A stretch of 64,000 nucleotides of DNA from Heterotrichella gracilis (lineage: Eukaryota; Sar; Xanthophyceae; Tribonematales; Xanthonemataceae), in contig JAULBX010022186.1 in assembly GCA_032358255.1 (NCBI GenBank), positions 308,555 to 372,554 of the forward strand. The letters are read 5' to 3'. Below the pieces are notes generated by a model. That model was given only the letters and a program-made list of their open reading frames with translations. It did not search any database and was not told the origin of the DNA. Shown piece by piece: positions 1 to 64,000 of the stretch. The first letter of the stretch is position 1. Each line of letters begins with the position of its first letter. Both the position numbers and the translations under genes were made by a program.

Positions 1-1643
1 GCTAACCAGTTTAAAGGTACGCGTTTAAAATAAACTTGTTCCTTTTTTTCATTCTCAATACTAAAAACCAGTTGACCATTAAAAGGTTTCGGCATTTTTT
101 TAAAACTTACACTCACTTCTGCCTCCATACAATTACCGGAGCTTATAACTTTATCACCAAAACGCAGAAACTCAAAATATTCTTTATTTCCGTTATAACT
201 TGTTGGATTGTCGATAATCGAAACTAGTTCCTTTTTTTCTATTTTTTCTTTGCGTTTTAAAAGCACCCTATCCCATGTTTTATCTTCTCCAATTTCTTCA
301 TAGAATTGTTCGTAATAAGGTTTTTCTCTTTTCATGGCATAATAATAATCGCAGTTCATAGTCATTTGCTCTGACTCGTCCATATGGTTTAAAACAGCAC
401 CGCCTCGGTAATTTAAAAAAGCATAATTCAATTCACGAACGCGGTGCCCTCCAACGGTAAAGATCTGGTTTGTTTTTTTGTATTCATCTGTTAATTTATC
501 AAATAACGCTTTTGGCATTGTGTGATAATATAACGAAGTAAAATCTTTAAAATTTATAGTTGTTAAAAAATGAAAACAGGATACTAATAGTATGCCTGAA
601 GCCACAATATTTGCAGGCACTTTTCCAAGTTGATCAACTAAAAACGCAAAACTTAAACCAAATAATAAGTAAAAGAAAAGCCCTGTTCTGTCTTCAGGAA
701 AATTAACATTCAACAGTATTTTTTGTAAATAAAATGCGAGTGCACAAGTAATAAAAATAACCGGGAAAAATAAAGTAGACGAAAAAATATTGAAAACAGA
801 AAACGGTTTATGTAAAAAGAAAATTAGTGCGAGAATAATTACAAACGTAATAGCTATTGCGCTAGCAATCTGGATCCACAACTGATCTGTACCAAATAAA
901 AATAGAATAAGCGTTTTAAAGGTAACGGTCCAATAGTTATTACCAACTCCATAATCGAGCATGCCTTGTTCTTTATAAAAAAAGGAGAATTTGATCCAGA
1001 AAATAAGCAGAGATAGGTTTACTAATTGTAAAACAATATTCTTTAAGTTAAAAAACAATTTGTTTTTAATTTGGAAAACAAATACATAAAAAAATAAAAT
1101 AGTTAAAACTACAACCAAAATTAGATTAGCCGCTAACGCCAGTTGCCAGCAAACGGAGAATAACAAAACATAACTGAGTTCTTTCTTTAAAAAATAATCA
1201 AGTAAATAAGAAAGTCCAAAGGTCATAAACCCAAATGATAAGCCATAACCACGGCAGACTTCGAAGAAATCTAAAAAATTAAAAGTTAGTAAAAAGAAAG
1301 CGATCAAAATTAACTTAGAAGGCATTGTTTTTAAATGCCGGAAAAGTCTATAAATACCATAGCACATCACTAAAAACGCCAACAGATTGGGAATTCTTAA
1401 CACAAAACGATGAGAACCAAAAATATGATAACACACGTTTGTAAGCGCACTATTTAATACATGGTTATTTGTGTAAACGTGAGCGCTGTATGGCAAATAA
1501 TTGTCGCTTTGAACATAAAAGAAAAAAGTAGCAGCCTCATCATGACTGAACGGAATTAGAAAAGCACGAAGTGAAATAATAACAAAAATAACAGAACAGA
1601 GTAACCAGAAAAGTTTATTGAAATTTTTTTCTAAAACCAACAT
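1..1643 (-). CDS. GT-C-like multi-spanning membrane glycosyltransferase, 3' end outside window
   Basis: An open frame runs from an ATG at 1643 to the left edge without a stop, about 547 residues. The N-terminal two thirds is a chain of hydrophobic segments. The first extracytoplasmic loop, around residue 35, carries FSHDEAA, resembling the acidic catalytic loop of GT-C enzymes (GT39/PMT-like family), which move sugars from polyprenyl-phosphate donors. From about residue 350 the protein is soluble and hydrophilic. The start lies 3 bases after the stop of the HD/CoaD fusion gene, so the two are probably co-transcribed. Glycosyltransferase is a fold-level inference; acceptor and sugar are unknown. 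The real C-terminus is not in the window. Confidence 0.6.
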   Translation of the reverse strand, partial: MLVLEKNFNKLFWLLCSVIFVIISLRAFLIPFSHDEAATFFFYVQSDNYLPYSAHVYTNNHVLNSALTNVCYHIFGSHRFVLRIPNLLAFLVMCYGIYRLFRHLKTMPSKLILIAFFLLTFNFLDFFEVCRGYGLSFGFMTFGLSYLLDYFLKKELSYVLLFSVCWQLALAANLILVVVLTILFFYVFVFQIKNKLFFNLKNIVLQLVNLSLLIFWIKFSFFYKEQGMLDYGVGNNYWTVTFKTLILFLFGTDQLWIQIASAIAITFVIILALIFFLHKPFSVFNIFSSTLFFPVIFITCALAFYLQKILLNVNFPEDRTGLFFYLLFGLSFAFLVDQLGKVPANIVASGILLVSCFHFLTTINFKDFTSLYYHTMPKALFDKLTDEYKKTNQIFTVGGHRVRELNYAFLNYRGGAVLNHMDESEQMTMNCDYYYAMKREKPYYEQFYEEIGEDKTWDRVLLKRKEKIEKKELVSIIDNPTSYNGNKEYFEFLRFGDKVISSGNCMEAEVSVSFKKMPKPFNGQLVFSIENEKKEQVYFKRVPLNWL

Positions 1644-1646
1644 CTG

Positions 1647-2600
1647 TTAATCCAGTAAATAAGATTGATGTTTGTTGTATTTTTCTAAAGTTCTAATACC
1701 TGAAGAACTAATGTGTTCAAATTCTTTATCACAGAAAATATTTATGATCTTTATTTGAGGCATTAATTCCTGAATGTAACGGTATTGATTTTGTTCGTAT
1801 TGAAAATCGGTTGAGTTACGTAAACCACGCACCACAACTACGTCATAACCGTATGATTCCACATGGTCAGTAAGTAGTCCTGAGTATTCAGTTAATTGAC
1901 GATTCTTAATTGAGTTTGGAATATCCCAGGTCCTTTCTTTTTTATCAGGATTCTTTCCAAACGAAATAATTACTTTATCAAAGATACGTTCGGCTTTTTG
2001 TAAGACATTGTAGTGACCTTTATGAAAAGGATTAAAGCTGCCGCAAAAAAGACCGATTAAAGGTTTACGATATGTTACGTAATCAATTAAAGCGTTTAAT
2101 TTTCCGTTTACATTTAGACTCTTTAAAACCTCAATGCGTTTTGGTTGATAAATTTTATAATCAACAAACTGGTATTCTTTAAAGATCTGATGTTCATATT
2201 CAATTAATTTATCCAAAGTTTGTTCTAAAATATTAAGATCGGCCTTAATTAAGGTTTGCGACTTATCGTTAGATGGAGAATGTGTTTTTGTATCTAGTAT
2301 TAATTGATTTATTGAGTCTTTTTGTGCTTTGGAAAGTTTTGTGCTTTTCGCTTCGTCTAAAAATAAAGCGGCAGATCTTTCCTCATTACCATTTGCCTGC
2401 GGATCATAAACTGCATCGTGGTAAACAGCTGCTAAAAATAACTCATCATCAAAATCCTGCACTTTAGAAAGTTGCTGAACAACATCCAATAAATGTGTAG
2501 TTGTATGATAAAAGCGCTGATGCTCTTCATACCTTTTTAAAACTGAATCTGAAAAACCCAGTTTTTGCAAGCGATTTGAAATATAGGTTACATCTATCAT
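1647..2600 (-). CDS. HD-domain phosphohydrolase fused to CoaD-like phosphopantetheine adenylyltransferase
   Basis: Two domains lie in one 317-residue chain. Residues about 1-165 look like the small metal-dependent HD phosphohydrolase family (COG4339 type): YHTTTHLLD, then AAVYHDAVYD, then NEERSA. Residues about 180-317 look like CoaD: GLFCGSFNPFHKGH (nucleotidyltransferase HxGH motif), VVVRGLRNSTDFQYE and HISSSGIR. CoaD joins ATP and 4'-phosphopantetheine to make dephospho-CoA. The frame could begin at 2633, but the ATG at 2600 forms an ATGA overlap with the stop of the upstream M16 gene and gives the usual HD N-terminus, so I chose it. Separate genes are the norm for these activities; the fusion is the odd point. 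Whether this is the cell's only CoaD is unknown. Confidence 0.75.
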   Translation of the reverse strand: MIDVTYISNRLQKLGFSDSVLKRYEEHQRFYHTTTHLLDVVQQLSKVQDFDDELFLAAVYHDAVYDPQANGNEERSAALFLDEAKSTKLSKAQKDSINQLILDTKTHSPSNDKSQTLIKADLNILEQTLDKLIEYEHQIFKEYQFVDYKIYQPKRIEVLKSLNVNGKLNALIDYVTYRKPLIGLFCGSFNPFHKGHYNVLQKAERIFDKVIISFGKNPDKKERTWDIPNSIKNRQLTEYSGLLTDHVESYGYDVVVVRGLRNSTDFQYEQNQYRYIQELMPQIKIINIFCDKEFEHISSSGIRTLEKYNKHQSYLLD

Positions 2601-3838
2601 TTCTTTTTTGCTAAATAATATAAAGTGGTGCAATTATTTTCGTTAATAATAATATTGACCTGCTCTTTAATTTTTTCGGCTGTAACTTTACTATAGCGTG
2701 TAATTTCTTCGTTAATAAGTTCAGCATTTCCTAAAAGCTCAGAGATAGCAAGATTGGTAGCTTTTGTTAATATATCTGTCTCGCTAAAGGTTAAACTGGA
2801 TTCTACTTTATTTTTACATTTTTGTAATTCAATTTCGCCAACCAATTCTGTTTTTAATTTTTCAACTTCATCAATAATGGCTTGTTCTGCATCCTCCATT
2901 TTTACATTATCAGGAATCTTGCCGCTAATAACAAAAACGCCTTTATCAAGATCGCCCATTACGTAAGCGTTGATATCATTGAATAATTGTTTTTCTTTAA
3001 TTAAGGTTTTGTACAAGCGGGATGAATTTCCTCTGCTTAAAATATCAGAAATTATATCTACTGTATGATATTCTTCGTCAACCCGCGCGCACATATGATA
3101 TACTTTGTAAATAGAACTTGCAGGTACATCTCTTTCTACCGTTAAGCGTTTTGGCTTTGTTTGCCTGGGTTCAACCGGCAAATTCCTAACAGGTTTTGGC
3201 GATGCAGGAATTGGCTCGAACCATTTTTTAGCAAGTTGTTTTACCTGGTCAACATCAACATTGCCGGCAACAACCATAATGGCATTGCTCGGTGTGTAAT
3301 GTTTTTTAAAGAAGCCCCTCACGTCATCCATGGTAGCATTTTCAATATGCGAGATCTCTTTACCAATGGTAGCCCATTTATAAGGATGTTTTTCGTAAAC
3401 CAGCGGACGTAATATCAACCAAACATCACCGTAAGGTTGATTTAAGTAACGTTGTTTAAATTCTTCAATAACAACATTACGCTGCACCTCCAAACTCTTA
3501 TCCGTAAAGGCTAAACTCAGCATACGATCGCTTTCCAGCCAAAACATAGTTTCTATATTTTCGGCAGGAACTGTACAATAATAATTGGTAAGATCGTTTG
3601 TGGTAAAGGCATTATTTTCGCCACCAACCATTTGCAAAGGCTCGTCAAAACTTGGAATATTTACACTGCCACCAAACATTAAATGTTCGAACAAATGGGC
3701 AAAACCTGTTTTGTTCTCATCTTCATCTCTTGCGCCAACATCATATAAAATATTTAAGCAGGCCAATGGCGTACTATTATCTTTATGAACTATAACCCGT
3801 AAATTATTTTCTAATGTGAACTTTTCAAACTCAATCAT
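2597..3838 (-). CDS. M16 family zinc metallopeptidase
   Basis: The 413-residue protein has the inverted zinc motif HLFEH (H48, E51, H52) near the N-terminus, followed by FGGSVNIPSFDE and then VIEEF, which supplies the third metal ligand. The second half matches the inactive M16 C-terminal domain. M16 proteins of this size act as single or paired halves to degrade peptides. There is no signal peptide, so it is probably cytoplasmic, although processing-peptidase-like relatives vary. The stop overlaps the start of the HD/CoaD fusion by the ATGA arrangement, implying translational coupling. The family call is secure; the substrate is unknown. Confidence 0.9.
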   Translation of the reverse strand: MIEFEKFTLENNLRVIVHKDNSTPLACLNILYDVGARDEDENKTGFAHLFEHLMFGGSVNIPSFDEPLQMVGGENNAFTTNDLTNYYCTVPAENIETMFWLESDRMLSLAFTDKSLEVQRNVVIEEFKQRYLNQPYGDVWLILRPLVYEKHPYKWATIGKEISHIENATMDDVRGFFKKHYTPSNAIMVVAGNVDVDQVKQLAKKWFEPIPASPKPVRNLPVEPRQTKPKRLTVERDVPASSIYKVYHMCARVDEEYHTVDIISDILSRGNSSRLYKTLIKEKQLFNDINAYVMGDLDKGVFVISGKIPDNVKMEDAEQAIIDEVEKLKTELVGEIELQKCKNKVESSLTFSETDILTKATNLAISELLGNAELINEEITRYSKVTAEKIKEQVNIIINENNCTTLYYLAKKK

Positions 3839-3892
3839 ACCCTCTTAAGATCAGTGTTTATCTGTTAAATATCAAAATTACTTCTAAAAAAA

Positions 3893-4870
3893 TTATAAAG
3901 CTAAAGATTTCATAGCCTCAATGGTAGCTTTAAAATCGCTCATCATCTCATCAACAATTTGCTCCGCGGGCTTAATATCTTTTATAGCCGAACTCACTTG
4001 CCCGATCTCTAATTCGCCTTCTTTAAGATCGCCTTCAAACATGCCCTTTTTAGCCCTACCTCTGCCCAATAGCATTTCAAGGTCTTCTTTAGATTTACCA
4101 GCTTTTTCGGCCGCTTCAACTTCTTCAAAGAATTTATTTCTTATTAATCTAACAGGTGTTAATTGTTTTAAGGTTAGCACCGTATCACCCTCATTCGTAT
4201 TAATTATAGCATCTTTAAAATTCTGGTGCGCGCTACTTTCAGGTGTAGCAACAAAGCGGCTTCCCACTTGAACCCCTTCTGCACCAAGGGCAAAAGCAGC
4301 GGCCATTTGACTTCCCGAGCCAATGCCACCCGCTGCTATTAAAGGTAAAGTTACGGCTTTTCGGATCTGCGGAATTAGAACCAAAGTGGTTGTTTCTTCC
4401 CTTCCATTATGGCCACCTGCCTCAAAACCCTCTGCTACTATAGCATCAACCCCTGCTTCCTGACATTTTAATGCGAATTTAACGGCACTTACAACGTGCA
4501 CAACAGTAATACCATGGTCTTTTAGGTGTTTTGTCCATGTTTTTGGATTACCAGCACTTGTAAAAACAATTTTAACACCTTCTTCAATAATAATTTTAAT
4601 ATGATCCTCAATATTGGGGTATAAAAGTGGCACATTAACCCCAAAAGGTTTGCTTGTGGCTTTCTTACATTTTTGGATCTGGTCCCGTAAAATATCAGGG
4701 TACATGCTACCTGAGCCTATAAGACCCAGCCCCCCGGCATTGCTCACAGCGCTGGCCAGTTCCCAGCCGCTACACCAGATCATACCTGCCTGGATAATAG
4801 GTTTTTCTATTTTAAACAGTTCACAGATCCGGTTATTTTTCATGGCAGGGTTATTGCTAAATTTTGGCAT
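3893..4870 (-). CDS. Nitronate monooxygenase (2-nitropropane dioxygenase family)
   Basis: FMN-dependent TIM-barrel enzyme of 325 residues. Visible family signatures are PIIQAGMIWCSG near the N-terminus, the glycine-rich GGLGLIGSGSM, GFEAGGHNG with the catalytic histidine, GGIGSG followed by AAAFALGAEGVQVGSRF for phosphate binding. The family oxidises alkyl nitronates; related FabK proteins are enoyl-ACP reductases, so the substrate is not certain. An alternative ATG at 4843 gives the more usual N-terminus (MKNNRICELF). A TAnnTTTG box on the minus strand lies at 4902-4909. Confidence 0.85.
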   Translation of the reverse strand: MPKFSNNPAMKNNRICELFKIEKPIIQAGMIWCSGWELASAVSNAGGLGLIGSGSMYPDILRDQIQKCKKATSKPFGVNVPLLYPNIEDHIKIIIEEGVKIVFTSAGNPKTWTKHLKDHGITVVHVVSAVKFALKCQEAGVDAIVAEGFEAGGHNGREETTTLVLIPQIRKAVTLPLIAAGGIGSGSQMAAAFALGAEGVQVGSRFVATPESSAHQNFKDAIINTNEGDTVLTLKQLTPVRLIRNKFFEEVEAAEKAGKSKEDLEMLLGRGRAKKGMFEGDLKEGELEIGQVSSAIKDIKPAEQIVDEMMSDFKATIEAMKSLAL

Positions 4871-4901
4871 AAAATTATGTTTTTAAACCAAAACCCCACA
4901 A

Positions 4902-4909
4902 CAAAGTTA
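4902..4909 (-). promoter_or_regulatory. Bacteroidota -7 promoter box for nitronate monooxygenase
   Basis: On the minus strand this reads TAACTTTG, an exact match to TAnnTTTG, ending about 32 bases before the ATG at 4870. It is divergent from the plus-strand box at 4949-4956. Sequence match only. Confidence 0.5.
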
Positions 4910-4948
4910 TTCGTACATTAAATGTTGCATATTTTAAAGAATTTTTAC

Positions 4949-4956
4949 TATATTTG
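4949..4956 (+). promoter_or_regulatory. Bacteroidota -7 promoter box for the PorG-like gene
   Basis: TATATTTG matches TAnnTTTG. A TTG at 4925-4927 is 21 bases upstream, in the range of the Bacteroidota -33 element. The likely start codon at 4986 follows about 30 bases downstream. Confidence 0.55.
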
Positions 4957-4985
4957 GATGGTATTTTAGAACTTTGGATCGATAC

Positions 4986-5900
4986 ATGAAAAAACTTATA
5001 TTATTTCTATTTATTATTTCTTCTACTTTTACTTTAAAGTCGCAGTGGCTGTGGGATTACGGCGGATCTATCGGAGCAACTAATTATCTTGGTGATATTG
5101 GTGGTAATGAAAAAACACGCAGAGATTTTGTTGCGGATATGAAATTGGCTAAAACCCGTTGGAATGGCGGTGCTTTTGTGAGATATAAATGGAGACCAAA
5201 ACTTTCTTTAAAATTAGCGTTTGATTATTTGAGGATAGAAGGTGATGATAAATTATCTACTAATCCGGGACGCAAATACAGGAATTTTAATTTCAGGAAC
5301 GATATTTTTGATCTTGCTTTTACAGGCGAATGGTTCTTTTATGAGAACAATGACCTTGGAAACACTTACCGTTACCGTAATGGTTTTAGAGCTTATGCTT
5401 TTGCCGGAGTTGGTGGCTATTATACCAACCCAAAAACACTTTACAAAGGTGAGTATGTAAAAATGCAACCTTATGCTTCAGAAGGTGTTCAGTACAAAAA
5501 AATTGGGTTAAATATTCCAATGGGCTTAGGCTTTTATTTTACATTGGATAAAAAACACCGTTTAGGTTTTGAAATGAATTACAGAAAAACCTTTACAGAT
5601 TATTTAGATGATATTAGTGGTAATTACCCTGACGTTGCGCCAAGCGATGCTTATACTCAAGGTTTAATTTTAAGAACTACGGAACTTGGAGCACAAGGTA
5701 TATCTGATAATCCAGGAGCATATAACTCACATGGTTGGGGACAAAAAAGAGGAGACAAAACTCACAAAGATGCATATATGACCATGAGCTTAAGCTACAG
5801 TTATGTTATCAGAGGAAAAAGTAGTTTTTACCGTGCCAGACATGGTTTCTTCGGAAAAGGGAAGAAAAGAAAAATGAGAAAGATCAGGGCTAAATTCTAA
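4986..5900 (+). CDS. PorG/DUF6089-like outer-membrane beta-barrel, putative T9SS component
   Basis: After a signal peptide (MKKLILFLFIISS... to about residue 20, ending LKSQ) comes a 304-residue beta-rich protein. The first strand, GGSIGATNYLGDIGG, and the spacing of aromatic residues resemble DUF6089, the family that includes PorG of the type IX secretion system. The C-terminal tail is very basic (GKGKKRKMRKIRAKF), which is unusual for a barrel end. The frame could start 12 bases earlier, but the ATG at 4986 gives a proper signal peptide. The gene stands alone between its own promoter and a strong terminator. PorG role is an inference from family resemblance. Confidence 0.6.
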   Translation: MKKLILFLFIISSTFTLKSQWLWDYGGSIGATNYLGDIGGNEKTRRDFVADMKLAKTRWNGGAFVRYKWRPKLSLKLAFDYLRIEGDDKLSTNPGRKYRNFNFRNDIFDLAFTGEWFFYENNDLGNTYRYRNGFRAYAFAGVGGYYTNPKTLYKGEYVKMQPYASEGVQYKKIGLNIPMGLGFYFTLDKKHRLGFEMNYRKTFTDYLDDISGNYPDVAPSDAYTQGLILRTTELGAQGISDNPGAYNSHGWGQKRGDKTHKDAYMTMSLSYSYVIRGKSSFYRARHGFFGKGKKRKMRKIRAKF

Positions 5901-5917
5901 GCCATACAATATTTAAA

Positions 5918-5946
5918 AAAATCCCAAGCAATTGGGATTTTTTTTG
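5918..5946 (+). terminator. Rho-independent terminator after the PorG-like gene
   Basis: A nine-base perfect stem, AAATCCCAA with TTGGGATTT (5919-5927 and 5932-5940) around a four-base loop, is followed by a T run. It sits 18 bases after the stop codon. Confidence 0.85.
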
Positions 5947-5969
5947 TTTTAAAACCTCTTTAATGTGCT

Positions 5970-5977
5970 TATATTTG
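5970..5977 (+). promoter_or_regulatory. Bacteroidota -7 promoter box for the DUF1573-yajC-ybbR-coaE run
   Basis: TATATTTG lies ten bases before the chosen ATG at 5987, so the transcript would have an almost absent leader. It directly follows the terminator of the upstream gene. Confidence 0.55.
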
Positions 5978-5986
5978 CCTCCTGTT

Positions 5987-6439
5987 ATGAAAAGAATACT
6001 GATAGCTGCTTTTATAATTTCACTTTGTGCCTGTAACTCTAAAGACGATGGCACAATTAATTCTGACATTGTAAATAATACATCTAGTGCTGACGGCAAG
6101 AGCAATTCAGACCTGCCTGAAATCAAATTTGAAGAAGAAGAATTTGATTTTGGAAAAATTACACAAGGCGAAATAGTTAGTCATGCCTTTACTTTTAAAA
6201 ATACCGGGTCAAAGAATTTAATTATAAGCGGTGCTAGTGGAAGCTGTGGTTGTACAGTGCCTCATTGGCCAAAAGAACCTATTAGAGCCGGTGAAGAGAA
6301 TAAAATTAATGTTGTTTTTAGTAGCGAAGGTAAAAGCGGTATACAGGATAAAACAATAACCATTGTTACAAATTGTGAGCCGGCAACAAGGATCTTAAGA
6401 ATAAAAACAGAAATAATTGTAGCAGAAACTGCAAAGTAA
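5987..6439 (+). CDS. DUF1573 lipoprotein
   Basis: A 150-residue protein begins with a lipoprotein signal (MKRILIAAFIISLCACNS, lipobox LCAC), so the mature protein is lipid-anchored at Cys18 or so. The DUF1573 hallmark GSCGCTVPHWP is at about residues 85-95. The domain is a small immunoglobulin-like fold (ASPM/SPD2/Hydin-related) common in Bacteroidota; its biochemical role is not established. The longer frame from 5963 would bury the signal peptide, so I reject that start. It heads a plus-strand run with yajC, ybbR-like and coaE, a neighbourhood often kept in this phylum. Confidence 0.85.
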   Translation: MKRILIAAFIISLCACNSKDDGTINSDIVNNTSSADGKSNSDLPEIKFEEEEFDFGKITQGEIVSHAFTFKNTGSKNLIISGASGSCGCTVPHWPKEPIRAGEENKINVVFSSEGKSGIQDKTITIVTNCEPATRILRIKTEIIVAETAK

Positions 6440-6501
6440 ATTAAAAATAAACCGGTGAGGCAGATCGAAGATCGCATTCATCATAAACCAAAAAACAAAA
6501 C

Positions 6502-6822
6502 ATGAACCAATTAGTAATTTTAATGGGCGCACCTACTCCGGGTCAAAATCCCATAATGCAATTTTTACCTTTAGTAGCAATAATCGTTGTTTTCTACTTC
6601 TTTATGATCCGCCCTCAAATGAAAAAAGCAAAAGATCAAAAAAAATATATTGAAGCTTTAAAAAAAGGAGATAAAATATTGACCATTGGTGGCATTTATG
6701 GAAAAATTGCCGACATAAAAGAAGATGGAACAATTATAATGGAAGTTGAAGACGGCAGCAAAATGAGAATTTCGAAGAATGCTGTTTCGCAAGATGCTAC
6801 TGCAACTTTAAACCAACCATAA
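6502..6822 (+). CDS. yajC: Preprotein translocase subunit YajC
   Basis: The 106-residue protein has one N-terminal membrane segment (FLPLVAIIVVFYFFMI) followed by RPQMKKAKDQKK and the conserved small domain LKKGDKILTIGGIYGKI. This is the YajC family, the accessory subunit of the SecDF-YajC complex that assists protein export through SecYEG. The short glycine/proline stretch before the membrane segment (GAPTPGQNP) is common in Bacteroidota YajC. The next gene starts ten bases downstream. Confidence 0.95.
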   Translation: MNQLVILMGAPTPGQNPIMQFLPLVAIIVVFYFFMIRPQMKKAKDQKKYIEALKKGDKILTIGGIYGKIADIKEDGTIIMEVEDGSKMRISKNAVSQDATATLNQP

Positions 6823-6832
6823 TTTAAAACGT

Positions 6833-7789
6833 TTGAATAATTCAAACACTGCATATTCAAATAAAAAACTAAAGCCTGGCAAAGCCACGGCTTTTTTTAT
6901 TTGCGTTGGCATCGCTGCCTTGCTTTGGATATTACAGGCTTTAAATACTGTTTATACATATACTGTAACTGTGCCAGTAATATTTAAAAATTTACCGCAA
7001 AACAAAAAGCCTTTAACGCAAGTACCAAGCCAACTTTCTATAGACATTAAAGCGTCTGGGTTAAAATTATTTTTGGTGCTCGCCAGTAAACCGTTTAAAC
7101 CTGTTGAAATTGATTTTAATGACTTAAAATCGGTTAACAAACAACAAAATTATATTTTAAGCAGCGGCACTATTAACTTTAAAAGCAGTTTTAAATTTGA
7201 GACACAAATAAAACATATTAGTCCTGATACACTTTATTTTTCCGAGAAGAACGGACATCAGAAAAAAGTTCCTGTAAAAGTGCCGTTGTATTTAAAGTGT
7301 TTGCAGGGTTATGGCTCTAAGCAACCTGTTATAACCCCGGCTTATATAACAATATGGGGCGATACGGCAGATATTAATAAAATAGATACTGTTTATTCGC
7401 AGCCTTTAAATTTGGTTAGCTTAAACAAAAGTTATACCGGTGATCTTGTAATTATAAAGCCTAACGCATCTATTAGTACATCAGATGGTGAAGTTGAAAT
7501 TTATATTGAAGTAGATAAATTAATCGAACATACTATTACTTTACCAATTACAACAATAAACAACCAAAACTACAAGCAAATAAATATTTTTCCCGCTAAG
7601 GCAAATGTGAAATTTACCAGTATACAAAACACCTTTAGCATAGCAGATACGTCTTTACTTAAAGTTAGTATAGACCCGGGGAAAATAAATTCTAACAATA
7701 AGTGTAATGTTTTCTTAAGCGCCTTACCACCGGGCGTTAATATTTTAGGGATAGAACCGAAAGAAGTGGAAATTTTAATCATAAAATAA
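6833..7789 (+). CDS. YbbR-like (CdaR-type) membrane-anchored protein
   Basis: The 318-residue protein starts with TTG; there is no in-frame ATG near the N-terminus. A short cytoplasmic lead is followed by one membrane helix (FFICVGIAALLWILQAL), then beta-rich extracytoplasmic YbbR-type repeats starting with the VYTYTVTVPVIFKNLP segment. In Firmicutes the YbbR protein CdaR controls the di-AMP cyclase CdaA; in Bacteroidota the partner is less clear. It lies tightly between yajC (10-base gap) and coaE (1-base gap), so the three are one transcription unit. Confidence 0.75.
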   Translation: MNNSNTAYSNKKLKPGKATAFFICVGIAALLWILQALNTVYTYTVTVPVIFKNLPQNKKPLTQVPSQLSIDIKASGLKLFLVLASKPFKPVEIDFNDLKSVNKQQNYILSSGTINFKSSFKFETQIKHISPDTLYFSEKNGHQKKVPVKVPLYLKCLQGYGSKQPVITPAYITIWGDTADINKIDTVYSQPLNLVSLNKSYTGDLVIIKPNASISTSDGEVEIYIEVDKLIEHTITLPITTINNQNYKQINIFPAKANVKFTSIQNTFSIADTSLLKVSIDPGKINSNNKCNVFLSALPPGVNILGIEPKEVEILIIK

Positions 7790-7790
7790 A

Positions 7791-8369
7791 ATGGTAATAG
7801 GTTTAACCGGCGGCATAGGCAGTGGAAAGAGTACAGTAGCGGCGCTATTTGAGTTAATGGGTTGTGCTGTTTTTTATAGCGATGACGTTGCCCGTGAGAT
7901 CTATTTTGACAACACTATTAAAACACAGGTAGTAAAACTTTTAGGAAAAGAGGCTTATGTTTCAGATGAGGAAATTGACAAAAAATACATCAGCACTAAA
8001 ATATTTTCTGATACTAATTTATTGCATCAATTAAATGCCATTATTCATCCGGCAGTTATTGAAAGATTTAAAACTTTTAAAGAACAGAATAAAGGAAAAT
8101 TAATTATTAAAGAAACAGCTTTATTATTTGAAGCAAAATTAGAAGCACAGGTAGATAAAATAGTTTTGGTGGCTGCCAATGATGACCTACGTATTAAGCG
8201 TGTAATGGGGCGTGATGGCCTTACTGAAGAGGAAGTTGTGCGCAAAATGAAAGCACAATTACCACAGGAGGAAAAAATTACCAGATCTGATGTGGTGATA
8301 TACAATAACGAAGAAGAATTTCTAATTACACAAGCATTATCTGTTTACGAGAAATATAAAAATGCTTAG
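7791..8369 (+). CDS. coaE: Dephospho-CoA kinase
   Basis: The 192-residue protein begins MVIGLTGGIGSGKST, a canonical CoaE P-loop, followed by the CoaE signature FYSDDVARE and IIHPAVIERF. The enzyme phosphorylates the 3'-hydroxyl of dephospho-CoA, the last step of CoA synthesis, in the cytoplasm. Length is typical. It starts one base after the YbbR-like stop and overlaps the next gene by eight bases, pointing to coupled translation. The window also has a CoaD-like domain (1647-2600), the preceding step in the pathway. Confidence 0.96.
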   Translation: MVIGLTGGIGSGKSTVAALFELMGCAVFYSDDVAREIYFDNTIKTQVVKLLGKEAYVSDEEIDKKYISTKIFSDTNLLHQLNAIIHPAVIERFKTFKEQNKGKLIIKETALLFEAKLEAQVDKIVLVAANDDLRIKRVMGRDGLTEEEVVRKMKAQLPQEEKITRSDVVIYNNEEEFLITQALSVYEKYKNA

Positions 8370-8766
8370 AAAAGATTACATACTAAGACAGCTTGAAGAA
8401 TTTGGAAAAGTAATGGCTGTTATATTGGGTTTCAAAAAACAATTGAATTGGGAAGAATTTGAAAAAGAAATTCATAACGCGGCTTTAAAGTTTACTTCTC
8501 TTGAAATACATAAGGTTGAACGTTTAAGTGCTGAAGATTTTGAAAAAGAAGTTTTTAATAACCCTACCCTCACCCTTGATCAGTTAAAGATCCTGGCCGA
8601 CCTGCTGTTTGAAAAATTGAGTTTGCATGCGCAAAATAATGACGAAGAAAAATATAATGCCCTTAAAATAAAGTGTTTAAACCTTTATCAATTCATTAAA
8701 AATAATCACACCGAAAATGAATTTGATATGAATGTGCATTATAAGATTGAGATCTTAAAAAAATAG
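8362..8766 (+). CDS. Small helical protein of unknown function, coupled to coaE
   Basis: A 134-residue, charged, probably all-helical protein with no signal peptide or membrane segment. It begins MLRKDYILRQLEEFGKVMAVILGF; the opening (acidic/basic DYI-R-L followed by a hydrophobic helix) resembles small helical proteins such as DUF6483, but I cannot confirm that. The start lies inside the last codons of coaE (8-base overlap), so translation is likely coupled. The stop is two bases from the convergent TPR gene. Confidence 0.6.
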   Translation: MLRKDYILRQLEEFGKVMAVILGFKKQLNWEEFEKEIHNAALKFTSLEIHKVERLSAEDFEKEVFNNPTLTLDQLKILADLLFEKLSLHAQNNDEEKYNALKIKCLNLYQFIKNNHTENEFDMNVHYKIEILKK

Positions 8767-8768
8767 GT

Positions 8769-10367
8769 TTACTTTTTTAACTCCTTAAAATTCCTGTCAA
8801 TGTATTTTTCAGATGGTAATAATGAGTCCTGGATCCTTTTGGCATAGCGGATACTGGCAAGGATCTCTTTTTGCTTTTCCTCTACTAAAGTCTTTTGTTT
8901 TTGAGTTTCTTTCTCTTTTATTTCTATCAATTGTTTTTGATTGCGGATGATCCTGAAACGGTTAACCATGAATAGCGCAAACAAGGCGATCATTGTTAAC
9001 CCACCGTACAAAGCATAACGTTGTGTTTTTTCTTGTTTAAATTGGGCGGCTATAACTTTCTTTTCTTCAACTGTTTTTACACTGTCGGCAGTAATTTTCT
9101 TTTCGTATTCAAATTGATACTCCTGTTTTATACTTTCGTTTCTATCACGCATGTGTAAAAGACTATCTCTGTAAAAGATATACTTCTCATGCATTTCTAA
9201 AGCATCCGCAGTGTTATTTTCTGCTTTGTAAACATCGTAAAGAAGGTTTGTTGACTGCGATAGTAATTCCAAATTACCAATTTCTTTGTTCAGTCGGTAC
9301 GCTTCTATACCATATTGCCGCGCGGTAGCATAATTTTTTTGTTCAAAATTTACTTTGCCAATGTTTGCACGAACGGTTGCGATACCAACTTTTGACCCGG
9401 CATCGGTAAATATTTTTAGTGCTTTTTCATAATACTGCAACGAAATGGGTAATTCATCTTTATTTTTATAGGTTGCGCCAATATAGTTATATGCACGGCC
9501 CACACCCATTGTGTTGTTTGAAGCTTCAAATATCTTTAACCCTTTTAAATAATAATATCGGGCATTTACAAATTTCCCTTTGTGTTTATAAACACTTCCT
9601 ATGTTTAGTAGCACAGTACCCATTCCGTTTTTATTATTTTTTTCGGTGTATAGTTTTAAACTTTTAAGAAAATAGCTCAAAGCTTTTGGATATTCTCGCT
9701 GAGTAAGGTAAACGTTGGCAATACTATTTATATCAGAGGCGAGTCCGGTTTTTTTATCTGTTTGTTCCCAAATTTTATAACTTTTATGAAAATGTTCTAA
9801 TGCTTTTGGCAGGTTACCTTGTCCTTCATACATAACACCTATGTTATGCAACGAATGCGCTTCGCCTTCTTTACTGCCTAGTTCTTCACTTATCTTCAAA
9901 CTTTTAGTAAAATAAGAAATTGCAAGGTTCATATCGCCTTGATAGTGGTAAGCCGAACCAATATTATTATACGTGCTGGCAAGCCCCCTTTTGTTAGCAT
10001 GTGTTTCGTATATTTTTAAAGCTTTATTAAATTTTACAAGCGCGCCATCGATATCGCCTGTTTGATTAGCATAGCTACCCAAACTGTTTAAATTTGCTGC
10101 CAAGTGGATTGAAAAATTGTTTCTTTCCAGCGGTGTCAAATTATTGGATGAAAGATTCTTTTCAGCTATTTGTATTACTATTCTTGAATAAATTTGCCAA
10201 ATAGAATCGTTGTCTTCTAGTTCAATAAGATCATTTAAAAGATTACAACGTGTAGTATCATGCATTTTCCCTTTTAATGCCAGCAAGAGAGAATCTTTTG
10301 TTTTATTTTGAGAAACAAAATTTAAACAATAAAATAAAAATGCTATTATGAATAAATGCTTTTTCAT
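8769..10367 (-). CDS. TPR membrane protein ending at a SpoIIE-phosphatase-type linker (no phosphatase domain)
   Basis: A signal peptide (to about residue 20) is followed by six or seven TPR units of 40 residues (repeats such as YNNIGSAYHYQGD and HNIGVMYEGQGN), then one membrane helix (ALYGGLTMIALFALFMV, about residue 455) and a cytoplasmic coiled coil. The last 30 residues, SIRYAKRIQDSLLPSEKYI, match the helix that in Bacteroidota TPR-SpoIIE proteins leads directly into the PP2C-like phosphatase. Here the protein stops about ten residues later, and convergent coding DNA leaves no room for the domain. A relative at 17607-18920 stops at the same place. It may be a scaffold that partners with a kinase or phosphatase encoded elsewhere; this is inference. 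Confidence 0.8.
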   Translation of the reverse strand: MKKHLFIIAFLFYCLNFVSQNKTKDSLLLALKGKMHDTTRCNLLNDLIELEDNDSIWQIYSRIVIQIAEKNLSSNNLTPLERNNFSIHLAANLNSLGSYANQTGDIDGALVKFNKALKIYETHANKRGLASTYNNIGSAYHYQGDMNLAISYFTKSLKISEELGSKEGEAHSLHNIGVMYEGQGNLPKALEHFHKSYKIWEQTDKKTGLASDINSIANVYLTQREYPKALSYFLKSLKLYTEKNNKNGMGTVLLNIGSVYKHKGKFVNARYYYLKGLKIFEASNNTMGVGRAYNYIGATYKNKDELPISLQYYEKALKIFTDAGSKVGIATVRANIGKVNFEQKNYATARQYGIEAYRLNKEIGNLELLSQSTNLLYDVYKAENNTADALEMHEKYIFYRDSLLHMRDRNESIKQEYQFEYEKKITADSVKTVEEKKVIAAQFKQEKTQRYALYGGLTMIALFALFMVNRFRIIRNQKQLIEIKEKETQKQKTLVEEKQKEILASIRYAKRIQDSLLPSEKYIDRNFKELKK

Positions 10368-10395
10368 TGTTTAATTTCCTCAAAAAGAAATACTA

Positions 10396-11661
10396 TTAGT
10401 TAAAGAAAGACTTGCTACCGTTAACTATGCCTACAACCCTACCCGCCAGCGATTTCCCAAAGAAAGGCGAGTTCTTTGACTTTGAAAAATTTGTTTTTTC
10501 AGTTAAAGTAGTACTTTCAGTAAGCGAGAAAACCGTTAGGTTAGCCTCGTTACCTTCTGCAATTATAGGTGTTTTAATTCCAAGGATCTTATAGGCATTG
10601 TCGGACATCGACCTTACTATAGAATCAATATTTTTATCTTTCAACGCTTCCATAGCGCATGAAAAAGCCGTTTGAAGGTTGATCATACCAAAGTCCGCTA
10701 GGTCAAATTCAAGGTCTTTACTTTCTACATCCTGCGGAAAATGGTCGCTTACAATTACATCAATTACACCACTCGTCACCCCGTTCCTTAAAGCCTGTAC
10801 ATCTTTTTTCGAACGCAGTGGTGGATTTACTTTGTAGTTAGTATCAAATTCAGTTAAGGTTGTATCGTCTAAGTATAAATTTACAGCAGCCACACCACAG
10901 CTTATGTTTAAACCGGCAGCTTTTGCTTTCTTGATCATTTCTACACTGCCTTTTGTACTTACAGTTGGAATGTGCAATTTGCCTCCAATGTATTCTAAAA
11001 TGGCCAGGTTTCTTTGAAGGTTAAGTTCTTCTGCTAAAACAGGAATGCCTTTTAAACCTAAAGTTGTAGATACCTCTCCTTCGTTGATCTGCCCACCGTT
11101 TGAAATGCTCTCATCGTCACAATGTGTTACAATAAAAGAGTTAACGTTATTGGAATACTGTAAGGCACGCATGATCATGCCGGCATCTTTTATGGCGTGT
11201 TTGTAATCGCTGAAACCAATAGCGCCCGATTTTTTCATATCGTGCATTTCGGCCAGGTCTTTCCCTTTTCCGTCAACAGTAATGGTTCCAAAAGGTAAAA
11301 TGTTTACCAGTTTATTTTCAGTTTTATTAAGTATGTATTCTATCTGCGATTTATTATGTAATGCAGGGTTGTTGTAGCTGTGAATGCAAACAGACGTAAA
11401 ACCGCCGGCAGCTGCACCTTTAATAACTGTTTCGAGCGTTTCTTTGTGTTCAAAGCCCGGATCGCAGGAAACAGCCTGCATATCCACCCAACCGTTAGAA
11501 ACTTGTAGGTCGCTGCCTTCAATTGTTTTTACGGTTCCTTTGGGAGTTATGTTCTTCTTAATTTCAACAATCACGCCGCCTTCAATTAAAATATCAACCG
11601 TTTTATCGTAAAACGGCGAGTTGGTTGCTAAGATCCGTGCTTGTTTAATTAATATGTTCAT
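10396..11661 (-). CDS. Dihydroorotase-like protein with degenerate metal site
   Basis: The 421-residue amidohydrolase matches class I dihydroorotase along its length: DMQAVSCDPGFEHKETLE, THCDDES, HIPTVSTKGSVEMI and VSDHFPQD. In the catalytic family these read D-x-HxH-x-R-P-G, HAED, H-VST-GS and DHAPH. Here the HxH metal pair is QAV and the histidine before VST is threonine; only the aspartate of SDH remains clear. Such degenerate homologues are known to pair with aspartate carbamoyltransferase in some bacteria, so a structural role in pyrimidine synthesis is possible; activity is doubtful. It sits 7 bases after the BatA gene. Confidence 0.8.
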   Translation of the reverse strand: MNILIKQARILATNSPFYDKTVDILIEGGVIVEIKKNITPKGTVKTIEGSDLQVSNGWVDMQAVSCDPGFEHKETLETVIKGAAAGGFTSVCIHSYNNPALHNKSQIEYILNKTENKLVNILPFGTITVDGKGKDLAEMHDMKKSGAIGFSDYKHAIKDAGMIMRALQYSNNVNSFIVTHCDDESISNGGQINEGEVSTTLGLKGIPVLAEELNLQRNLAILEYIGGKLHIPTVSTKGSVEMIKKAKAAGLNISCGVAAVNLYLDDTTLTEFDTNYKVNPPLRSKKDVQALRNGVTSGVIDVIVSDHFPQDVESKDLEFDLADFGMINLQTAFSCAMEALKDKNIDSIVRSMSDNAYKILGIKTPIIAEGNEANLTVFSLTESTTLTEKTNFSKSKNSPFFGKSLAGRVVGIVNGSKSFFN

Positions 11662-11668
11662 CTTTTAT

Positions 11669-13720
11669 TTATTTTAAAAATCGTAGTAAAGCTATTTCAA
11701 TTCCTATAAACAACAGGGTTAAGATAATAAATATTTTCCACAGTTTTTTACCCTCGGCTCCCTGCTGGATCTGACCAGTTATATCAATACTTGTGTCTTC
11801 AATTAACTGTATGTTTTTAAAGGCTTTATCATCGATTATCTTCTTTAATTGTTCAGTGTCAAGACACTTTAAATTTGACTCTTTTCTTGAATAATTAAAG
11901 GCTAAAGGCAATAATAAAGTAGTGTTACGCTGCACTTCAAAAAAGCCCGGCAAATTGATCTGGCGCTGCGTATACAAAGCCATACTGTTATTCAACGCTC
12001 TTGATTCAGGAATAACATCCAGCAATCCACCAACCTGTTTTATATGTGGCGGTTGATCTGCTGAAGCAATGTCGTTCTTAATATTGATAACAACATTAGA
12101 ACTTGCCTGGTAAGATAATGGCAACGACTTTAAACTATTAAAACAAATTTGGTAGAAGGTTGGTACGAATAATGCGTGCTTAGGGAAATTAGTACACTTT
12201 TCATTTAACGGTACCGAGAACAAGTAAACCAAAGCGTTGTCTTTCCTGCTTAGTCCAAATAAGGCATCTGAGTTTTGAAGCATCAAAATAGTTTCAAAAT
12301 CCATGTTGTTTGTTCTGGCAAGCTTAAAATGGTTAGTAACGAGTGGTAAATTCAAACGATCGCTGATTTTTTCGAAAACCCCGGCGTAAAATTTAGAAGC
12401 CATTTCTATTTTGTCGACTTTTAATTTACTACTATCTAAAGCCACTAAATTTGGCATTTGCAGCATCGTCAGCGCCTGATTGTATGAAGGGATATTAGCA
12501 TTTTGTGCGGGAATAAAAACTACAGACCCACCCGTATTAGTAAACTTGGTCACTTCGGCCATTAAGCCAGAGCTAAGTTCTGCGAGCTGGTTTAAAATAA
12601 CAACATCGCTGGTTTTAAAAGCGCCAAAATCTATGGCTTGTTCTGAGAATGAATTCAGTTTAAATAAACTGTCTGTTTTAAAGAGCGTAGCAATGGCATT
12701 GTCCTGCGTTTGATCTTTACCGTTTATTAAACAAACAGACACATTTACTTTAGAGTTAAAAGCAAAGAACAATTCATCATCAAAGGTGATGGGAAAATCC
12801 TCAATTTTTATGGATCCGTAATTAACACCTTCTTTCTTGCATTCAAAGGTAAATTGGATCTCTTTTTTTGAATTGGCTTCTACCGAAAAAGAGCTAATTG
12901 CAATTTGTTGTTTATTTAAAAATAGTTTGGCGGAACCGATCTCTAAGTTTACGTTACCATAGTTAACAATGTTAGCATGTAATTTTTGAATGAATCCTTT
13001 TTGCTGTAAAGGCGTTTCAAACCAACAAGTATCAATATAAATATTGTTTACCTCATTTGCTTTTAAGGGCACCAGGGTTACTTTAACGGCTGTGTCGTTC
13101 TGGATCTCGTTTAAGTTAAAGGTTGTTTCCTGCGCATCGCTTAATGCATAGATCTTTTGATCTGCCAGATTCGAAGATCCTAAAAATTCTGTTTGACGTT
13201 TTAAAACATCGCTGTATAAGCGAGTGGCAGAAGATATCTTTACTTCATCTATAACGTTAATAGCATCTTCTTTAGAGTTAAAGCGCTGGTGTTTGCCCTC
13301 AAAATCATTAGTAATAATTTGAAATTTATCGCCATTACCAAAGGCTTTAATGATCTCTTTTGCTTTGTTCTTAGCTATTTCCAGTAATGGCCCCTGCTTA
13401 TTAACGTTCTCCATACTAAAGGAGTTGTCGATGTAAATGCTTACCGCTTTTGCGCCGGTGTTGGTTATTACGGTATCCTTATCAAAAAGTACAGGTTGGC
13501 AAAAGGCCAGAACAAGACAAGCAATAGCAAGGCAACGGGCAATTAGAACAAGGATCTCTCTTAAACGCGATTTGGATTTGCTTTGATGTTGTAATTCTTT
13601 TAAAAATTTGACATTGGTAAAGTAAACCTTTTTGTAACGCCTGAAATTAAATAAATGAATAATAATTGGAATTGTAACCGCCGCCAAAGCCCATAAAAAT
13701 GCGGGATAAACAAACATCAT
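11669..13720 (-). CDS. BatA-domain / von Willebrand A membrane protein
   Basis: A 683-residue protein that starts with the BatA N-terminal module: FVYPAFLWALAAVTIPIIIHLFNFRRYKKVYF, spanning the first membrane helix, then a second helix at about residue 60-80. The VWA-like domain follows with the MIDAS-type start AVSIYIDNSFSM at about residues 92-103. A C-terminal helix (WKIFIILTLLFIGIEIALL) closes the protein. It resembles the stand-alone BatA-like proteins of Bacteroidota, with the bulk probably on the periplasmic face. Its function is not established; some Bat proteins support aerotolerance. Confidence 0.85.
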   Translation of the reverse strand: MMFVYPAFLWALAAVTIPIIIHLFNFRRYKKVYFTNVKFLKELQHQSKSKSRLREILVLIARCLAIACLVLAFCQPVLFDKDTVITNTGAKAVSIYIDNSFSMENVNKQGPLLEIAKNKAKEIIKAFGNGDKFQIITNDFEGKHQRFNSKEDAINVIDEVKISSATRLYSDVLKRQTEFLGSSNLADQKIYALSDAQETTFNLNEIQNDTAVKVTLVPLKANEVNNIYIDTCWFETPLQQKGFIQKLHANIVNYGNVNLEIGSAKLFLNKQQIAISSFSVEANSKKEIQFTFECKKEGVNYGSIKIEDFPITFDDELFFAFNSKVNVSVCLINGKDQTQDNAIATLFKTDSLFKLNSFSEQAIDFGAFKTSDVVILNQLAELSSGLMAEVTKFTNTGGSVVFIPAQNANIPSYNQALTMLQMPNLVALDSSKLKVDKIEMASKFYAGVFEKISDRLNLPLVTNHFKLARTNNMDFETILMLQNSDALFGLSRKDNALVYLFSVPLNEKCTNFPKHALFVPTFYQICFNSLKSLPLSYQASSNVVINIKNDIASADQPPHIKQVGGLLDVIPESRALNNSMALYTQRQINLPGFFEVQRNTTLLLPLAFNYSRKESNLKCLDTEQLKKIIDDKAFKNIQLIEDTSIDITGQIQQGAEGKKLWKIFIILTLLFIGIEIALLRFLK

Positions 13721-13890
13721 AGAGCATAAAGTTACAAATTTGCCGGAGTTTTACAAAGGGGAATTCTTGTTTTTTCTTAAATAACCTTAAAACAGTGTTT
13801 TACTCTATTGACAAAGGATGCAGGACACATGACTCCTGACCAAAGCCTTAAAAACTTTGAACTTTCCAAACTTTGAACTTAATTAATTCG

Positions 13891-13898
13891 TAAGTTTG
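13891..13898 (+). promoter_or_regulatory. Bacteroidota -7 promoter box
   Basis: TAAGTTTG matches TAnnTTTG and lies six bases before the ATG at 13904. A TTTG at 13872-13875 could be the -33 element, at a slightly short spacing of 15 bases. Confidence 0.45.
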
Positions 13899-13903
13899 CC
13901 GCA

Positions 13904-14542
13904 ATGAATTCAGCTCTTGCCTCCATCGGAAAAAATCTACTGCTTATTGCCATTGTTGTACTATCGGCATTTAATTTTTTTTATGGCTGGTTTAACTGGA
14001 CTGAGTTATTAAAGATCCAACTCATTTTTGGTTTGGCCTACATTTTTTTAAGCTGCTACGAAGTATTAAATGCAAGTTACAAGGCCGCTTTACCGGTGCA
14101 ACGTTTTTCTTACTTTACATTTAGTTTGGTTGCCCTGCGCATTTTAAAGGCCAGTATTTTTGTAACCTTTGCGTTAATGCTTTATACTTCAGGCAGTCGT
14201 GCAAAATATTTATACGTTATTTGTTTAATAATTGCACTAACAGAGCTTATTGTATTATTTATTAAATACAAAAAAGGACTTTGCTTTATAAGTATTTACG
14301 CCAATTATTTATTATTTGCCGAAAGCCGGTTAAAAAAGATCTTTGCTTCAGAGATCGAGATCATAGAATTTAGGCATGAGATCTTTTACTTTGTGAAAAA
14401 AGATAAGAAGGCTTTTCAAATAAAATTAATTCATATTGACGATAAAGCCACATTCTTAGTTGCCATTAACGAATGGATAAACCGGAATAATGCCCCTGTA
14501 AGCAAAGAATCGAAAGAGAAGATCGCAAAGGCTTTAGTTTAG
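13904..14542 (+). CDS. Four-helix membrane protein with soluble C-terminal domain, unknown
   Basis: The 212-residue protein has four hydrophobic segments within the first 135 residues (LLLIAIVVLSAFNFFYGWF, LIFGLAYIFLSCYEVL, ALRILKASIFVTFALML, YLYVICLIIALTELIVLFI). A soluble part of about 75 residues follows, with EIEIIEFRHEIFYFVKKDKKAFQIKL, which looks like a small beta-sheet domain and could be PH-like. I do not recognise a named family. It is monocistronic, with its own promoter box, and lies just upstream of the cassette array. Confidence 0.6.
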   Translation: MNSALASIGKNLLLIAIVVLSAFNFFYGWFNWTELLKIQLIFGLAYIFLSCYEVLNASYKAALPVQRFSYFTFSLVALRILKASIFVTFALMLYTSGSRAKYLYVICLIIALTELIVLFIKYKKGLCFISIYANYLLFAESRLKKIFASEIEIIEFRHEIFYFVKKDKKAFQIKLIHIDDKATFLVAINEWINRNNAPVSKESKEKIAKALV

Positions 14543-14604
14543 TGCGTTGACTTATTTAAAAAAACGCTTATCTTAAATATGCAGATAAGGATGAAAAAAC
14601 TACC

Positions 14605-14631
14605 CCAATCTTGCAAAATTTACCAGATTGG
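14605..14631. repeat. Seven-base inverted repeat before the cassette array
   Basis: CCAATCT (14605-14611) and AGATTGG (14625-14631) are perfect inverted copies around a 13-base loop, 27 bases before the first cassette core. There is no T run after it, so it is a weak terminator at best. It could be part of an attI-like site, but there is no support for that beyond position. Confidence 0.35.
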
Positions 14632-14681
14632 AGCCATAAAGTCACCCCTATAAGGAAGTTATGTGCAACCAACCGACAAAC

Positions 14682-15113
14682 ATGAAAATCTTTCAGACAA
14701 TCATAATTTCGTTATTACTCGGTTTGACATCATGCAAATCAGACTCCAATTCTACAGACTGCGGTGAATTCTGGCATTCAGAATTCAAACCGGAAAAATT
14801 CGGACACGACGCTGCTATTTGGGATGAATATTTTCAAACAATACAAGTCGACAATAAGTTTTGTATTCATCTTATAAAGTATTTACCTTTTGACGATGAG
14901 TCTTATTATGTTGGCAGCGCTTTTGTAAAAAATGACACAATGCATTTCGACGTTCAAGAAAAATTGACTTTCTCATTTAAGAAGACACGAGAAATGACTT
15001 ACGGACTGAAGTTGTGCAATTTGTATTTCACATCAAAAAGCATCCCCAAAGTTATTTGCTGGGGTAACAATCCAAAGACAAAAAAAGGACCGAGTTTCCT
15101 TGACGTTGACTAA
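14682..15113 (+). CDS. Cassette 1: small lipoprotein, unknown function
   Basis: A 143-residue protein with a lipoprotein signal (MKIFQTIIISLLLGLTSCKS, lipobox LTSC). The rest is a compact polar domain with several aromatics (FWHSEFKPEKFGHDAAIWDE) and no recognisable motif. The frame opens 21 bases earlier at 14661, but that ATG belongs to the cassette core and would put seven polar residues before the signal peptide. The stop codon is 18 bases before the R''-like site. It is transcribed away from the upstream chromosomal gene with no clear promoter of its own, as is usual for cassettes. Confidence 0.7.
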   Translation: MKIFQTIIISLLLGLTSCKSDSNSTDCGEFWHSEFKPEKFGHDAAIWDEYFQTIQVDNKFCIHLIKYLPFDDESYYVGSAFVKNDTMHFDVQEKLTFSFKKTREMTYGLKLCNLYFTSKSIPKVICWGNNPKTKKGPSFLDVD

Positions 15114-15131
15114 ACTGTGTGCGGTTGAGCA

Positions 15132-15323
15132 GCACATAACAGCAAGCAATTGCGCAATGCGGCATTTCGGCGCATCGCAAAGCAAAGTTTTTGCCTGGCC
15201 GACGCCAGATTCTTTTTTTCATTTTGCTTTGCTAATAAACATTTGTACATTTAATAAACGTTTCGGCGGGCAGACAGATGAAGTTTTATAACCCGCACTG
15301 CGCAAGCTTGCCAAACGTTACCA
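15132..15323 (+). repeat. attC-like site 1 (class A)
   Basis: It begins with GCACATAAC, the complement of cassette 1's core, and ends CCAAACGTTA at cassette 2. Outer arms pair over about 20 bases: GCAAGCAATTGCGCAATGCG against CGCACTGCGCAAGCTTGC, with bulges. An inner pair, GCAAAGCAAA with TTTTGCTTTGC, continues the hairpin. At about 190 bases it is longer than typical attC sites. The right arm is closely similar to that of site 3 (shared AACGTTTCGGC and GCTTGCCAAACGTTA). Confidence 0.7.
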
Positions 15324-15366
15324 CGCATAGGGCGGACAGACATTCGGCAATGACGACTTCAGACAA

Positions 15367-15855
15367 ATGAAAGAAATTACTTTTCATAAAGACGAATATC
15401 TTCGCAAAGAAAATGCGGACGCCGACATCATTTGTATTGAGCCTCTTAATGGTCTCACCGACATTATCGCGACGAGTGTTGTGACTTTAACAGGCAGACA
15501 ATGGGAAATAAAAATTCGGTTTGACTGGAAAGACGATACGCAAATTAACGAATCAGACTTTCTCTATATACCCGAGACAAATGTAATTTTCTTTAAGGCG
15601 CTTAATCAATGGGGCGTTATAGACATTACAACAAAGACCTTAAAGCGACACGAAAACTCTTGTTGGTCTCCTTATATTGAAATAAATGAATCATACATTT
15701 ATATCCAAGACGATTTAGTTGCAGAGACCACAAAACTTAACGGTGACAAAATTCATTCGGTGCCAATAGACCCGCCGACTGAATCAAAAGACTTCGAGGA
15801 CAGAATTGAATTTAATAGCCCAATTATGGGACATCAAGTCTTGCGAAAAAAATAA
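15367..15855 (+). CDS. Cassette 2: soluble protein, unknown function
   Basis: A 162-residue protein without signal peptide or membrane segment. It begins MKEITFHKDEYLRKENADAD and is rich in acidic residues and beta-prone stretches (WEIKIRFDWKDDTQ, NVIFFKALNQWGVIDI, YIEINESYIYIQDDLV), which suggests a small beta-propeller or sandwich-like domain. I recognise no family. The gene starts 50 bases after the cassette core at 15317, and its stop lies about 50 bases before the R''-like site at 15906. Codon use looks GAC-richer than the flanking chromosome, as in the other cassettes. Confidence 0.6.
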   Translation: MKEITFHKDEYLRKENADADIICIEPLNGLTDIIATSVVTLTGRQWEIKIRFDWKDDTQINESDFLYIPETNVIFFKALNQWGVIDITTKTLKRHENSCWSPYIEINESYIYIQDDLVAETTKLNGDKIHSVPIDPPTESKDFEDRIEFNSPIMGHQVLRKK

Positions 15856-15905
15856 CACGACACGGCGGACACGTAAGCTAAGTTTAATCTGTGTGCGCCC
15901 TACGA

Positions 15906-16003
15906 CGTGGTAACAGCACCTACTTGCAATTTTTTGCGTGTTACTGCTCAAATGCATAACTTGGACTTAGCAAAAAACTGCCAGTAGCTGCAGAACGTTA
16001 GCA
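15906..16003 (+). repeat. attC-like site 2 (class B)
   Basis: It begins CGTGGTAAC, the complement of cassette 2's start; the wider match CGCCCTAnG-ACGTGGTAAC pairs with GTTACCACGCATAGGGCG at 15317. It ends GCAGAACGTTA at cassette 3. The arms CAGCACCTACTTGCAATTTTTTGC and the segment 15971-15994 pair at 19 of 24 positions, giving one long hairpin of about 95 bases, a normal attC size. The centre (GTTACTGCTCAAATG and TAACTTGGACTT) recurs in site 4. Confidence 0.75.
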
Positions 16004-16018
16004 CCAATTACCGCAGAC

Positions 16019-16417
16019 ATGAGAACTATTAAAAAAATATTCATTTTATTTGCAATTTCCGGTTTGACAAATTGTGACACTCCAGAGGATGGGGACATAA
16101 AAGTATTTAACGAAACAAATCAAATTTTAAGAATAACATATAATATTGGGCCTTCTAATGCTGTTGACACCATCACTAAAGACATTCAGCCTAGTGACAA
16201 CCTTCTCGTTAATTCGTTTGGCGGTTTTGGTAACAAAAAGACTTTTGAATGTTGCCCTAATAGAACTCAAATATTTTATATAAAATCCACTTTTGGTATT
16301 ATTAAAAAAGACCACAATAACTGTGACAATTGGACAATTCCAAATAAAAGGAAACTTAGAAGGTTTGGGAAAGAAAAAGTTAAATGTGAATTTTACGTAA
16401 CTCAGGCAGACCTGTAA
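16019..16417 (+). CDS. Cassette 3: small lipoprotein, unknown function
   Basis: A 132-residue protein with a lipoprotein signal (MRTIKKIFILFAISGLTNCD, lipobox LTNC). The mature part starts acidic (TPEDGDIKVFNETNQ) and has a short beta-rich domain with a CCPN motif and a second cysteine pair near the C-terminus (NNCDNW, KVKCEF), so disulfides are possible. No family recognised. It is the second lipoprotein in four cassettes. The gene starts 22 bases after its cassette core; the stop is 38 bases before the R''-like site. Confidence 0.65.
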   Translation: MRTIKKIFILFAISGLTNCDTPEDGDIKVFNETNQILRITYNIGPSNAVDTITKDIQPSDNLLVNSFGGFGNKKTFECCPNRTQIFYIKSTFGIIKKDHNNCDNWTIPNKRKLRRFGKEKVKCEFYVTQADL

Positions 16418-16454
16418 GTAGACACCAACTTGAAAAACTGTGTGGCGGTAACTC

Positions 16455-16633
16455 GGTGCTAACAGCAAGCAAGCGCAAGCGGGCAGACGAATAAGGCTTT
16501 TGCAAAGTCAAGGTCGCTTCGCGGACAGAGATTTTCATTTTGCAAAAGGCTAAGAAACATGTATCTTTAAATTAACGTTTCGGCAGACAATGTTTCATAA
16601 ACCCGCCTCGCGCCTGCTTGCCAAACGTTATGG
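16455..16633 (+). repeat. attC-like site 3 (class A)
   Basis: It begins GGTGCTAAC, the complement of cassette 3's GTTAGCACC; the wider flank GGCGGTAACTCGGTGCTAAC pairs with GTTAGCACCAATTACCGC. It ends GCTTGCCAAACGTTA at cassette 4. Outer arms AGCAAGCAAGCGCAAGCGGG and CCCGCCTCGCGCCTGCTTGCC pair well, and an inner palindrome AGGCTTTTGCAAA with TTTTGCAAAAGGCT extends the hairpin. The right arm is homologous to that of site 1. Length is about 178 bases. Confidence 0.7.
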
Positions 16634-16655
16634 GCAAGCTTAGACAAGGACACCA

Positions 16656-17480
16656 ATGGAAACGACGACTAAACAAATAGTAGAAGGCAGTCCTGCAATT
16701 CAATCCACCACAATTGTCTACTCTGACAATTTCATTTTGACAGTTGGCGGAGTATTAAATATTTATAATGACCTAAACGAAAAAGACTGTAAATCCATTC
16801 TCTCGACAAATAAACTCAGACAAATACAGTTTGCTAAATCCTTCTATGTTTCGGACAACACATTTGACTTAATTAATCATCACCTGTTGACCGCTGACAA
16901 AAACCCCAGTTTAAGATTCACATTAAATGGTTATGACGCAGTAAATGACTTAGCCTGTTTGAGTAAATTATCCAATGTTAAATCACTGACAGTTGATATG
17001 TTTAAAAACAATCAGCTCGACAAAATAAATCAATTTACTAGACTGAAAAAGTTAGGACTTGGTGGGAGCATTTCGATAAAACCAATTACTGAACAGAAAG
17101 AGTTAGAAGAACTTTTTCTTTTTGAAAAACTCAAAGACATTGAGGTTATTAGCTCAATGACAAATCTGAAAAAAATTACGTTCTCAAAAATGACTTTGAA
17201 AAACCTTGACTTCCTTACTAATCTTACGAATTTGAAGGAATTGCATTTTATGTTAGGCGGCGCGACAAATTACGACAAGCTTCCTGACATCGGTAAAATT
17301 GAAAAATTATCTTTTACATGGGTTCGAAAGTTGACAGTTGAGCATCTACTACCGATTAACAAAATGAAATTCTTAAAAGAGCTAACGTTCGACACTCAAG
17401 CTCATTTAACTGATCTCGACTGGCTGACAAACAAAACCATTAAGACCGAAGTAATTAATTGCAAAACCTACAGACAATAA
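16656..17480 (+). CDS. Cassette 4: leucine-rich-repeat-like protein
   Basis: The 274-residue protein has no signal peptide or membrane segment. From about residue 95 it has short leucine-rich repeats of roughly 20-22 residues: LSKLSNVKSLTVDMF, FTRLKKLGLGGSI, QKELEELFLFEKL, MTNLKKITFSKM, LTNLTNLKELHFML, IGKIEKLSFTWV. The first 90 residues look like a separate cap. LRR proteins bind other proteins; the partner is unknown. The chromosomal 880-residue protein at 30662-33304 also carries LRRs, but of the longer SDS22-like type. The gene starts 29 bases after its cassette core. Confidence 0.7.
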   Translation: METTTKQIVEGSPAIQSTTIVYSDNFILTVGGVLNIYNDLNEKDCKSILSTNKLRQIQFAKSFYVSDNTFDLINHHLLTADKNPSLRFTLNGYDAVNDLACLSKLSNVKSLTVDMFKNNQLDKINQFTRLKKLGLGGSISIKPITEQKELEELFLFEKLKDIEVISSMTNLKKITFSKMTLKNLDFLTNLTNLKELHFMLGGATNYDKLPDIGKIEKLSFTWVRKLTVEHLLPINKMKFLKELTFDTQAHLTDLDWLTNKTIKTEVINCKTYRQ

Positions 17481-17484
17481 GCCA

Positions 17485-17556
17485 GCCCATAGCAGTGGTC
17501 TTGCGACCATTTTTTGTGTGTTAACGCTCAAATGTGTAACTTGGACTTGGCAAAAA
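17485..17556 (+). repeat. attC-like site 4 (class B), right end missing
   Basis: It begins GCCCATAGC, one change from the complement of cassette 4's GTTATGGGC. The middle (ATTTTTTG-GTGTTA-GCTCAAATG-TAACTTGGACTT-GCAAAAAA) matches site 2 closely. After GGCAAAAAAT the similarity stops and no AACGTTA follows, so the site is cut. A small perfect hairpin TGGTC-TTGC-GACCA at about 17496-17509 replaces the left outer arm. Confidence 0.65.
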
Positions 17557-17606
17557 ATAAGGATTTCTGTCTAGTGAATGATATGCTCAGAATTGGAAAT
17601 TAAAAA

Positions 17607-18920
17607 ATGAAAACATATTTGTATATAATAGGACTTTTTTTCTACCTATTTCACTTTGAAGGTATTGCACAGCAAAGAAAAATTGATTCGTTGACAAATT
17701 TACTTAAATCAAGCGCTAACGAAGACACAAATAAAGTTCAAGTGTTATACAAATTATGCTTTTTACTTAAAGAAAGCAATACTAAGGAAGCCTTAAATTA
17801 TGGAAATAAAGCGCTAGCGTTAGCGGAGAGTCTTAATTATAAAAAAGGTATTGGATCGTCGTATAATAATTTAGGATCATTATATGATGCTATTGGAAAA
17901 AGAAAAGAAGCTATAGATTATTTTTTTAAGGCGTTTGAGATAAAAAAAGAATTAAATGACATAAGAGGACTCTCAACTACTTTAAATAATTTAGGCGTTA
18001 TTTATAAACGTGATCAAGACTATAAAAAAGCATTAGAATATTACCATCTTTCGAGAAGCTATTCTCAAAAAACAAATAACACTGAACAACTTATAAATGT
18101 TAATCAAAATTTCGGCATGCTGTTTGCTGAAATGCATAATGCGGATTCGGCCATTTATTATTTAAATCTAGCGAAGATTCTATCAAAAAATAATCCAAAA
18201 ACACTAGTCGAAGTTTATTCGTCATTATCGAACATCTATAGCAACTCGAAGTACCCGGAAAAATCAATACTTTATGCAGATACGGGTTTAGTAATTTTGA
18301 ATAAATTAGAAATAGGCAAATCTTTTAACTTTTTTTCATTGCACAAAGCAACCGCATACGAAAATATGGGGCTTTTGGATTCCGCATCCAAGTATTATGA
18401 AGATTATAAAAATATACTTAAAGATACTTCTGACTATGAAAAGATCCAACAACTATATTATAGACTAGCAAATTTTAACTATAAGTTATTTAAGTCAAAT
18501 AAAGATGTTGAAGCCCTTGAAAAGGCATTTCTCTATAATAAAATTTCGTTTAGAAATAGGAATCTGGCCTTTAACATTCAAAAATCTAAACTTCTAAGTA
18601 ATATTAAACGGCAGATCGAGGTTCAAGGCTTAGAAAGCGAAGTAGAAAACGCGAAAAAAGAACAGGAAATTTCCAATTTAAAATCAACTAAACAACAATT
18701 AATTATATACACTATAGCCGCCATACTGGTGCTATTGGTAATTTTTTCAATGTTATTATATAAGCGATTTAAGATAACTGAAAAACAAAAACAAACTATA
18801 GACGAGAAAAACAAAAGCATCACTGATAGTTTAAGATATGCTAAACGCATTCAAACATCTCTTCTTCCTACGGAAAAATACATTGAAAGAGTTTTAAATA
18901 GTAAAGATAAAAACACTTAG
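17607..18920 (+). CDS. TPR membrane protein ending at a SpoIIE-phosphatase-type linker (second copy)
   Basis: The 437-residue protein has a signal peptide (ends GIAQQ), about four or five TPR units (YNNLGSLYDAIGK, LNNLGVIYKRDQD, NQNFGMLFAEMHN), one membrane helix (IIYTIAAILVLLVIFSMLL, about residue 368) and a cytoplasmic coiled coil. It ends with SLRYAKRIQTSLLPTEKYIER plus nine residues, the same endpoint as the protein at 8769-10367, just before where a SpoIIE/PP2C phosphatase normally begins. The next gene is convergent 60 bases away, so no phosphatase frame is present. It lies directly beyond the broken end of the cassette array. Confidence 0.8.
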   Translation: MKTYLYIIGLFFYLFHFEGIAQQRKIDSLTNLLKSSANEDTNKVQVLYKLCFLLKESNTKEALNYGNKALALAESLNYKKGIGSSYNNLGSLYDAIGKRKEAIDYFFKAFEIKKELNDIRGLSTTLNNLGVIYKRDQDYKKALEYYHLSRSYSQKTNNTEQLINVNQNFGMLFAEMHNADSAIYYLNLAKILSKNNPKTLVEVYSSLSNIYSNSKYPEKSILYADTGLVILNKLEIGKSFNFFSLHKATAYENMGLLDSASKYYEDYKNILKDTSDYEKIQQLYYRLANFNYKLFKSNKDVEALEKAFLYNKISFRNRNLAFNIQKSKLLSNIKRQIEVQGLESEVENAKKEQEISNLKSTKQQLIIYTIAAILVLLVIFSMLLYKRFKITEKQKQTIDEKNKSITDSLRYAKRIQTSLLPTEKYIERVLNSKDKNT

Positions 18921-18979
18921 TTTGAAGGCAGGGCTACTGCTTCTGAGGACAGATAAAGGAAATCAAATAAAATACATTA

Positions 18980-19627
18980 TTAAGAAACTATTCTCTTCAA
19001 CGTTCTGAAAATAATTTTAAGATCAGTACCCAAACTCATTTGCGAAATGTATTTTTTATTGAGCTCTAACTTTGCGGGCATAATTTCTTTAATATAGGTT
19101 TCTTCGGGGTTGGCAGATTTAGCCAATAAGTCGTTCTCGCTAAAATATTCTAAGGATGCAAGATCGGTAATACCGGGTTTTACTAGTAGTACTTTTTTTT
19201 GTTCAGCATTATATAGATCAACATATTTGCGTACTTCGGGGCGCGGACCAACCAAACTCATATCGCCTATAAACACATTTAAGAGCTGTGGTAATTCGTC
19301 TAGTTTGTATTTACGTAAATAGTAACCAACGGTTGTAATGCGTGAATCGCGGCCACCAACCGTTAACAGTCCACCTTTCTCAGCATTTTTTTTCATGGTG
19401 CGAAATTTAAAGAGACCAAAATCTTCGTTGCCCCGCCCCACTCTTTGCTGAATATAAAAGATGGGGAAGCCGCTTGTAAGGGCAATTAAAAAAGCAATTA
19501 AAAAGAAAAAAGGAAATAAAACGATCATTCCGATAAAGGAACAAAAAACATCAAATATGCGTTTTGGTTTTGATTGTATCATAGCTTCAATAGCAAATCC
19601 TGCGGCCTCTGCTACTATTTCTTCCAT
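18980..19627 (-). CDS. Short-form sugar-1-phosphate transferase (polyprenyl-phosphate acceptor)
   Basis: A 215-residue bacterial sugar transferase with one N-terminal membrane segment ([20 protein letters not shown]) and the catalytic signatures [33 protein letters not shown] and [10 protein letters not shown]. It moves a sugar phosphate onto undecaprenyl phosphate to start a glycan. It is the small PglC-like version, without the large N-terminal membrane domain. The ATG shares its first base with the stop of the aminotransferase (TAATG), so the two are coupled. Sugar identity is not shown. Confidence 0.9.
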
Positions 19628-20838
19628 TATTTAAGTACTTTATTCACACCATTAATAACGGCATTAACAACTGTTTTAATTTGTTCATCCGTTAGATCAT
19701 AAAATATTGGTAAAGAAATTTCGCGGCTCGATATATCACAGGTGGTCTTATAGTCTGTTACATTATAACCCAAACTTTTATAAAAGCTCATGCCCGGTAC
19801 CGGTAAAAAATGGACATTCACGCTTACATCTGCATCAAAAATATGTTGCATAATGGCATCGCGTTGCGCTTCGGTTGCATTTTTAATTCTTAATGGATAG
19901 ATGTGATAACAACTTTTTTTATTGTCCGTTTCAAAAACCGGCAATTCTAAACGCGCGTCGTTCTTTAATAACGCATTGTAAGTATCAACAATGTGTTTGC
20001 GTTTTATCAACGTGTCATTATCATAGCGTTCCAGCTCAATAAGACCAATAGCAGCGCAAATATCCGTCATGTTGCACTTATACCCTGCCTCTACAATATC
20101 GTAACGCCAGTTACCTTTTTGTGTTTTTGCAAGCGCATCTTTATTCTGACCATGCAAAGTAGAGACACATAATTTTTTGTACTCGGCCTCATTATCAAAT
20201 GGCGCGGGTAAATTTAAAGCTACTGCACCACCCTCTGCGGTGGTTAAATTCTTCACTGCATGAAAAGAAAAAACACTCACATCAGTAAGCGAACCGGTTT
20301 TTTTACCATGGTAAGTGGCGCCATAAGAATGTGCAGAGTCGCTTAAGATCAATATTCGTCCTAATTTTTTTTGATTCTCGTTATCACCGGCAACAAATTT
20401 GCTCTTGTGTTTAACCACAAGCTCATTCATTTCATTATAATCACAAGGCCAGCCCGCGAAATCTACGGGCATAATAACTTTTGTTTTAGAGGTAATCGCT
20501 TTTTCAATATTTGATACCGAAATATTAAAATCGTTTGCATTTACATCTACAAAAACAGGTCTTGCCCCAACGTGAATGATCACGTTCGCTGTGGCAGAAT
20601 ACGTATAAGCAGGTAAAATAACTTCATCACCTTCTTTAACCCCAAACCAACGTAACATGATCTCAAGTCCCGCAGTGGCGGAGTTCAAACATAAAGTACT
20701 TTTATTACCACAGTATTCTGTTATCTTTTTTTCGAATAATTTTGTGCGTGGTCCGGTAGTTATCCAACCGCTTTTTAAAACAGCAACAACCTCGTTACAA
20801 ATTTTATCGTCGATGCGTGGTGGTGAAAATGGTATCAT
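19627..20838 (-). CDS. DegT/DnrJ/EryC1/StrS family sugar aminotransferase
   Basis: The 403-residue PLP enzyme begins MIPFSPPRIDDKICNEVVAVLKSGWITTGP. The PLP-lysine motif is SFHAVKNLTTAEGG, with YSATANVIIHVGARPVFVDV and LILSDSAHSYGATY before it. These enzymes transaminate nucleotide-linked keto sugars, as in the bacillosamine or legionaminic acid routes. The downstream PglC-like transferase shares a TAATG junction, so the amino sugar may be its substrate; this is inference. There is a 39-base gap to the upstream Smr gene. Confidence 0.92.
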   Translation of the reverse strand: MIPFSPPRIDDKICNEVVAVLKSGWITTGPRTKLFEKKITEYCGNKSTLCLNSATAGLEIMLRWFGVKEGDEVILPAYTYSATANVIIHVGARPVFVDVNANDFNISVSNIEKAITSKTKVIMPVDFAGWPCDYNEMNELVVKHKSKFVAGDNENQKKLGRILILSDSAHSYGATYHGKKTGSLTDVSVFSFHAVKNLTTAEGGAVALNLPAPFDNEAEYKKLCVSTLHGQNKDALAKTQKGNWRYDIVEAGYKCNMTDICAAIGLIELERYDNDTLIKRKHIVDTYNALLKNDARLELPVFETDNKKSCYHIYPLRIKNATEAQRDAIMQHIFDADVSVNVHFLPVPGMSFYKSLGYNVTDYKTTCDISSREISLPIFYDLTDEQIKTVVNAVINGVNKVLK

Positions 20839-20877
20839 ACGGAGATTATAAATTATAAATGTTAAATTATAGATTAA

Positions 20878-21870
20878 TTATAATATGTTTACTTGTGTTG
20901 CACCAAAGCCGTAGTCTTTATAAGATCCGTCCTGGTAGGTTACTCCTTTTGTTTTTTTTAAGCGTTCAATAATTTCCTGTTTTAATCTGCCATTGCCCAC
21001 TCCATGAATAAAAACTATTTTTTTCATGTTCTTTAAAATGGCATTATCTAATTCGTTCTCAAATTTTTCTAATTGTATATTTAGCATTTCAAAATTACTT
21101 AAACCTTCGGGATTTTCAATTAATTCAGTAATATGAAGATCAACTTCTTTTTCTAGGGACTTAAGATATTCTTTATTTGATTTAGAGGTCTTTGCACGCG
21201 AATTGAATTCTTTAATGCTTTTTAATTTGGCAATATCAACCAGGCTTAGCTCCTGCTCTACATTAGTTTGCATGAAAAATTCTTCCTTTAATAAAAAACC
21301 ATAAACAGGGAACTTAAATTCGTCGTGTTTAATGACCTTAGATTCCGCAAGGGTTTTAGGGCTAATATTTACGATCTCAACAATTGGCATTTGTGTTTTA
21401 AAATGTGTGTTCTTATAAAACAAACATTCTATTTTGTGGTAACTATACTCTTTAAAGAACTGGATCTTTACCTGCTTTAATAAGATCTTTTGATAAGCGC
21501 CCAACTCGCCATGTTTAAGCGTTTGAAAATATTCTTCATCTTTTATAGAATAAGAGAACAACACATTGTAAGATGAAGAGTTGAATAAATAGATCTTATA
21601 ATCATTAATTAAAGTTGGTAATTCATGATCAGGTTCAATAATCAAGTAAACGGCGTCATTTACGTGCGCTTCGGGGTTCAACTCAATATTGTCAGCGTCT
21701 TTATCAATTATTAATTCTGTATGAATGGGCACTAATTGAGATGCTAAATAAGGGATCTCGAAACCATCCTGCATCTCAACAAACACCGACAGTTTGTCTT
21801 TTATACGAGAAACAACACCCTCACCCGTCTCATTCAAAAATCTAACTTTATCGCCAATTCTGAGTTTCAT
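20878..21870 (-). CDS. DUF2027 and Smr domain protein
   Basis: The 330-residue protein begins with a DUF2027-type beta barrel (KLRIGDKVRFLNETGEGVVSRI), a middle beta-rich region, then a helical linker and a C-terminal Smr domain: VDLHITELIE at about residue 250 and FIHGVGNGRLKQEI with the GxG signature near 290. Smr domains act as endonucleases or nucleic acid binders in MutS2-type proteins. This combination is common in Bacteroidota; the substrate is unknown. The start shares a base with the stop of comEC (TAATG), pointing to coupled translation. Confidence 0.85.
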   Translation of the reverse strand: MKLRIGDKVRFLNETGEGVVSRIKDKLSVFVEMQDGFEIPYLASQLVPIHTELIIDKDADNIELNPEAHVNDAVYLIIEPDHELPTLINDYKIYLFNSSSYNVLFSYSIKDEEYFQTLKHGELGAYQKILLKQVKIQFFKEYSYHKIECLFYKNTHFKTQMPIVEIVNISPKTLAESKVIKHDEFKFPVYGFLLKEEFFMQTNVEQELSLVDIAKLKSIKEFNSRAKTSKSNKEYLKSLEKEVDLHITELIENPEGLSNFEMLNIQLEKFENELDNAILKNMKKIVFIHGVGNGRLKQEIIERLKKTKGVTYQDGSYKDYGFGATQVNIL

Positions 21871-23906
21871 TATAAATTTAGGATATAGACTCCCTGCTGT
21901 TTTGTCTTAATTAATTCAATATCAAATTTACGACATAATTCCTCTGTTTTTTTAATAGAAAAATTATTATTTGAACCATCTACCACTATTGTTTTAAGGG
22001 CTGAGAAATTTTCAAGGTCCTTATCACTTAGCTTGCAGTTATTAGCAAGCACCAATAAACTGATCTTAGCTAAAGCTAAGTCTGGCCAATGGTTTGGTTT
22101 GTTCAGAATTAAGATCTGTTTATCACCCTTTTTTACATAATTAAACTCCTTTATATTGAGACTTGTATTATTGAATGATGTAACATGTGGTTTAACGTGG
22201 TACATAAAATCGGACGAATCGATCTGATTAAAAGTTGTTGTTTGTTTATTCTTTACGCCAATGGTAGAGTGTTTATTTACTTGGTATACTGTTAAGAGAT
22301 CTTCTGTTTTTGTGTTGAAGGATAAAAATAAAGCAGAGAGTTGCCACCAGATAAGCAGCACAAGGCAGGCAACTGACAAACGATACGAACGATCTTGAAT
22401 AGTAAGCGAGACGATAATGATAAAAAAAGACAAAAAGATCGCATCATAAAAACTAAAATCTATGCTATCGATAAACCCATATTCTGCTGAATTAAAAAAT
22501 GTAATAAATGCAATGAGGCCTTTAACAAGGTAATTAATAAACGCAGCAACAAAGCCCATTTTAAGAACGATCAAAGCTGCTAATAATAAGATCACAAAAC
22601 TTGCCGGCACAACAAGTATATTACAAATAAAGAACCATAGCGGGAATTGTTTGAAAAAGAATAAAGTTAACGGCAGCGTGGCAATTGTGGCAGCAAAAGA
22701 TACCGTTGTAGCCTGCCAGAGCTTTTTAAGGAAGTAATTTTCGGGTTGCCAGTTGGCTTCTAATTTTGGTTGAAAATATAACAACCCAAATACAGCAAAA
22801 TAACTTAATAAAAAACCTACGTCTGTGATAAAAAAAGGATCGTAACACAATAAAATAAATGCAGAAACTAAAAGTATATTAACCTGGTTACGATGACTGC
22901 TGCGAAAAAACATCTTGCCAAAGCCCAGCAAATTAAACATTATTACGGCTCTTAATACAGGTGCTGAAAAACCTGTAATGAGCGCAAAAGCCCATAATAA
23001 AATAGTGATCATAGAGAACTTAAGGATCTTGTATTTTTTCTTTTTATCAATAAGATCAAATAAAAAACTTAAGACCAAATAGATCAAACCTGTGTGTAAA
23101 CCGGAAACAGACAGCACATGAAGCGTACCGGAATGCGAGAAAGATTCTACTACCTGTTTGTCAATTTCATCGTCATAACCCGTTAATAGAGCTGCGCAGA
23201 TCCCATAGGCATCTGCATTTAACGCACTATTCTTTAATTGCCGAAGAATATGATCTTTTATTTTTAAGCCAAAATACCAAACGGGGTTTAACTGAATAGG
23301 AATATCTAAGGCCTGAAAAGCATCCTTATCAATAAAAGCTGTGTGATAAATATGTTTGTTGTATAAATAGTTTTGATAATTGAATTCATAAGGGTTTTGC
23401 GGACCGTTAACAGCCAATAGTTTTGTTTTTATGATAAAAGTAGCACCTGCCTTTAATTTTTTATCGGAAGAAGATCGTTTAAAATAACCGAAAATTGTTC
23501 CATCTGTCTTTAAGTAACCTGAATCTGTTTTAACCTCGTTTACCTGTAAGCGGCATTTAATAAATTTCTCTTTATGAACGGGCAATTCGTTTATTGTCAC
23601 TAAAAGATAGGAGGCTGAATCTGGTTGGATGTAGTTACCGTAATAATTCTTTTGCCGGATGGTATCTGCATGATGAACCAAATTGATCGCCAGCATAAAT
23701 AAGAAAGCATCAAGACAAATTAGAAAGGCGCGCTTTAAATAAATTGACTGAGTTTTAAAATAACGAAACGCAAAAGCAGCGGCAATTGGGATAATTAAAA
23801 ATAAAAAATTTATTGGCTGGGGGTAAAATTGTAAACTAAAAAGAATACCAAGAACGAAAGGAATCAGTATTCTGAAAAAAGGAATATTTGTAAACACCCT
23901 TACCAC
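21870..23906 (-). CDS. ComEC/Rec2-family competence protein without metallo-beta-lactamase domain
   Basis: A 678-residue protein with about ten membrane segments. The N-terminal part has a DUF4131-like region (residues 1-200) and the ComEC hallmark SVSGLHTGLIYLVLSF at about residue 250, then the core channel domain. ComEC forms the inner-membrane channel for DNA uptake. The C-terminus lacks the HxHxDH beta-lactamase motif, as is usual for Bacteroidota ComEC of this length. It overlaps the Smr gene by one base. No other competence genes are in the window. Confidence 0.88.
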   Translation of the reverse strand: MVRVFTNIPFFRILIPFVLGILFSLQFYPQPINFLFLIIPIAAAFAFRYFKTQSIYLKRAFLICLDAFLFMLAINLVHHADTIRQKNYYGNYIQPDSASYLLVTINELPVHKEKFIKCRLQVNEVKTDSGYLKTDGTIFGYFKRSSSDKKLKAGATFIIKTKLLAVNGPQNPYEFNYQNYLYNKHIYHTAFIDKDAFQALDIPIQLNPVWYFGLKIKDHILRQLKNSALNADAYGICAALLTGYDDEIDKQVVESFSHSGTLHVLSVSGLHTGLIYLVLSFLFDLIDKKKKYKILKFSMITILLWAFALITGFSAPVLRAVIMFNLLGFGKMFFRSSHRNQVNILLVSAFILLCYDPFFITDVGFLLSYFAVFGLLYFQPKLEANWQPENYFLKKLWQATTVSFAATIATLPLTLFFFKQFPLWFFICNILVVPASFVILLLAALIVLKMGFVAAFINYLVKGLIAFITFFNSAEYGFIDSIDFSFYDAIFLSFFIIIVSLTIQDRSYRLSVACLVLLIWWQLSALFLSFNTKTEDLLTVYQVNKHSTIGVKNKQTTTFNQIDSSDFMYHVKPHVTSFNNTSLNIKEFNYVKKGDKQILILNKPNHWPDLALAKISLLVLANNCKLSDKDLENFSALKTIVVDGSNNNFSIKKTEELCRKFDIELIKTKQQGVYILNL

Positions 23907-23916
23907 AATGTAAAAC

Positions 23917-23955
23917 TAAAAAAAAATCCCGTCCGGCATAAAGCTGAACGGGATC
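23917..23955 (-). terminator. Rho-independent terminator after the M43 protease gene
   Basis: On the minus strand a 12-base stem (ATCCCGTTCAGC with GCCGGACGGGAT, one wobble or mismatch region) is followed by a T run that lies just downstream of the protease stop codon. Stem is at 23926-23954. Confidence 0.85.
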
Positions 23956-23974
23956 CTTTATAAAAAAATATGGA

Positions 23975-26095
23975 TTAGTTGATCACTAATTTTTTAGATA
24001 GTTTAGCGCCATTTACGTTAAGATTTACAAAGTAAATACCTTTTGCAAGCGTGCTTCCTTTATTAATTGAGATAGCTTGTTCACCTGAACCAAAATTATA
24101 AGTAGAAGCAGGTAAAACATTTTTCCCTAAAACATCAACAACGTTTACTTTAACTGTTGAAGCGTCATTTAAATTAAATTTAACGGTGATCTCACCGCTT
24201 GATGGATTTGGGAAAATGTTTAAATTATAACTCCTGGTTAACTCATTTAAACCATTTGGATTTTGAAAATTCAACGCGTCTAAGAACAAACGGTTACCCA
24301 TTCCGTTAGTTGCATCTTCAGTAAACACAAAACGGAATAAAGCGCTTGGTGAATTCGTAAAGTTAAACCAGTATGGATAAGTTGTAACATCTACATCTTT
24401 CCACTCAGATGCTGATGAAGGAGCATATGGTGTACTGGTAACTCCACCAGAACCCGACGCCATAGTAGCAGCAGATAAGTTCACAACATCTATCCACGTT
24501 CCACCACAATCAAGTGAACCTTGTAATACCAATTTATCGTTATGCGTTGAAGTTTGTCTTGCATAAGCATAAGAGAAAGTTAGAAGGTTACTTGGATTAT
24601 TAACAACATCCATAATTGGCATCACTAACATATCCACTTGCCCAAACTGACTTTGCGTTCCATCAAGGAAATAAGAACCAGATCCGTCTTTAGCAGCTAT
24701 ATTTGTTTGATCCCAGCCAATACCTTGTGTATTAATTACCGACCAATTAATTGGCACTCCAGGGTTTTCAAAACTTTCATAATAGTTACCAGTAATAAAT
24801 GGTGTTCCATTTAACACAGTTACAGTGCGCACTTTAGAGCTATTACCTTGTCCGTTACTAACATTTAATGTAATTGTTGTAACCCCTTGAGTTGGGAAAG
24901 TGATAGAAGTTAACGAAGCTGCAGGGCTTGCAATAACAGCACCATTATCAGCGCTCCATGCATAAGTTGTAATAACACCGTTATATGACAAATCTTTCAT
25001 CGTTAAAGAGCCACCCGAACAAACCGTGTAACCTGTAGTAGAAATATAGTTTGCAATTGGTGCACAAATACCTGCACCATCCACATCGGTAGCAATTAAG
25101 TTAGCACCTGTACTTAAGTTATTTCTTCCGCTTACACCTGAGGCTAAAGCTGCACGCATTACCGCGGTTTGACCTTGTGTGAAGTTCTTTGGGCAAGATG
25201 AATAATCCATTATATTTTCCACATTTGACCCTGGCCCACCTGAACAGGTATTGCCGGTTAAACTGGAAGGGCAAGCACTAAAATTTCCTTTTGTCCATGG
25301 TGTATCAGAAACGCCATCATCGCCGCACACAACACCTGGGTTATTGGTATTACCAAAAGTATGGGTTAAGTTTAACCAGTGACCTGCCTCATGGCTTAAT
25401 GAACGGATGTTGGTCATACCAGTTAAGAACTGATAGTTATATGTGATCGCATCCTGTAATGCGCCTGTACCCCAGGTTCCTGGCTTGTAAGTATAACCTA
25501 CAATAATTCCACCACCTGTAACTGTACCTGTTGGTATAATTTGTTTTACTACAAAAATATTTAAGTATTTTGTAGGGTCCCATGTTAAACCCGCATAATT
25601 TGTTCCAACATTAGACTGTGACCAGTTAGTTCTTGCATCATAAATATGCTCGATACCTGAAGTACAGTTACCAGCCGGATCTTTATGTGCTAACATAAAT
25701 TTAATATCCGAGTTAATGTATAATGATTGGAATGGAGCAGCAACAGTGCTAACATCAGGGCCAGCAGCAGCATAATCCAAATTCATTTGATTAATAGCGT
25801 TTATACAAGTTGCGTCAGATATATTTTCAGAACCACCCAAATGTAAAACGTGAAATACAACCGGAATGGTATATTGAAATGCAGCTGATGACTTATTTGC
25901 ACTTTGTGCAACAACTAATTTTTGAAGTTGCTCCTGTTGAGCTTCGTAACTCTTTCTTGCTTCGGGATTAGAAACAAAATACTCTTCCATAGCTGCAAAA
26001 GTATTACATGGCTGAATTTTGCCATCTTGTGAAAAACCAGTTACCGCAGAAAGAAGAGCGATACCAAGTGCTATTTTTGATAATTGTTTTTTCAT
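23975..26095 (-). CDS. Secreted M43 (pappalysin-like) metalloprotease with T9SS sorting domain
   Basis: The 706-residue protein has a signal peptide (ending TGFSQ), then the catalytic domain with HEAGHWLNLTH (HExxHxxxxxH, at about residue 237) and GDDGVSDTP, a PKD-like Ig domain with YAWSADNG, a jelly-roll-like region with a cleaved-adhesin feel, and a C-terminal sorting domain (LNIFPNPSSGEITVKF to KKLVIN). It is exported by the type IX system. A close paralogue is at 58675-60705. It sits upstream of a strong terminator and 18 bases after the SPFH gene. Confidence 0.92.
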   Translation of the reverse strand: MKKQLSKIALGIALLSAVTGFSQDGKIQPCNTFAAMEEYFVSNPEARKSYEAQQEQLQKLVVAQSANKSSAAFQYTIPVVFHVLHLGGSENISDATCINAINQMNLDYAAAGPDVSTVAAPFQSLYINSDIKFMLAHKDPAGNCTSGIEHIYDARTNWSQSNVGTNYAGLTWDPTKYLNIFVVKQIIPTGTVTGGGIIVGYTYKPGTWGTGALQDAITYNYQFLTGMTNIRSLSHEAGHWLNLTHTFGNTNNPGVVCGDDGVSDTPWTKGNFSACPSSLTGNTCSGGPGSNVENIMDYSSCPKNFTQGQTAVMRAALASGVSGRNNLSTGANLIATDVDGAGICAPIANYISTTGYTVCSGGSLTMKDLSYNGVITTYAWSADNGAVIASPAASLTSITFPTQGVTTITLNVSNGQGNSSKVRTVTVLNGTPFITGNYYESFENPGVPINWSVINTQGIGWDQTNIAAKDGSGSYFLDGTQSQFGQVDMLVMPIMDVVNNPSNLLTFSYAYARQTSTHNDKLVLQGSLDCGGTWIDVVNLSAATMASGSGGVTSTPYAPSSASEWKDVDVTTYPYWFNFTNSPSALFRFVFTEDATNGMGNRLFLDALNFQNPNGLNELTRSYNLNIFPNPSSGEITVKFNLNDASTVKVNVVDVLGKNVLPASTYNFGSGEQAISINKGSTLAKGIYFVNLNVNGAKLSKKLVIN

Positions 26096-26113
26096 GTGAT
26101 TTATTTTATGTGT

Positions 26114-27055
26114 TTATTTTTTTTGATTAGTTGGAATTTGATTTACTTGTGTTAAAGCCATCATGTCTTTCATAGTCTTTTGCATACCCTCCACACTACC
26201 GTCAAGGAAAATAACATTTCCTTTTCCGTCTTGCGCAAAATTCTTAACGGCTTCCGTCCACATACTAAATAAGATCAAAGAAGAATCTAAGTTAGCATCC
26301 TGCATTTCTCTCGCAGCGCCGGCCATACCTTTTGCTACTTCCTGACGGAACAATGCTATACCCTCACCTTTTAATTGTGAAGCATCTTTTTCTGCCTGAG
26401 CAGAGATCTTAATAAAATTCCCTTCAGCTTCAGCAGCTTTGGTACGCGTAATTAATAATGCCTGACCTTCATTCTCAGCAGCAGATTTTAAGTTGTTACT
26501 CGCCACTACTTTTGCCATGGAGCGCATAACCTCTTCGTCAAAAGTGATGTCGTTCAGTTGAAGATCAATTAAATGATAACCCCATTGCTCTAATGTATTA
26601 TCTAACTGCTCTTTTACAGCTTCAACTATGTCTCTTCTTAATATTAAAACTTCTGATTGTTTTTTTGTTGCAACAAAAGCACGCACCGATCCTTCAACTG
26701 AACGAACTAAAGCTTGCATAAAGTTACGCTCATCAACAAATTTAAAGGCAACATTCTTTATTGTTTCTTCGTCGCTGTTAATTACAGAATAAAGCAACAT
26801 AGCTGTGAAGTTTACATTTGCTTGATCTATTGTAACTGCCTGAAAACCAAGTTCAGAGCTACGATTTTGAACAGAGATCTTTTTAAATACTTTTTCAATA
26901 AAAGGTATTTTAAGGTTTAAACCCGGACGTAAGATACGGCTGAATTTCCCGAAAATAGTAGTGATTGCAATGGTTCCTTGTTGTACAGTAACAAAAGATA
27001 AAAGAACTGTTAATAAAACAAGAACCAGAATAATAATTAAGCCAATTGGACCCAT
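26114..27055 (-). CDS. SPFH/band 7 (stomatin-like) membrane protein
   Basis: The 313-residue protein has a short N-terminal membrane helix (IGLIIILVLVLLTVLLSFV), then the SPFH domain from TVQQGTIAITTIFGKFSRILRPGLNLKIPF through AFVATKKQSEVL, and a helical tail rich in Ala and Glu (KTKAAEAEGN, AQAEKDASQLKGEG). Such proteins organise membrane microdomains and often regulate membrane proteases. It is divergent from the TPR gene at 27117. Confidence 0.88.
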   Translation of the reverse strand: MGPIGLIIILVLVLLTVLLSFVTVQQGTIAITTIFGKFSRILRPGLNLKIPFIEKVFKKISVQNRSSELGFQAVTIDQANVNFTAMLLYSVINSDEETIKNVAFKFVDERNFMQALVRSVEGSVRAFVATKKQSEVLILRRDIVEAVKEQLDNTLEQWGYHLIDLQLNDITFDEEVMRSMAKVVASNNLKSAAENEGQALLITRTKAAEAEGNFIKISAQAEKDASQLKGEGIALFRQEVAKGMAGAAREMQDANLDSSLILFSMWTEAVKNFAQDGKGNVIFLDGSVEGMQKTMKDMMALTQVNQIPTNQKK

Positions 27056-27062
27056 AAAGATT

Positions 27063-27070
27063 TATATTTG
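27063..27070 (+). promoter_or_regulatory. Bacteroidota -7 promoter box
   Basis: TATATTTG lies 46 bases before the GTG at 27117. It reads toward the TPR gene, while the SPFH gene is divergent, so the intergenic space of about 60 bases carries both promoters. Confidence 0.45.
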
Positions 27071-27116
27071 TATAAATGTATGAAATTTTTTCCCTGTTTC
27101 AAAATCGTTTTTAAAG

Positions 27117-28187
27117 GTGGTAAAAAACACATATAAGTGGCTGTTTTTCATGCTAATCTGGCTAAGCTCTAAGACGCTGAGTTGCCAGGAAGTGGCCGTT
27201 GATAGTGTGCCGGAGTACCAAAAACTATACAATAAAGCCGTAAAATTAATAGACTCTGCAAAGTACGATGAGGCAACCCCTATCTTAAAAACTGCGCTAA
27301 AAGAAAAAAAAGATTTTTGGCAAGCTTATAATAAATTAGCTTACATAAAAATTCAGCAAAAAAATTATAAAGGCGCCGAAAAAGATCTTGAAAAAGCAGA
27401 AGCAATACAACCCATAAACTTTGAAACCTCTAAATTAAAGGGCATTAATTTTTACTTAAACAATAAGTTTAACGACAGTAAGGGCGCTATTGACACAGCT
27501 GTTGAAATTGCCAAAGATGAAAAGATTGATGACTGGGAGCTTTTTTATTACCGCGCGCTTTTAATGTACAAAGGCAAAAGCTACAAGACCGCTTTAGGCG
27601 CATTAGAATCGGTAACAGAATTAGAACCAAAATGTATTAAAGCAATTGTACTTAAAGGCGAAATACGCTTTGTGATGAAGGAATACAACTATGCCATTAA
27701 AGAATTAAATGATGCCATAAAAAAAATGCCAGCCGAAAAACCCGATTATACGGCTTACAAACTCCGGGCAAAATCTAAGTTTGAAGTAAAGGATTTTAAA
27801 GGAGCCGTAACCGACTGGAATGTTTATATCGATGGGATTCCCGGAGAAGAAGAATCTTTAATAGCGCGGGGTGCAGCAAAAATTAATGTAAAAGATAATA
27901 CAGGCGCTATAGCTGACTTTGATGAAGCTATTAAATTAAACGGTAAGAATCCGGTGAGCTATTGTTACAGGGCAGTTGCAAAATCAGAGAACAAGGCATT
28001 TCAGGAAGCTCTAAAAGATTACGATATGGCCTTGAAACTTAAATTTGATTACGCCGATGCCTTTTACAATCGTGCGGCAACAAAGATGGCTATTAAAGAC
28101 AAATATGGCGCTTGCGAAGATCTAAATAAGGCAGATGGTTTGGGCAACGAACACGCTGCACAGATAATTGATAAATACTGTAAGTAA
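27117..28187 (+). CDS. Secreted or periplasmic TPR protein
   Basis: A 356-residue protein with a signal peptide (MLIWLSSKTLSCQE, with some residues before it), made almost wholly of TPR units of 34 residues: KSYKTALGALESVTELEPKC, EYNYAIKELNDAIKKMP, DNTGAIADFDEAIKLNG, AFQEALKDYDMALKLKF. The start is GTG at 27117; other in-frame starts include the ATG at 27150, which also keeps most of the signal peptide. No catalytic domain is present. TPR proteins are scaffolds; the partner is unknown. Confidence 0.8.
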   Translation: MVKNTYKWLFFMLIWLSSKTLSCQEVAVDSVPEYQKLYNKAVKLIDSAKYDEATPILKTALKEKKDFWQAYNKLAYIKIQQKNYKGAEKDLEKAEAIQPINFETSKLKGINFYLNNKFNDSKGAIDTAVEIAKDEKIDDWELFYYRALLMYKGKSYKTALGALESVTELEPKCIKAIVLKGEIRFVMKEYNYAIKELNDAIKKMPAEKPDYTAYKLRAKSKFEVKDFKGAVTDWNVYIDGIPGEEESLIARGAAKINVKDNTGAIADFDEAIKLNGKNPVSYCYRAVAKSENKAFQEALKDYDMALKLKFDYADAFYNRAATKMAIKDKYGACEDLNKADGLGNEHAAQIIDKYCK

Positions 28188-28190
28188 TTC

Positions 28191-28577
28191 TTAATTCAAT
28201 TTAGAAGGCACAACCAATTCAAATCTCGGGATCTGAACATTAAACTCAGTGTCATCAATTAATCGGGTCATTGCATAAAAACCTTCCATATAACCTAACT
28301 CACTTATTAAATTACAACCGCTGTTGTATTCAAACTTTTGGCCAGGTTCAATAATTGGCGTCTCGCCTATTACACCTTCTCCATCTACCATACGTTTTTC
28401 GCCAATAGAATCAAAAATGTCCCAATGGCGTTTTAATAATTGTACAGAAAAATCGCTTTTATTTTCAATGGTAATAAAGTAAATGAAAAAATAATGGTTC
28501 TCCCTTGGCACACTTTGATCTGCCAGGTACCTCACATCTACAGAGATCTCGATATTATGTGTAGTGGTTTTTACCAT
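28191..28577 (-). CDS. apaG: ApaG/DUF525 domain protein
   Basis: The 128-residue protein (start ATG at 28577; a few residues earlier another ATG is possible) is a single Ig-like ApaG domain: VRYLADQSVPRENHYFFIYFITIENKSD, LLKRHWDIFDSIG, DGEGVIGETPIIEPGQKFEY and LGYMEGFYAM. The GEGVVGETP loop is the family fingerprint. ApaG is associated with divalent cation tolerance and is similar to the domain of some F-box and PDIP38 proteins; the biochemical function is not known. The stop is four bases from the convergent TPR stop. Confidence 0.93.
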   Translation of the reverse strand: MVKTTTHNIEISVDVRYLADQSVPRENHYFFIYFITIENKSDFSVQLLKRHWDIFDSIGEKRMVDGEGVIGETPIIEPGQKFEYNSGCNLISELGYMEGFYAMTRLIDDTEFNVQIPRFELVVPSKLN

Positions 28578-28641
28578 TTGATATTGCAATATTAAACCGT
28601 TTTTTTAATAAAAGTTGTGGACTTCTAATAATTTAACAAAT

Positions 28642-29781
28642 TTAAGCCGGTACAGCCTGGTTTGAAACCAATTGCTGATAAAGCTTTTCGTAAAGCGGCA
28701 ATATGTTTACGATATCGAATTTCTTTGCCTGTGTAAAAGCATTTTCTTTAAATTGGTTGAACAATTTTTTATCCTCCAATAATTTAATAGCATTGGCTGC
28801 CATTTCTTCTACATCGCCAACATCGCTTAAATAACCCGTTTTGCCGTTGATGTTCACTTCCGGTAAACCACCGCTGTTGGTGCTAATTACCGGCACTTTC
28901 ATGGCCATTGCTTCCAAGGCAGCCAAACCAAAACTCTCGGTCTCTGATGGCAAAATAAACAGGTCGGCTACACTTAAAATTTCTTTAGGATCGGCAATTT
29001 TACCGAGATTAATAACATCGTGACTTAAATTCAATTGCCTGCATAATTGGTCAATGGCAGCTTTTTCAGGACCATCACCCACAAGAATTAATTTTGCAGG
29101 AAGTGCATTTTTTACTTTTTCGAAGATCATCACCACATCTTCTATTCTTTTTACTTTACGGAAGTTACTAATATGCACAAGTATCTTTTCGCCATTTGGC
29201 GCATATTTACTGGCAACACAATGTTCATGCGGTGTTTCGTATTCTTTAATATTTATAAAATTGGGAATAACAGTTATCTTATTATCGATCTTAAACGTTT
29301 TTAAAGTATCCTTTTTTAAACTTTCAGAAACCGATGTAATGGCATTGCTGTGGTTCAAAGAAAAACGAATTACCGGCTCAAAAGCAGGATCACGTCCCAC
29401 TAAAGTTATATCCGTGCCATGCAAAGTAGTAACGTATGGTAGATTAATTTTCTTTGACTTTAAGATCTGCTGAGCCATGTACGCTACAGAGGCGTGTGGT
29501 ATAGCATAATGCACATGCAGCACATCTAACTGCTCGTACATGGCCACATCTACTATTTTGCTGGCCAATACACTTTCGTATGGTTGATATTCAAATAAAG
29601 GATAATCGTTTACATTGAACTCATGATAAAATAAATTCTCATCAAACAGGTTTAAACGAAAAGGCTGGCTGTACGACATAAAATGCACCTTGTGGCCTTT
29701 TTTGGCCAAGGCCTTACCTAATTCTGTTGCTACAACCCCGCTTCCACCGTAGGTTGGAAAACAAACCATTCCTATATTCAT
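28642..29781 (-). CDS. bshA: N-acetyl-alpha-D-glucosaminyl L-malate synthase BshA
   Basis: GT4 glycosyltransferase of 379 residues. The N-terminus GMVCFPTYGGSGVVATELGKALAKKGHKVHFMS is the BshA signature, and DVLHVHYAIPHA plus SSFGLAALEAMA-type acceptor and donor motifs (ETESFGLAALEAMAMKVPVI) follow. The enzyme makes GlcNAc-malate from UDP-GlcNAc and L-malate, the first step of bacillithiol. The other bacillithiol genes are not in the window. Length is typical. Confidence 0.94.
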   Translation of the reverse strand: MNIGMVCFPTYGGSGVVATELGKALAKKGHKVHFMSYSQPFRLNLFDENLFYHEFNVNDYPLFEYQPYESVLASKIVDVAMYEQLDVLHVHYAIPHASVAYMAQQILKSKKINLPYVTTLHGTDITLVGRDPAFEPVIRFSLNHSNAITSVSESLKKDTLKTFKIDNKITVIPNFINIKEYETPHEHCVASKYAPNGEKILVHISNFRKVKRIEDVVMIFEKVKNALPAKLILVGDGPEKAAIDQLCRQLNLSHDVINLGKIADPKEILSVADLFILPSETESFGLAALEAMAMKVPVISTNSGGLPEVNINGKTGYLSDVGDVEEMAANAIKLLEDKKLFNQFKENAFTQAKKFDIVNILPLYEKLYQQLVSNQAVPA

Positions 29782-29885
29782 AAAGAGATCAATTTATTAA
29801 GCTATAAATTTACGAATTATTAGGCTGGAATATTGTTATACCAAAGTTAAAAAGTTAGAAGGTTTAGATAGTTTGAAAGTTGAAT

Positions 29886-30566
29886 ATGGAATTTGTAACT
29901 ATCTTTACGATCTTGAATTACAAATTACATAGTCTTAAACCTAACGATGAAGCGCTTTTAAACGAAGGCAAATTATTGCCTTTGATGGAAGAGTTTTACA
30001 CCATTCAGGGCGAAGGGTTTAATACCGGCAAAGCTGCCTATTTTATACGTATTGGCGGCTGCGATGTTGGTTGCCATTGGTGCGATGTGAAAGAAAGCTG
30101 GGATGCTAACATTCACCCATTAACGCCTATTGAAAAAATAATTACCAATGTGTTGGAATGGAAAGCGCCGAGTGTTGTTGTTACCGGCGGCGAACCGTTG
30201 ATCTATAATTTAGATGCCTTAACGGCACAGTTAAAAGCAAAAAATATTGAAACATTCATCGAAACTTCCGGCGCTTATAAATTAAGTGGCAACTGGGATT
30301 GGATCTGTTTAAGTCCAAAAAAAACAATGGCGCCATTACCAGAAGTTTATGAAAAAGCCAATGAGTTAAAGGTAATTGTGTTCAATCAGCATGATTTTAA
30401 ATGGGCCGAAGAACAAGCTGCAAAAGTTGGTAAAGACTGTTATTTATACTTACAACCTGAGTGGAGCAAACACCAGGAATTGATCCCGCAAATTATTGAG
30501 TACGTAAAAAATAATCCAAAATGGATGATAAGCTTACAGACGCATAAGTATATGAATATTCCATAA
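29886..30566 (+). CDS. queE: 7-carboxy-7-deazaguanine synthase QueE
   Basis: A radical SAM enzyme of about 226 residues with LMEEFYTIQGEGFNTGKAAYF and the iron-sulfur motif CDVGCHWC (CxxxCxxC), then VVVTGGEPLIY and FIETSGAYKLSG. It converts 6-carboxytetrahydropterin into 7-carboxy-7-deazaguanine in queuosine synthesis. The ATG at 29886 is the first good start; a TTG six bases earlier is possible. The N-terminus is about 30 residues longer than in most QueE proteins, so the real start may lie a bit downstream. Alone in its transcript. Confidence 0.93.
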   Translation: MEFVTIFTILNYKLHSLKPNDEALLNEGKLLPLMEEFYTIQGEGFNTGKAAYFIRIGGCDVGCHWCDVKESWDANIHPLTPIEKIITNVLEWKAPSVVVTGGEPLIYNLDALTAQLKAKNIETFIETSGAYKLSGNWDWICLSPKKTMAPLPEVYEKANELKVIVFNQHDFKWAEEQAAKVGKDCYLYLQPEWSKHQELIPQIIEYVKNNPKWMISLQTHKYMNIP

Positions 30567-30661
30567 AACAGTTTTCTCTGTTTATCTTTTATACAACAAT
30601 ACAATATTTTTTATTCGCCTACGTTGGAATTAATATCTTCTAACATTTTACTAATAAATTC

Positions 30662-33304
30662 ATGAAAAAAAGTGATTGGGCAATTCTGTTGGCCACGGTG
30701 GCGTATAGTTTTTTATTTTACCATCAATGCGCTGGTTTAAATTTTCTTTTAATAACCTTTGTAATCATTATTCTAATGGTGGCGGAAAATCCAAGCCATA
30801 TTAAAAAAAGAGAATGGTTGTTTTACGCCTCTTTAACCCTATTGTCTTCATTTTTTGTTTTGACTTATGGTTCATCGTTAGCAATACTTGCTAATATTGT
30901 CTCATTATTATTGTTGTCTTCCTTTTCGATCAGTGACCGATCTTCGGTGATCTTTAATTTGATTCACAGCCTCTATTCTGTGGTTTCTTCAATTGTTTTT
31001 ATCATAATAAACCTTTCAACAAAAAACAAAAACAGCACCGAGAATGGTAAAAAAAGCATGCTTTCACTTTTCCTGACATTTGTAGTACCGGTTCTGATTG
31101 CGTTCATTTTCCTTATTATATATAAGAATGCGAATCCTTTATTTGCAAATTATACCGAAAAAATCAACCTTGATTTTATAAGCGTTGAATGGGTAGTTTT
31201 TACTTTGGCAGGTTTTTTTATTGTGTATGGTATCTTTTACCATAATCGAATTGTACCAATAGATGAATGGGAGAATAAACTTCCTTTGACGGTAACAAAA
31301 ACAGAGAATTCAGCTTCATTAAACAAATGGGATGAGAAAAAAGCAATAACCGTCTTGTTTGTTTTATTAAATGTAATGCTCATTTTCATCAATATACTTG
31401 ATGTTAATTATTTATACCTAGGAGCCGGAATGCCAAAAGGAATTACGCATAAGGAGTTCGTACATAATGGCGTTGGCATGTTAATACTATCCATATTATT
31501 AGCTATCACAACAATTCTTTATTTTTTTAGGGGGAACCTGAATTTTGATAAAAATAATAAACTGGCAAAGATCCTTGTTTACATCTGGATCGGGCAAAAT
31601 TTGATGATGGTCATTTCAACAGGTCTCAGAAACCACATGTATATTAACGAAGCCCTTTTCACATATAAAAGAATTGGAGTTTATTATTGGTTGCTCTTAG
31701 CTACTATCGGACTTATTACAACTTTTATAAAGATTTTTAAAACAAAGTCAGCCTGGTATTTATTTAAAAGTAACTCGTTTTTTGCATATATAATACTAAT
31801 AGCGAGCGCAGGAATTGATTGGGATAAATACATAAGTGATTATAATTTGTCTAGAATAAAATATGTAGCTTCTTTAGATAAAAAATACCTCATTAGCTTA
31901 TCCGAAACAAATCTCGGTCAATTATATACAATAAAAAATAATAAAGACTTTAATACTGATTCTTTATATCACTATCAGTATGCCTATGGCTATCAAAATG
32001 CGCGATGGCTCGATCGTAAACTTTATCGTTTTCTTGAAAATAACGAAAAGCTAAATTGGAAATCGTTTAACTACAGGAAGCAAAGGGTTTTAAATGAAAT
32101 AAAAGAACTAAATAACAAAGGGTTAATAACCAGCCTTGACCTATCATCTTTATATGTTTATAATTTAAAGCCAATATTTTCAATAAACAATATAAGGGAA
32201 TTAAGTATAAAAAATGGAAGGCAAATAAGTCTAAAAGACTTAAATAATTTTCAAAAACTTCAAAAGCTTGACCTGGAAGGAAATTATCTATTGACACTTG
32301 ACTCGTTACCATTATTGAAAGAACTCACTTATTTATCTATCGCTAATAACCCGATCTCTGAATTAAAATATCTTAACAAAACGATGAATCTGAAAGTGTT
32401 GGATATTTCAAATACAAATTTAAAACACCTTGATGATTTGCCTATATTAAAAGAATTAACAGAACTTTCTCTGAATGGGAATAAAATAAATGATCTAACA
32501 CCATTAGAACTATTTCCAAAGTTAGAATCATTCTCAGCAATGAATTTGCAGACCTACCCTGATAAAATCCCTGAGTTAATATCTCTTAAACGGCTTAATA
32601 TTACTAACTCACCTGCCCTACAAAATTTGCTAAAATTAAAGCCACCTGTTACTATTGAATATTTAAACCTTAGTTCCAATAGTTTAAAAAACATTGATGT
32701 TTTATTTGATTTGATGAGTAATAAAACGGCTAATGTTACAAAATTTAAGAGACTGAAAGAACTTCACTTAGAATCTAATATTCTCTATTCTATCAATAAT
32801 ATTAATTTTTTAACTTCTCTTGAAACATTAAATTTAACTAACAATAGAATTCGGTACATAGCATCAATGTCTTCTTTAAAACTGTTGAAAAAGCTATATA
32901 TAGATAATAATGACCTTCATGACATACATTTCCTTGACAGTCTTGTAAAACTCCAAGAACTGAATCTGAAAAACAATCAATCAATAAGGGATTTTACTAC
33001 TTTTAGAACTTTACCAAACCTTCTATCATTAGATCTTTCTAACACGGATTTTAACGACCTCTCATCAATAAAAGCATCAATGTTGGAAGAGTTGAACTTA
33101 CGAGGCTGCCGTATCAAATCATTTGAAAAAATTAAAGAATTTAAACATTTAAAGACACTTTACGTGTCTCATCTTGAGCAAAAAGATATCTCCAGTTTTA
33201 AGGGTTTGAAGCTAAAAACTTTGACAGTATCAAATACAAATAACAACTTGGTTTTACAATTAAAGGAGGTCTTACCAAATACAGATGTAACAGTAGATTA
33301 TTGA
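30662..33304 (+). CDS. DUF4173/DUF4153-type membrane protein fused to a leucine-rich-repeat domain
   Basis: An 880-residue protein. Residues 1-390 have about ten membrane segments with LRNHMYINEALFTYKRIGVYYWLL near residue 325-348, which matches the DUF4173 fingerprint (RN-x-Y-x-x-x-A-x-TY-R). From about residue 490 there are about fifteen LRR units of 22 residues (LQKLDLEGNYLLTLDSLPLL, LSIANNPISELKYL, LKVLDISNTNLKHLDDL, LSLNGNKINDLTPL, LETLNLTNNRIRYIASM) of the SDS22-like type. The membrane part is of unknown function. The fusion suggests that the LRR recruits a partner to the membrane. It has no clear partner gene next to it. Confidence 0.8.
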   Translation: MKKSDWAILLATVAYSFLFYHQCAGLNFLLITFVIIILMVAENPSHIKKREWLFYASLTLLSSFFVLTYGSSLAILANIVSLLLLSSFSISDRSSVIFNLIHSLYSVVSSIVFIIINLSTKNKNSTENGKKSMLSLFLTFVVPVLIAFIFLIIYKNANPLFANYTEKINLDFISVEWVVFTLAGFFIVYGIFYHNRIVPIDEWENKLPLTVTKTENSASLNKWDEKKAITVLFVLLNVMLIFINILDVNYLYLGAGMPKGITHKEFVHNGVGMLILSILLAITTILYFFRGNLNFDKNNKLAKILVYIWIGQNLMMVISTGLRNHMYINEALFTYKRIGVYYWLLLATIGLITTFIKIFKTKSAWYLFKSNSFFAYIILIASAGIDWDKYISDYNLSRIKYVASLDKKYLISLSETNLGQLYTIKNNKDFNTDSLYHYQYAYGYQNARWLDRKLYRFLENNEKLNWKSFNYRKQRVLNEIKELNNKGLITSLDLSSLYVYNLKPIFSINNIRELSIKNGRQISLKDLNNFQKLQKLDLEGNYLLTLDSLPLLKELTYLSIANNPISELKYLNKTMNLKVLDISNTNLKHLDDLPILKELTELSLNGNKINDLTPLELFPKLESFSAMNLQTYPDKIPELISLKRLNITNSPALQNLLKLKPPVTIEYLNLSSNSLKNIDVLFDLMSNKTANVTKFKRLKELHLESNILYSINNINFLTSLETLNLTNNRIRYIASMSSLKLLKKLYIDNNDLHDIHFLDSLVKLQELNLKNNQSIRDFTTFRTLPNLLSLDLSNTDFNDLSSIKASMLEELNLRGCRIKSFEKIKEFKHLKTLYVSHLEQKDISSFKGLKLKTLTVSNTNNNLVLQLKEVLPNTDVTVDY

Positions 33305-33313
33305 GACTTGTAA

Positions 33314-33952
33314 CTATTTTATAAACCCTTTATCCAGCGCAAACTTTACAAGACCTATTACGCCTTTAATGCCTGTTTTTCTAAAGATGTTCTTACGGTG
33401 GGTCTCAACCGTGCGCTCGCTTATAAAAAGCGTTTCTGCAATTTGCGCGTTGGTCATTTCTTTGGCAATGCAATCAATAATATCTACTTCGCGCTCCGTT
33501 AAATGTATGGTATTTATTTTTTCGTCGTTTACAGGATTAGATTCAATTACCTGCTCTACTTCTTCACTAAAAAATTCGTGGCCCTGCATTACTAAATTAA
33601 TTGCTTTTACTAACTCTTCGCGGCCTGTATTCTTTAAAATATAGCCGCTCACGCCTGCCTGCAACATATCTTTAATATAGCTGCGCTCGCCAAACATACT
33701 CAACGCAATAAATTTTGTATTGCCAACACGGGGTTTTAATTTACGCACCAATTCAATACCGCTAAGTTCGGGCATATTAATATCTGTCAAAACAATATCC
33801 GGTTTTAGTAATTGAATTTGTTCACAGGCCAATAAAGGTAAAGTGCACTCACCTACTATTTCAAAATCTTTTTCGCTCGAAATAATTGCTTTTAAACCAT
33901 CAATTAACATTTGATGATCGTCTACTAAATATATTTTTACTTTGCCTGCCAT
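33314..33952 (-). CDS. NarL/LuxR-family response regulator
   Basis: The 212-residue protein has a receiver domain with the phospho-acceptor in PDIVLTDINMPELSG, the conserved lysine region GYILKNTGREEL, and a C-terminal HTH (LTEREVDIIDCIAKEMTNAQIAETLFISERTVETHRKNIF). It binds DNA when phosphorylated. No histidine kinase adjoins it, so it is probably fed by a kinase elsewhere. Convergent with the DUF4173-LRR gene. Confidence 0.95.
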   Translation of the reverse strand: MAGKVKIYLVDDHQMLIDGLKAIISSEKDFEIVGECTLPLLACEQIQLLKPDIVLTDINMPELSGIELVRKLKPRVGNTKFIALSMFGERSYIKDMLQAGVSGYILKNTGREELVKAINLVMQGHEFFSEEVEQVIESNPVNDEKINTIHLTEREVDIIDCIAKEMTNAQIAETLFISERTVETHRKNIFRKTGIKGVIGLVKFALDKGFIK

Positions 33953-33968
33953 ATTTGAATCTAATATA

Positions 33969-35252
33969 CTAGTTTTTTAAAAACTTAAAAACTGCCTCGT
34001 AATAACTTTTTGCCACTTTTAATACACGTTCGTTTGTTTTAATACCTTTATAATTGCTTTCCATCTTCATCAGCTCCTTACACTCCTTTTCATTGTCCTG
34101 GTAAAGGCTTTCACCATAAACCAACGGCGAATTAATTAAACGGCACAGATTTAAATTTCTCGAAAAAACACCGGGACTTGCTGTAAATAAACAATTATCC
34201 TTTAAATAATTGGCATCAAATTGCGAAGCTATTGGAATATTAAGATTCTTATTAAAATTGCTTACAGCTAAAGAAGCCAATTTTTCGGATTGGTTTAATT
34301 CATCTGTCAATAACAAGCGCAAAAAATGTATCATGTTCTCGGGTTTATCAATATTATCACTCGTAAAAGCCCCGCCAATAAAGGCCATGGTAAAATTGCG
34401 GTTACTGGTTTGTTTCCAGGGTTCGTTCTTTTCATCTACATTGTAATGGATGATCAAACTCGCATGAGGATCGAAATCATTCATCAGCTTTGCGCGATGA
34501 TTCAAATCAAAATCTCTGAAAAATTCCCAGAAAAGATCCCTGTCGCTCATTTTCATCAACTTATTATGCTGTGCTTTAGTGTGCACTTTCTTTCTTTGTA
34601 AGCTATCCAAAACTCTCTTTTTGTGCTTTTCTATCCACTGTGTGTAAGTGAGATTAAACGAATTAAAATTACTTTGCGAACGGGTAATTAAAACCTTTGC
34701 ACCCTGCTCTTCCAGCATTTTTTGTACTAATTGTGCAGTATTAAACGTAAGTACGCTTTCAAACAATTTAATTGTATCCAAAGGGTGATTGATACTGTCT
34801 TGTACAAAATACAGGAATTTTTGTTCTATTTGGGCATCAGTCAAATTAGTACCTGTGTGACCAGGATCAATCGCGACACGGTAACCGCTAAGAGGCAGCG
34901 CATTATCTTTCTTTGCAATGATCCTTTTATCGACGATCTTTTTAGAGATACTGTCTCTTTGCGTTGAAGAGAACCTTTTTATTCCCTTAAATTTTATAAA
35001 TTTTTCCTGTGATAGAAATGTGTTATTAATAAAATATTTGGCAACTATGTCAATTTCATTTTCATTAAAAGCAAAGATCTTTTTGCCTTTATTATCTAAA
35101 ATAAAAATTACTTCTTTCTGAAATTCGATGCGGTTATTTAAAGAACCTTTAAAATTTAGGTAATTATCAAACCGGTACTTACAACGTTGCACCGGCGTTT
35201 GCGCTGAAGCAAAACTCGCAATAAAAACCAAAATAAAAAGTAGTCGCTTCAT
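33969..35252 (-). CDS. N-acetylmuramoyl-L-alanine amidase
   Basis: The 427-residue protein has a signal peptide (MKRLLFILVFIASFASAQ). The amidase_3 zinc motifs are visible: YRVAIDPGHTG (first histidine), LFESVLTFNTAQ (glutamate), ASLIIHYNVDE (second histidine), and near the end SPLVYGESLYQDNEKE with the catalytic glutamate. It cleaves the peptide-glycan link of peptidoglycan. The inserted helical part between the zinc ligands (residues 190-280) is longer than in the standard family. Start 24 bases downstream of the ORF's first ATG gives the signal peptide. Confidence 0.85.
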   Translation of the reverse strand: MKRLLFILVFIASFASAQTPVQRCKYRFDNYLNFKGSLNNRIEFQKEVIFILDNKGKKIFAFNENEIDIVAKYFINNTFLSQEKFIKFKGIKRFSSTQRDSISKKIVDKRIIAKKDNALPLSGYRVAIDPGHTGTNLTDAQIEQKFLYFVQDSINHPLDTIKLFESVLTFNTAQLVQKMLEEQGAKVLITRSQSNFNSFNLTYTQWIEKHKKRVLDSLQRKKVHTKAQHNKLMKMSDRDLFWEFFRDFDLNHRAKLMNDFDPHASLIIHYNVDEKNEPWKQTSNRNFTMAFIGGAFTSDNIDKPENMIHFLRLLLTDELNQSEKLASLAVSNFNKNLNIPIASQFDANYLKDNCLFTASPGVFSRNLNLCRLINSPLVYGESLYQDNEKECKELMKMESNYKGIKTNERVLKVAKSYYEAVFKFLKN

Positions 35253-35317
35253 GTTTATAAAATTAAAATTATTCACTCAAAAATTATTTGTACTTTCAAA
35301 TTGTTATCAAAACCGCT

Positions 35318-35728
35318 ATGTTAACTGAAGAACAGGTAAATACTATACTTACAAAGGAGATCAGCTTTAAGACTTCCCGCTCTGGTGGTAAAGGCGGACA
35401 GAACGTTAATAAAGTTGAAACAAAGGTAGAGCTCGAATTTAATGTGCAAAGTTCTGCTGCTTTAAAACCCGAACAAAAAAAAACAATCTTTAAAAAATAC
35501 CCCGACTTTATTGAAGGAACACTCATAAAAGTGCTTGGAAATAGTGACCGCTCGCAATTGGGGAATAAAGAAGTGGCTTCAAAAAAACTGATCATTCTAT
35601 TAAACAAGCTTTTAAAACCGGTTAAAAAACGTTTGGCCACAAAACCAACTAAAGGATCTGTTAAAAGAAAAATTGAAAGTAAAAAACATAAAAGCGAACA
35701 AAAACAATTAAGGAAAAAGATAATCTGA
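35318..35728 (+). CDS. arfB: Alternative ribosome-rescue factor ArfB (peptidyl-tRNA hydrolase)
   Basis: The 136-residue protein has the class I release-factor core with the GGQ motif (RSGGKGGQNVNKVETKVEL) and a basic, lysine-rich C-terminal tail (KSKKHKSEQKQLRKK-like) that in ArfB enters the mRNA channel of stalled ribosomes. It releases peptides from non-stop ribosomes. The ATG at 35318 is chosen over an earlier one at 35288 because it gives the usual N-terminus. The next gene starts one base after its stop. Confidence 0.93.
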   Translation: MLTEEQVNTILTKEISFKTSRSGGKGGQNVNKVETKVELEFNVQSSAALKPEQKKTIFKKYPDFIEGTLIKVLGNSDRSQLGNKEVASKKLIILLNKLLKPVKKRLATKPTKGSVKRKIESKKHKSEQKQLRKKII

Positions 35729-35729
35729 T

Positions 35730-37136
35730 TTGTTATTTAACTCACTCATATTTACAATTTTTCTACCCATAGTTTTTATTCTTTACTGGATAACACCGCC
35801 AAAATACCGCAATTACTTTTTGTTACTGGCTTCTTATTATTTCTATTACAGTTATGATCCCTGGTTCTTATTACTGTTAATTGGTACTTCAGGCTTAGAT
35901 TATCTTTTGGCAAGAATGATCTCTTCTACAGAGAGCAAAAAAAGAAAGAAATTGTTTTTGGTCCTAAGCCTTGCAAGCAACCTGGGTGTATTATTTATTT
36001 TTAAATACTTTGTTTTCTTTTACAATTCTTCAGTAGAGATCTTCGATCTTAATTCTAAGATCTTAAATAACTTTATAATTCCCGCCGGTCTGTCTTTTTA
36101 TACGTTTCAATCATTAAGCTACACCATTGATGTTTACAGAGGAAAATACAAGGCTGACGATAAATTCTCTGATTTTTTGTTATTCGTTTCTTTTTTTCCG
36201 CATATGGTAGCCGGACCAATAGTACGATATAACGATCTAATGCCACAGTTTAAGATCATCACTTATTTTAAGAATATCAACTGGTCTTCTTTTGCAACGC
36301 TTGTTATTTGGGGATATTTTAAAAAACTGGTAATAGCCGATAATTTAAATTTAATTGTTACGCCTGTTTTTAATGATGTAACAGCGTTTAGCAGTTTAGA
36401 ATTGCTGCTCGCCGGTTTTTTATTTGTCATACAGGTGTATTGCGATTTTAGCGGCTATAGCGATATTGCTACAGGGGTAGCCAAATTATTCAATATTAAT
36501 TTAACTTTGAACTGGCGAAGACCCTTGTTCTCAAGATCTTTGCACGAATTCTGGAAACGCAACCACATTAGCATCACTACCTGGTTTAGAGATTATTTAT
36601 ACATTGGTTTAGGTGGAAGCCGCGTAAATTATAACCGCTGGTTACTGAATATATTTTTAGTATTTGTAATAAGTGGATTTTGGCACGGTGCCAATTTTAC
36701 ATTTGTAATTTGGGGAACGTTGCACGGACTTTTTTACATTTTAGAGGTCTTGCTCATGAAAAAATTTCCAAATGTAAAAGTACCAGTATTTCTGGGAAGG
36801 CTATATTTGCTGGGTTTCCACACAATCACACTCATTGCTTTCAGAACGAATAACGTTACCGATCTAAATTACATCTATAAACAAATTTTCTCAATTGGTA
36901 ATTGGAATTGTTCGTTAAACACATTATTAAATTATCAGGATAGGCTATATTTTTTAATCCTATTTATTGCAATATTTATTTTATTCTTAAAAGAATTGAA
37001 TGAAGAGTATGCCATCATTAATAAATATAAAAATGCATACACATTCTTAAAACCCCTGGTGTACATAGGTTTTGTTGTACTCCTATTTATTTTAGGAAAT
37101 TTCTCGGCTAACACTTTTATTTATTTCCAGTTTTGA
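35730..37136 (+). CDS. MBOAT family membrane O-acyltransferase
   Basis: A 468-residue protein starting with TTG, one base after the arfB stop. It has about ten membrane segments, the MBOAT start LFNSLIFTIFLPIVFILYW, IIPAGLSFYTFQSLSYTIDVYRGK, DFLLFVSFFPHMVAGPI and the catalytic FWHGANFTFVIWGTLHG (active histidine). Such AlgI-like enzymes acylate extracellular polysaccharides. The following gene overlaps it by four bases and is probably the partner esterase-fold protein, as in AlgI/AlgJ pairs. Confidence 0.93.
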   Translation: MLFNSLIFTIFLPIVFILYWITPPKYRNYFLLLASYYFYYSYDPWFLLLLIGTSGLDYLLARMISSTESKKRKKLFLVLSLASNLGVLFIFKYFVFFYNSSVEIFDLNSKILNNFIIPAGLSFYTFQSLSYTIDVYRGKYKADDKFSDFLLFVSFFPHMVAGPIVRYNDLMPQFKIITYFKNINWSSFATLVIWGYFKKLVIADNLNLIVTPVFNDVTAFSSLELLLAGFLFVIQVYCDFSGYSDIATGVAKLFNINLTLNWRRPLFSRSLHEFWKRNHISITTWFRDYLYIGLGGSRVNYNRWLLNIFLVFVISGFWHGANFTFVIWGTLHGLFYILEVLLMKKFPNVKVPVFLGRLYLLGFHTITLIAFRTNNVTDLNYIYKQIFSIGNWNCSLNTLLNYQDRLYFLILFIAIFILFLKELNEEYAIINKYKNAYTFLKPLVYIGFVVLLFILGNFSANTFIYFQF

Positions 37137-38077
37137 CAAAAAAAATAATTACATATTTTTTAATTGTCACTGCCCTGCTCTATGGCTTAAGATACTTGCA
37201 TTACAAAGGTTTGCTTAAACAAACAGCCGGTTATTATGATAAGTACAATACCGCCTTTTTAAAGAAAAACGATTTTAATTTGTTATTCCTTGGCTCATCG
37301 CGTGCTGAAATGCATTATGACACAAGATTGTTCGACAGTTTAACAACTTTAAATTCCTTTAATTTAAGTCTGGCTGGTGCCAATCCACAAATAGCTTTTG
37401 CGGCACTTAAAACTTATTTGCAAAAAAGTAAAGCGCCAAAATACCTTATCTACGAAGTAGATTATCACTATTTAAAATACAAAAGCGAGCAAGTAAAGGA
37501 GTTCAATAATTACTTTCCTTATTTATCTGAACCTGAGCTAAGAACACAGTTCAGCAAAATAGACCCGCGCATGACTCATTTTTATTATAACCCTTACTAT
37601 TCTTTTCCTTATACCGGTTTTAAGAATTTAAGTACAAGTCTTCACGGTTGGCTAAATATTCCAAACCAAATAGATAGTTTATACTATAAAGGTTATTTTA
37701 AAGAATCCTTAAGGCCAAGTCTTTTATTTAATCATATTACGCCGTACTACACTTTTTTTAATGTTAGCGACCGCAATTATTTGGATTCGATAATTACTAT
37801 TTGCAAGCAACGCAATACTCAAATAACCCTTGTAAGTTCGCCAATTTTTGCGGGCGGGAAGGTTGACCTGAAAAATAAGGGCCAGATCATTAAGCAACTC
37901 CAAAACATTGCAAAAAGAAATAATATTCATTATTACGATCTCTCGTCCCTACCCTTTTGTAAAGAGCGAAATCTGTTCGTTGACCATTACCATTTGAACC
38001 ATTTTGGAGCAACGAAATTCACCACTCATTTTTGTTCATTATTCAACAATAAAATCGCCACTATTTCGTTAAAATAG
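37133..38077 (+). CDS. Membrane-anchored SGNH-like partner of MBOAT (AlgJ-like)
   Basis: The 314-residue protein begins with one membrane segment (IITYFLIVTALLYGL). LFLGSSRAEMHYD around residue 52 looks like the GDS-type block with serine, and VDHYHLNHFGATKF near the end is the DxxH-like block. AlgJ-type proteins pass acyl groups to the sugar outside the cell. The TTG start overlaps the MBOAT stop by four bases. I read the family from position and weak motifs; a search would settle it. Confidence 0.6.
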   Translation: MTKKIITYFLIVTALLYGLRYLHYKGLLKQTAGYYDKYNTAFLKKNDFNLLFLGSSRAEMHYDTRLFDSLTTLNSFNLSLAGANPQIAFAALKTYLQKSKAPKYLIYEVDYHYLKYKSEQVKEFNNYFPYLSEPELRTQFSKIDPRMTHFYYNPYYSFPYTGFKNLSTSLHGWLNIPNQIDSLYYKGYFKESLRPSLLFNHITPYYTFFNVSDRNYLDSIITICKQRNTQITLVSSPIFAGGKVDLKNKGQIIKQLQNIAKRNNIHYYDLSSLPFCKERNLFVDHYHLNHFGATKFTTHFCSLFNNKIATISLK

Positions 38078-38118
38078 AGTAGAATTTCATTTTTTTAGCT
38101 TAATTTTAGTAATTGGAT

Positions 38119-39201
38119 ATGCAAAAGTCTTTTATTCTCTTCTTAGTAGTGTTTTCGATGGCTGCACAAGCCCAATTTCGTAAATACAGTAACGAATTCT
38201 TAAACATTGGTGTTGGTGCCCGCGCCTTAGGTATGGGTAATGCCAATATTACCAGTGTGGAGGGCGTTAATTCAGGCTACTGGAATCCTGCAGGATTATT
38301 AAAGCAAAAATCTGACATTGAGGTAAGTTTAATGCATGCCGAGTACTTTGCTGGTATTGCTAAATACGATTACATAGGCGTTTCTAAAAGAATTGATAGT
38401 AACAGCGTTGCCGGTATCTCTATTTTACGTTTCGGGGTTGATAATATCCCAAACACATTAGATCTTGTAGATGCCAATGGTAATGTAGATTACAACCGTA
38501 TAACCACTTTTAATGCTGTAGATTTTGCAGCTTTATTGAGTTATGCGCGTAACATTCCGCAATTAAAGGGTGTTGAAGTAGGCGGTAATTTTAAGATCAT
38601 TCGCCGTAAGCTTGGCCAATTTGGTGGTGCCTGGGGTTTTGGTTTAGATGCAGGTGCTAAATACAATTACAAGAACTGGAAATTTGCCGCCATGGCAAGA
38701 GATGTTACAGGAACTTTTAACGCCTGGAGTTATAATTTAAGCGATAAGGATATTGCTACTTTTCAGCAAACCGGTAATGAAATTCCATCATCTTCAATCG
38801 AAGTAACTGCTCCAAAATTAATATTAGGAACAGCGCGCAGCTTTTCATTCTGGAAAGACAGGATCTCTGTATTAGGAGAACTAAATTTAATAAACTCGTT
38901 TGACGGAAAAAGAAATACAGTAGTAAAAACAGATCTTTGGAGCATGGAACCGGCTCTAGGAACTGAAGTTGGTTACAAAGGTTTTGTTTATTTAAGAGGC
39001 GGCATTGGCAATATTCAAAAACAATTAAGTGATGATGCAACAAAATACATTACCACATTTCAACCCAACTTTGGTGTGGGCGTTAAGTACAAGATCTTTA
39101 CTTTAGATTATGCTTTGACCGATATTGGCGACAGGTCTATTGCTTTATATTCAAATATTTTTTCATTAAAAATCGATATCAATAAAAAAATGAACAAGTG
39201 A
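38119..39201 (+). CDS. PorV/PorQ-family outer-membrane protein
   Basis: The 360-residue protein has a signal peptide (MQKSFILFLVVFSMAAQAQ), then KYSNEFLNIGVGARALGMGNANITSVEGVNSGYWNPAG, the clear N-terminal fingerprint of the PorV/PorQ family of barrels (the FadL-like type). PorV carries secreted proteins to the T9SS attachment complex; PorQ is involved as well. The gene's stop overlaps the GTG of the C25 protein, so the two are coupled. A TTG six bases earlier is the other possible start. Confidence 0.85.
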   Translation: MQKSFILFLVVFSMAAQAQFRKYSNEFLNIGVGARALGMGNANITSVEGVNSGYWNPAGLLKQKSDIEVSLMHAEYFAGIAKYDYIGVSKRIDSNSVAGISILRFGVDNIPNTLDLVDANGNVDYNRITTFNAVDFAALLSYARNIPQLKGVEVGGNFKIIRRKLGQFGGAWGFGLDAGAKYNYKNWKFAAMARDVTGTFNAWSYNLSDKDIATFQQTGNEIPSSSIEVTAPKLILGTARSFSFWKDRISVLGELNLINSFDGKRNTVVKTDLWSMEPALGTEVGYKGFVYLRGGIGNIQKQLSDDATKYITTFQPNFGVGVKYKIFTLDYALTDIGDRSIALYSNIFSLKIDINKKMNK

Positions 39202-42200
39202 GAAAACTACTCGCAATAAGCATATTTTGTTTTGTTGCATTTACCATTAAAGCCCAAAATTATGGTAATGAGTGGATAAATTATTCTCAACAGTATTTTA
39301 AATTCCCAATTGCCAAAGAAGGAATATACAGAATTGACTCTCTTACGCTTTCTACAAGATTTAATCTAAGCACGCTTAATCCAAAGAACCTTCAGTTATT
39401 TATTAAAGGAAAAGAAAAACATCTTTTTATTAATGGCGAAGCTGATAATAAAATAAACATTGGCGATTATGTTGAGTTCTATGCAAGCCCAAATATGGGT
39501 GATGTAGACTCGTTACTTTACAGAGGCATTAATTACCTTCCCAATCCATATGCGCCAATTTTTAATGACACCCTTTACGGTTTTATTACTGTAAATAACC
39601 TTACCAATAACAAACGTTATGTTGTTGAAGGAGACACAACGGCCGCCAGTTATCCCCTAGGTAATTATTTCTATTCCGAAAAAATATTTACCGGTAATTC
39701 TGTTTATAATTCAGTTGCAGAATACAATTCAGGTGCAAGCGACCCTTTGTATACACAGGCTGAAGGTAAAGGCCTATCCTTTGCTAAAGGAAATACAGTT
39801 ACAACCGCTTTTTCAAATTTAAATACCTACACGGCCAGTAGCCTGCCGGTTTTTGTTTCAATAAATTTTTCGGGGCTAAGTGTTGATCTCACCTTTTATA
39901 AAGATCATCAGGTAAAAACGTTTTATTCCGATCAAAATAATAACAGTGTGCAACTGGCGGATACAGTTTTTACAGGTTATTTGCCAATACGGCAAACCTT
40001 TACATTGAATTCACAGAACACAAATAATGCAACGAACATTTCCTTAACTTCTGTAGCTGTGCCATCGCTGGCATCTATTAACAATAATACGATGTTACAC
40101 TACATCAATTTTTTTCATCCACAGATCCCCGATTTAGGTAACAAATCGTTCTATAGGTTGTTTGTAGATGATCATGCTTCTTTTCCAAAAACATTTTTTA
40201 ATTTCTCGAATTTCAATTTAGCTGCATCAACCAGTGTTTTATTATACGACATTACCAACAATAAAAAGATCACCACAAAACTCACAGTTACGCCTCAGGT
40301 TAGAGCGGTGATACCAAACGGCACAGGTCGTAAATTATGTATCATGGCGGCAGAGTCTCAAACTATTGCCGTTACTGCCTTAACACCGGTAAATCAAACC
40401 GGTACATTCACTAATTTCAAAACTTCACCATCGGCTAATCCATTTGTTATTATTTATCATAACAGTTTGCAGTCTGGTGCAACAGCATATAAAAATTACC
40501 GTCAAACAATTGCCGGAGGCTCATACAATGTAATTTCGGTAGACGTTAGTGCTTTATACGAGCAATTTTGTTATGGTGTAAACAAGCATCCGTTAGCGAT
40601 TAAGAACTTTTGTAAATTTTTGAAAGATAGTTTAACAACTGTACCAAAATACGTTTTTCTTATAGGAAAGGCTGTTGGTTGCGATGCCCTAGGCGCCAGT
40701 TCTCAATCGTTGAACCTGGTACCAACAATGGGTATTCCAAGCTGTGATAACCTTTTAACCTCTGTTTTAACAGCCACCAACCCAAATTTATTTGCACCAG
40801 AAATTCCTATTGGTAGGATTGCCGCTTTATCAAATACAGATGTGAATATCTACCTTGCCAAAGTACAACAACATGAAAGTACAGCACCCGCCGACTGGAA
40901 AAAACGCGTCTTGCATTTTGTTGGGGGCGATGAAATAACGCTCGCCAACCTGTTGTCTTCTTACATGGCAAGTTACGAGCAAATAGTTAAAGACACACTT
41001 TTCGGCGCAGAGGTGTTTACCTTCAAAAAAAACACAACCGCGCCAATTCAAACAGCTATAAGTGATAGCATAAAGGGTATAATAAGTAATGGTGCTGCGC
41101 TTATAAATTTCTTCGGGCATGGTTCAGAACAGGGATTTGACCAGGCAATTGATGATCCTGAACTTTATAATAATACCGGTAAATATCCTTTTGTAATTGC
41201 TAACTCTTGCTATTCGGGCAATATTCATATTCCGGGAAGGATCTCAGTTAGCGAAAAATTTGTCTTTTCAAACCAAAAAGGAAGCATAGGTTTTTTAGCG
41301 GCAACGTCTTTAGGCTTTGTACATGCTTTAAACACATATGATAATTGGCTTTACCAGGCGCTTTCAAAAACACATTACAATCAGGGTATTGGCGACATTG
41401 TAAAAGAAGCGGCCATTAAAAACGCGCTATCATTTGATAAAGTTACTCAATTTACCAGTTTGGATATGACCCTTCATGGCGATCCGTCATTAAAAATATC
41501 CGTTGGTGCTCTGCCAGACTATCAAATTAAAAACAGTGATGTAGCATTTAATATAAAAAAATATACCGATTCTTTAGGTTTGGTGATCAAAATGAAAAAT
41601 TTAGGAAAAGCTGTAAGTGATTCCATTTTCGTTAAGGTAGAGCGTTATTTCCCTAATGGTGATTCGAGCATTATCTTTAAAAGAAAGCTGGCTCCTTTCT
41701 TTAAAGATAGTTTGGTGTTTTTTACACAAATAGATTTTAACCGTGGCATTGGTTTAAATAAATTTAAAGTTAAACTGGATGAATTTAATGAGATCAGCGA
41801 AAGTATAGAAACAAATAACAACACGTTAGGCAGCGTTGATATTTTTATACCCGGGGGTGATGTGGTTCCGGTTTATCCTTACAAATACGCGATAGTACCA
41901 AAAACAAATACCATTACCTTAAAAGCCTCTACAACCGATCCTTTTGCACCGGCTGCTACCTACCGTTTTCAATTAGATACCTGCGATAAATTTTTAAGCC
42001 CTATTCAATCTACTTTAATAACCAGTAGCGGTGGTGTTTTAGAATGGAATGTTAATTTACCTTTTGCTGATAGTACTGTTTATTTTTGGCGTGTGAGCAG
42101 AGATAGTACCATGCCTACAACACCATTTATCTGGCGCGAAAGTTCTTTCCAAACCATTGGTACAAAACGCGGTTGGGCTCAGGCGCATTTTCATCAATTT

Positions 42201-44216
42201 AAAAATGATAACTATAAATTTGTAAACTATAAAAAAGCGTTACGACGATTTATTTTTGAAAATAACAAACAAAGTATCTCTTGCAGAAATGCAATTTATC
42301 CAGCAATTTTTTCGACTAACATTAATTTCTTTTTTAATAACATAACTCTCTCTAGTTGGGGCTGTGCGCCTGACGGCTGGAATTTTGCTGTGTTTGATTC
42401 AATTAGCGGCCAACCGGATGATGTAGTAAGCGTTAACTGGCCCGCTGCCGGTCCGGGAACCTATAGTAACTGTGTTTGTGTGCCAAATCAAGTATTGCAT
42501 GTATATTCTTTTGGCGCCGCCAATTACTGCGGCTTTGGTAATTTTCAGACTACTATGCAAAACTTTCTAAATGCCATTCCGGCAAATAACTATGTTCTTG
42601 CCTACACCATGGGTGCTCAAAATCCTACCTACGCAGAAATAACAACATACAACAATTCGCTTTATAATGCATTCGAAAGTATTGGCGCTGTTTCAATAAG
42701 AACAACGGCTGACACTGTGCCGTATATTTTATTTGGAAAGAAGGGAATGGTTGCAGGGCAGGGACACGAAGTGAAAGGAACCAACAAACAATCTATTATT
42801 ACTTTAAACGATAGTATTAAAACAAGGTGGAGCAATGGTTATGTAGCGTCTGAGATCATTGGTCCATCATACAAATGGAATAGCTTACACTGGCGCGTAA
42901 AAAGCCTTGATGCATTGGCAGGTGATACAACTGTTTTAAAATTAGTAGGTATACGGAATAATGGACAAATAGATACACTGCAAACTTTTGTACAAGACAG
43001 TACAGATATTTTAGCACTTTATAATTACGCTGACGCAGCAGTACATCCTTATTTAAAACTGGTGGCATTTATGAAGGATAATGTGAACACAACATCACCA
43101 CAATTAAAAAAATGGCAGGTAATTTATGATGAGGCACCTGAGTGCGCTATCAATCCATTAAAAGGATTTCAAAGTATAAACGATACATTACAGGAAGGTG
43201 ATGAAGTAACTTTTAAATTCCCTATAGAGAATATTGGTGTTAAAAATTTTACCGATAGTTTAGTTGTTACCTATTGGATAGAAGATAATAACCGTAATCA
43301 AACACCGCTGCCACAAAAAATGAAATCGAAACCTTTTGTTCCGGGACAAGTATTTATTGATACGGTGAAGGTAAATTCATTTCAATACGTTGGTAATAAT
43401 GCATTATGGATCTACGTAAATCCATTAACGAATTCTAAATATCAAAAAGAGCAAACACAATTTAATAATATTGGACGTTATTCATTTAAGGTTTCTAAAG
43501 ACATTACTAATCCCTTGTTGGATGTGACCTTTGACGGGATACGCATTTTAAACGGAGATATTGTTTCAGCAAAACCATCTATTTTAGTCACACTAAAAGA
43601 TGAAAATAAATTTTTGGCACTAAACGACACTGGATCTTTTGCTGTGTTTATACAAGCTCCAAACCAAAGTTTGCAACAACGTATTTATTTTGCGCAGGGC
43701 TTGCAATTTACTCCTGCCAGTTTGCCTAAGAATAGTTGTAGTATTACCTACAATCCTACTTTTCCGGTTGATGGAAAATATATGCTGATCGTTCAAGCAA
43801 AAGATAGAAGTCGTAATAACTCTGGTTCGCAGGATTATAAGATCCAGTTCGAGATAAATAATAAACCCACCGTTACTAATGTATTGAACTACCCTAACCC
43901 ATTTAGTACAAGTACCAAATTTGTGTTTACACTAACGGGTAGCGAAGTGCCGGAAGTATTTACCATACAAATTATGACCATAACCGGTAAAATTGTACGC
44001 GAGATCCAACGCTCAGAATTAGGCAATGTACATATTGGTAGAAATATTACAGATTACGCATGGGATGGTAAAGACGATTATGGTGATAAGTTGGGTAATG
44101 GCGTTTATTTATACAAAATAGTTACTAAACTCAACGGAAACGATATTGAAAAAGCAGGTAATGCTGCCGATAAATATTTTGTGAAGGATTTTGGGAAGAT
44201 GGTGTTAATGCGCTAG
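39198..44216 (+). CDS. Giant C25 (gingipain-fold) peptidase, PorU2-like
   Basis: A 1672-residue protein with a GTG start that overlaps the PorV/PorQ-like stop, and a signal peptide (LLAISIFCFVAFTIKAQ). The caspase-like C25 domain has the catalytic dyad in LINFFGHGSEQGF (histidine) and VIANSCYSGNIH (cysteine), at about residues 640-680. Long beta-rich domains follow, then a C-terminal FlgD-like or sorting-type domain (NYPNPFSTSTKFVF, GNGVYLYKIV). PorU is the sortase of T9SS at about 1100-1300 residues; this one is longer and carries its own C-terminal domain, like the proteins called PorU2. Confidence 0.8.
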   Translation: MRKLLAISIFCFVAFTIKAQNYGNEWINYSQQYFKFPIAKEGIYRIDSLTLSTRFNLSTLNPKNLQLFIKGKEKHLFINGEADNKINIGDYVEFYASPNMGDVDSLLYRGINYLPNPYAPIFNDTLYGFITVNNLTNNKRYVVEGDTTAASYPLGNYFYSEKIFTGNSVYNSVAEYNSGASDPLYTQAEGKGLSFAKGNTVTTAFSNLNTYTASSLPVFVSINFSGLSVDLTFYKDHQVKTFYSDQNNNSVQLADTVFTGYLPIRQTFTLNSQNTNNATNISLTSVAVPSLASINNNTMLHYINFFHPQIPDLGNKSFYRLFVDDHASFPKTFFNFSNFNLAASTSVLLYDITNNKKITTKLTVTPQVRAVIPNGTGRKLCIMAAESQTIAVTALTPVNQTGTFTNFKTSPSANPFVIIYHNSLQSGATAYKNYRQTIAGGSYNVISVDVSALYEQFCYGVNKHPLAIKNFCKFLKDSLTTVPKYVFLIGKAVGCDALGASSQSLNLVPTMGIPSCDNLLTSVLTATNPNLFAPEIPIGRIAALSNTDVNIYLAKVQQHESTAPADWKKRVLHFVGGDEITLANLLSSYMASYEQIVKDTLFGAEVFTFKKNTTAPIQTAISDSIKGIISNGAALINFFGHGSEQGFDQAIDDPELYNNTGKYPFVIANSCYSGNIHIPGRISVSEKFVFSNQKGSIGFLAATSLGFVHALNTYDNWLYQALSKTHYNQGIGDIVKEAAIKNALSFDKVTQFTSLDMTLHGDPSLKISVGALPDYQIKNSDVAFNIKKYTDSLGLVIKMKNLGKAVSDSIFVKVERYFPNGDSSIIFKRKLAPFFKDSLVFFTQIDFNRGIGLNKFKVKLDEFNEISESIETNNNTLGSVDIFIPGGDVVPVYPYKYAIVPKTNTITLKASTTDPFAPAATYRFQLDTCDKFLSPIQSTLITSSGGVLEWNVNLPFADSTVYFWRVSRDSTMPTTPFIWRESSFQTIGTKRGWAQAHFHQFKNDNYKFVNYKKALRRFIFENNKQSISCRNAIYPAIFSTNINFFFNNITLSSWGCAPDGWNFAVFDSISGQPDDVVSVNWPAAGPGTYSNCVCVPNQVLHVYSFGAANYCGFGNFQTTMQNFLNAIPANNYVLAYTMGAQNPTYAEITTYNNSLYNAFESIGAVSIRTTADTVPYILFGKKGMVAGQGHEVKGTNKQSIITLNDSIKTRWSNGYVASEIIGPSYKWNSLHWRVKSLDALAGDTTVLKLVGIRNNGQIDTLQTFVQDSTDILALYNYADAAVHPYLKLVAFMKDNVNTTSPQLKKWQVIYDEAPECAINPLKGFQSINDTLQEGDEVTFKFPIENIGVKNFTDSLVVTYWIEDNNRNQTPLPQKMKSKPFVPGQVFIDTVKVNSFQYVGNNALWIYVNPLTNSKYQKEQTQFNNIGRYSFKVSKDITNPLLDVTFDGIRILNGDIVSAKPSILVTLKDENKFLALNDTGSFAVFIQAPNQSLQQRIYFAQGLQFTPASLPKNSCSITYNPTFPVDGKYMLIVQAKDRSRNNSGSQDYKIQFEINNKPTVTNVLNYPNPFSTSTKFVFTLTGSEVPEVFTIQIMTITGKIVREIQRSELGNVHIGRNITDYAWDGKDDYGDKLGNGVYLYKIVTKLNGNDIEKAGNAADKYFVKDFGKMVLMR

Positions 44217-44243
44217 AACCTGAAAATAAATTATTAATCTAAC

Positions 44244-44303
44244 TTAAGCAGCCAGTTTTTTGCGCAATTTATATTTGAGAAAAACATAGTTGGCACTTAG
44301 GGC
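44244..44303 (-). pseudogene. Short remnant of an unknown gene's C-terminus
   Basis: On the minus strand an open stretch encodes KALSANYVFLKYKLRKKLAA followed by a stop. It lies in the tail of the larger debris just upstream and looks like the end of a membrane or transposase-type protein. It has no start codon. I list it as a possible second fragment; it could be chance. Confidence 0.25.
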
Positions 44304-44624
44304 TTTCTAACTTTCAGATAAAAATCAGCTAAATTTTTTTGAGTTGGACTATAAATCACGAATGCATCAGCTAATTTATATTTACTGCCGTTTTTTGATA
44401 CAGAAAGGTTTATGACCTCAATACTCACCAAAGTATACTCACCAACATTTATCAGATTTTTTAACTGTCGTCCTTTTCCAATTTCATAGGCTGCACCACA
44501 ACTAACTCATAAAAATCAATAGTTTCAAAATTTTGGTTTTCCTTAATATCGATAAATAATATTGTATCATTCCACAAGCTAACTGTTTAAATTCTTGTAG
44601 TTATTGATTTCGACATAAACTCCA
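44297..44624 (-). pseudogene. Decayed gene of unknown family (frameshifts and stops)
   Basis: The minus strand of this 470-base gap between genes has protein-like fragments in two frames. One piece (LWNDTILFIDIKENQNFETI, FYELVVVQP) stops after a frame change, and the next frame resumes with YEIGKGRQLKNLINVGEYTL and goes on to an ending KVRKP and a stop at 44297. An in-frame TAG also lies near the upstream end (GVYVEINNYKNLNS). Amino-acid content is gene-like, with no start codon. The family is unknown. Confidence 0.5.
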
Positions 44625-44686
44625 TCCTACTTTATTATTAAATCATATAGCCAGAGAAAATTCTCGGGCTATACGATCTTTAGTTA

Positions 44687-45067
44687 TTATTTTTTTAATG
44701 AATCACGAATCTCCATCAACAATTTTTCCTGAGTTGAAGGTTCAACAGGCATTGCCGGAGCTTCTGCTTCTTTCTTTTTAGAAGCATTCATTCCTTTAAT
44801 TATCATAAAAAGTACAAAAGCAATAATAATGAAATTAATAACTGCCGATAAGAAATTACCATATTTTACCGAACCAAAAATGGTTAGTTCAGCCAGGTTT
44901 TTTAAGTTAGCCGCATCAAGCGCTGGTTTTAATAGTAACGGTGTAATAACATCGTCAATTAATGAAGATATTATTTTACCAAATGCGCCGCCGATAATAA
45001 CACCAATTGCTAAATCAACAACATTGCCCTTCATGGCAAATTCTTTAAACTCTTTTATCATTCCCAT
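44687..45067 (-). CDS. mscL: Large-conductance mechanosensitive channel MscL
   Basis: The 126-residue protein begins with [43 protein letters not shown], the MscL TM1 fingerprint, and has TM2 ([21 protein letters not shown]), then a charged C-terminal helix ([11 protein letters not shown]). It opens on membrane stretch during osmotic downshock. The start could be Met1 or Met3. The gene is first after the debris and is followed by a small helical protein and an OmpA-like protein, which fits an envelope-stress theme. Confidence 0.97.
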
Positions 45068-45103
45068 ACTTTATGTTTTTATTTGTTTATATTTTTTAAA
45101 TTA

Positions 45104-45316
45104 TTATTTCCCAAACGAACCGCTAAGCTTGCCCTTAATGGTGTCTTCCATATTACTAATAGAAGATCTTCCTCCGGAAATAAATTGTTCTACCTGACTT
45201 CCAATACCGCCTGGCATTTTATCTTTTAAGAAGTTCAATACTGCTTCAACTGATTGCTTTGCCTGTGTTTCAGAAATTCCAGCTTTTTCTGTTACTGATT
45301 TTATTAATTGTTCCAT
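45104..45316 (-). CDS. Small helical protein, unknown function
   Basis: A 70-residue protein, MEQLIKSVTEKAGISETQAKQSVEAVLNFLKDKMPGGIGSQVEQF, ending SGSFGK. The pattern of an ISETQAxxxVxxVLxFLKxKLPGGIG unit is the repeating feature of small DUF2267/DUF2780-like proteins found in envelope-stress clusters; I name no family firmly. It is the right size, has a start and stop in place, and lies between mscL and the OmpA-like gene on the same strand. Confidence 0.7.
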   Translation of the reverse strand: MEQLIKSVTEKAGISETQAKQSVEAVLNFLKDKMPGGIGSQVEQFISGGRSSISNMEDTIKGKLSGSFGK

Positions 45317-45353
45317 AGTTTATTTTTATTATTTATATTTAATGAAAGTGTTT

Positions 45354-46781
45354 CTATTGCACTTTAAATTCTACCCTACGGTTTTTTGATCTTCCCTCCG
45401 GCGTATTATTGTCAGCAATAGGATTACTTTCGCCAAAACCTTCAGCACTCATTCTGGTTGCTGAAACACCTTTTGATGCTAAATATTTTTTTACCGCGGC
45501 CGCTCTTCTTTTAGATAGATCTTTGTTTTTATTATCATCTCCCATATTATCTGTATACCCTGATATACCCAGATTATAACTTGCATTTTCTTTCATGATT
45601 TCAGCTACATTATTCAAAATGCCGAACGAAGTAGGTTTTATTACATCTTTTCCTGATTCAAATTGCACACCTGTTAAGGCCTTTTGAAAGACCGCAATTG
45701 TTTTTTGGGAAACTTGCGGACAACCATTATTCGCAGCTAAGCCCGGAGAATTGGGGCATTTATCTTCATTATCAGCAATACCGTCATTATCAGTATCAGG
45801 GCATCCTCCAAATTCTTTACTACCAAAAACAAGTGGACATTTATCATCGCTATCCGCTATTCCATCTTTATCAGAATCAGGACATCCAAAGAAGGCGCTT
45901 GTTCCAAAAACGTTTGGGCACTTATCTTCATAATCGGCAATACCGTCTTTATCAGAGTCATTACAACCCTTAAATTCTTTTTTTCCAAATATTGTTGGGC
46001 ATTTATCTTCATTATCATTAATACCATCTTTATCAGTATCCAGGTTTTGGATCTCTAATACGCTAACGCCATCAATATAATAATAAGCTCTTCGTGAATC
46101 ATTTGTGAAGGCCGGAATGATCTTTTCGGATTTAAAATCTCCAAAAGCACCAATCGTAATGTACTTTTCGTTTCCTTTAGCAATATATGTTCCGGTAATT
46201 TCAACCCATCCTTCTTTATCCTTTACTATTTCTTTAGAAAATATAGTTGGAACTACATCTTTAATAAATGAATTTTTTGTAGAACTTACGGGTTCAGGAC
46301 TAATAACAGCGCCCAGATTATTAATTGCTCTTGCGCTATTGTCAGCCAAACTGGCCATGAATTTAATAGTATAACTTTTGCCCGCTTCAAGACTTGAAGA
46401 AAATTGTTGTGTTATATATTCAGAATATCCACGGTATGGTTTAATATTTGATGATAGAACTTTATTTGAAAGTTCGTCTGCAACATTCAAATCATCTTCC
46501 CAAAAAGCAATTATGCCCGCGTACGCATTGCCATCAAAAGCATTTTGTTTACCCATATAATTTTCCGGAGAACCAACAGAGTTTTTGCACGCATTATTAG
46601 CAAAAAGATCGGATGTGCCTTTATTTGCGTTGAACCAAGTGCTAGTTATATTAATTTGATCGTAAGTTGTCGGTTTTGATTTGAAAGTTTCAAATCCTCC
46701 ATTTTGAATTTTTTCCTGCGCAATTAAATAATTGCAAATTGTTGATGCTAAAATTGCGGCTGTATGGATTGTTTTTTTCAT
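45354..46781 (-). CDS. OmpA-family protein with thrombospondin type-3 repeats
   Basis: The 475-residue protein has a signal peptide (to IAQ), a carbohydrate-binding-like first domain of about 220 residues (ends ISVLEI-like YYYIDGVSVLEI), four calcium-binding TSP type-3 repeats of 27 residues (each with D-D-DGI-D-D-CP), and a C-terminal OmpA domain (GISGYTDNMGDDNKNKDLSKRRAAAVKKYL and NRRVEFKV) that binds peptidoglycan. It probably anchors the outer membrane. The DUF3078 gene is 33 bases upstream, so they may be co-transcribed. Confidence 0.92.
   Translation of the reverse strand: MKKTIHTAAILASTICNYLIAQEKIQNGGFETFKSKPTTYDQINITSTWFNANKGTSDLFANNACKNSVGSPENYMGKQNAFDGNAYAGIIAFWEDDLNVADELSNKVLSSNIKPYRGYSEYITQQFSSSLEAGKSYTIKFMASLADNSARAINNLGAVISPEPVSSTKNSFIKDVVPTIFSKEIVKDKEGWVEITGTYIAKGNEKYITIGAFGDFKSEKIIPAFTNDSRRAYYYIDGVSVLEIQNLDTDKDGINDNEDKCPTIFGKKEFKGCNDSDKDGIADYEDKCPNVFGTSAFFGCPDSDKDGIADSDDKCPLVFGSKEFGGCPDTDNDGIADNEDKCPNSPGLAANNGCPQVSQKTIAVFQKALTGVQFESGKDVIKPTSFGILNNVAEIMKENASYNLGISGYTDNMGDDNKNKDLSKRRAAAVKKYLASKGVSATRMSAEGFGESNPIADNNTPEGRSKNRRVEFKVQ
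45717..46040 (-). repeat. Four 81-base tandem coding repeats (TSP3 units)
   Basis: Inside the OmpA-family gene, four 27-residue units repeat exactly in length (324 bases). The DKDGIxDxxDKCPxxFG and GCP frame is shared, with the last unit shorter in identity (NSPGLAANNGCP). Confidence 0.8.
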
Positions 46782-46814
46782 ATTTCTTGATTATTATATT
46801 TAGTAATTTATTTT

Positions 46815-47777
46815 TTAAAATTTGTAGGAAAAGCCAACGGCTAAAATTTCCTTTAATTGTAAGCGGGGGCCAAAACTTTCCTTAACACCGTCTCCATTCC
46901 CATCAACAGGCACTTTAATGTCATCATCGTAAACAAGCGTTGTGCTAATGGTTGCAGAAATAAATTTATTTACTTTTAAACCAATAATAGTCTCCCAGTT
47001 CACATCAATATTTTGAGGATTGTTTAAATAGTTTGAGAACAAATCCATGTTCGAGACAAGTGTCACACTCTTGTCTTTAAATAATGTTGTTTTGTAAACT
47101 AACCTAACATAACCACCAAATTCGCTTCTATATTTTTTTCCATGGTTAATAACCATTCCGGATGTATCGAAAGTAGCTTTATCAACTCCATAAGCACCTG
47201 CATCGGCCAGCTTTTGATCATTTACAAAAGTGCTTTTAGATGTAAGTGGAGCAATAAATGCGCTAAACTTATCATTAGGCTTGTAGTCCATACCAATTGC
47301 AGCAATCAAATAGCCTGGCGCCATGAAATTTGATATTCTAACAGAATCGTTTGGATAATTGTATCCGTTTGTCATTTGAGTTTTAAAATTTATTAAGCCT
47401 GCGTAGTACCAATTTTTACTTGCTTTTCGCCCATATTTTGAATTCAATTCTACCTTATCATCAGACTTTATAAATTTCCCCATATCACCTTGTCTAAATA
47501 AACCATATCCTAAATTCAACATATTGTCCCATCTATTATTATCTTTTACAAGATTGGCAAACAAAAACAATGAGCTATTTACGTTAATAGAGTTTTGCCC
47601 CCCTCCGGCCCAATCGGAAAATGAGGCTTGCGAAAGATTAAGACTGAATATTCCTCCCTTTTTCCATCCATTAATGGTGTCGGTGTTTTGAGTTCGTAAT
47701 TTGTCTTCATGATCAGAAACCTGAGCCATGGTACTTAAACTTAGAAGTGTGCCAAGAATTAGTATTTGTTTTTTCAT
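46815..47777 (-). CDS. DUF3078 outer-membrane protein
   Basis: The 320-residue protein has a signal peptide (to TMAQ), then WKKGGIFSLNLSQASFSDWAGGGQNS, the fingerprint of DUF3078, followed by a beta-barrel-type body (aromatic ends, KYGRKASKNWYYAGLINFKTQM, and final AVGFSYKF). The C-terminal phenylalanine fits an outer-membrane barrel. Function not known. It lies between the OmpA gene and the REC-REC gene, all on one strand. Confidence 0.88.
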   Translation of the reverse strand: MKKQILILGTLLSLSTMAQVSDHEDKLRTQNTDTINGWKKGGIFSLNLSQASFSDWAGGGQNSINVNSSLFLFANLVKDNNRWDNMLNLGYGLFRQGDMGKFIKSDDKVELNSKYGRKASKNWYYAGLINFKTQMTNGYNYPNDSVRISNFMAPGYLIAAIGMDYKPNDKFSAFIAPLTSKSTFVNDQKLADAGAYGVDKATFDTSGMVINHGKKYRSEFGGYVRLVYKTTLFKDKSVTLVSNMDLFSNYLNNPQNIDVNWETIIGLKVNKFISATISTTLVYDDDIKVPVDGNGDGVKESFGPRLQLKEILAVGFSYKF

Positions 47778-47789
47778 TATTGTTTATTT

Positions 47790-48581
47790 TTAGTTTATAT
47801 ATGTTTTTAATCTTAATAAATTGTCTTTTGACTTAGTTAAATAATGTGAGGCGCCAAGCTTTAATAAGTTTGTAGCTGTAGCAATGTCAGGTAGATTAGA
47901 AAATATAATCACCTCGGTTTCAGGGCACATAGATTTTATTTTAACCAAAACGTCTTTGCCGCTTATACTTTCTTCAAGGTTATAATCTAATACAACCACA
48001 TCCGGTTTTGCAATTTCCAACTGTTCAAAAAAGACTTTTGATCGGCTAAAAGTATAAACCGTATTTAGCGACTCGGATTGAAGTAAGTGTACAATTGAAA
48101 GAGAGCTATTCAAGTTGTCATCCAAAACATAGATTATTTTTCTCTTATTTAATAAAATATTATTTTTAAATGATTTTAGAATTTTCTTAAAAAACCCAGA
48201 TTCAATACTTTCTAAATCATTTTTAATAAACTCAATTATATTATCTACCATTGCAGCATCTTTTTTAAAATACTCATTGGCTCCCAATGCAAACGCGTTT
48301 TCAAACACTTTTATATCAGTTTGGGATGATAAGACAATAATTTTAGTACTTGGCTGAAGGTCTTTAAAAGCAGGAATAGACTCTATCCCGTTACTTTTTT
48401 CGAGAAAATGATCTAATATAACATAGTCTGGCTTTTCGTTAATATTACCTAAGGCGTTTTCAATAGATTTATAGAAGAACAATACACTATTTTCAAACAT
48501 TTTGGAAATCGAATCCTGCAATAATTTGCTTATTAAAAGATCATCCTCAACTATAAAGATTTTGATAGCTTTTTGCTCCAT
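47790..48581 (-). CDS. Tandem receiver-domain protein (REC-REC, no output domain)
   Basis: The 263-residue protein has two receiver domains: residues about 8-120 with DYVILDHFLEKSNG (phospho-acceptor) and residues about 145-260 with PDVVVLDYNLEESISG. The conserved lysines are in EYFKKDAAM and HYLTKSKDN. No DNA-binding, GGDEF or enzyme domain is present. It would act as a phosphate relay or sink with the hybrid kinase at 48888-52442 and the LytTR regulator beyond. It is preceded by an inverted repeat at 48644-48667. Confidence 0.9.
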   Translation of the reverse strand: MEQKAIKIFIVEDDLLISKLLQDSISKMFENSVLFFYKSIENALGNINEKPDYVILDHFLEKSNGIESIPAFKDLQPSTKIIVLSSQTDIKVFENAFALGANEYFKKDAAMVDNIIEFIKNDLESIESGFFKKILKSFKNNILLNKRKIIYVLDDNLNSSLSIVHLLQSESLNTVYTFSRSKVFFEQLEIAKPDVVVLDYNLEESISGKDVLVKIKSMCPETEVIIFSNLPDIATATNLLKLGASHYLTKSKDNLLRLKTYIN

Positions 48582-48887
48582 GGTACAATATTACCATTAC
48601 AGTAGGCTGCAATCCTGATTTTTCGTTTGGCTGTAAAATTTTCCCGATAATTGGTATCTATTATCGGTTAATCGAAACGGTGAAAAAAGATTATACCGGA
48701 TAGCGGCTTTAAAGAGTAAGTAGCCAAAATATTCAATAAACACGAATTCCGGTTTTATCCAATTAAAAATAAAACCATGTTTATAAAAAACACAGTCATA
48801 TAAAACACGCGACTGATAAGGAGAACTTCTTACGTAAAATAAAAATAGAAAATTATGTAAATTAACACCTTTTAAGCAAATTCACCC
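48582..48887. other. Non-coding gap with operator-like palindrome
   Basis: 306 bases between the REC-REC gene and the hybrid kinase, both on the minus strand. Besides the palindrome at 48644-48667 I see no gene, hairpin terminator or RNA. Confidence 0.4.
48644..48667. promoter_or_regulatory. Palindromic operator-like motif upstream of the REC-REC gene
   Basis: CCGATAAT (48644-48651) and ATTATCGG (48660-48667) are perfect inverted copies. The span 48645-48667 matches at 16 of 23 positions the sequence at 52493-52515 upstream of the hybrid kinase. Confidence 0.4.
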
Positions 48888-51800
48888 CTATTCGAGATCT
48901 TTTCTTAGTCCCATCAATATGCTATCGGTTAATTTTGATATCTCAGCAACGTGTAATTTTATTTTACTCGGATCCTGCTCTTCTTCTATGTTGCTACAGA
49001 TATTAACAGCTCTAAAAGCCATAAACAAATTAAATGAGGCCTTAATTTTATGGGCAATTTTTTTAACTTCATCAAAGTTGTTGTTATTTAAATTGTCCTT
49101 TATTTTTTCAATTTCTTTCGGAGTTTCTCTGAGAAATATATTTATCATCTCCTGAACAAATCTATTATCTTCATTTGAAAGTTCAATTATATCACTTAAA
49201 TCATACTCGACTACTGCCGAAAATTTCTCAATTTGATTTACATTTGAGTCCATCAAAGATTTATTTGAAACCAAAATACCTATTTTGTTAATTAGTTCTT
49301 TGGCTTTATATGGCTTGGAAATGTATTCACTCATTCCGGCTTTCATACACTTTTCTTTTTCTCCTATCAACGAATGCGCTGTCATAGCAATTATAGGTGT
49401 CTCCAATTTCAAAACATTGCGGATAAATGATGTCGCAACATAGCCATCCATTACAGGCATTTGTAAGTCCATTAAAATAATATCAAATTCCTTCGCTTTT
49501 AGTTTTTCAATAGCAATTTGTCCATTCGAGGCAATTTCAATATTAAAATTATGTGACTGCAATATATGTTTTGCAAGTTTCTGATTAATTTCATTGTCTT
49601 CAACTAATAGTACATTAATATCGCGTGATAAATCTATTTTTTCTTCTTTTTCAGTTTCATTTTTTTCATGCCGATTACCAATTTCAAAAGGCATATTAAC
49701 TATAAATTCAGAACCAGATCCTTCGGCGCTTTCTATTTGAATTGAACCTTTGAATAGCTCAACAAGTTTTCTGGTAATACTTAAACCCAAACCAGTTCCA
49801 CCAAATTTACGCGTAGTGTTATCATCGGCTTGCTTAAAACGTTCAAAAATTAACTCCTGCTTATTTTTGGCGATACCTATTCCTGTATCCTTCACTTTGA
49901 AAAGCAATTCACAAAAATTGCCTTGTTGTTTATTTAATTGGCAAAACAGTTCCACTCTTCCTTTGTCGGTAAATTTGATGGCATTTCCAAGAAGGTTCAT
50001 AAATATTTGATTTAGCCTTACGCTATCTGTAATAACCCAGTTTGGAATGTCACTCTCAATATAAAAATTAAATGATAGGCCTTTTTCAACTGCTTTATTT
50101 GCCAAAAGTTTTTTAATATTACTCAAAAGATCTGGAATATTCACTGGCTGCTGCTCGAGCGACAATTTCCCCGAATCTATCTTTGAAAAATCTAAAATAT
50201 CATTAATAATTACCAATAAATTTTCGCCAGAATTACTTATCGCTGAAAGATATTCTTTTTGCTCGCTATTAAGATCGGTGGAAAACAAAACTTCAGTGAA
50301 GCCAAGAATGGCGTTCATTGGCGTTCGTATCTCATGACTCATGTTAGCTAAAAACTGATCTTTTGCAAACATACTTTTTTCAGTAAGCATCTTAGCAACC
50401 TTTAATTCTCTCTCTATTCTTATCCTATCTGAAATATCAATAGCATTACCAATTGCTATTTCCTCACCGTTAGAATCTTTTATTAAAACATTTTTATAGA
50501 ACCATACTTTTACACTTCCGTCTTTGTGCAAAACCTTCATCAAACCTTCACTTTTACGATTTTTATAAATGTCATCAATATATTCAGTAATCTTGCTTTT
50601 TATGTTTTTAGGTGTAACATCGTAAAGCGTTTTATTAATAAGTTCTTCTGGTCGATAACCAATAAGTGCTGCGCCGGCAGAATTCAAAGAAAGAAACTTA
50701 CCATTTTTGTCGTGCGTGCACATAAGACCCTGAGCACTTTCAAAAAATAAGCGATGCTTTTCTTCGCTTATTTTTACGAATTCTTCATTCCTTTTAACTT
50801 CGGTAATATCCCTGGCAATTCCAAGATAACCTGTAATTTCATCATTCTCATTAAACAAAGTACTAACAGATAGTAAAACTTGTATTCTTGTGCCATCCTT
50901 TTTTATATAGGTCCATTCGTTCATATCAGGTTTTCCTAAGCGCGACTTCACTACAAAGGCGTCAAAACCTGGCTCTACTTTTGTATTTAATTCTTTTGAT
51001 AATACTTGCGCTCTCGCAATTATTTCTTTTTCGTCGTGAAAAATAGCCGGTGAATTTTCACCTGTAATCTCAAGAGCAGTGTAGCCCAACATTTTTTCGG
51101 CTCCATCATTAAAAATAGTAATAATACCCTCTTTATTTGTTGCGATTATCCCATAGTCTGTTCCGTTTAAAATCGCATTTTGAAATTTTGCAAAATTGCG
51201 AATATCCGCTTCAATGTTTTTTTGCTCGGTAATATCATATCTGATCGTAATATACTCTATAAGTTTTCCATTATTATCAGATATTGGAACAATGGTTGTA
51301 TCCAACCAATATGACTCGCCATTCTTTTTTTTGCTTTGCACCTGCCCTTTCCATATTTCGCCTTTTTTTACTTTCTCAATAATTTCATTTAAAAAATCAG
51401 CGGATTGATAGTTAGAACTGATTTTGATCTGATTTTTACCTAACAATTCTTCCTTGTTATAGCCACTTATCTCACAAAACTTCTCGTTCACAAAAGTCAC
51501 ATTAAAATTCTCATCCGTTTTCGAAACAATTGCAGCTTCATCTATAGCATTTTGAAGCTGGGTTAGCTGGTTAAATGAGTGCTTTAATACTTCCTGGGTT
51601 CTTATTGTTTCCGTTACATCGCGTGCAATAGCATACAAGTTACCTGTTTTGGTATCAGGATAAGCTACCCATTGAAATGTAAGATAAGTGTCATTTTTTT
51701 TACTAAAGCGGTTAACAAAGTTGACTGTTTTTATGCCTAATCCTAATTTTTTTATTTCATCTTGTGTCTTTTTTAGATCATCGGGATGAACTAGATCAAA

Positions 51801-52442
51801 AAATGGTTTATTAAGCAATTCTTCCTCGCTCCACCCTAAAACGTTTGTGAACGCCGGGTTAACTTTCTTAAAATACCCATCGGTTCCTGCCACACAAACC
51901 ATATCAATGGATGTTTTAAAAAGTTGCGCATAATCATACAAACTTTGCCGTTCAATTCGGGCAACAATTTGTGAAACAACCTCCTCGGCCAACAATTTTA
52001 GGGCTTTTAATTGTTCTGGATTAAGTTTTTTGGGAATTTGGTCAATTACGCATAGCGTACCCAAAGCGTATCCGTTAGGATCTAATAAAGGATAGCCGGC
52101 ATAAAATCGGATATCAGGAGATCCAGTAACCAAAGGATTCTCTTTAAATCTTTCGTCTTTTGTGGCGTCGTAAATTTCAAAAACACCATCTCCCATGATA
52201 GCAAATTGGCAAAATGAAATATTTCTTGGAGTATGTGAAACGCTTAAGCCAACTTTGGATTTAAACCATTGTCGGTCTTTATCAACAAGACTTATTAACG
52301 AAATTGGAACATTACAAATTATAGAAGCGAGCTCTGTTAAGCGATCGAATTCTTTTTCAGACTCGGTATCCAACAAAGCATATTGCTGAAGTGCCCTCAG
52401 CCTGTCTTTTTCATTGGCTGGTATTGGATTTTTATTGCCCAT
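48888..52442 (-). CDS. Hybrid sensor histidine kinase (GAF, four PAS, HisKA, HATPase, REC, Hpt)
   Basis: About 1184 residues. Order: GAF domain (residues 10-180, ending at IVARIERQ), four PAS/PAC units (about 180-300, 305-425, 430-560, 565-690), a HisKA phospho-acceptor region (MSHEIRTPMNAILGF), an HATPase domain (DTGIGIAKNKQ, FGGTGLGLS), a receiver (DIILMDLQMPVMDG), and a C-terminal Hpt domain with the histidine in AHKIKASF. All parts of a phosphorelay are in one protein, except the last regulator. The start ATG at 52442 gives the usual GAF lead (NPIPANEKDRLRALQQYALLDT); an earlier ATG is at 52466. No transmembrane helix, so it senses inside the cell. Confidence 0.95.
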   Translation of the reverse strand: MGNKNPIPANEKDRLRALQQYALLDTESEKEFDRLTELASIICNVPISLISLVDKDRQWFKSKVGLSVSHTPRNISFCQFAIMGDGVFEIYDATKDERFKENPLVTGSPDIRFYAGYPLLDPNGYALGTLCVIDQIPKKLNPEQLKALKLLAEEVVSQIVARIERQSLYDYAQLFKTSIDMVCVAGTDGYFKKVNPAFTNVLGWSEEELLNKPFFDLVHPDDLKKTQDEIKKLGLGIKTVNFVNRFSKKNDTYLTFQWVAYPDTKTGNLYAIARDVTETIRTQEVLKHSFNQLTQLQNAIDEAAIVSKTDENFNVTFVNEKFCEISGYNKEELLGKNQIKISSNYQSADFLNEIIEKVKKGEIWKGQVQSKKKNGESYWLDTTIVPISDNNGKLIEYITIRYDITEQKNIEADIRNFAKFQNAILNGTDYGIIATNKEGIITIFNDGAEKMLGYTALEITGENSPAIFHDEKEIIARAQVLSKELNTKVEPGFDAFVVKSRLGKPDMNEWTYIKKDGTRIQVLLSVSTLFNENDEITGYLGIARDITEVKRNEEFVKISEEKHRLFFESAQGLMCTHDKNGKFLSLNSAGAALIGYRPEELINKTLYDVTPKNIKSKITEYIDDIYKNRKSEGLMKVLHKDGSVKVWFYKNVLIKDSNGEEIAIGNAIDISDRIRIERELKVAKMLTEKSMFAKDQFLANMSHEIRTPMNAILGFTEVLFSTDLNSEQKEYLSAISNSGENLLVIINDILDFSKIDSGKLSLEQQPVNIPDLLSNIKKLLANKAVEKGLSFNFYIESDIPNWVITDSVRLNQIFMNLLGNAIKFTDKGRVELFCQLNKQQGNFCELLFKVKDTGIGIAKNKQELIFERFKQADDNTTRKFGGTGLGLSITRKLVELFKGSIQIESAEGSGSEFIVNMPFEIGNRHEKNETEKEEKIDLSRDINVLLVEDNEINQKLAKHILQSHNFNIEIASNGQIAIEKLKAKEFDIILMDLQMPVMDGYVATSFIRNVLKLETPIIAMTAHSLIGEKEKCMKAGMSEYISKPYKAKELINKIGILVSNKSLMDSNVNQIEKFSAVVEYDLSDIIELSNEDNRFVQEMINIFLRETPKEIEKIKDNLNNNNFDEVKKIAHKIKASFNLFMAFRAVNICSNIEEEQDPSKIKLHVAEISKLTDSILMGLRKDLE

Positions 52443-52492
52443 TATATCTAAGCATGATATTATCAATTTATTTTCACACTATCATAAATAAT

Positions 52493-52515
52493 CGATAACC
52501 GGTAGAAATTACCCG
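52493..52515. promoter_or_regulatory. Operator-like motif upstream of the hybrid kinase
   Basis: CGATAACCGGTAGAAATTACCCG lies about 50 bases before the kinase start and shares CGATAA, GGTA and ATTA with the palindrome at 48645-48667 in the same spacing. It also has its own inverted core, GGTA-GAAAT-TACC. Confidence 0.35.
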
Positions 52516-52540
52516 ATAAATGAAATAAATTATTTTAAAA

Positions 52541-53221
52541 CTAAATCAGGTTAATTCTCTTTAAGAAAATATCTTTATTAGATCTGCTAACAGGTAATAA
52601 CTTTCCATCAACCGAAATTGAATTATCTTCAATTTCTTTGATTTTATCCAACCTTACGATAAAAGAACGATGAATGCGCATAAAATCGTTTTTTGGAAGT
52701 TGATTTTCTACCGCTTTCATTGTAGATAATATGGTAAAACGCTTTCCCGTGGTAAAAATATTTACATAGTCTGCCAAGGCTTCAATGTAGTTAACATCTT
52801 TATACATTAGCTGTATCATTTTAGCATCTTGTTTGATGTAAAAAAACTCTTTATCAGCTGGTTTAAGGTTTTCGGCCACTTTTTCAACTTTAAAAACCGC
52901 CTTCTCAAAACGATCAAATAAAACAGGTTTAACAATATAATCTATTACATCAAAATTAAATGCTTCTGCCGCGTATTCTGTCTTTGAAGAGATGATGACA
53001 ATAAAAGGAACACGATTTAACTTTCTAATTAAATCGAGACCGCTCATTTCGTTCATTTCAATATCAAGAAATAATATATCGCAAGATTCGTTCATTAAAA
53101 AATCCAACCCTTCTTGGGCATTAGTAAACTCAGCAATAAGATTTAGAGATGCTCGTCTTTCGATACATTTTTTTAACGATTTGGCCGCTAAAATGTCGTC
53201 ATCTATAATTATACAATCCAA
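52541..53221 (-). CDS. LytTR-family response regulator
   Basis: The 226-residue protein has a receiver domain (phospho-acceptor in DILFLDIEMNEMSG, lysine in DYIVKPV) and a C-terminal LytTR DNA-binding domain (YIEALADYVNIFTTGKRF, FMRIHRSFIVRLDKI). It lies just upstream of the hybrid kinase on the same strand, so it is a likely final target of that relay. LytTR regulators bind paired repeats ahead of promoters. Confidence 0.95.
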   Translation of the reverse strand: MDCIIIDDDILAAKSLKKCIERRASLNLIAEFTNAQEGLDFLMNESCDILFLDIEMNEMSGLDLIRKLNRVPFIVIISSKTEYAAEAFNFDVIDYIVKPVLFDRFEKAVFKVEKVAENLKPADKEFFYIKQDAKMIQLMYKDVNYIEALADYVNIFTTGKRFTILSTMKAVENQLPKNDFMRIHRSFIVRLDKIKEIEDNSISVDGKLLPVSRSNKDIFLKRINLI

Positions 53222-53522
53222 TTTATTTCTTTTAGTAAATATATTAATTTTTTAAAACAAAAGTAATGTGGAAATAAAAAAAAGTGGCCAATGGAAGCAA
53301 AAGTTAGTTCAAACAACCTTTTATAAATTCTTACGGAATTTGAAATTGTGTATCCGTAGCAAACAATAACTGAACGAAAAATTGATAAAATAGTTCAGAA
53401 CAAAGAAACTAATTACATATTGTTTTTTTATAGACAATAGAAAATTGTTTTGTAATTTCGAAGAGAGGCTGTTTTCAAATAAAACACGGTAACTTTTCGG
53501 AAATAACTTATATACAGAATTC
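53222..53522. other. Non-coding intergenic gap
   Basis: About 300 bases between divergent genes (LytTR regulator and PH-domain protein), very AT-rich. TAATTTCG near 53452 is a near-match to TAnnTTTG in front of the plus-strand gene. I see no other structure; the open frame on the minus strand here overlaps the PH gene start and does not look real. Confidence 0.4.
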
Positions 53523-54074
53523 ATGATAGACAACGAAGTAATATTAAACAAGGCAACTTTTAATCTGAAAGTAAAGACCTACATCTTTTTAATTGTTTTA
53601 TTTTATTTATTCGTTTCGTTCATTGGTTGGATAATTATCCCTTTTTGGTTATGTGGATTGGGACAATGGTTGAGTGATAAGTTCTTTCATACTTTAGAAT
53701 GTCAATTGACCACAAAAAATTTACGATTCTCTAAAGGTCTTATTTTTCACATCGAAAAAACAATTCCATTAGAGAATATTCAGGATCTTTCGTTTTACGG
53801 TGGCCCTATCCTCCGCGCATTTGGTTTAACGTTGATTAGAATTGAAACAGCAGGTGGCGGCGGCAAACATGATAACAATATGATGAGCATGTTAGGAATA
53901 AACGATGCTGAAAAATTTAAACTGGAGATCTTAAATCAACGCGAAAAAGTAATGAAAGAAAAATACCAGTTTACTTCTGCAACAAACGATAACAAATCAT
54001 CATCCAATAATGATGAATTACTACGCGATATTAAAAATGTGCTGGTCGAAATTAAGGAAGCCTTAAAAAAGTAA
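53523..54074 (+). CDS. Membrane PH-domain (YdbS/bPH2-like) protein
   Basis: The 183-residue protein has two adjoining membrane segments (TYIFLIVLFYLFVSFIGWIIIPFWLCGLG), then a bacterial PH-like domain (LECQLTTKNLRFSKGLIFHIEKTIPLENIQDLSFYGGPILRAFGL, typical of the bPH2 family) and a charged C-terminal helix. YdbS-like proteins are often membrane-stress related; function not shown here. It is followed by a secreted T9SS-type protein. Confidence 0.8.
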   Translation: MIDNEVILNKATFNLKVKTYIFLIVLFYLFVSFIGWIIIPFWLCGLGQWLSDKFFHTLECQLTTKNLRFSKGLIFHIEKTIPLENIQDLSFYGGPILRAFGLTLIRIETAGGGGKHDNNMMSMLGINDAEKFKLEILNQREKVMKEKYQFTSATNDNKSSSNNDELLRDIKNVLVEIKEALKK

Positions 54075-54116
54075 AAGATTTGTTTATCTTTAGACCTTAA
54101 TCCCTAAAATTTTAAT

Positions 54117-55064
54117 ATGAAAAAAAAATTACTTTCTTTTATTCTTGCTGCATTTTTACTTACAACATTGAGATCGCAGTCACAAACCTATGCTTTTTCT
54201 CAATTTAACAGTACTTATGCTGATATTAATGGGGGTACAGTTCTTACAACTTCAGGATGGGATGATTTTACGATCATCGATACACATCTTCCTTTCACTT
54301 TTAATTTTTTCGGAAACATAGAAGATAGCCTTTACATACTTAGTGGTTTTGCAGCATTTCACCAAGTTGGTGCTGGTAATTTTCCTATCGATCAGATCTA
54401 TTTTTTTGATGCAGAACTTATTGAAAGAGCAACAGGCGGTCCATCAAACATTTCATTTGTAACAAGCGGAACTACGCCAAACAGGATACATAAGATCCAA
54501 ACGAAAAATGCCGGCTACACTAATAACTCTAACGGTACCGAATCTGCTAACGTGCAACTTTGGTTATACGAAGGATCAAACGTAATTGAAATTCACAATG
54601 GAGCATCAAACGGTTCTGCTGCAACTTATAGTCCTTTAACCGGACCAACAGTAGGTATCTATAAAGATCAAATATCTTTTTTAGCTTTATCAGGTCCCGC
54701 AGCTAATCCATCGGCGTCCTCGTCTATGGCTTCGTTAAATGTTAATGGTAATCCACCATCCGGCTTGGTTTACAGGTTTGCACCGGTTGCTGTTGGTATA
54801 AAAGAACTAAACCACAATTCGGCAGGTGTAGTTTATCCAAATCCGTCTAACGGAACAATTAATTTCAGATCATCTTCTAGTATTTCAAACGGATCTATTA
54901 AAGTTTTAAATGCGCTTGGCCAATTGGTTTATGAAAACAATGCATTTAATATTAATAAGGACCAAACACAAAAATTGGATATTCAACTTGAAGCTGGAAT
55001 TTATTATTTGCAAATTTCAAATAAAGGTGAAAATTTCTCTCCGGAAAAATTGATCGTTAAATAA
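54117..55064 (+). CDS. Secreted protein with T9SS C-terminal sorting domain
   Basis: The 315-residue protein has a signal peptide (to RSQSQ), a beta-rich body with TSGWDDFTIIDTHLPFTFNFFG, and the sorting domain with VVYPNPSNGTINFRS to EKLIVK, which directs it across the outer membrane by T9SS. No enzyme motif is visible, so it is probably a surface or adhesion protein. It is followed by a strong terminator. Confidence 0.85.
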   Translation: MKKKLLSFILAAFLLTTLRSQSQTYAFSQFNSTYADINGGTVLTTSGWDDFTIIDTHLPFTFNFFGNIEDSLYILSGFAAFHQVGAGNFPIDQIYFFDAELIERATGGPSNISFVTSGTTPNRIHKIQTKNAGYTNNSNGTESANVQLWLYEGSNVIEIHNGASNGSAATYSPLTGPTVGIYKDQISFLALSGPAANPSASSSMASLNVNGNPPSGLVYRFAPVAVGIKELNHNSAGVVYPNPSNGTINFRSSSSISNGSIKVLNALGQLVYENNAFNINKDQTQKLDIQLEAGIYYLQISNKGENFSPEKLIVK

Positions 55065-55081
55065 ATTTTATTTTTCAAAAA

Positions 55082-55122
55082 AAAGATCCCCGTATACAAC
55101 TCGTACGGGGATTTTTTTTTAT
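55082..55122. terminator. Bidirectional rho-independent terminator
   Basis: A 9-base perfect stem ATCCCCGTA (55086-55094) with TACGGGGAT (55104-55112) has an A run before and a T run after, so it can stop transcripts from both the secreted-protein gene and the convergent DEAD-box gene. Confidence 0.9.
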
Positions 55123-56390
55123 CTTTTCCTGTCTTTCTGATTAAAGCGTCCTTTTGGTTTGCTGCCAAACTTTGACGGTTTTTTAACTACCGCATGTGGA
55201 TCGTAAACAGGGCCTACACCCAAACCTTCAGGTAATGGCATCTTAGTTACATCATAACCCATTAGGGCTTCTATACGTCCAAATTTTTGCTGATCGTATT
55301 GATTAATGAACGTAATAGCTACACCTGCTTTAGATGCTCTGGCTGTTCTTCCAATACGGTGAATATAATCTTCAGGATCTCCCGGAGCATCATAATTTAC
55401 AACCAAAGAAATACCATCCACATCAATACCACGCGATAAAATATCTGTTCCTATTAGGATCCTTAATTTTTTTGCTTTAAAGTCGCGCATGATCTCTTCT
55501 CTTTCAGGTTGCTCAAGATCAGAATGAAATGCTTTGATCGATCCGTCAACACTTCTTAAGGTTTTTTCCAACAGTTTTACATTCTCTTTAGTTGAAGAAA
55601 ATATAATTACCGATTGATAATCATCATTCTTTAAAATACTTTTTATCAGCGCTTCTTTTTGATTATCAAAAACCAAATACGCTTGCTGAACAATACCTGC
55701 TGCAGGTTTACTGATGGCAATATTTATTTGTTCAGGATCGTTAGAGATCTCTTTTGCCAGCAAACGCATTTTTGGTGGCATGGTAGCCGAAAATAAAATG
55801 GTCTGTCTCTTTTTAGGTAAATAACTTATAATAGCTTTAATGTCGTCAAAAAAGCCCATATCAAGCATTCTATCCGCTTCATCTAAAACCAAATGCTGTA
55901 AATGTTCAAAATTAATATCTCCGGCCTGCAATAGTGAAATTAAACGGCCGGGGGTTGCAACAACAATATCAACTCCTTCTTTTAACGCATGTTTTTGTTT
56001 TTCCCAGGTCATGCCATCGCTGCCGCCGTAAATAGACATTGAGCCAACTGAACAAAAATAACCCATGCCATCAATTTGCTGATCGATCTGAACAACTAAT
56101 TCGCGGGTTGGTGCTATAATAAGCGTATTTAAATGCCTTGTAGGAGCATGTAAAATATGGTTAATGATAGGTAAAAGGTAAGCTGCTGTCTTTCCTGTAC
56201 CTGTTTGCGCGCAGGCTATAAGATCCTTGTTATCTGTAATAACCGGTATTGCTTGTTGCTGGATGGGTGTGGGCGTTTTGTAACCCATGCTGTATAAACC
56301 TTCCAGTAAAGAACTTTCAAAATTAAAATCGTCGAATGTCAATGTATTTTTTTTATTAATTATTGCGCTAAGATACGCTTTTGAAGGCAC
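55119..56390 (-). CDS. DEAD-box RNA helicase
   Basis: The 423-residue protein has all helicase motifs: Q motif TPTPIQQQAI, P-loop AQTGTGKT, VLDEADRMLDMGFF (DEAD), SATMPP (SAT) and HRIGRTARA. The basic C-terminal tail (SKFGSKPKGRFNQKDRKR) probably binds RNA. The first 17 residues before TFDDFNF may be extra; a TTG at codon 18 is a possible later start. It remodels RNA or ribosome precursors; target unknown. Confidence 0.94.
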   Translation of the reverse strand: MPSKAYLSAIINKKNTLTFDDFNFESSLLEGLYSMGYKTPTPIQQQAIPVITDNKDLIACAQTGTGKTAAYLLPIINHILHAPTRHLNTLIIAPTRELVVQIDQQIDGMGYFCSVGSMSIYGGSDGMTWEKQKHALKEGVDIVVATPGRLISLLQAGDINFEHLQHLVLDEADRMLDMGFFDDIKAIISYLPKKRQTILFSATMPPKMRLLAKEISNDPEQINIAISKPAAGIVQQAYLVFDNQKEALIKSILKNDDYQSVIIFSSTKENVKLLEKTLRSVDGSIKAFHSDLEQPEREEIMRDFKAKKLRILIGTDILSRGIDVDGISLVVNYDAPGDPEDYIHRIGRTARASKAGVAITFINQYDQQKFGRIEALMGYDVTKMPLPEGLGVGPVYDPHAVVKKPSKFGSKPKGRFNQKDRKR

Positions 56391-56564
56391 ATACAGACAT
56401 TTAAAAGCTTTATTCGGTCAAAGCACTGATCTTCCAGCCCTTCGTTGTTTTCCGTAAACATCATAATGCAATTAAGAACCAATAAAGTTCTCAGGCTTTT
56501 TCTTTCTTGTTAAATAATTCTTTTGTTATATTTATAATCAGTTAAAATTTTTGATAAGTATACT

Positions 56565-58166
56565 ATGAGGACAAAATTCGCTATCATTTCAATTGTTGCT
56601 TGTTTAATAATTGGCACTTTGGGTTATTTCTTTCATTGGGTTTGGTGGACCTTTATTTTAATTGGTCTGTTAATTTTATTAGGCATTAAAGATCTCACGC
56701 AAACAAAACATTCTCTAAAATATAATTTCCCCATTATTGGCCGCATGCGTTGGTGGGCCGAATGGATGCGACCTAAGGTGTATCAATATTTTATTGAATC
56801 AGATACAGATGGAGCGCCATTTAATCGTTTAAGCAGAAACGTGATTTACCAGCGCTCAAAAAAAGTTAATGATACCACACCTTTTGGAACCCAGCTAGAT
56901 GTTTACCAGGCAGGTTACGAATGGTTAAATCACTCCATTAGTCCTTTGCATCACGATAAAGTTAGTCACGACCCACGTGTATTAGTGGGTGGCCCAGATT
57001 GCAAACAACCCTACTCTGCCAGCATCTTTAATGTGTCTGCAATGAGTTATGGCTCATTAAGTAAGAATGCTATTATGGCCCTAAATGGTGGCGCTAAGAT
57101 CGGAAAGTTTGCGCACAACACCGGTGAAGGTGGATTAAGCCCTTACCACTTAGAACCCGGCGGTGATGTGATCTGGCAAATTGGTACCGGTTATTTTAGT
57201 TGCAGGAATTCTGACGGAACTTTTAATTACAAAGCCTTTGAAGAAAGAGCGCACCAAGCAAGTGTAAAAATGATAGAGATAAAACTATCGCAGGGTGCTA
57301 AACCTGGCCACGGTGGTATTTTACCTGCTGCGAAAGTAACTGATGAAATTGCAAAGATACGTTTGGTTGAAAAAGGAAAGGATGTTCTCTCCCCGCCCTA
57401 CCACACTGCTTTTAAAACCCCAATTGAATTATTATTGTTCATTAAACAATTGCGCGATCTAAGTGGTGGAAAACCTGTTGGTTTTAAATTATGCATTGGA
57501 CAAAAAAGTCAGTTTATTGCAATTTGTAAAGCCATGATAAAAACACAAATCATGCCTGATTTTATAACTGTAGATGGCGGTGAAGGTGGAACCGGTGCAG
57601 CACCTTTAGAGTTTAGCAACTCTGTTGGTATGCCGCTAAGAGATGCATTAGCCTTTGTTTATGATGCTTTGCATGGTTTTGGTTTAAAAAAGAATATTAA
57701 AATTATTGCTTCAGGAAAAGTACATACGGGTTTTGATCTTGTAAAGAATATTTCATTAGGCGCAGATATGTGCAATGGTGCGCGTGCGATGATGCTTTCA
57801 TTGGGTTGTATTCAAGCGTTGGAATGCAATACAAATACTTGCCCTACCGGCGTGGCAACACAGAATCCAAAACTTTATAAAGGTCTGGATGTGGATGATA
57901 AAAAAGTACGTGTAGCTAATTATCAGCATGAAACAATTAAGGCAGCTGTTGAATTAATGGCTGCTGCAGGAATTGATCATCCTGAAAAATTACACCGCTC
58001 ACATATTTACCGCAGAGTAAGTGCTAACCAAATACAAACCTATGCAGAAATGTATCCTTATTTATTGAAAGGTTCTTTATTAGAAGCGCCATATCCAAGC
58101 GGTTGGGAACTGCAGGTAATGCATAGCAACGAAGAGACCTTTGATAACGCTATTAAGTATACGTAA
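56565..58166 (+). CDS. FMN-binding glutamate-synthase-like protein (GltB2 family)
   Basis: The 533-residue protein starts with two membrane segments (FAIISIVACLIIGTLGYFFHWVWWTFILIGLLILLGI) and then has a full glutamate synthase central/FMN barrel (SAMSYGSLSKNAIMALNGGAK, NTGEGGLSPYH, VDGGEGGTGAAPLEF, GADMCNGARAMMLSLGCIQALECNTNTCPTGVAT with the Fe-S type cysteines). It is a stand-alone membrane-anchored version, not the large GltB. Its true substrate is not known. Confidence 0.88.
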   Translation: MRTKFAIISIVACLIIGTLGYFFHWVWWTFILIGLLILLGIKDLTQTKHSLKYNFPIIGRMRWWAEWMRPKVYQYFIESDTDGAPFNRLSRNVIYQRSKKVNDTTPFGTQLDVYQAGYEWLNHSISPLHHDKVSHDPRVLVGGPDCKQPYSASIFNVSAMSYGSLSKNAIMALNGGAKIGKFAHNTGEGGLSPYHLEPGGDVIWQIGTGYFSCRNSDGTFNYKAFEERAHQASVKMIEIKLSQGAKPGHGGILPAAKVTDEIAKIRLVEKGKDVLSPPYHTAFKTPIELLLFIKQLRDLSGGKPVGFKLCIGQKSQFIAICKAMIKTQIMPDFITVDGGEGGTGAAPLEFSNSVGMPLRDALAFVYDALHGFGLKKNIKIIASGKVHTGFDLVKNISLGADMCNGARAMMLSLGCIQALECNTNTCPTGVATQNPKLYKGLDVDDKKVRVANYQHETIKAAVELMAAAGIDHPEKLHRSHIYRRVSANQIQTYAEMYPYLLKGSLLEAPYPSGWELQVMHSNEETFDNAIKYT

Positions 58167-58168
58167 AA

Positions 58169-58672
58169 TTATTTCTTTCTTACAAAAGGGAATTGTTCTG
58201 AACGTTCCTTCCCTTCTATCTTACCCGATATTTCAGCGATCATAGAATCGTTAGTTATTTTATTGTAGGTGATCTTAGTTGGGAAATCGTGTGTCGGATT
58301 TTCGAAAACCATTTTATTTATAGTAGAACTTGTTAAGGTAAATTTTACTGGCTGTGCATTGTTCTGCTCTTTTACAGTGGGTATATAATATGTTGTTTTT
58401 CCGTTTTGTTCAAGACTAACGGTTTCATAGGAAACTGTATCTTTTCCAACTATCGCAAAACTAATTCCCGCCAGTGTTGAGTCATTTTTCTTTTCCCATA
58501 CTTCGGTAGAATTAACTTCAGGTGAAGTATTATGCCATGAACCAACAAGCCAGCTGGCCTTTTCAATATCTGAAATACTGTTAACAGCAGCAGTTTCGGA
58601 AGTTGGGCCTGAACAATTAAAAAAAGTACTTACAATAATAAGTGTAAATAAAAAACTTAAAATTCTTTTCAT
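58169..58672 (-). CDS. DUF6265 lipoprotein
   Basis: The 167-residue protein has a lipoprotein signal (MKRILSFLFTLIIVSTFFNCS, lipobox FFNC-like) and a single domain of the DUF6265 type: SWLVGSWHNTSPEVNSTEVWEKKNDSTLAGISF and MVFENPTHDFPTKITY. It is found widely in Bacteroidota; function unknown. Its stop is two bases from the convergent GltB2 stop, and it starts two bases before the M43 protease stop. Confidence 0.8.
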   Translation of the reverse strand: MKRILSFLFTLIIVSTFFNCSGPTSETAAVNSISDIEKASWLVGSWHNTSPEVNSTEVWEKKNDSTLAGISFAIVGKDTVSYETVSLEQNGKTTYYIPTVKEQNNAQPVKFTLTSSTINKMVFENPTHDFPTKITYNKITNDSMIAEISGKIEGKERSEQFPFVRKK

Positions 58673-58674
58673 AT

Positions 58675-60705
58675 TTACTCTTTAATTATTTTAAGCATTT
58701 TGCTTCCTTCTGATGAACTTAATTTTACAAAGTAAATACCTTGAGGGTAATTTTGGATGTTAAATGATAAATGTTGATCGAGATCCTCATTCATTAAAAT
58801 TTGTCCTAGTGAATTTAATAATTGAACTTTTACATTTTTATCATGTACTGATCCTAATTTAAAATTCAACATGCCTGTAGTAGGGTTTGGAAATACTTCC
58901 ACCCCATTTAATACGGAATTATTTTCTTTAACGATCACTATACCACTAACGTTAATATCATCTATAAAGATGTTATTGCCCGGACCCGACGCGAAAGGTG
59001 TAAACTCTATTTTAAACGCTACCATTGGATTGCCAACGTAACTTCCAAGATTTAAAACTTCAGTAACCCATTCTGACGGTTGTGGATTTAAGTAGGCTAA
59101 TGTTACAAAAGTGCCAGTAGTACTTAACTGTGCTCCACTTTTAGCATATATTTGAGTCCATGTGCTGCCGCAATTAACAGAAGCAAACACTTTAAGATCA
59201 TCATTGTTGCTCGCGTTTTTTTGTGCATAAGCATATTTAAAAGAAAATTGCGGTACGTTAAGAATGTTTTGGAGATTATAATTAGGGCTGTAAATGCTAA
59301 CCGGACCATTTGGATTATCGAAAAAATTATTTACCCAGGCGCAACTTGTTCCAGTAGCTGCCGTAACCGTGTTGGTAATAAAGCCTCCGCCGTATTGCGG
59401 TATAGTGGCTATCCAGTTACTATCCGGAAAAACGGTCTCGAAGCCCTGTGTAATATTTAATGTTCCGCTATTTGGACCCGCTAAAACTACAAGTACTTGT
59501 TTGGTGATAGAGTCTACACCAAAAGCGTTGCTCACTTTTAATTTTACTGAAGCAATACCTGATGCGGTGAAAGTTAATGTTCCATTTTGAGCAGTTGATG
59601 TGTTTGCTGCCGAAGGGCTGCTCCATAACCAATTTGTAACTGTAGAATTGTAACTATAATCGGTAAAACTAAAATTATTACCAACACAGGTAACAGGGCT
59701 ATTAATAAATTCTGCTTTTGGCGCGCAATTAGAGTTTGGATTTATAACGCCAGTTGCTATTAGATTGGCATTAGTTGAAAGATTACCTCTGCCCGCAATA
59801 CCACCGATTATACAATTATGCATCCTGGTTTTTTGACCGATCGTGAACATTCTTGAGCAATAAGCGTATTCCATATAATTTTGTACATTCTCAACAACAC
59901 CCGAAGTACAAACAGCTGAGTTTAAACTGCAGTTTGTGTGTCCTTTCGTAACCGGTGTATCGCTAACCCCGTCATCGCCACAGGCAACATTAGGATTATT
60001 GGTGCTACCCCAAACATGTTGTAGATTAAACCAGTGGCCAGTCTCATGTGTTAGTGTTCTGGAAGTAAAAGCATTAGACGTGCCAATACTTCCAACATAA
60101 TTATGCAAAACAACAATAGCGTCTGAATTTGCACTCGCAGTTCCCGGTAAATAGGTATAACCGGCAGCACCACTTTGCATGGTCTTAACAACATAAATGT
60201 TTAAATATTTTGTACGGTCCCAGGTATATAAATAAAAACCACCACTTGGCACCCAGTTGGTGTTTGGCGTGTAATGACGTGTGATACCATTGGTACAAAC
60301 ACCATTCTCATCAAGGGTTGCTAATTTAAATTCAATCTGGCAATCGGCTGCTAAAGGTTTATATTGCGCTATGATGCTTGTTGTATCTGCATTTTTCTTA
60401 CTAAAATCGCGGTTTAAAATAACCATCGCATCATTGATCTGCGCGTCACTGATGTTCTCTGAACCACCTAAATGTAAAATATGGAACACAACAGGGATGG
60501 TATATGTAGTTGCAGTAGTTTTTAATTGCGAGCTATTATTTGCTTGATTATTAGCTTCCTGTATTAACTTATCAAAGCGCTGTTTAGCTGTTGGATCTTC
60601 TTTGAACAAATATTCGTTCGCTTCAAGAAAACCACATTTTAATCCTTCTTGTGCACTTACAATTCCGGCAAATGATAAAAAGCTGTATAGTAAAATTTTT
60701 TTCAT
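58675..60705 (-). CDS. Secreted M43 (pappalysin-like) metalloprotease with T9SS sorting domain (second copy)
   Basis: A 676-residue protein with a signal peptide (to VSAQ), HETGHWFNLQH (HExxHxxxxxH), GDDGVSDTP, a PKD-like Ig domain and the C-terminal sorting domain (VEVFPNPTTGMLNFKL to KMLKIIKE). It closely matches the protein at 23975-26095 (shared IPVVFHVLHLGGSENISDA and NLSTNANLIATGV-type segments), so the two are duplicates within the genome. Export through T9SS. Confidence 0.92.
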   Translation of the reverse strand: MKKILLYSFLSFAGIVSAQEGLKCGFLEANEYLFKEDPTAKQRFDKLIQEANNQANNSSQLKTTATTYTIPVVFHILHLGGSENISDAQINDAMVILNRDFSKKNADTTSIIAQYKPLAADCQIEFKLATLDENGVCTNGITRHYTPNTNWVPSGGFYLYTWDRTKYLNIYVVKTMQSGAAGYTYLPGTASANSDAIVVLHNYVGSIGTSNAFTSRTLTHETGHWFNLQHVWGSTNNPNVACGDDGVSDTPVTKGHTNCSLNSAVCTSGVVENVQNYMEYAYCSRMFTIGQKTRMHNCIIGGIAGRGNLSTNANLIATGVINPNSNCAPKAEFINSPVTCVGNNFSFTDYSYNSTVTNWLWSSPSAANTSTAQNGTLTFTASGIASVKLKVSNAFGVDSITKQVLVVLAGPNSGTLNITQGFETVFPDSNWIATIPQYGGGFITNTVTAATGTSCAWVNNFFDNPNGPVSIYSPNYNLQNILNVPQFSFKYAYAQKNASNNDDLKVFASVNCGSTWTQIYAKSGAQLSTTGTFVTLAYLNPQPSEWVTEVLNLGSYVGNPMVAFKIEFTPFASGPGNNIFIDDINVSGIVIVKENNSVLNGVEVFPNPTTGMLNFKLGSVHDKNVKVQLLNSLGQILMNEDLDQHLSFNIQNYPQGIYFVKLSSSEGSKMLKIIKE

Positions 60706-60773
60706 GTATTTAATAAGTTATTTAAAGGTATCAATTTTACTTTAATTATCTTTACCCATCAAATTATTGGTAC

Positions 60774-61913
60774 ATGAATAAAACCATTCAACAAATAAAT
60801 ATAGGCATATTAGGTGGTGGCCAACTGGGAAGAATGCTTATTCAAAATGCAATAAACCTCAATTTAACCATATCTGTACTCGATCCCGATAAAAATGCAC
60901 CTTGCAGACACCTTGTAAAAAAATTCTCGCATGGTAATTTAAATGATTATGAAACTGTATACGATTTCGGAAAAGATAAAGACTTGATCACTATTGAGAT
61001 AGAAAATGTAAATGTAGAAGCACTTAAAGACCTCGAAAAAGAAGGAAAAAAGGTATATCCACAACCTCACATAATTGAAATGATACAGGATAAGGGCTTG
61101 CAGAAAATGTTCTATCAGCGTAACAATATTCCAAGTCCTGACTTTTTTTTAGTAGAAGGTAAAGAGCAAATTTCCAAATACGCCGATTATTTTCCTTTCT
61201 TTCAAAAGCTGCGTAAAGGCGGCTATGATGGAAAAGGCGTTGTAAAACTGGTTAACCCACATCATATAGATAAAGCTTTTGATGCCCCTTCCGTTTTAGA
61301 ACGTTTAGTTGATTTTGATAAAGAACTTTCGGTAATTGTTGCCCGCAGCGCCAGTGGCGAAATTAAATGTTTTCCGGTTGTTGAATGTGAGTTTAATCCC
61401 GAAGCAAATTTGGTGGAGTTCTTATTTAGTCCTGCAAATATTAAAAAAAGTGTTGAAAAAGACGCGCTTAAATTAGCCGCTGATATAGCCGAAAAGCTGG
61501 GTATTGTTGGTTTGCTCGCCGTGGAGTTATTTTTGACAAAAGACGGAAAAGTATTGGTAAATGAGATAGCCCCAAGAACGCATAACTCGGGTCACCATAC
61601 TATTGAAGGAAATATTACTTCACAATTTGAACAACAATGGCGCGCGATCTTAAACCTGCCTTTAGGCGACACGTCTATTATAAAAGCCGGTGTAATGGTT
61701 AATTTGCTTGGCGATTTTGGTTACTCCGGAACCGCTATTTACCAAGGCTTAGAGGATGTTTTAAAATTTAGTGGTGTTTATGTGCATTTGTACGGTAAAG
61801 CAACTACCAAGCCTTATCGTAAAATGGGTCACGCCACTATTGTGGATGACGATATTTTAAAAGCAAAACAAAAAGCCAAATTAGTAAAGAACACGTTGAA
61901 AATTATAGCTTAA
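60774..61913 (+). CDS. purK: 5-(carboxyamino)imidazole ribonucleotide synthase PurK
   Basis: The 379-residue ATP-grasp enzyme has the GILGGGQLGRMLIQNA start, PQPHIIEMIQDKGLQKMF, the KLRKGGYDGKGV loop, and NEIAPRTHNSGHHTIEG near residue 265-280, typical of PurK. It carboxylates AIR using ATP and bicarbonate in purine synthesis. PurE is not in the window. The next gene starts three bases downstream. Confidence 0.97.
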   Translation: MNKTIQQINIGILGGGQLGRMLIQNAINLNLTISVLDPDKNAPCRHLVKKFSHGNLNDYETVYDFGKDKDLITIEIENVNVEALKDLEKEGKKVYPQPHIIEMIQDKGLQKMFYQRNNIPSPDFFLVEGKEQISKYADYFPFFQKLRKGGYDGKGVVKLVNPHHIDKAFDAPSVLERLVDFDKELSVIVARSASGEIKCFPVVECEFNPEANLVEFLFSPANIKKSVEKDALKLAADIAEKLGIVGLLAVELFLTKDGKVLVNEIAPRTHNSGHHTIEGNITSQFEQQWRAILNLPLGDTSIIKAGVMVNLLGDFGYSGTAIYQGLEDVLKFSGVYVHLYGKATTKPYRKMGHATIVDDDILKAKQKAKLVKNTLKIIA

Positions 61914-61915
61914 TT

Positions 61916-62275
61916 ATGGAAAAACGCACTTGTCCTGAATGCGGTGAAATTATTAAGGGCCGTATTGATAAGAAATTTTGCAGCGATATGTGCCGCAATG
62001 CCTTTAATAACAAGGTAAATAGCGATACAAATAATTACGTAAGAAATATTAATAATTCGTTGCGCAAGAACCGCAGGATATTAGAGGAGAGCTTACATGG
62101 TGATACTACTAAAATTGCCAAACAAAAATTGATCGATAAAGGGTTTAATTTTAATTTTTATACTAACCAGATCACCACAAAAAATAACCACACGTATATC
62201 TATTGTTACGAGTTTGGTTATTTACCACTTGAACAAAACATGGTTTTGATTGTTAAAAAGAAAGCAGAGAGTTAA
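61916..62275 (+). CDS. Small zinc-ribbon protein, unknown function
   Basis: The 119-residue protein has an N-terminal four-cysteine zinc ribbon (CPECGEIIKGRIDKKFCSDMC) followed by a helical region and a basic, beta-rich end (YIYCYEFGYLPLEQN). It resembles the DUF2116-type zinc-ribbon proteins. It lies two bases after purK, so translation is likely linked; no known role. Confidence 0.75.
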   Translation: MEKRTCPECGEIIKGRIDKKFCSDMCRNAFNNKVNSDTNNYVRNINNSLRKNRRILEESLHGDTTKIAKQKLIDKGFNFNFYTNQITTKNNHTYIYCYEFGYLPLEQNMVLIVKKKAES

Positions 62276-62296
62276 TGCTGCTTAATTTTTGATGAA

Positions 62297-62710
62297 ATGA
62301 AACTGATCTTATTGATCTTTATAAATCTTATTTTTTTCGATTTTACAGCTCAAACCGGTATTAAAGATGTTACCTGGGTATTGACCAAAATTGAAGATAA
62401 AGCTGAAAAGACAACCATTACGTTACACCACGATCATTCAATAATACATTTTAACGACAGTACCTACTCAGGTTATGGCTGCAATGCCTTTTCAGGCAAA
62501 TACAAGATCAGCGGCAACAAGGTAAATTTTTTAGGGGGTATGGAAGTAAGTGATAATTTATGCACCGAACCCGAAGATACTAAAGTCGAAGATTATGTCA
62601 TGAAAGACTTTACGCAAATGGAATTTAAACAAATTGGAGAATCACTTATTTTAAGTAAAGGTGGTACTGTATTTTTCACCTATCGTAAAAAGATAGAAAA
62701 GGGGAAGTAA
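62297..62710 (+). CDS. META domain secreted protein
   Basis: The 137-residue protein has a signal peptide (to FTAQ) and a META domain: VTWVLTKIEDKAEKTTITL, STYSGYGCNAFSGKYKISGN and LCTEPEDTKVEDYV. META-type domains are found in heat-shock protein HslJ and lipoproteins; this one is a stand-alone periplasmic protein. Function unknown. It ends three bases from the convergent nucleoid-associated gene. Confidence 0.85.
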   Translation: MKLILLIFINLIFFDFTAQTGIKDVTWVLTKIEDKAEKTTITLHHDHSIIHFNDSTYSGYGCNAFSGKYKISGNKVNFLGGMEVSDNLCTEPEDTKVEDYVMKDFTQMEFKQIGESLILSKGGTVFFTYRKKIEKGK

Positions 62711-62713
62711 GGC

Positions 62714-63769
62714 CTACCCCTGCTCTTCATTCACGTAAAACAACTTATAGTATTTTAAACCTTTTTCTTCATCGTAACCGCGCTCCACATAGTCGTGGCG
62801 GGCATGAATGTAGATGTGAAAATTCTTATCCAGTTTTACTACGCTACGCATATACTTCTGGTTCTTCTTCACCGCCGTTTGCGAAACATCAAACTCATCA
62901 ATGGCAGTAAGATCCATTTTTTTACTAAAATCCTTACGGTACTCTTTAAAGGCACCTATAAGTTCTGGCTCTACCAAAACTTCTTTTTCAAAGTCCTTAA
63001 TGTCAAACCTGTCTTTTTCCTTGAAGTAAGAGGTACTTTTGTTAAGCATCATCATTTGATCCTGCTTGTTCACATTATTCTCCTCCGTCAAAATTTGCTC
63101 GCAAAAGCCACGTGAAGTATCAATAAAGTTTTTGGTGTGGTAATAAGCATTTGGTTTAATTGTAGCGTTTAAAAAGTCCTCCTCCCAATATAGGGCGCAC
63201 TCTGCATTTCGATTATTGTTATCAATAATACTTAGTTTATAACCATTCTTTTTGTCGGTCTCAAATACTACGCAACCTTTGTCAAGTTTGTTAATATTTA
63301 TGCCATTATCGCAGTCTATGTCGAAATTGTCAACGTGCTGATAAACTTTCAGGTAAGTTTCTTTGTTCTCGGTCTTAAAAAAACCTATAGCGTTGCATAA
63401 TTCGCCGTCCACAACTGCATCTTTAAAGAAACAAGTGTAAAATTCACCGCCTTTTATCTTGGGGTGTATGCTTTGATCGTAAAGCTGTTTTGCAACCTTT
63501 TTGCTTTGTTTTACAAACTCTTTTTGGTCGGTAAACAGATCTTCGCAAGCGTTGGCAACACTTGCCAAAGAAACATCCACCTTACCTTTGAACTGGTAGT
63601 AAATATCGGTTTTAAAAGGACTTAAAAAGTAGCGTAAAACTGTATCTTTTACAAAATCATCCTTAAATTTAAATACTTTGTCGCTCAATGTCAGCTCTTC
63701 TCCCAGCCCTTTGTTACCAACAAAATGCACACAAAAATGTGTTAGTTCCGCACGTGAAAAATCTATCAT
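62714..63769 (-). CDS. Nucleoid-associated protein (NdpA/YejK family)
   Basis: The 351-residue protein matches the NdpA/YejK family along its length: the N-terminal RAELTHFCVHFVGNKGLGEELTLSD, FFKDAVVDGELCNAIGFFKTENKETYLKV, and the C-terminal RHDYVERGYDEEKGLKYYKLFY. These proteins bind the nucleoid; the biochemical role is not well known. It is divergent from the gene at the right edge. Confidence 0.85.
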   Translation of the reverse strand: MIDFSRAELTHFCVHFVGNKGLGEELTLSDKVFKFKDDFVKDTVLRYFLSPFKTDIYYQFKGKVDVSLASVANACEDLFTDQKEFVKQSKKVAKQLYDQSIHPKIKGGEFYTCFFKDAVVDGELCNAIGFFKTENKETYLKVYQHVDNFDIDCDNGININKLDKGCVVFETDKKNGYKLSIIDNNNRNAECALYWEEDFLNATIKPNAYYHTKNFIDTSRGFCEQILTEENNVNKQDQMMMLNKSTSYFKEKDRFDIKDFEKEVLVEPELIGAFKEYRKDFSKKMDLTAIDEFDVSQTAVKKNQKYMRSVVKLDKNFHIYIHARHDYVERGYDEEKGLKYYKLFYVNEEQG

Positions 63770-63895
63770 AATTATCTTTATTACCCGCTAAATATAGCAT
63801 TCCTGCGTAATTTACATTTAACAATATTTAAACAAGTTTTTAGCAAGTATGGCAAAATATATGATTGTGCAATATGATATTACGTATTAAAAATT

Positions 63896-63903
63896 TAAAT
63901 TTG
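63896..63903 (+). promoter_or_regulatory. Bacteroidota -7 promoter box
   Basis: TAAATTTG lies five bases before the ATG at 63909. It drives the gene that is cut by the right edge. Confidence 0.45.
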
Positions 63904-63908
63904 TACAT

Positions 63909-64000
63909 ATGCAAAAATTAATAAATAGAATAACCACTAAAACAGTCATACTTGTAGGGGTTATTATTCTTTCATCATTTACGTTCTTTAAGTACGTTTT
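63909..64000 (+). CDS. Start of a secreted or membrane-anchored protein, cut by window end
   Basis: The visible 30 residues begin MQKLINRITTKTVILVGVII and go on to LSSFTFFKYV, a basic lead and hydrophobic stretch like a signal anchor or peptide. The rest lies beyond the window, so no family can be named. Confidence 0.5.
   Translation, partial: MQKLINRITTKTVILVGVIILSSFTFFKYV

What the first reader, a model, noticed from the sequence alone, without database searches (positions are those of the whole stretch)
14658..17556. Integron-like cassette array in a Bacteroidota genome, with no integrase in the window
Four same-strand, one-gene units each begin with a GTTRnnnnC core and each is closed by the reverse complement of its own start (14658/15132, 15317/15906, 15997/16455, 16627/17485). 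For units 1-3 the complementarity extends to about 18 bases with a small bulge (for example GTTAGCACCAATTACCGC against GCGGTAACTCGGTGCTAAC). Then follow long imperfect hairpins, ending AACGTTA at the next unit. In integrons the R' and R'' half-sites of one cassette pair in exactly this way, because a cassette's start and end were joined in its circular form. Established knowledge: such arrays without intI are called CALINs. Inference: cassettes were captured by an integrase elsewhere in the genome or a related cell.
Basis: partly seen in the sequence, partly recalled or inferred. Interest (0 to 1): 0.88.

Follow-up and report, generated by a model that had tools for sequence, protein, structure and literature searches.

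The report
Bacteroidota integron array, distant integrase
The four genes sit in a gene-collecting array of the integron kind, whose likely enzyme, a recombinase without the domain that normally defines integron enzymes, lies elsewhere on the same stretch of chromosome.

Summary
The four units are cassettes behind their own attI. That attI is identical over 61 bp to one just 3' of a tyrosine recombinase gene about 228 kb away on the same contig, where nine similar cassettes follow; a third copy, with a cassette, lies on another contig. A close relative has an attI-like site at the same chromosomal place with two different cassettes. So this looks like a satellite array served in trans, not a plain CALIN. 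The recombinase lacks the insertion that defines IntI and has an extra N-terminal domain. Relatives in Bacteroidota have the same layout: integrase, promoter-like sequence, attI, cassettes. Cassette start and end pair over 15 bp with a nearly fixed T·G wobble that favours the bottom strand. A small tree puts the enzyme beside IntI, with long-branch warnings. I read it as an integron-type system without the IntI-specific domain; nine searches of a partial paper library showed no description of it. Recombination, single-strand folding and service in trans are inferred.

The parts
14602..14662 (+). satellite attI, 61 bp identical to the attI beside the integrase; crossover point at G|TT of 14658-14660
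   Evidence: three copies in the assembly; alignment of the copies; upstream of 14602 the sequence has diverged
14661..15113 (+). cassette 1 gene (150-aa frame; an inner ATG at 14682 begins a lipoprotein-like signal and is the likelier start)
   Evidence: no Pfam or NCBIfam match
15122..15334 (+). attC of cassette 1, from its R'' side to the R' side at the start of cassette 2
15367..15855 (+). cassette 2 gene (162 aa)
   Evidence: no Pfam or NCBIfam match
15896..16014 (+). attC of cassette 2, to the start of cassette 3 (short type)
16019..16417 (+). cassette 3 gene (132 aa)
   Evidence: no Pfam or NCBIfam match
16445..16639 (+). attC of cassette 3, to the start of cassette 4 (long type)
16656..17480 (+). 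cassette 4 gene (274 aa, leucine-rich-repeat-like)
   Evidence: LRR matches only, below the Pfam cut-offs
17485..17562 (+). attC of cassette 4, truncated: the 3' arm and the following GTT are missing

Best explanation
The window holds a satellite array of an integron-type cassette system. One tyrosine recombinase (C222:94018-95136) most likely makes the cassette junctions: it joins a circular cassette, recognised at its attC as a hairpin of the bottom strand, to an attI. The same enzyme would serve the attI beside its own gene and at least two satellite attI, one of them in the window. Shown by sequence: integrase, promoter-like sequence, attI, cassettes, attC, own-start/own-end pairing, computed strand asymmetry, and different cassettes at the same chromosomal attI in a close relative. 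Inferred: enzymatic recombination, folding of single strands in the cell, service in trans, and a DNA-structure-binding role of the N-terminal domain.
For: Same attI at the integrase and in front of the window array, 100% over 61 bp. Own-start/own-end pairing far above re-dealt partners. Bottom strand more stable in 41 of 42 modelled circular attC. attI core motif after the integrase stop in 70 of 78 loci against 50 of 1560 control windows. Promoter-like pattern across the stop in 55 of 80 loci against 26 of 1600. Different cassettes at the orthologous site in G002, with homology ending at the attI. Only one enzyme of this family found in the assembly. Catalytic residues kept in 106 of 106 relatives.
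Against: No experiment. 35 of the 83 sequences scanned gave no cassette under the filter (13 of the 80 loci have under 300 bases after the integrase). 8 of 78 loci lack the attI motif and 25 of 80 the promoter pattern; both patterns were written after reading loci. The last window attC is truncated and the upstream half of the window attI has diverged, so the array may be decaying. G002's site differs from its own integrase's attI, which fits service in trans less well there. The inner attC part alone shows no clear strand bias (24 of 42).
Confidence: 0.85

Rival explanations
1. Plain CALIN: cassettes left by or dropped in by a canonical IntI from elsewhere, without attI or a local enzyme of its own.
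For: No tyrosine recombinase match inside the window (one search lists none there); arrays without intI are common elsewhere (passages of PMC9668308).
Against: The attI copy at its start, the matching integrase on the same contig and the same attC types in both arrays; no IntI over the TIGR02249 cut-off in the assembly.
Confidence: 0.05
2. The same cassette system, but recombining ordinary double-stranded sites, as Xer and XerA enzymes do, with the hairpins playing no part.
For: The enzyme's best family and best solved relatives are XerA; it lacks the domain by which IntI reads folded attC.
Against: Long imperfect hairpins, 15-bp R pairing with a T.G wobble on the bottom strand in 122 of 149 in-register cassettes, and bottom-strand stability in 41 of 42 have no role in a double-strand reaction.
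Confidence: 0.15
3. The window array is a relic: attI and cassettes are inherited and reshaped by homologous recombination, and the integrase no longer acts there.
For: Truncated last attC; diverged upstream half of the attI; a satellite attI in F. luteum stands next to an integrase remnant; G001 has neither attI nor cassettes there.
Against: 61 bp of attI without a change; different cassettes than in a relative whose neighbouring gene product is 100% identical.
Confidence: 0.2
4. Chance inverted repeats or another repeat family between unrelated genes.
For: AACGTTA and strict 9-base pairs are not significant alone.
Against: Re-dealing tests, the same layout beside relatives of the integrase, and the longest reading frame on the + strand in 131, on the - strand in 6, absent in 12 of 149 cassettes.
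Confidence: 0.01

Closest known systems
Integrons with IntI (class 1 and chromosomal integrons)
   Same: Tyrosine recombinase, attI next to it, tandem one-gene cassettes, attC with G|TT core and R'/R'' from the same cassette, bottom-strand hairpin favoured, promoter-like sequence facing the cassettes
   Different: No IntI-specific insertion (20 residues against 62 in IntI4); extra N-terminal domain; attI 3' of the integrase gene and cassettes in the same direction as the gene (an arrangement I recall for a few integrons); R pairing of 15 bp with a fixed wobble (7, often 9-11 nt in canonical cassettes, passages of PMC2727003); mostly no extrahelical base in the L arm; several attI per genome
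CALIN (clusters of attC without a nearby integrase)
   Same: attC-flanked cassettes with no integrase beside them
   Different: Begins at an attI copy identical to that of an integrase on the same contig
XerA / NF040815 recombinases
   Same: Best family match (220.9 bits, cut-off 220) and closest solved structures
   Different: Stands beside an attI and cassettes; has an N-terminal extension; groups with IntI rather than XerA in a small tree
Homology-free gene uptake reported in Riemerella anatipestifer (PMC13148043, section 11 read)
   Same: A Bacteroidota species; a 27-bp 5' piece and a 140-bp attC-like 3' piece always move with the gene
   Different: No recombinase was named there, and I did not test whether that species has this integrase

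Membership tests
Integron (IntI-based) | Integrase with the IntI-specific additional domain (patch III / I2) | tested here: not met
   TIGR02249 matched in two pieces, 210 bits against a cut-off of 265; 20 residues where IntI4 has 62; 20 in 105 and 19 in 1 of 106 relatives
Integron (IntI-based) | Tyrosine recombinase catalytic residues | tested here: met
   R231, K256, H321, R324, H347, Y356 in 106 of 106 relatives and in the 24 rows that include the own integrase
Integron (IntI-based) | attI next to the integrase gene | tested here: met
   motif in 70 of 78 loci against 50 of 1560 controls
Integron (IntI-based) | Tandem cassettes, mostly one gene, same direction, attC at the end | tested here: met
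   149 cassettes in 48 of 83 sequences; + 131, - 6, none 12
Integron (IntI-based) | R'' and R' of one cassette complementary, with the join at G|TT | tested here: met
   (sequence level; the join point itself is inferred from where homology and pairing end)
Integron (IntI-based) | attC folds better on the bottom strand | tested here: met
   41 of 42 modelled circular sites, median 4.35 kcal/mol; computed only
Integron (IntI-based) | Extrahelical base(s) in the L arm, on the R''-L'' side | tested here: not met
   In 86 alignments 47 have no net extra base, 15 have one or more on the R''-L'' side, 24 on the other; L arm in register at positions 7-10 in 71-80 of 84
Integron (IntI-based) | Cassette promoter facing the array | tested here: inconclusive
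   Pattern across the integrase stop in 55 of 80 loci against 26 of 1600 windows; consensus recalled; not tested for the window's satellite attI; no expression data
Integron (IntI-based) | Gain and loss of single cassettes | tested here: met
   Different cassettes in G002 at the same place; one comparison only
Integron (IntI-based) | Integrase recombines attC x attI | not testable with these tools
   Needs an experiment
CALIN | attC cluster without a neighbouring integrase | tested here: met
   No PF00589 match in the window; but an attI copy is present, so the name leaves out the main feature
NF040815 (XerA / integron integrase) | Score over the curated cut-off | tested here: met
   220.9 against 220 bits
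HARP / XPB damage-recognition fold (N-terminal domain) | Sequence or fold match | tested here: inconclusive

The most novel reading that the evidence does not exclude
Bacteroidota carry a large integron class of their own, whose integrases are the sister group of IntI and never had the I2/IntI-specific domain. They read bottom-strand attC hairpins through oriented wobble pairs at fixed places, perhaps with an N-terminal DNA-structure-binding domain, and one integrase feeds several attI landing pads around the chromosome. Capture of folded single-strand cassettes would then be older than, or independent of, the domain thought to have made it possible.
Probability: 0.4. Interest if true: 0.93.

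Novelty: new variant of a known kind. Interest (0 to 1): 0.85.

Why it matters
Surveys define integrons by an integrase with the IntI domain. [quoted passage not shown] others list Bacteroidota among the phyla with integrons (passages of PMC8618304 and PMC9668308). If my reading is right, part of the scarcity comes from the definition: 95 of 395 genomes drawn across the phylum match this integrase at E 1e-60 or better, and in 34 of the 395 (my count of the listing) the match begins at residue 30 or earlier (arrays were not checked in these). It would also give a natural case of cassette recombination without I2, an intermediate that PMC7790495 says is lacking (passages), and candidate machinery for the homology-free uptake left open in PMC13148043.

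Tried and rejected
Rfam on the window: no match at the gathering scores. Counts of AACGTTA and of strict 9-base pairs: not significant. Pfam and NCBIfam on the four window cassette proteins: nothing except leucine-rich-repeat-like matches in unit 4. Search of solved structures by sequence with the N-terminal domain: two chance-level rows, no HARP. Fold search with the whole integrase: the 50 rows shown are tyrosine recombinases and say nothing about the N-terminal part. The window's cassette proteins were sought in the fetched loci and found only in the window's own place. IntegronFinder's attC model was not available, and I built no covariance model. A canonical integron was not run through the same cassette statistics, so the contrast with canonical attC rests on PMC2727003. 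The tree uses 22 of these enzymes and 13 IntI chosen by hand plus IntI4, five Xer rows or fewer, and is flagged for long branches; XerA is not one group in it. The relatives are 106 of the 120 best hits to the full-length enzyme, so their N-terminal extension is partly a result of that choice; in the phylum survey many matches begin near residue 100.

Papers: nine searches of the held library, which has no preprints and few subscription papers; eight on integrons in Bacteroidota, Flavobacterium and related terms, one on HARP. The listings showed no description of these arrays; titles and abstract starts are all I saw of most. Passages seen: PMC9024848 (and its section 3.1 whole), PMC8618304, PMC2426708, PMC7725336, PMC9371921 (reference list only), PMC2727003, PMC9668308, PMC7790495, PMC13148043 (and its section 11 whole).
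Full report
WHAT IS THERE. The window is G000:C222:308555-372554, the last 64 kb of a 372,554-bp contig. G000 has 68.5 Mb in 903 contigs, so it is probably a mixed or eukaryote assembly (inference), and I cannot name the organism. Motif counts alone are not significant.

THE INTEGRASE AND THREE attI. A recombinase of 374 aa from its first ATG of the family's length (frame of 388) lies at C222:94018-95136, minus strand. Directly after its stop comes a region of about 100 bp ending AAGTTA, then nine cassettes. A 105-bp query from that region finds three places in the assembly: itself; C1:574801-574904 (98%); and C222:323156-323216 = window 14602-14662 (100% over 61 bp), immediately in front of unit 1. 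The window array thus begins at an attI copy about 228 kb from the integrase. No other member of the family was found: the next match is a 34% identical 305-aa Xer-like protein (only the best candidates are scored). attC-like sites also occur on contigs C68, C111, C43, C518 and C435, not looked into.

OWN START, OWN END. In 16 cassettes of this species and its relative G002, own starts and ends agree at 139 of 144 core positions; re-dealt partners reach at most 122 in 100,000 trials. In the 80 best related loci (of at least 578) plus the three own arrays, 149 non-overlapping cassettes were found in 48 of 83 sequences with only a 9/9 core and an inner hairpin as filter. Positions not used in the filter: 10 matches in 84 of 149; 11 in 4 of 149, but is A in the start facing C in the end in 122; 12-15 match in 123-132; 16-18 in 29-30. 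Start position 11 is A in 148 of 149. Re-dealing within loci gives at most 295 for positions 12-15 against 428 of 448 observed. 118 are in register, 23 have one extra base on the end side, 8 fit neither. Many loci are Flavobacterium and some cassettes repeat, so the counts are not independent.

STRAND MARKS. A facing C on the top strand is T facing G, a wobble, on the bottom. Folding of 42 circular-form sites makes the bottom strand more stable in 41, median 4.35 kcal/mol; the inner part alone is 24 of 42. In 86 inner parts, 1 unpaired base follows AAC in 57 and 5 precede GTT in 59; 47 have no net extra base in the arms, 15 an extra one on the R''-L'' side and 24 on the other. In 84 distinct ones the L arm stays in register for about 20 bp; position 15 carries the same mark as R position 11 in 59 of 84, position 6 the opposite one in 41 of 84; over positions 2-20 wobbles favour the bottom strand 150 to 65. 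Canonical attC use extrahelical bases, with R pairing of 7 and often 9-11 nucleotides (passages of PMC2727003).

PROMOTER-LIKE SEQUENCE AND attI IN RELATIVES. TTTG-N17-23-TAnnTTT[GAC] spans the integrase stop in 55 of 80 loci (45 with TAnnTTTG) against 26 of 1600 windows for the looser form; in 50 the first box begins 15 nt before the end of the stop codon, in the codons of the conserved C-terminal FD. That this is the Bacteroidota promoter consensus is recalled. The attI core motif follows in 70 of 78 loci against 50 of 1560 windows. Both patterns were written after reading loci.

CHANGE BETWEEN RELATIVES. Genome G002 (MAG-331) has a 100% identical flanking protein. At the same place it has an attI-like site whose right half differs, two other cassettes with attC of the same kind, and then the same chromosome; homology to the window ends at 14662 and resumes at 18984. 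G001 (UBA2475, flank 93%) has an unrelated gene and no attI there. More attI-like places occur in G002 and G005 but not in G001 or G004 (one search adds one in G002 and none in three others). F. luteum (G006) has a second place on C39, next to a 47-residue integrase remnant with a stop. Satellites may therefore be what is left of integrase loci, still in use or not.

WHAT THE ENZYME IS. NF040815 (XerA / integron integrase) 220.9 bits, cut-off 220; TIGR02249 210 bits, cut-off 265, in two pieces. IntI4 has 62 residues where this family has 20. The catalytic residues are kept in 106 of 106 relatives. Integron integrases are said to have gained single-strand recombination through I2 (abstract and passages of PMC7790495). 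In a 40-row tree 22 of these enzymes form one group (100/99), 14 IntI another (100/98), and the two together stand apart from XerA and XerC/D (97/85), with long-branch warnings and a root for drawing only.

SPREAD. 95 of 395 genomes of the phylum match at E 1e-60 or better. Two Chryseobacterium plasmids carry the integrase and attI; one of them has convincing cassettes and an annotated group II intron protein further on. PMC13148043 (section 11) reports gene uptake without homology in a Bacteroidota species, always with 27 bp before and 140 bp after the gene, the latter folding like attC; the mechanism was left open. I did not look for this integrase there.

VERDICT. An integron-type system without the IntI-specific domain; the window holds one of its satellite arrays. 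As an IntI integron it fails the defining domain; that it works like an integron is well supported by anatomy and comparison, not yet by experiment.

Noticed in passing
L033 (G002) integrase P0002 against the C222 integrase: Mosaic: 0.88-0.93 identity in residues 1-160, mostly 0.57-0.78 after that (0.90 in one block), and the attI next to it differs too, as if the C-terminal part and attI had been swapped together.
   Followed up: partly
L032 and L035, just after the integrase: A gene of another kind stands where attI is expected; L032 has cassettes further on.
   Followed up: no
window 17607-18920: A TPR-type gene stands between the truncated last attC and the conserved chromosome; G002 lacks it there.
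   Followed up: partly
G000 contigs C68, C111, C43, C518, C435: Single attC-like matches on other contigs, perhaps further arrays of this or other bacteria in the assembly.
   Followed up: no
L140 14738-16054 (plasmid NZ_CP041688.1): Annotated group II intron reverse transcriptase downstream of a plasmid-borne integrase and cassettes of this kind.
   Followed up: no
G006:C39:61686-61937 (F. luteum): Satellite attI with a short integrase 3' remnant holding a stop.
   Followed up: partly
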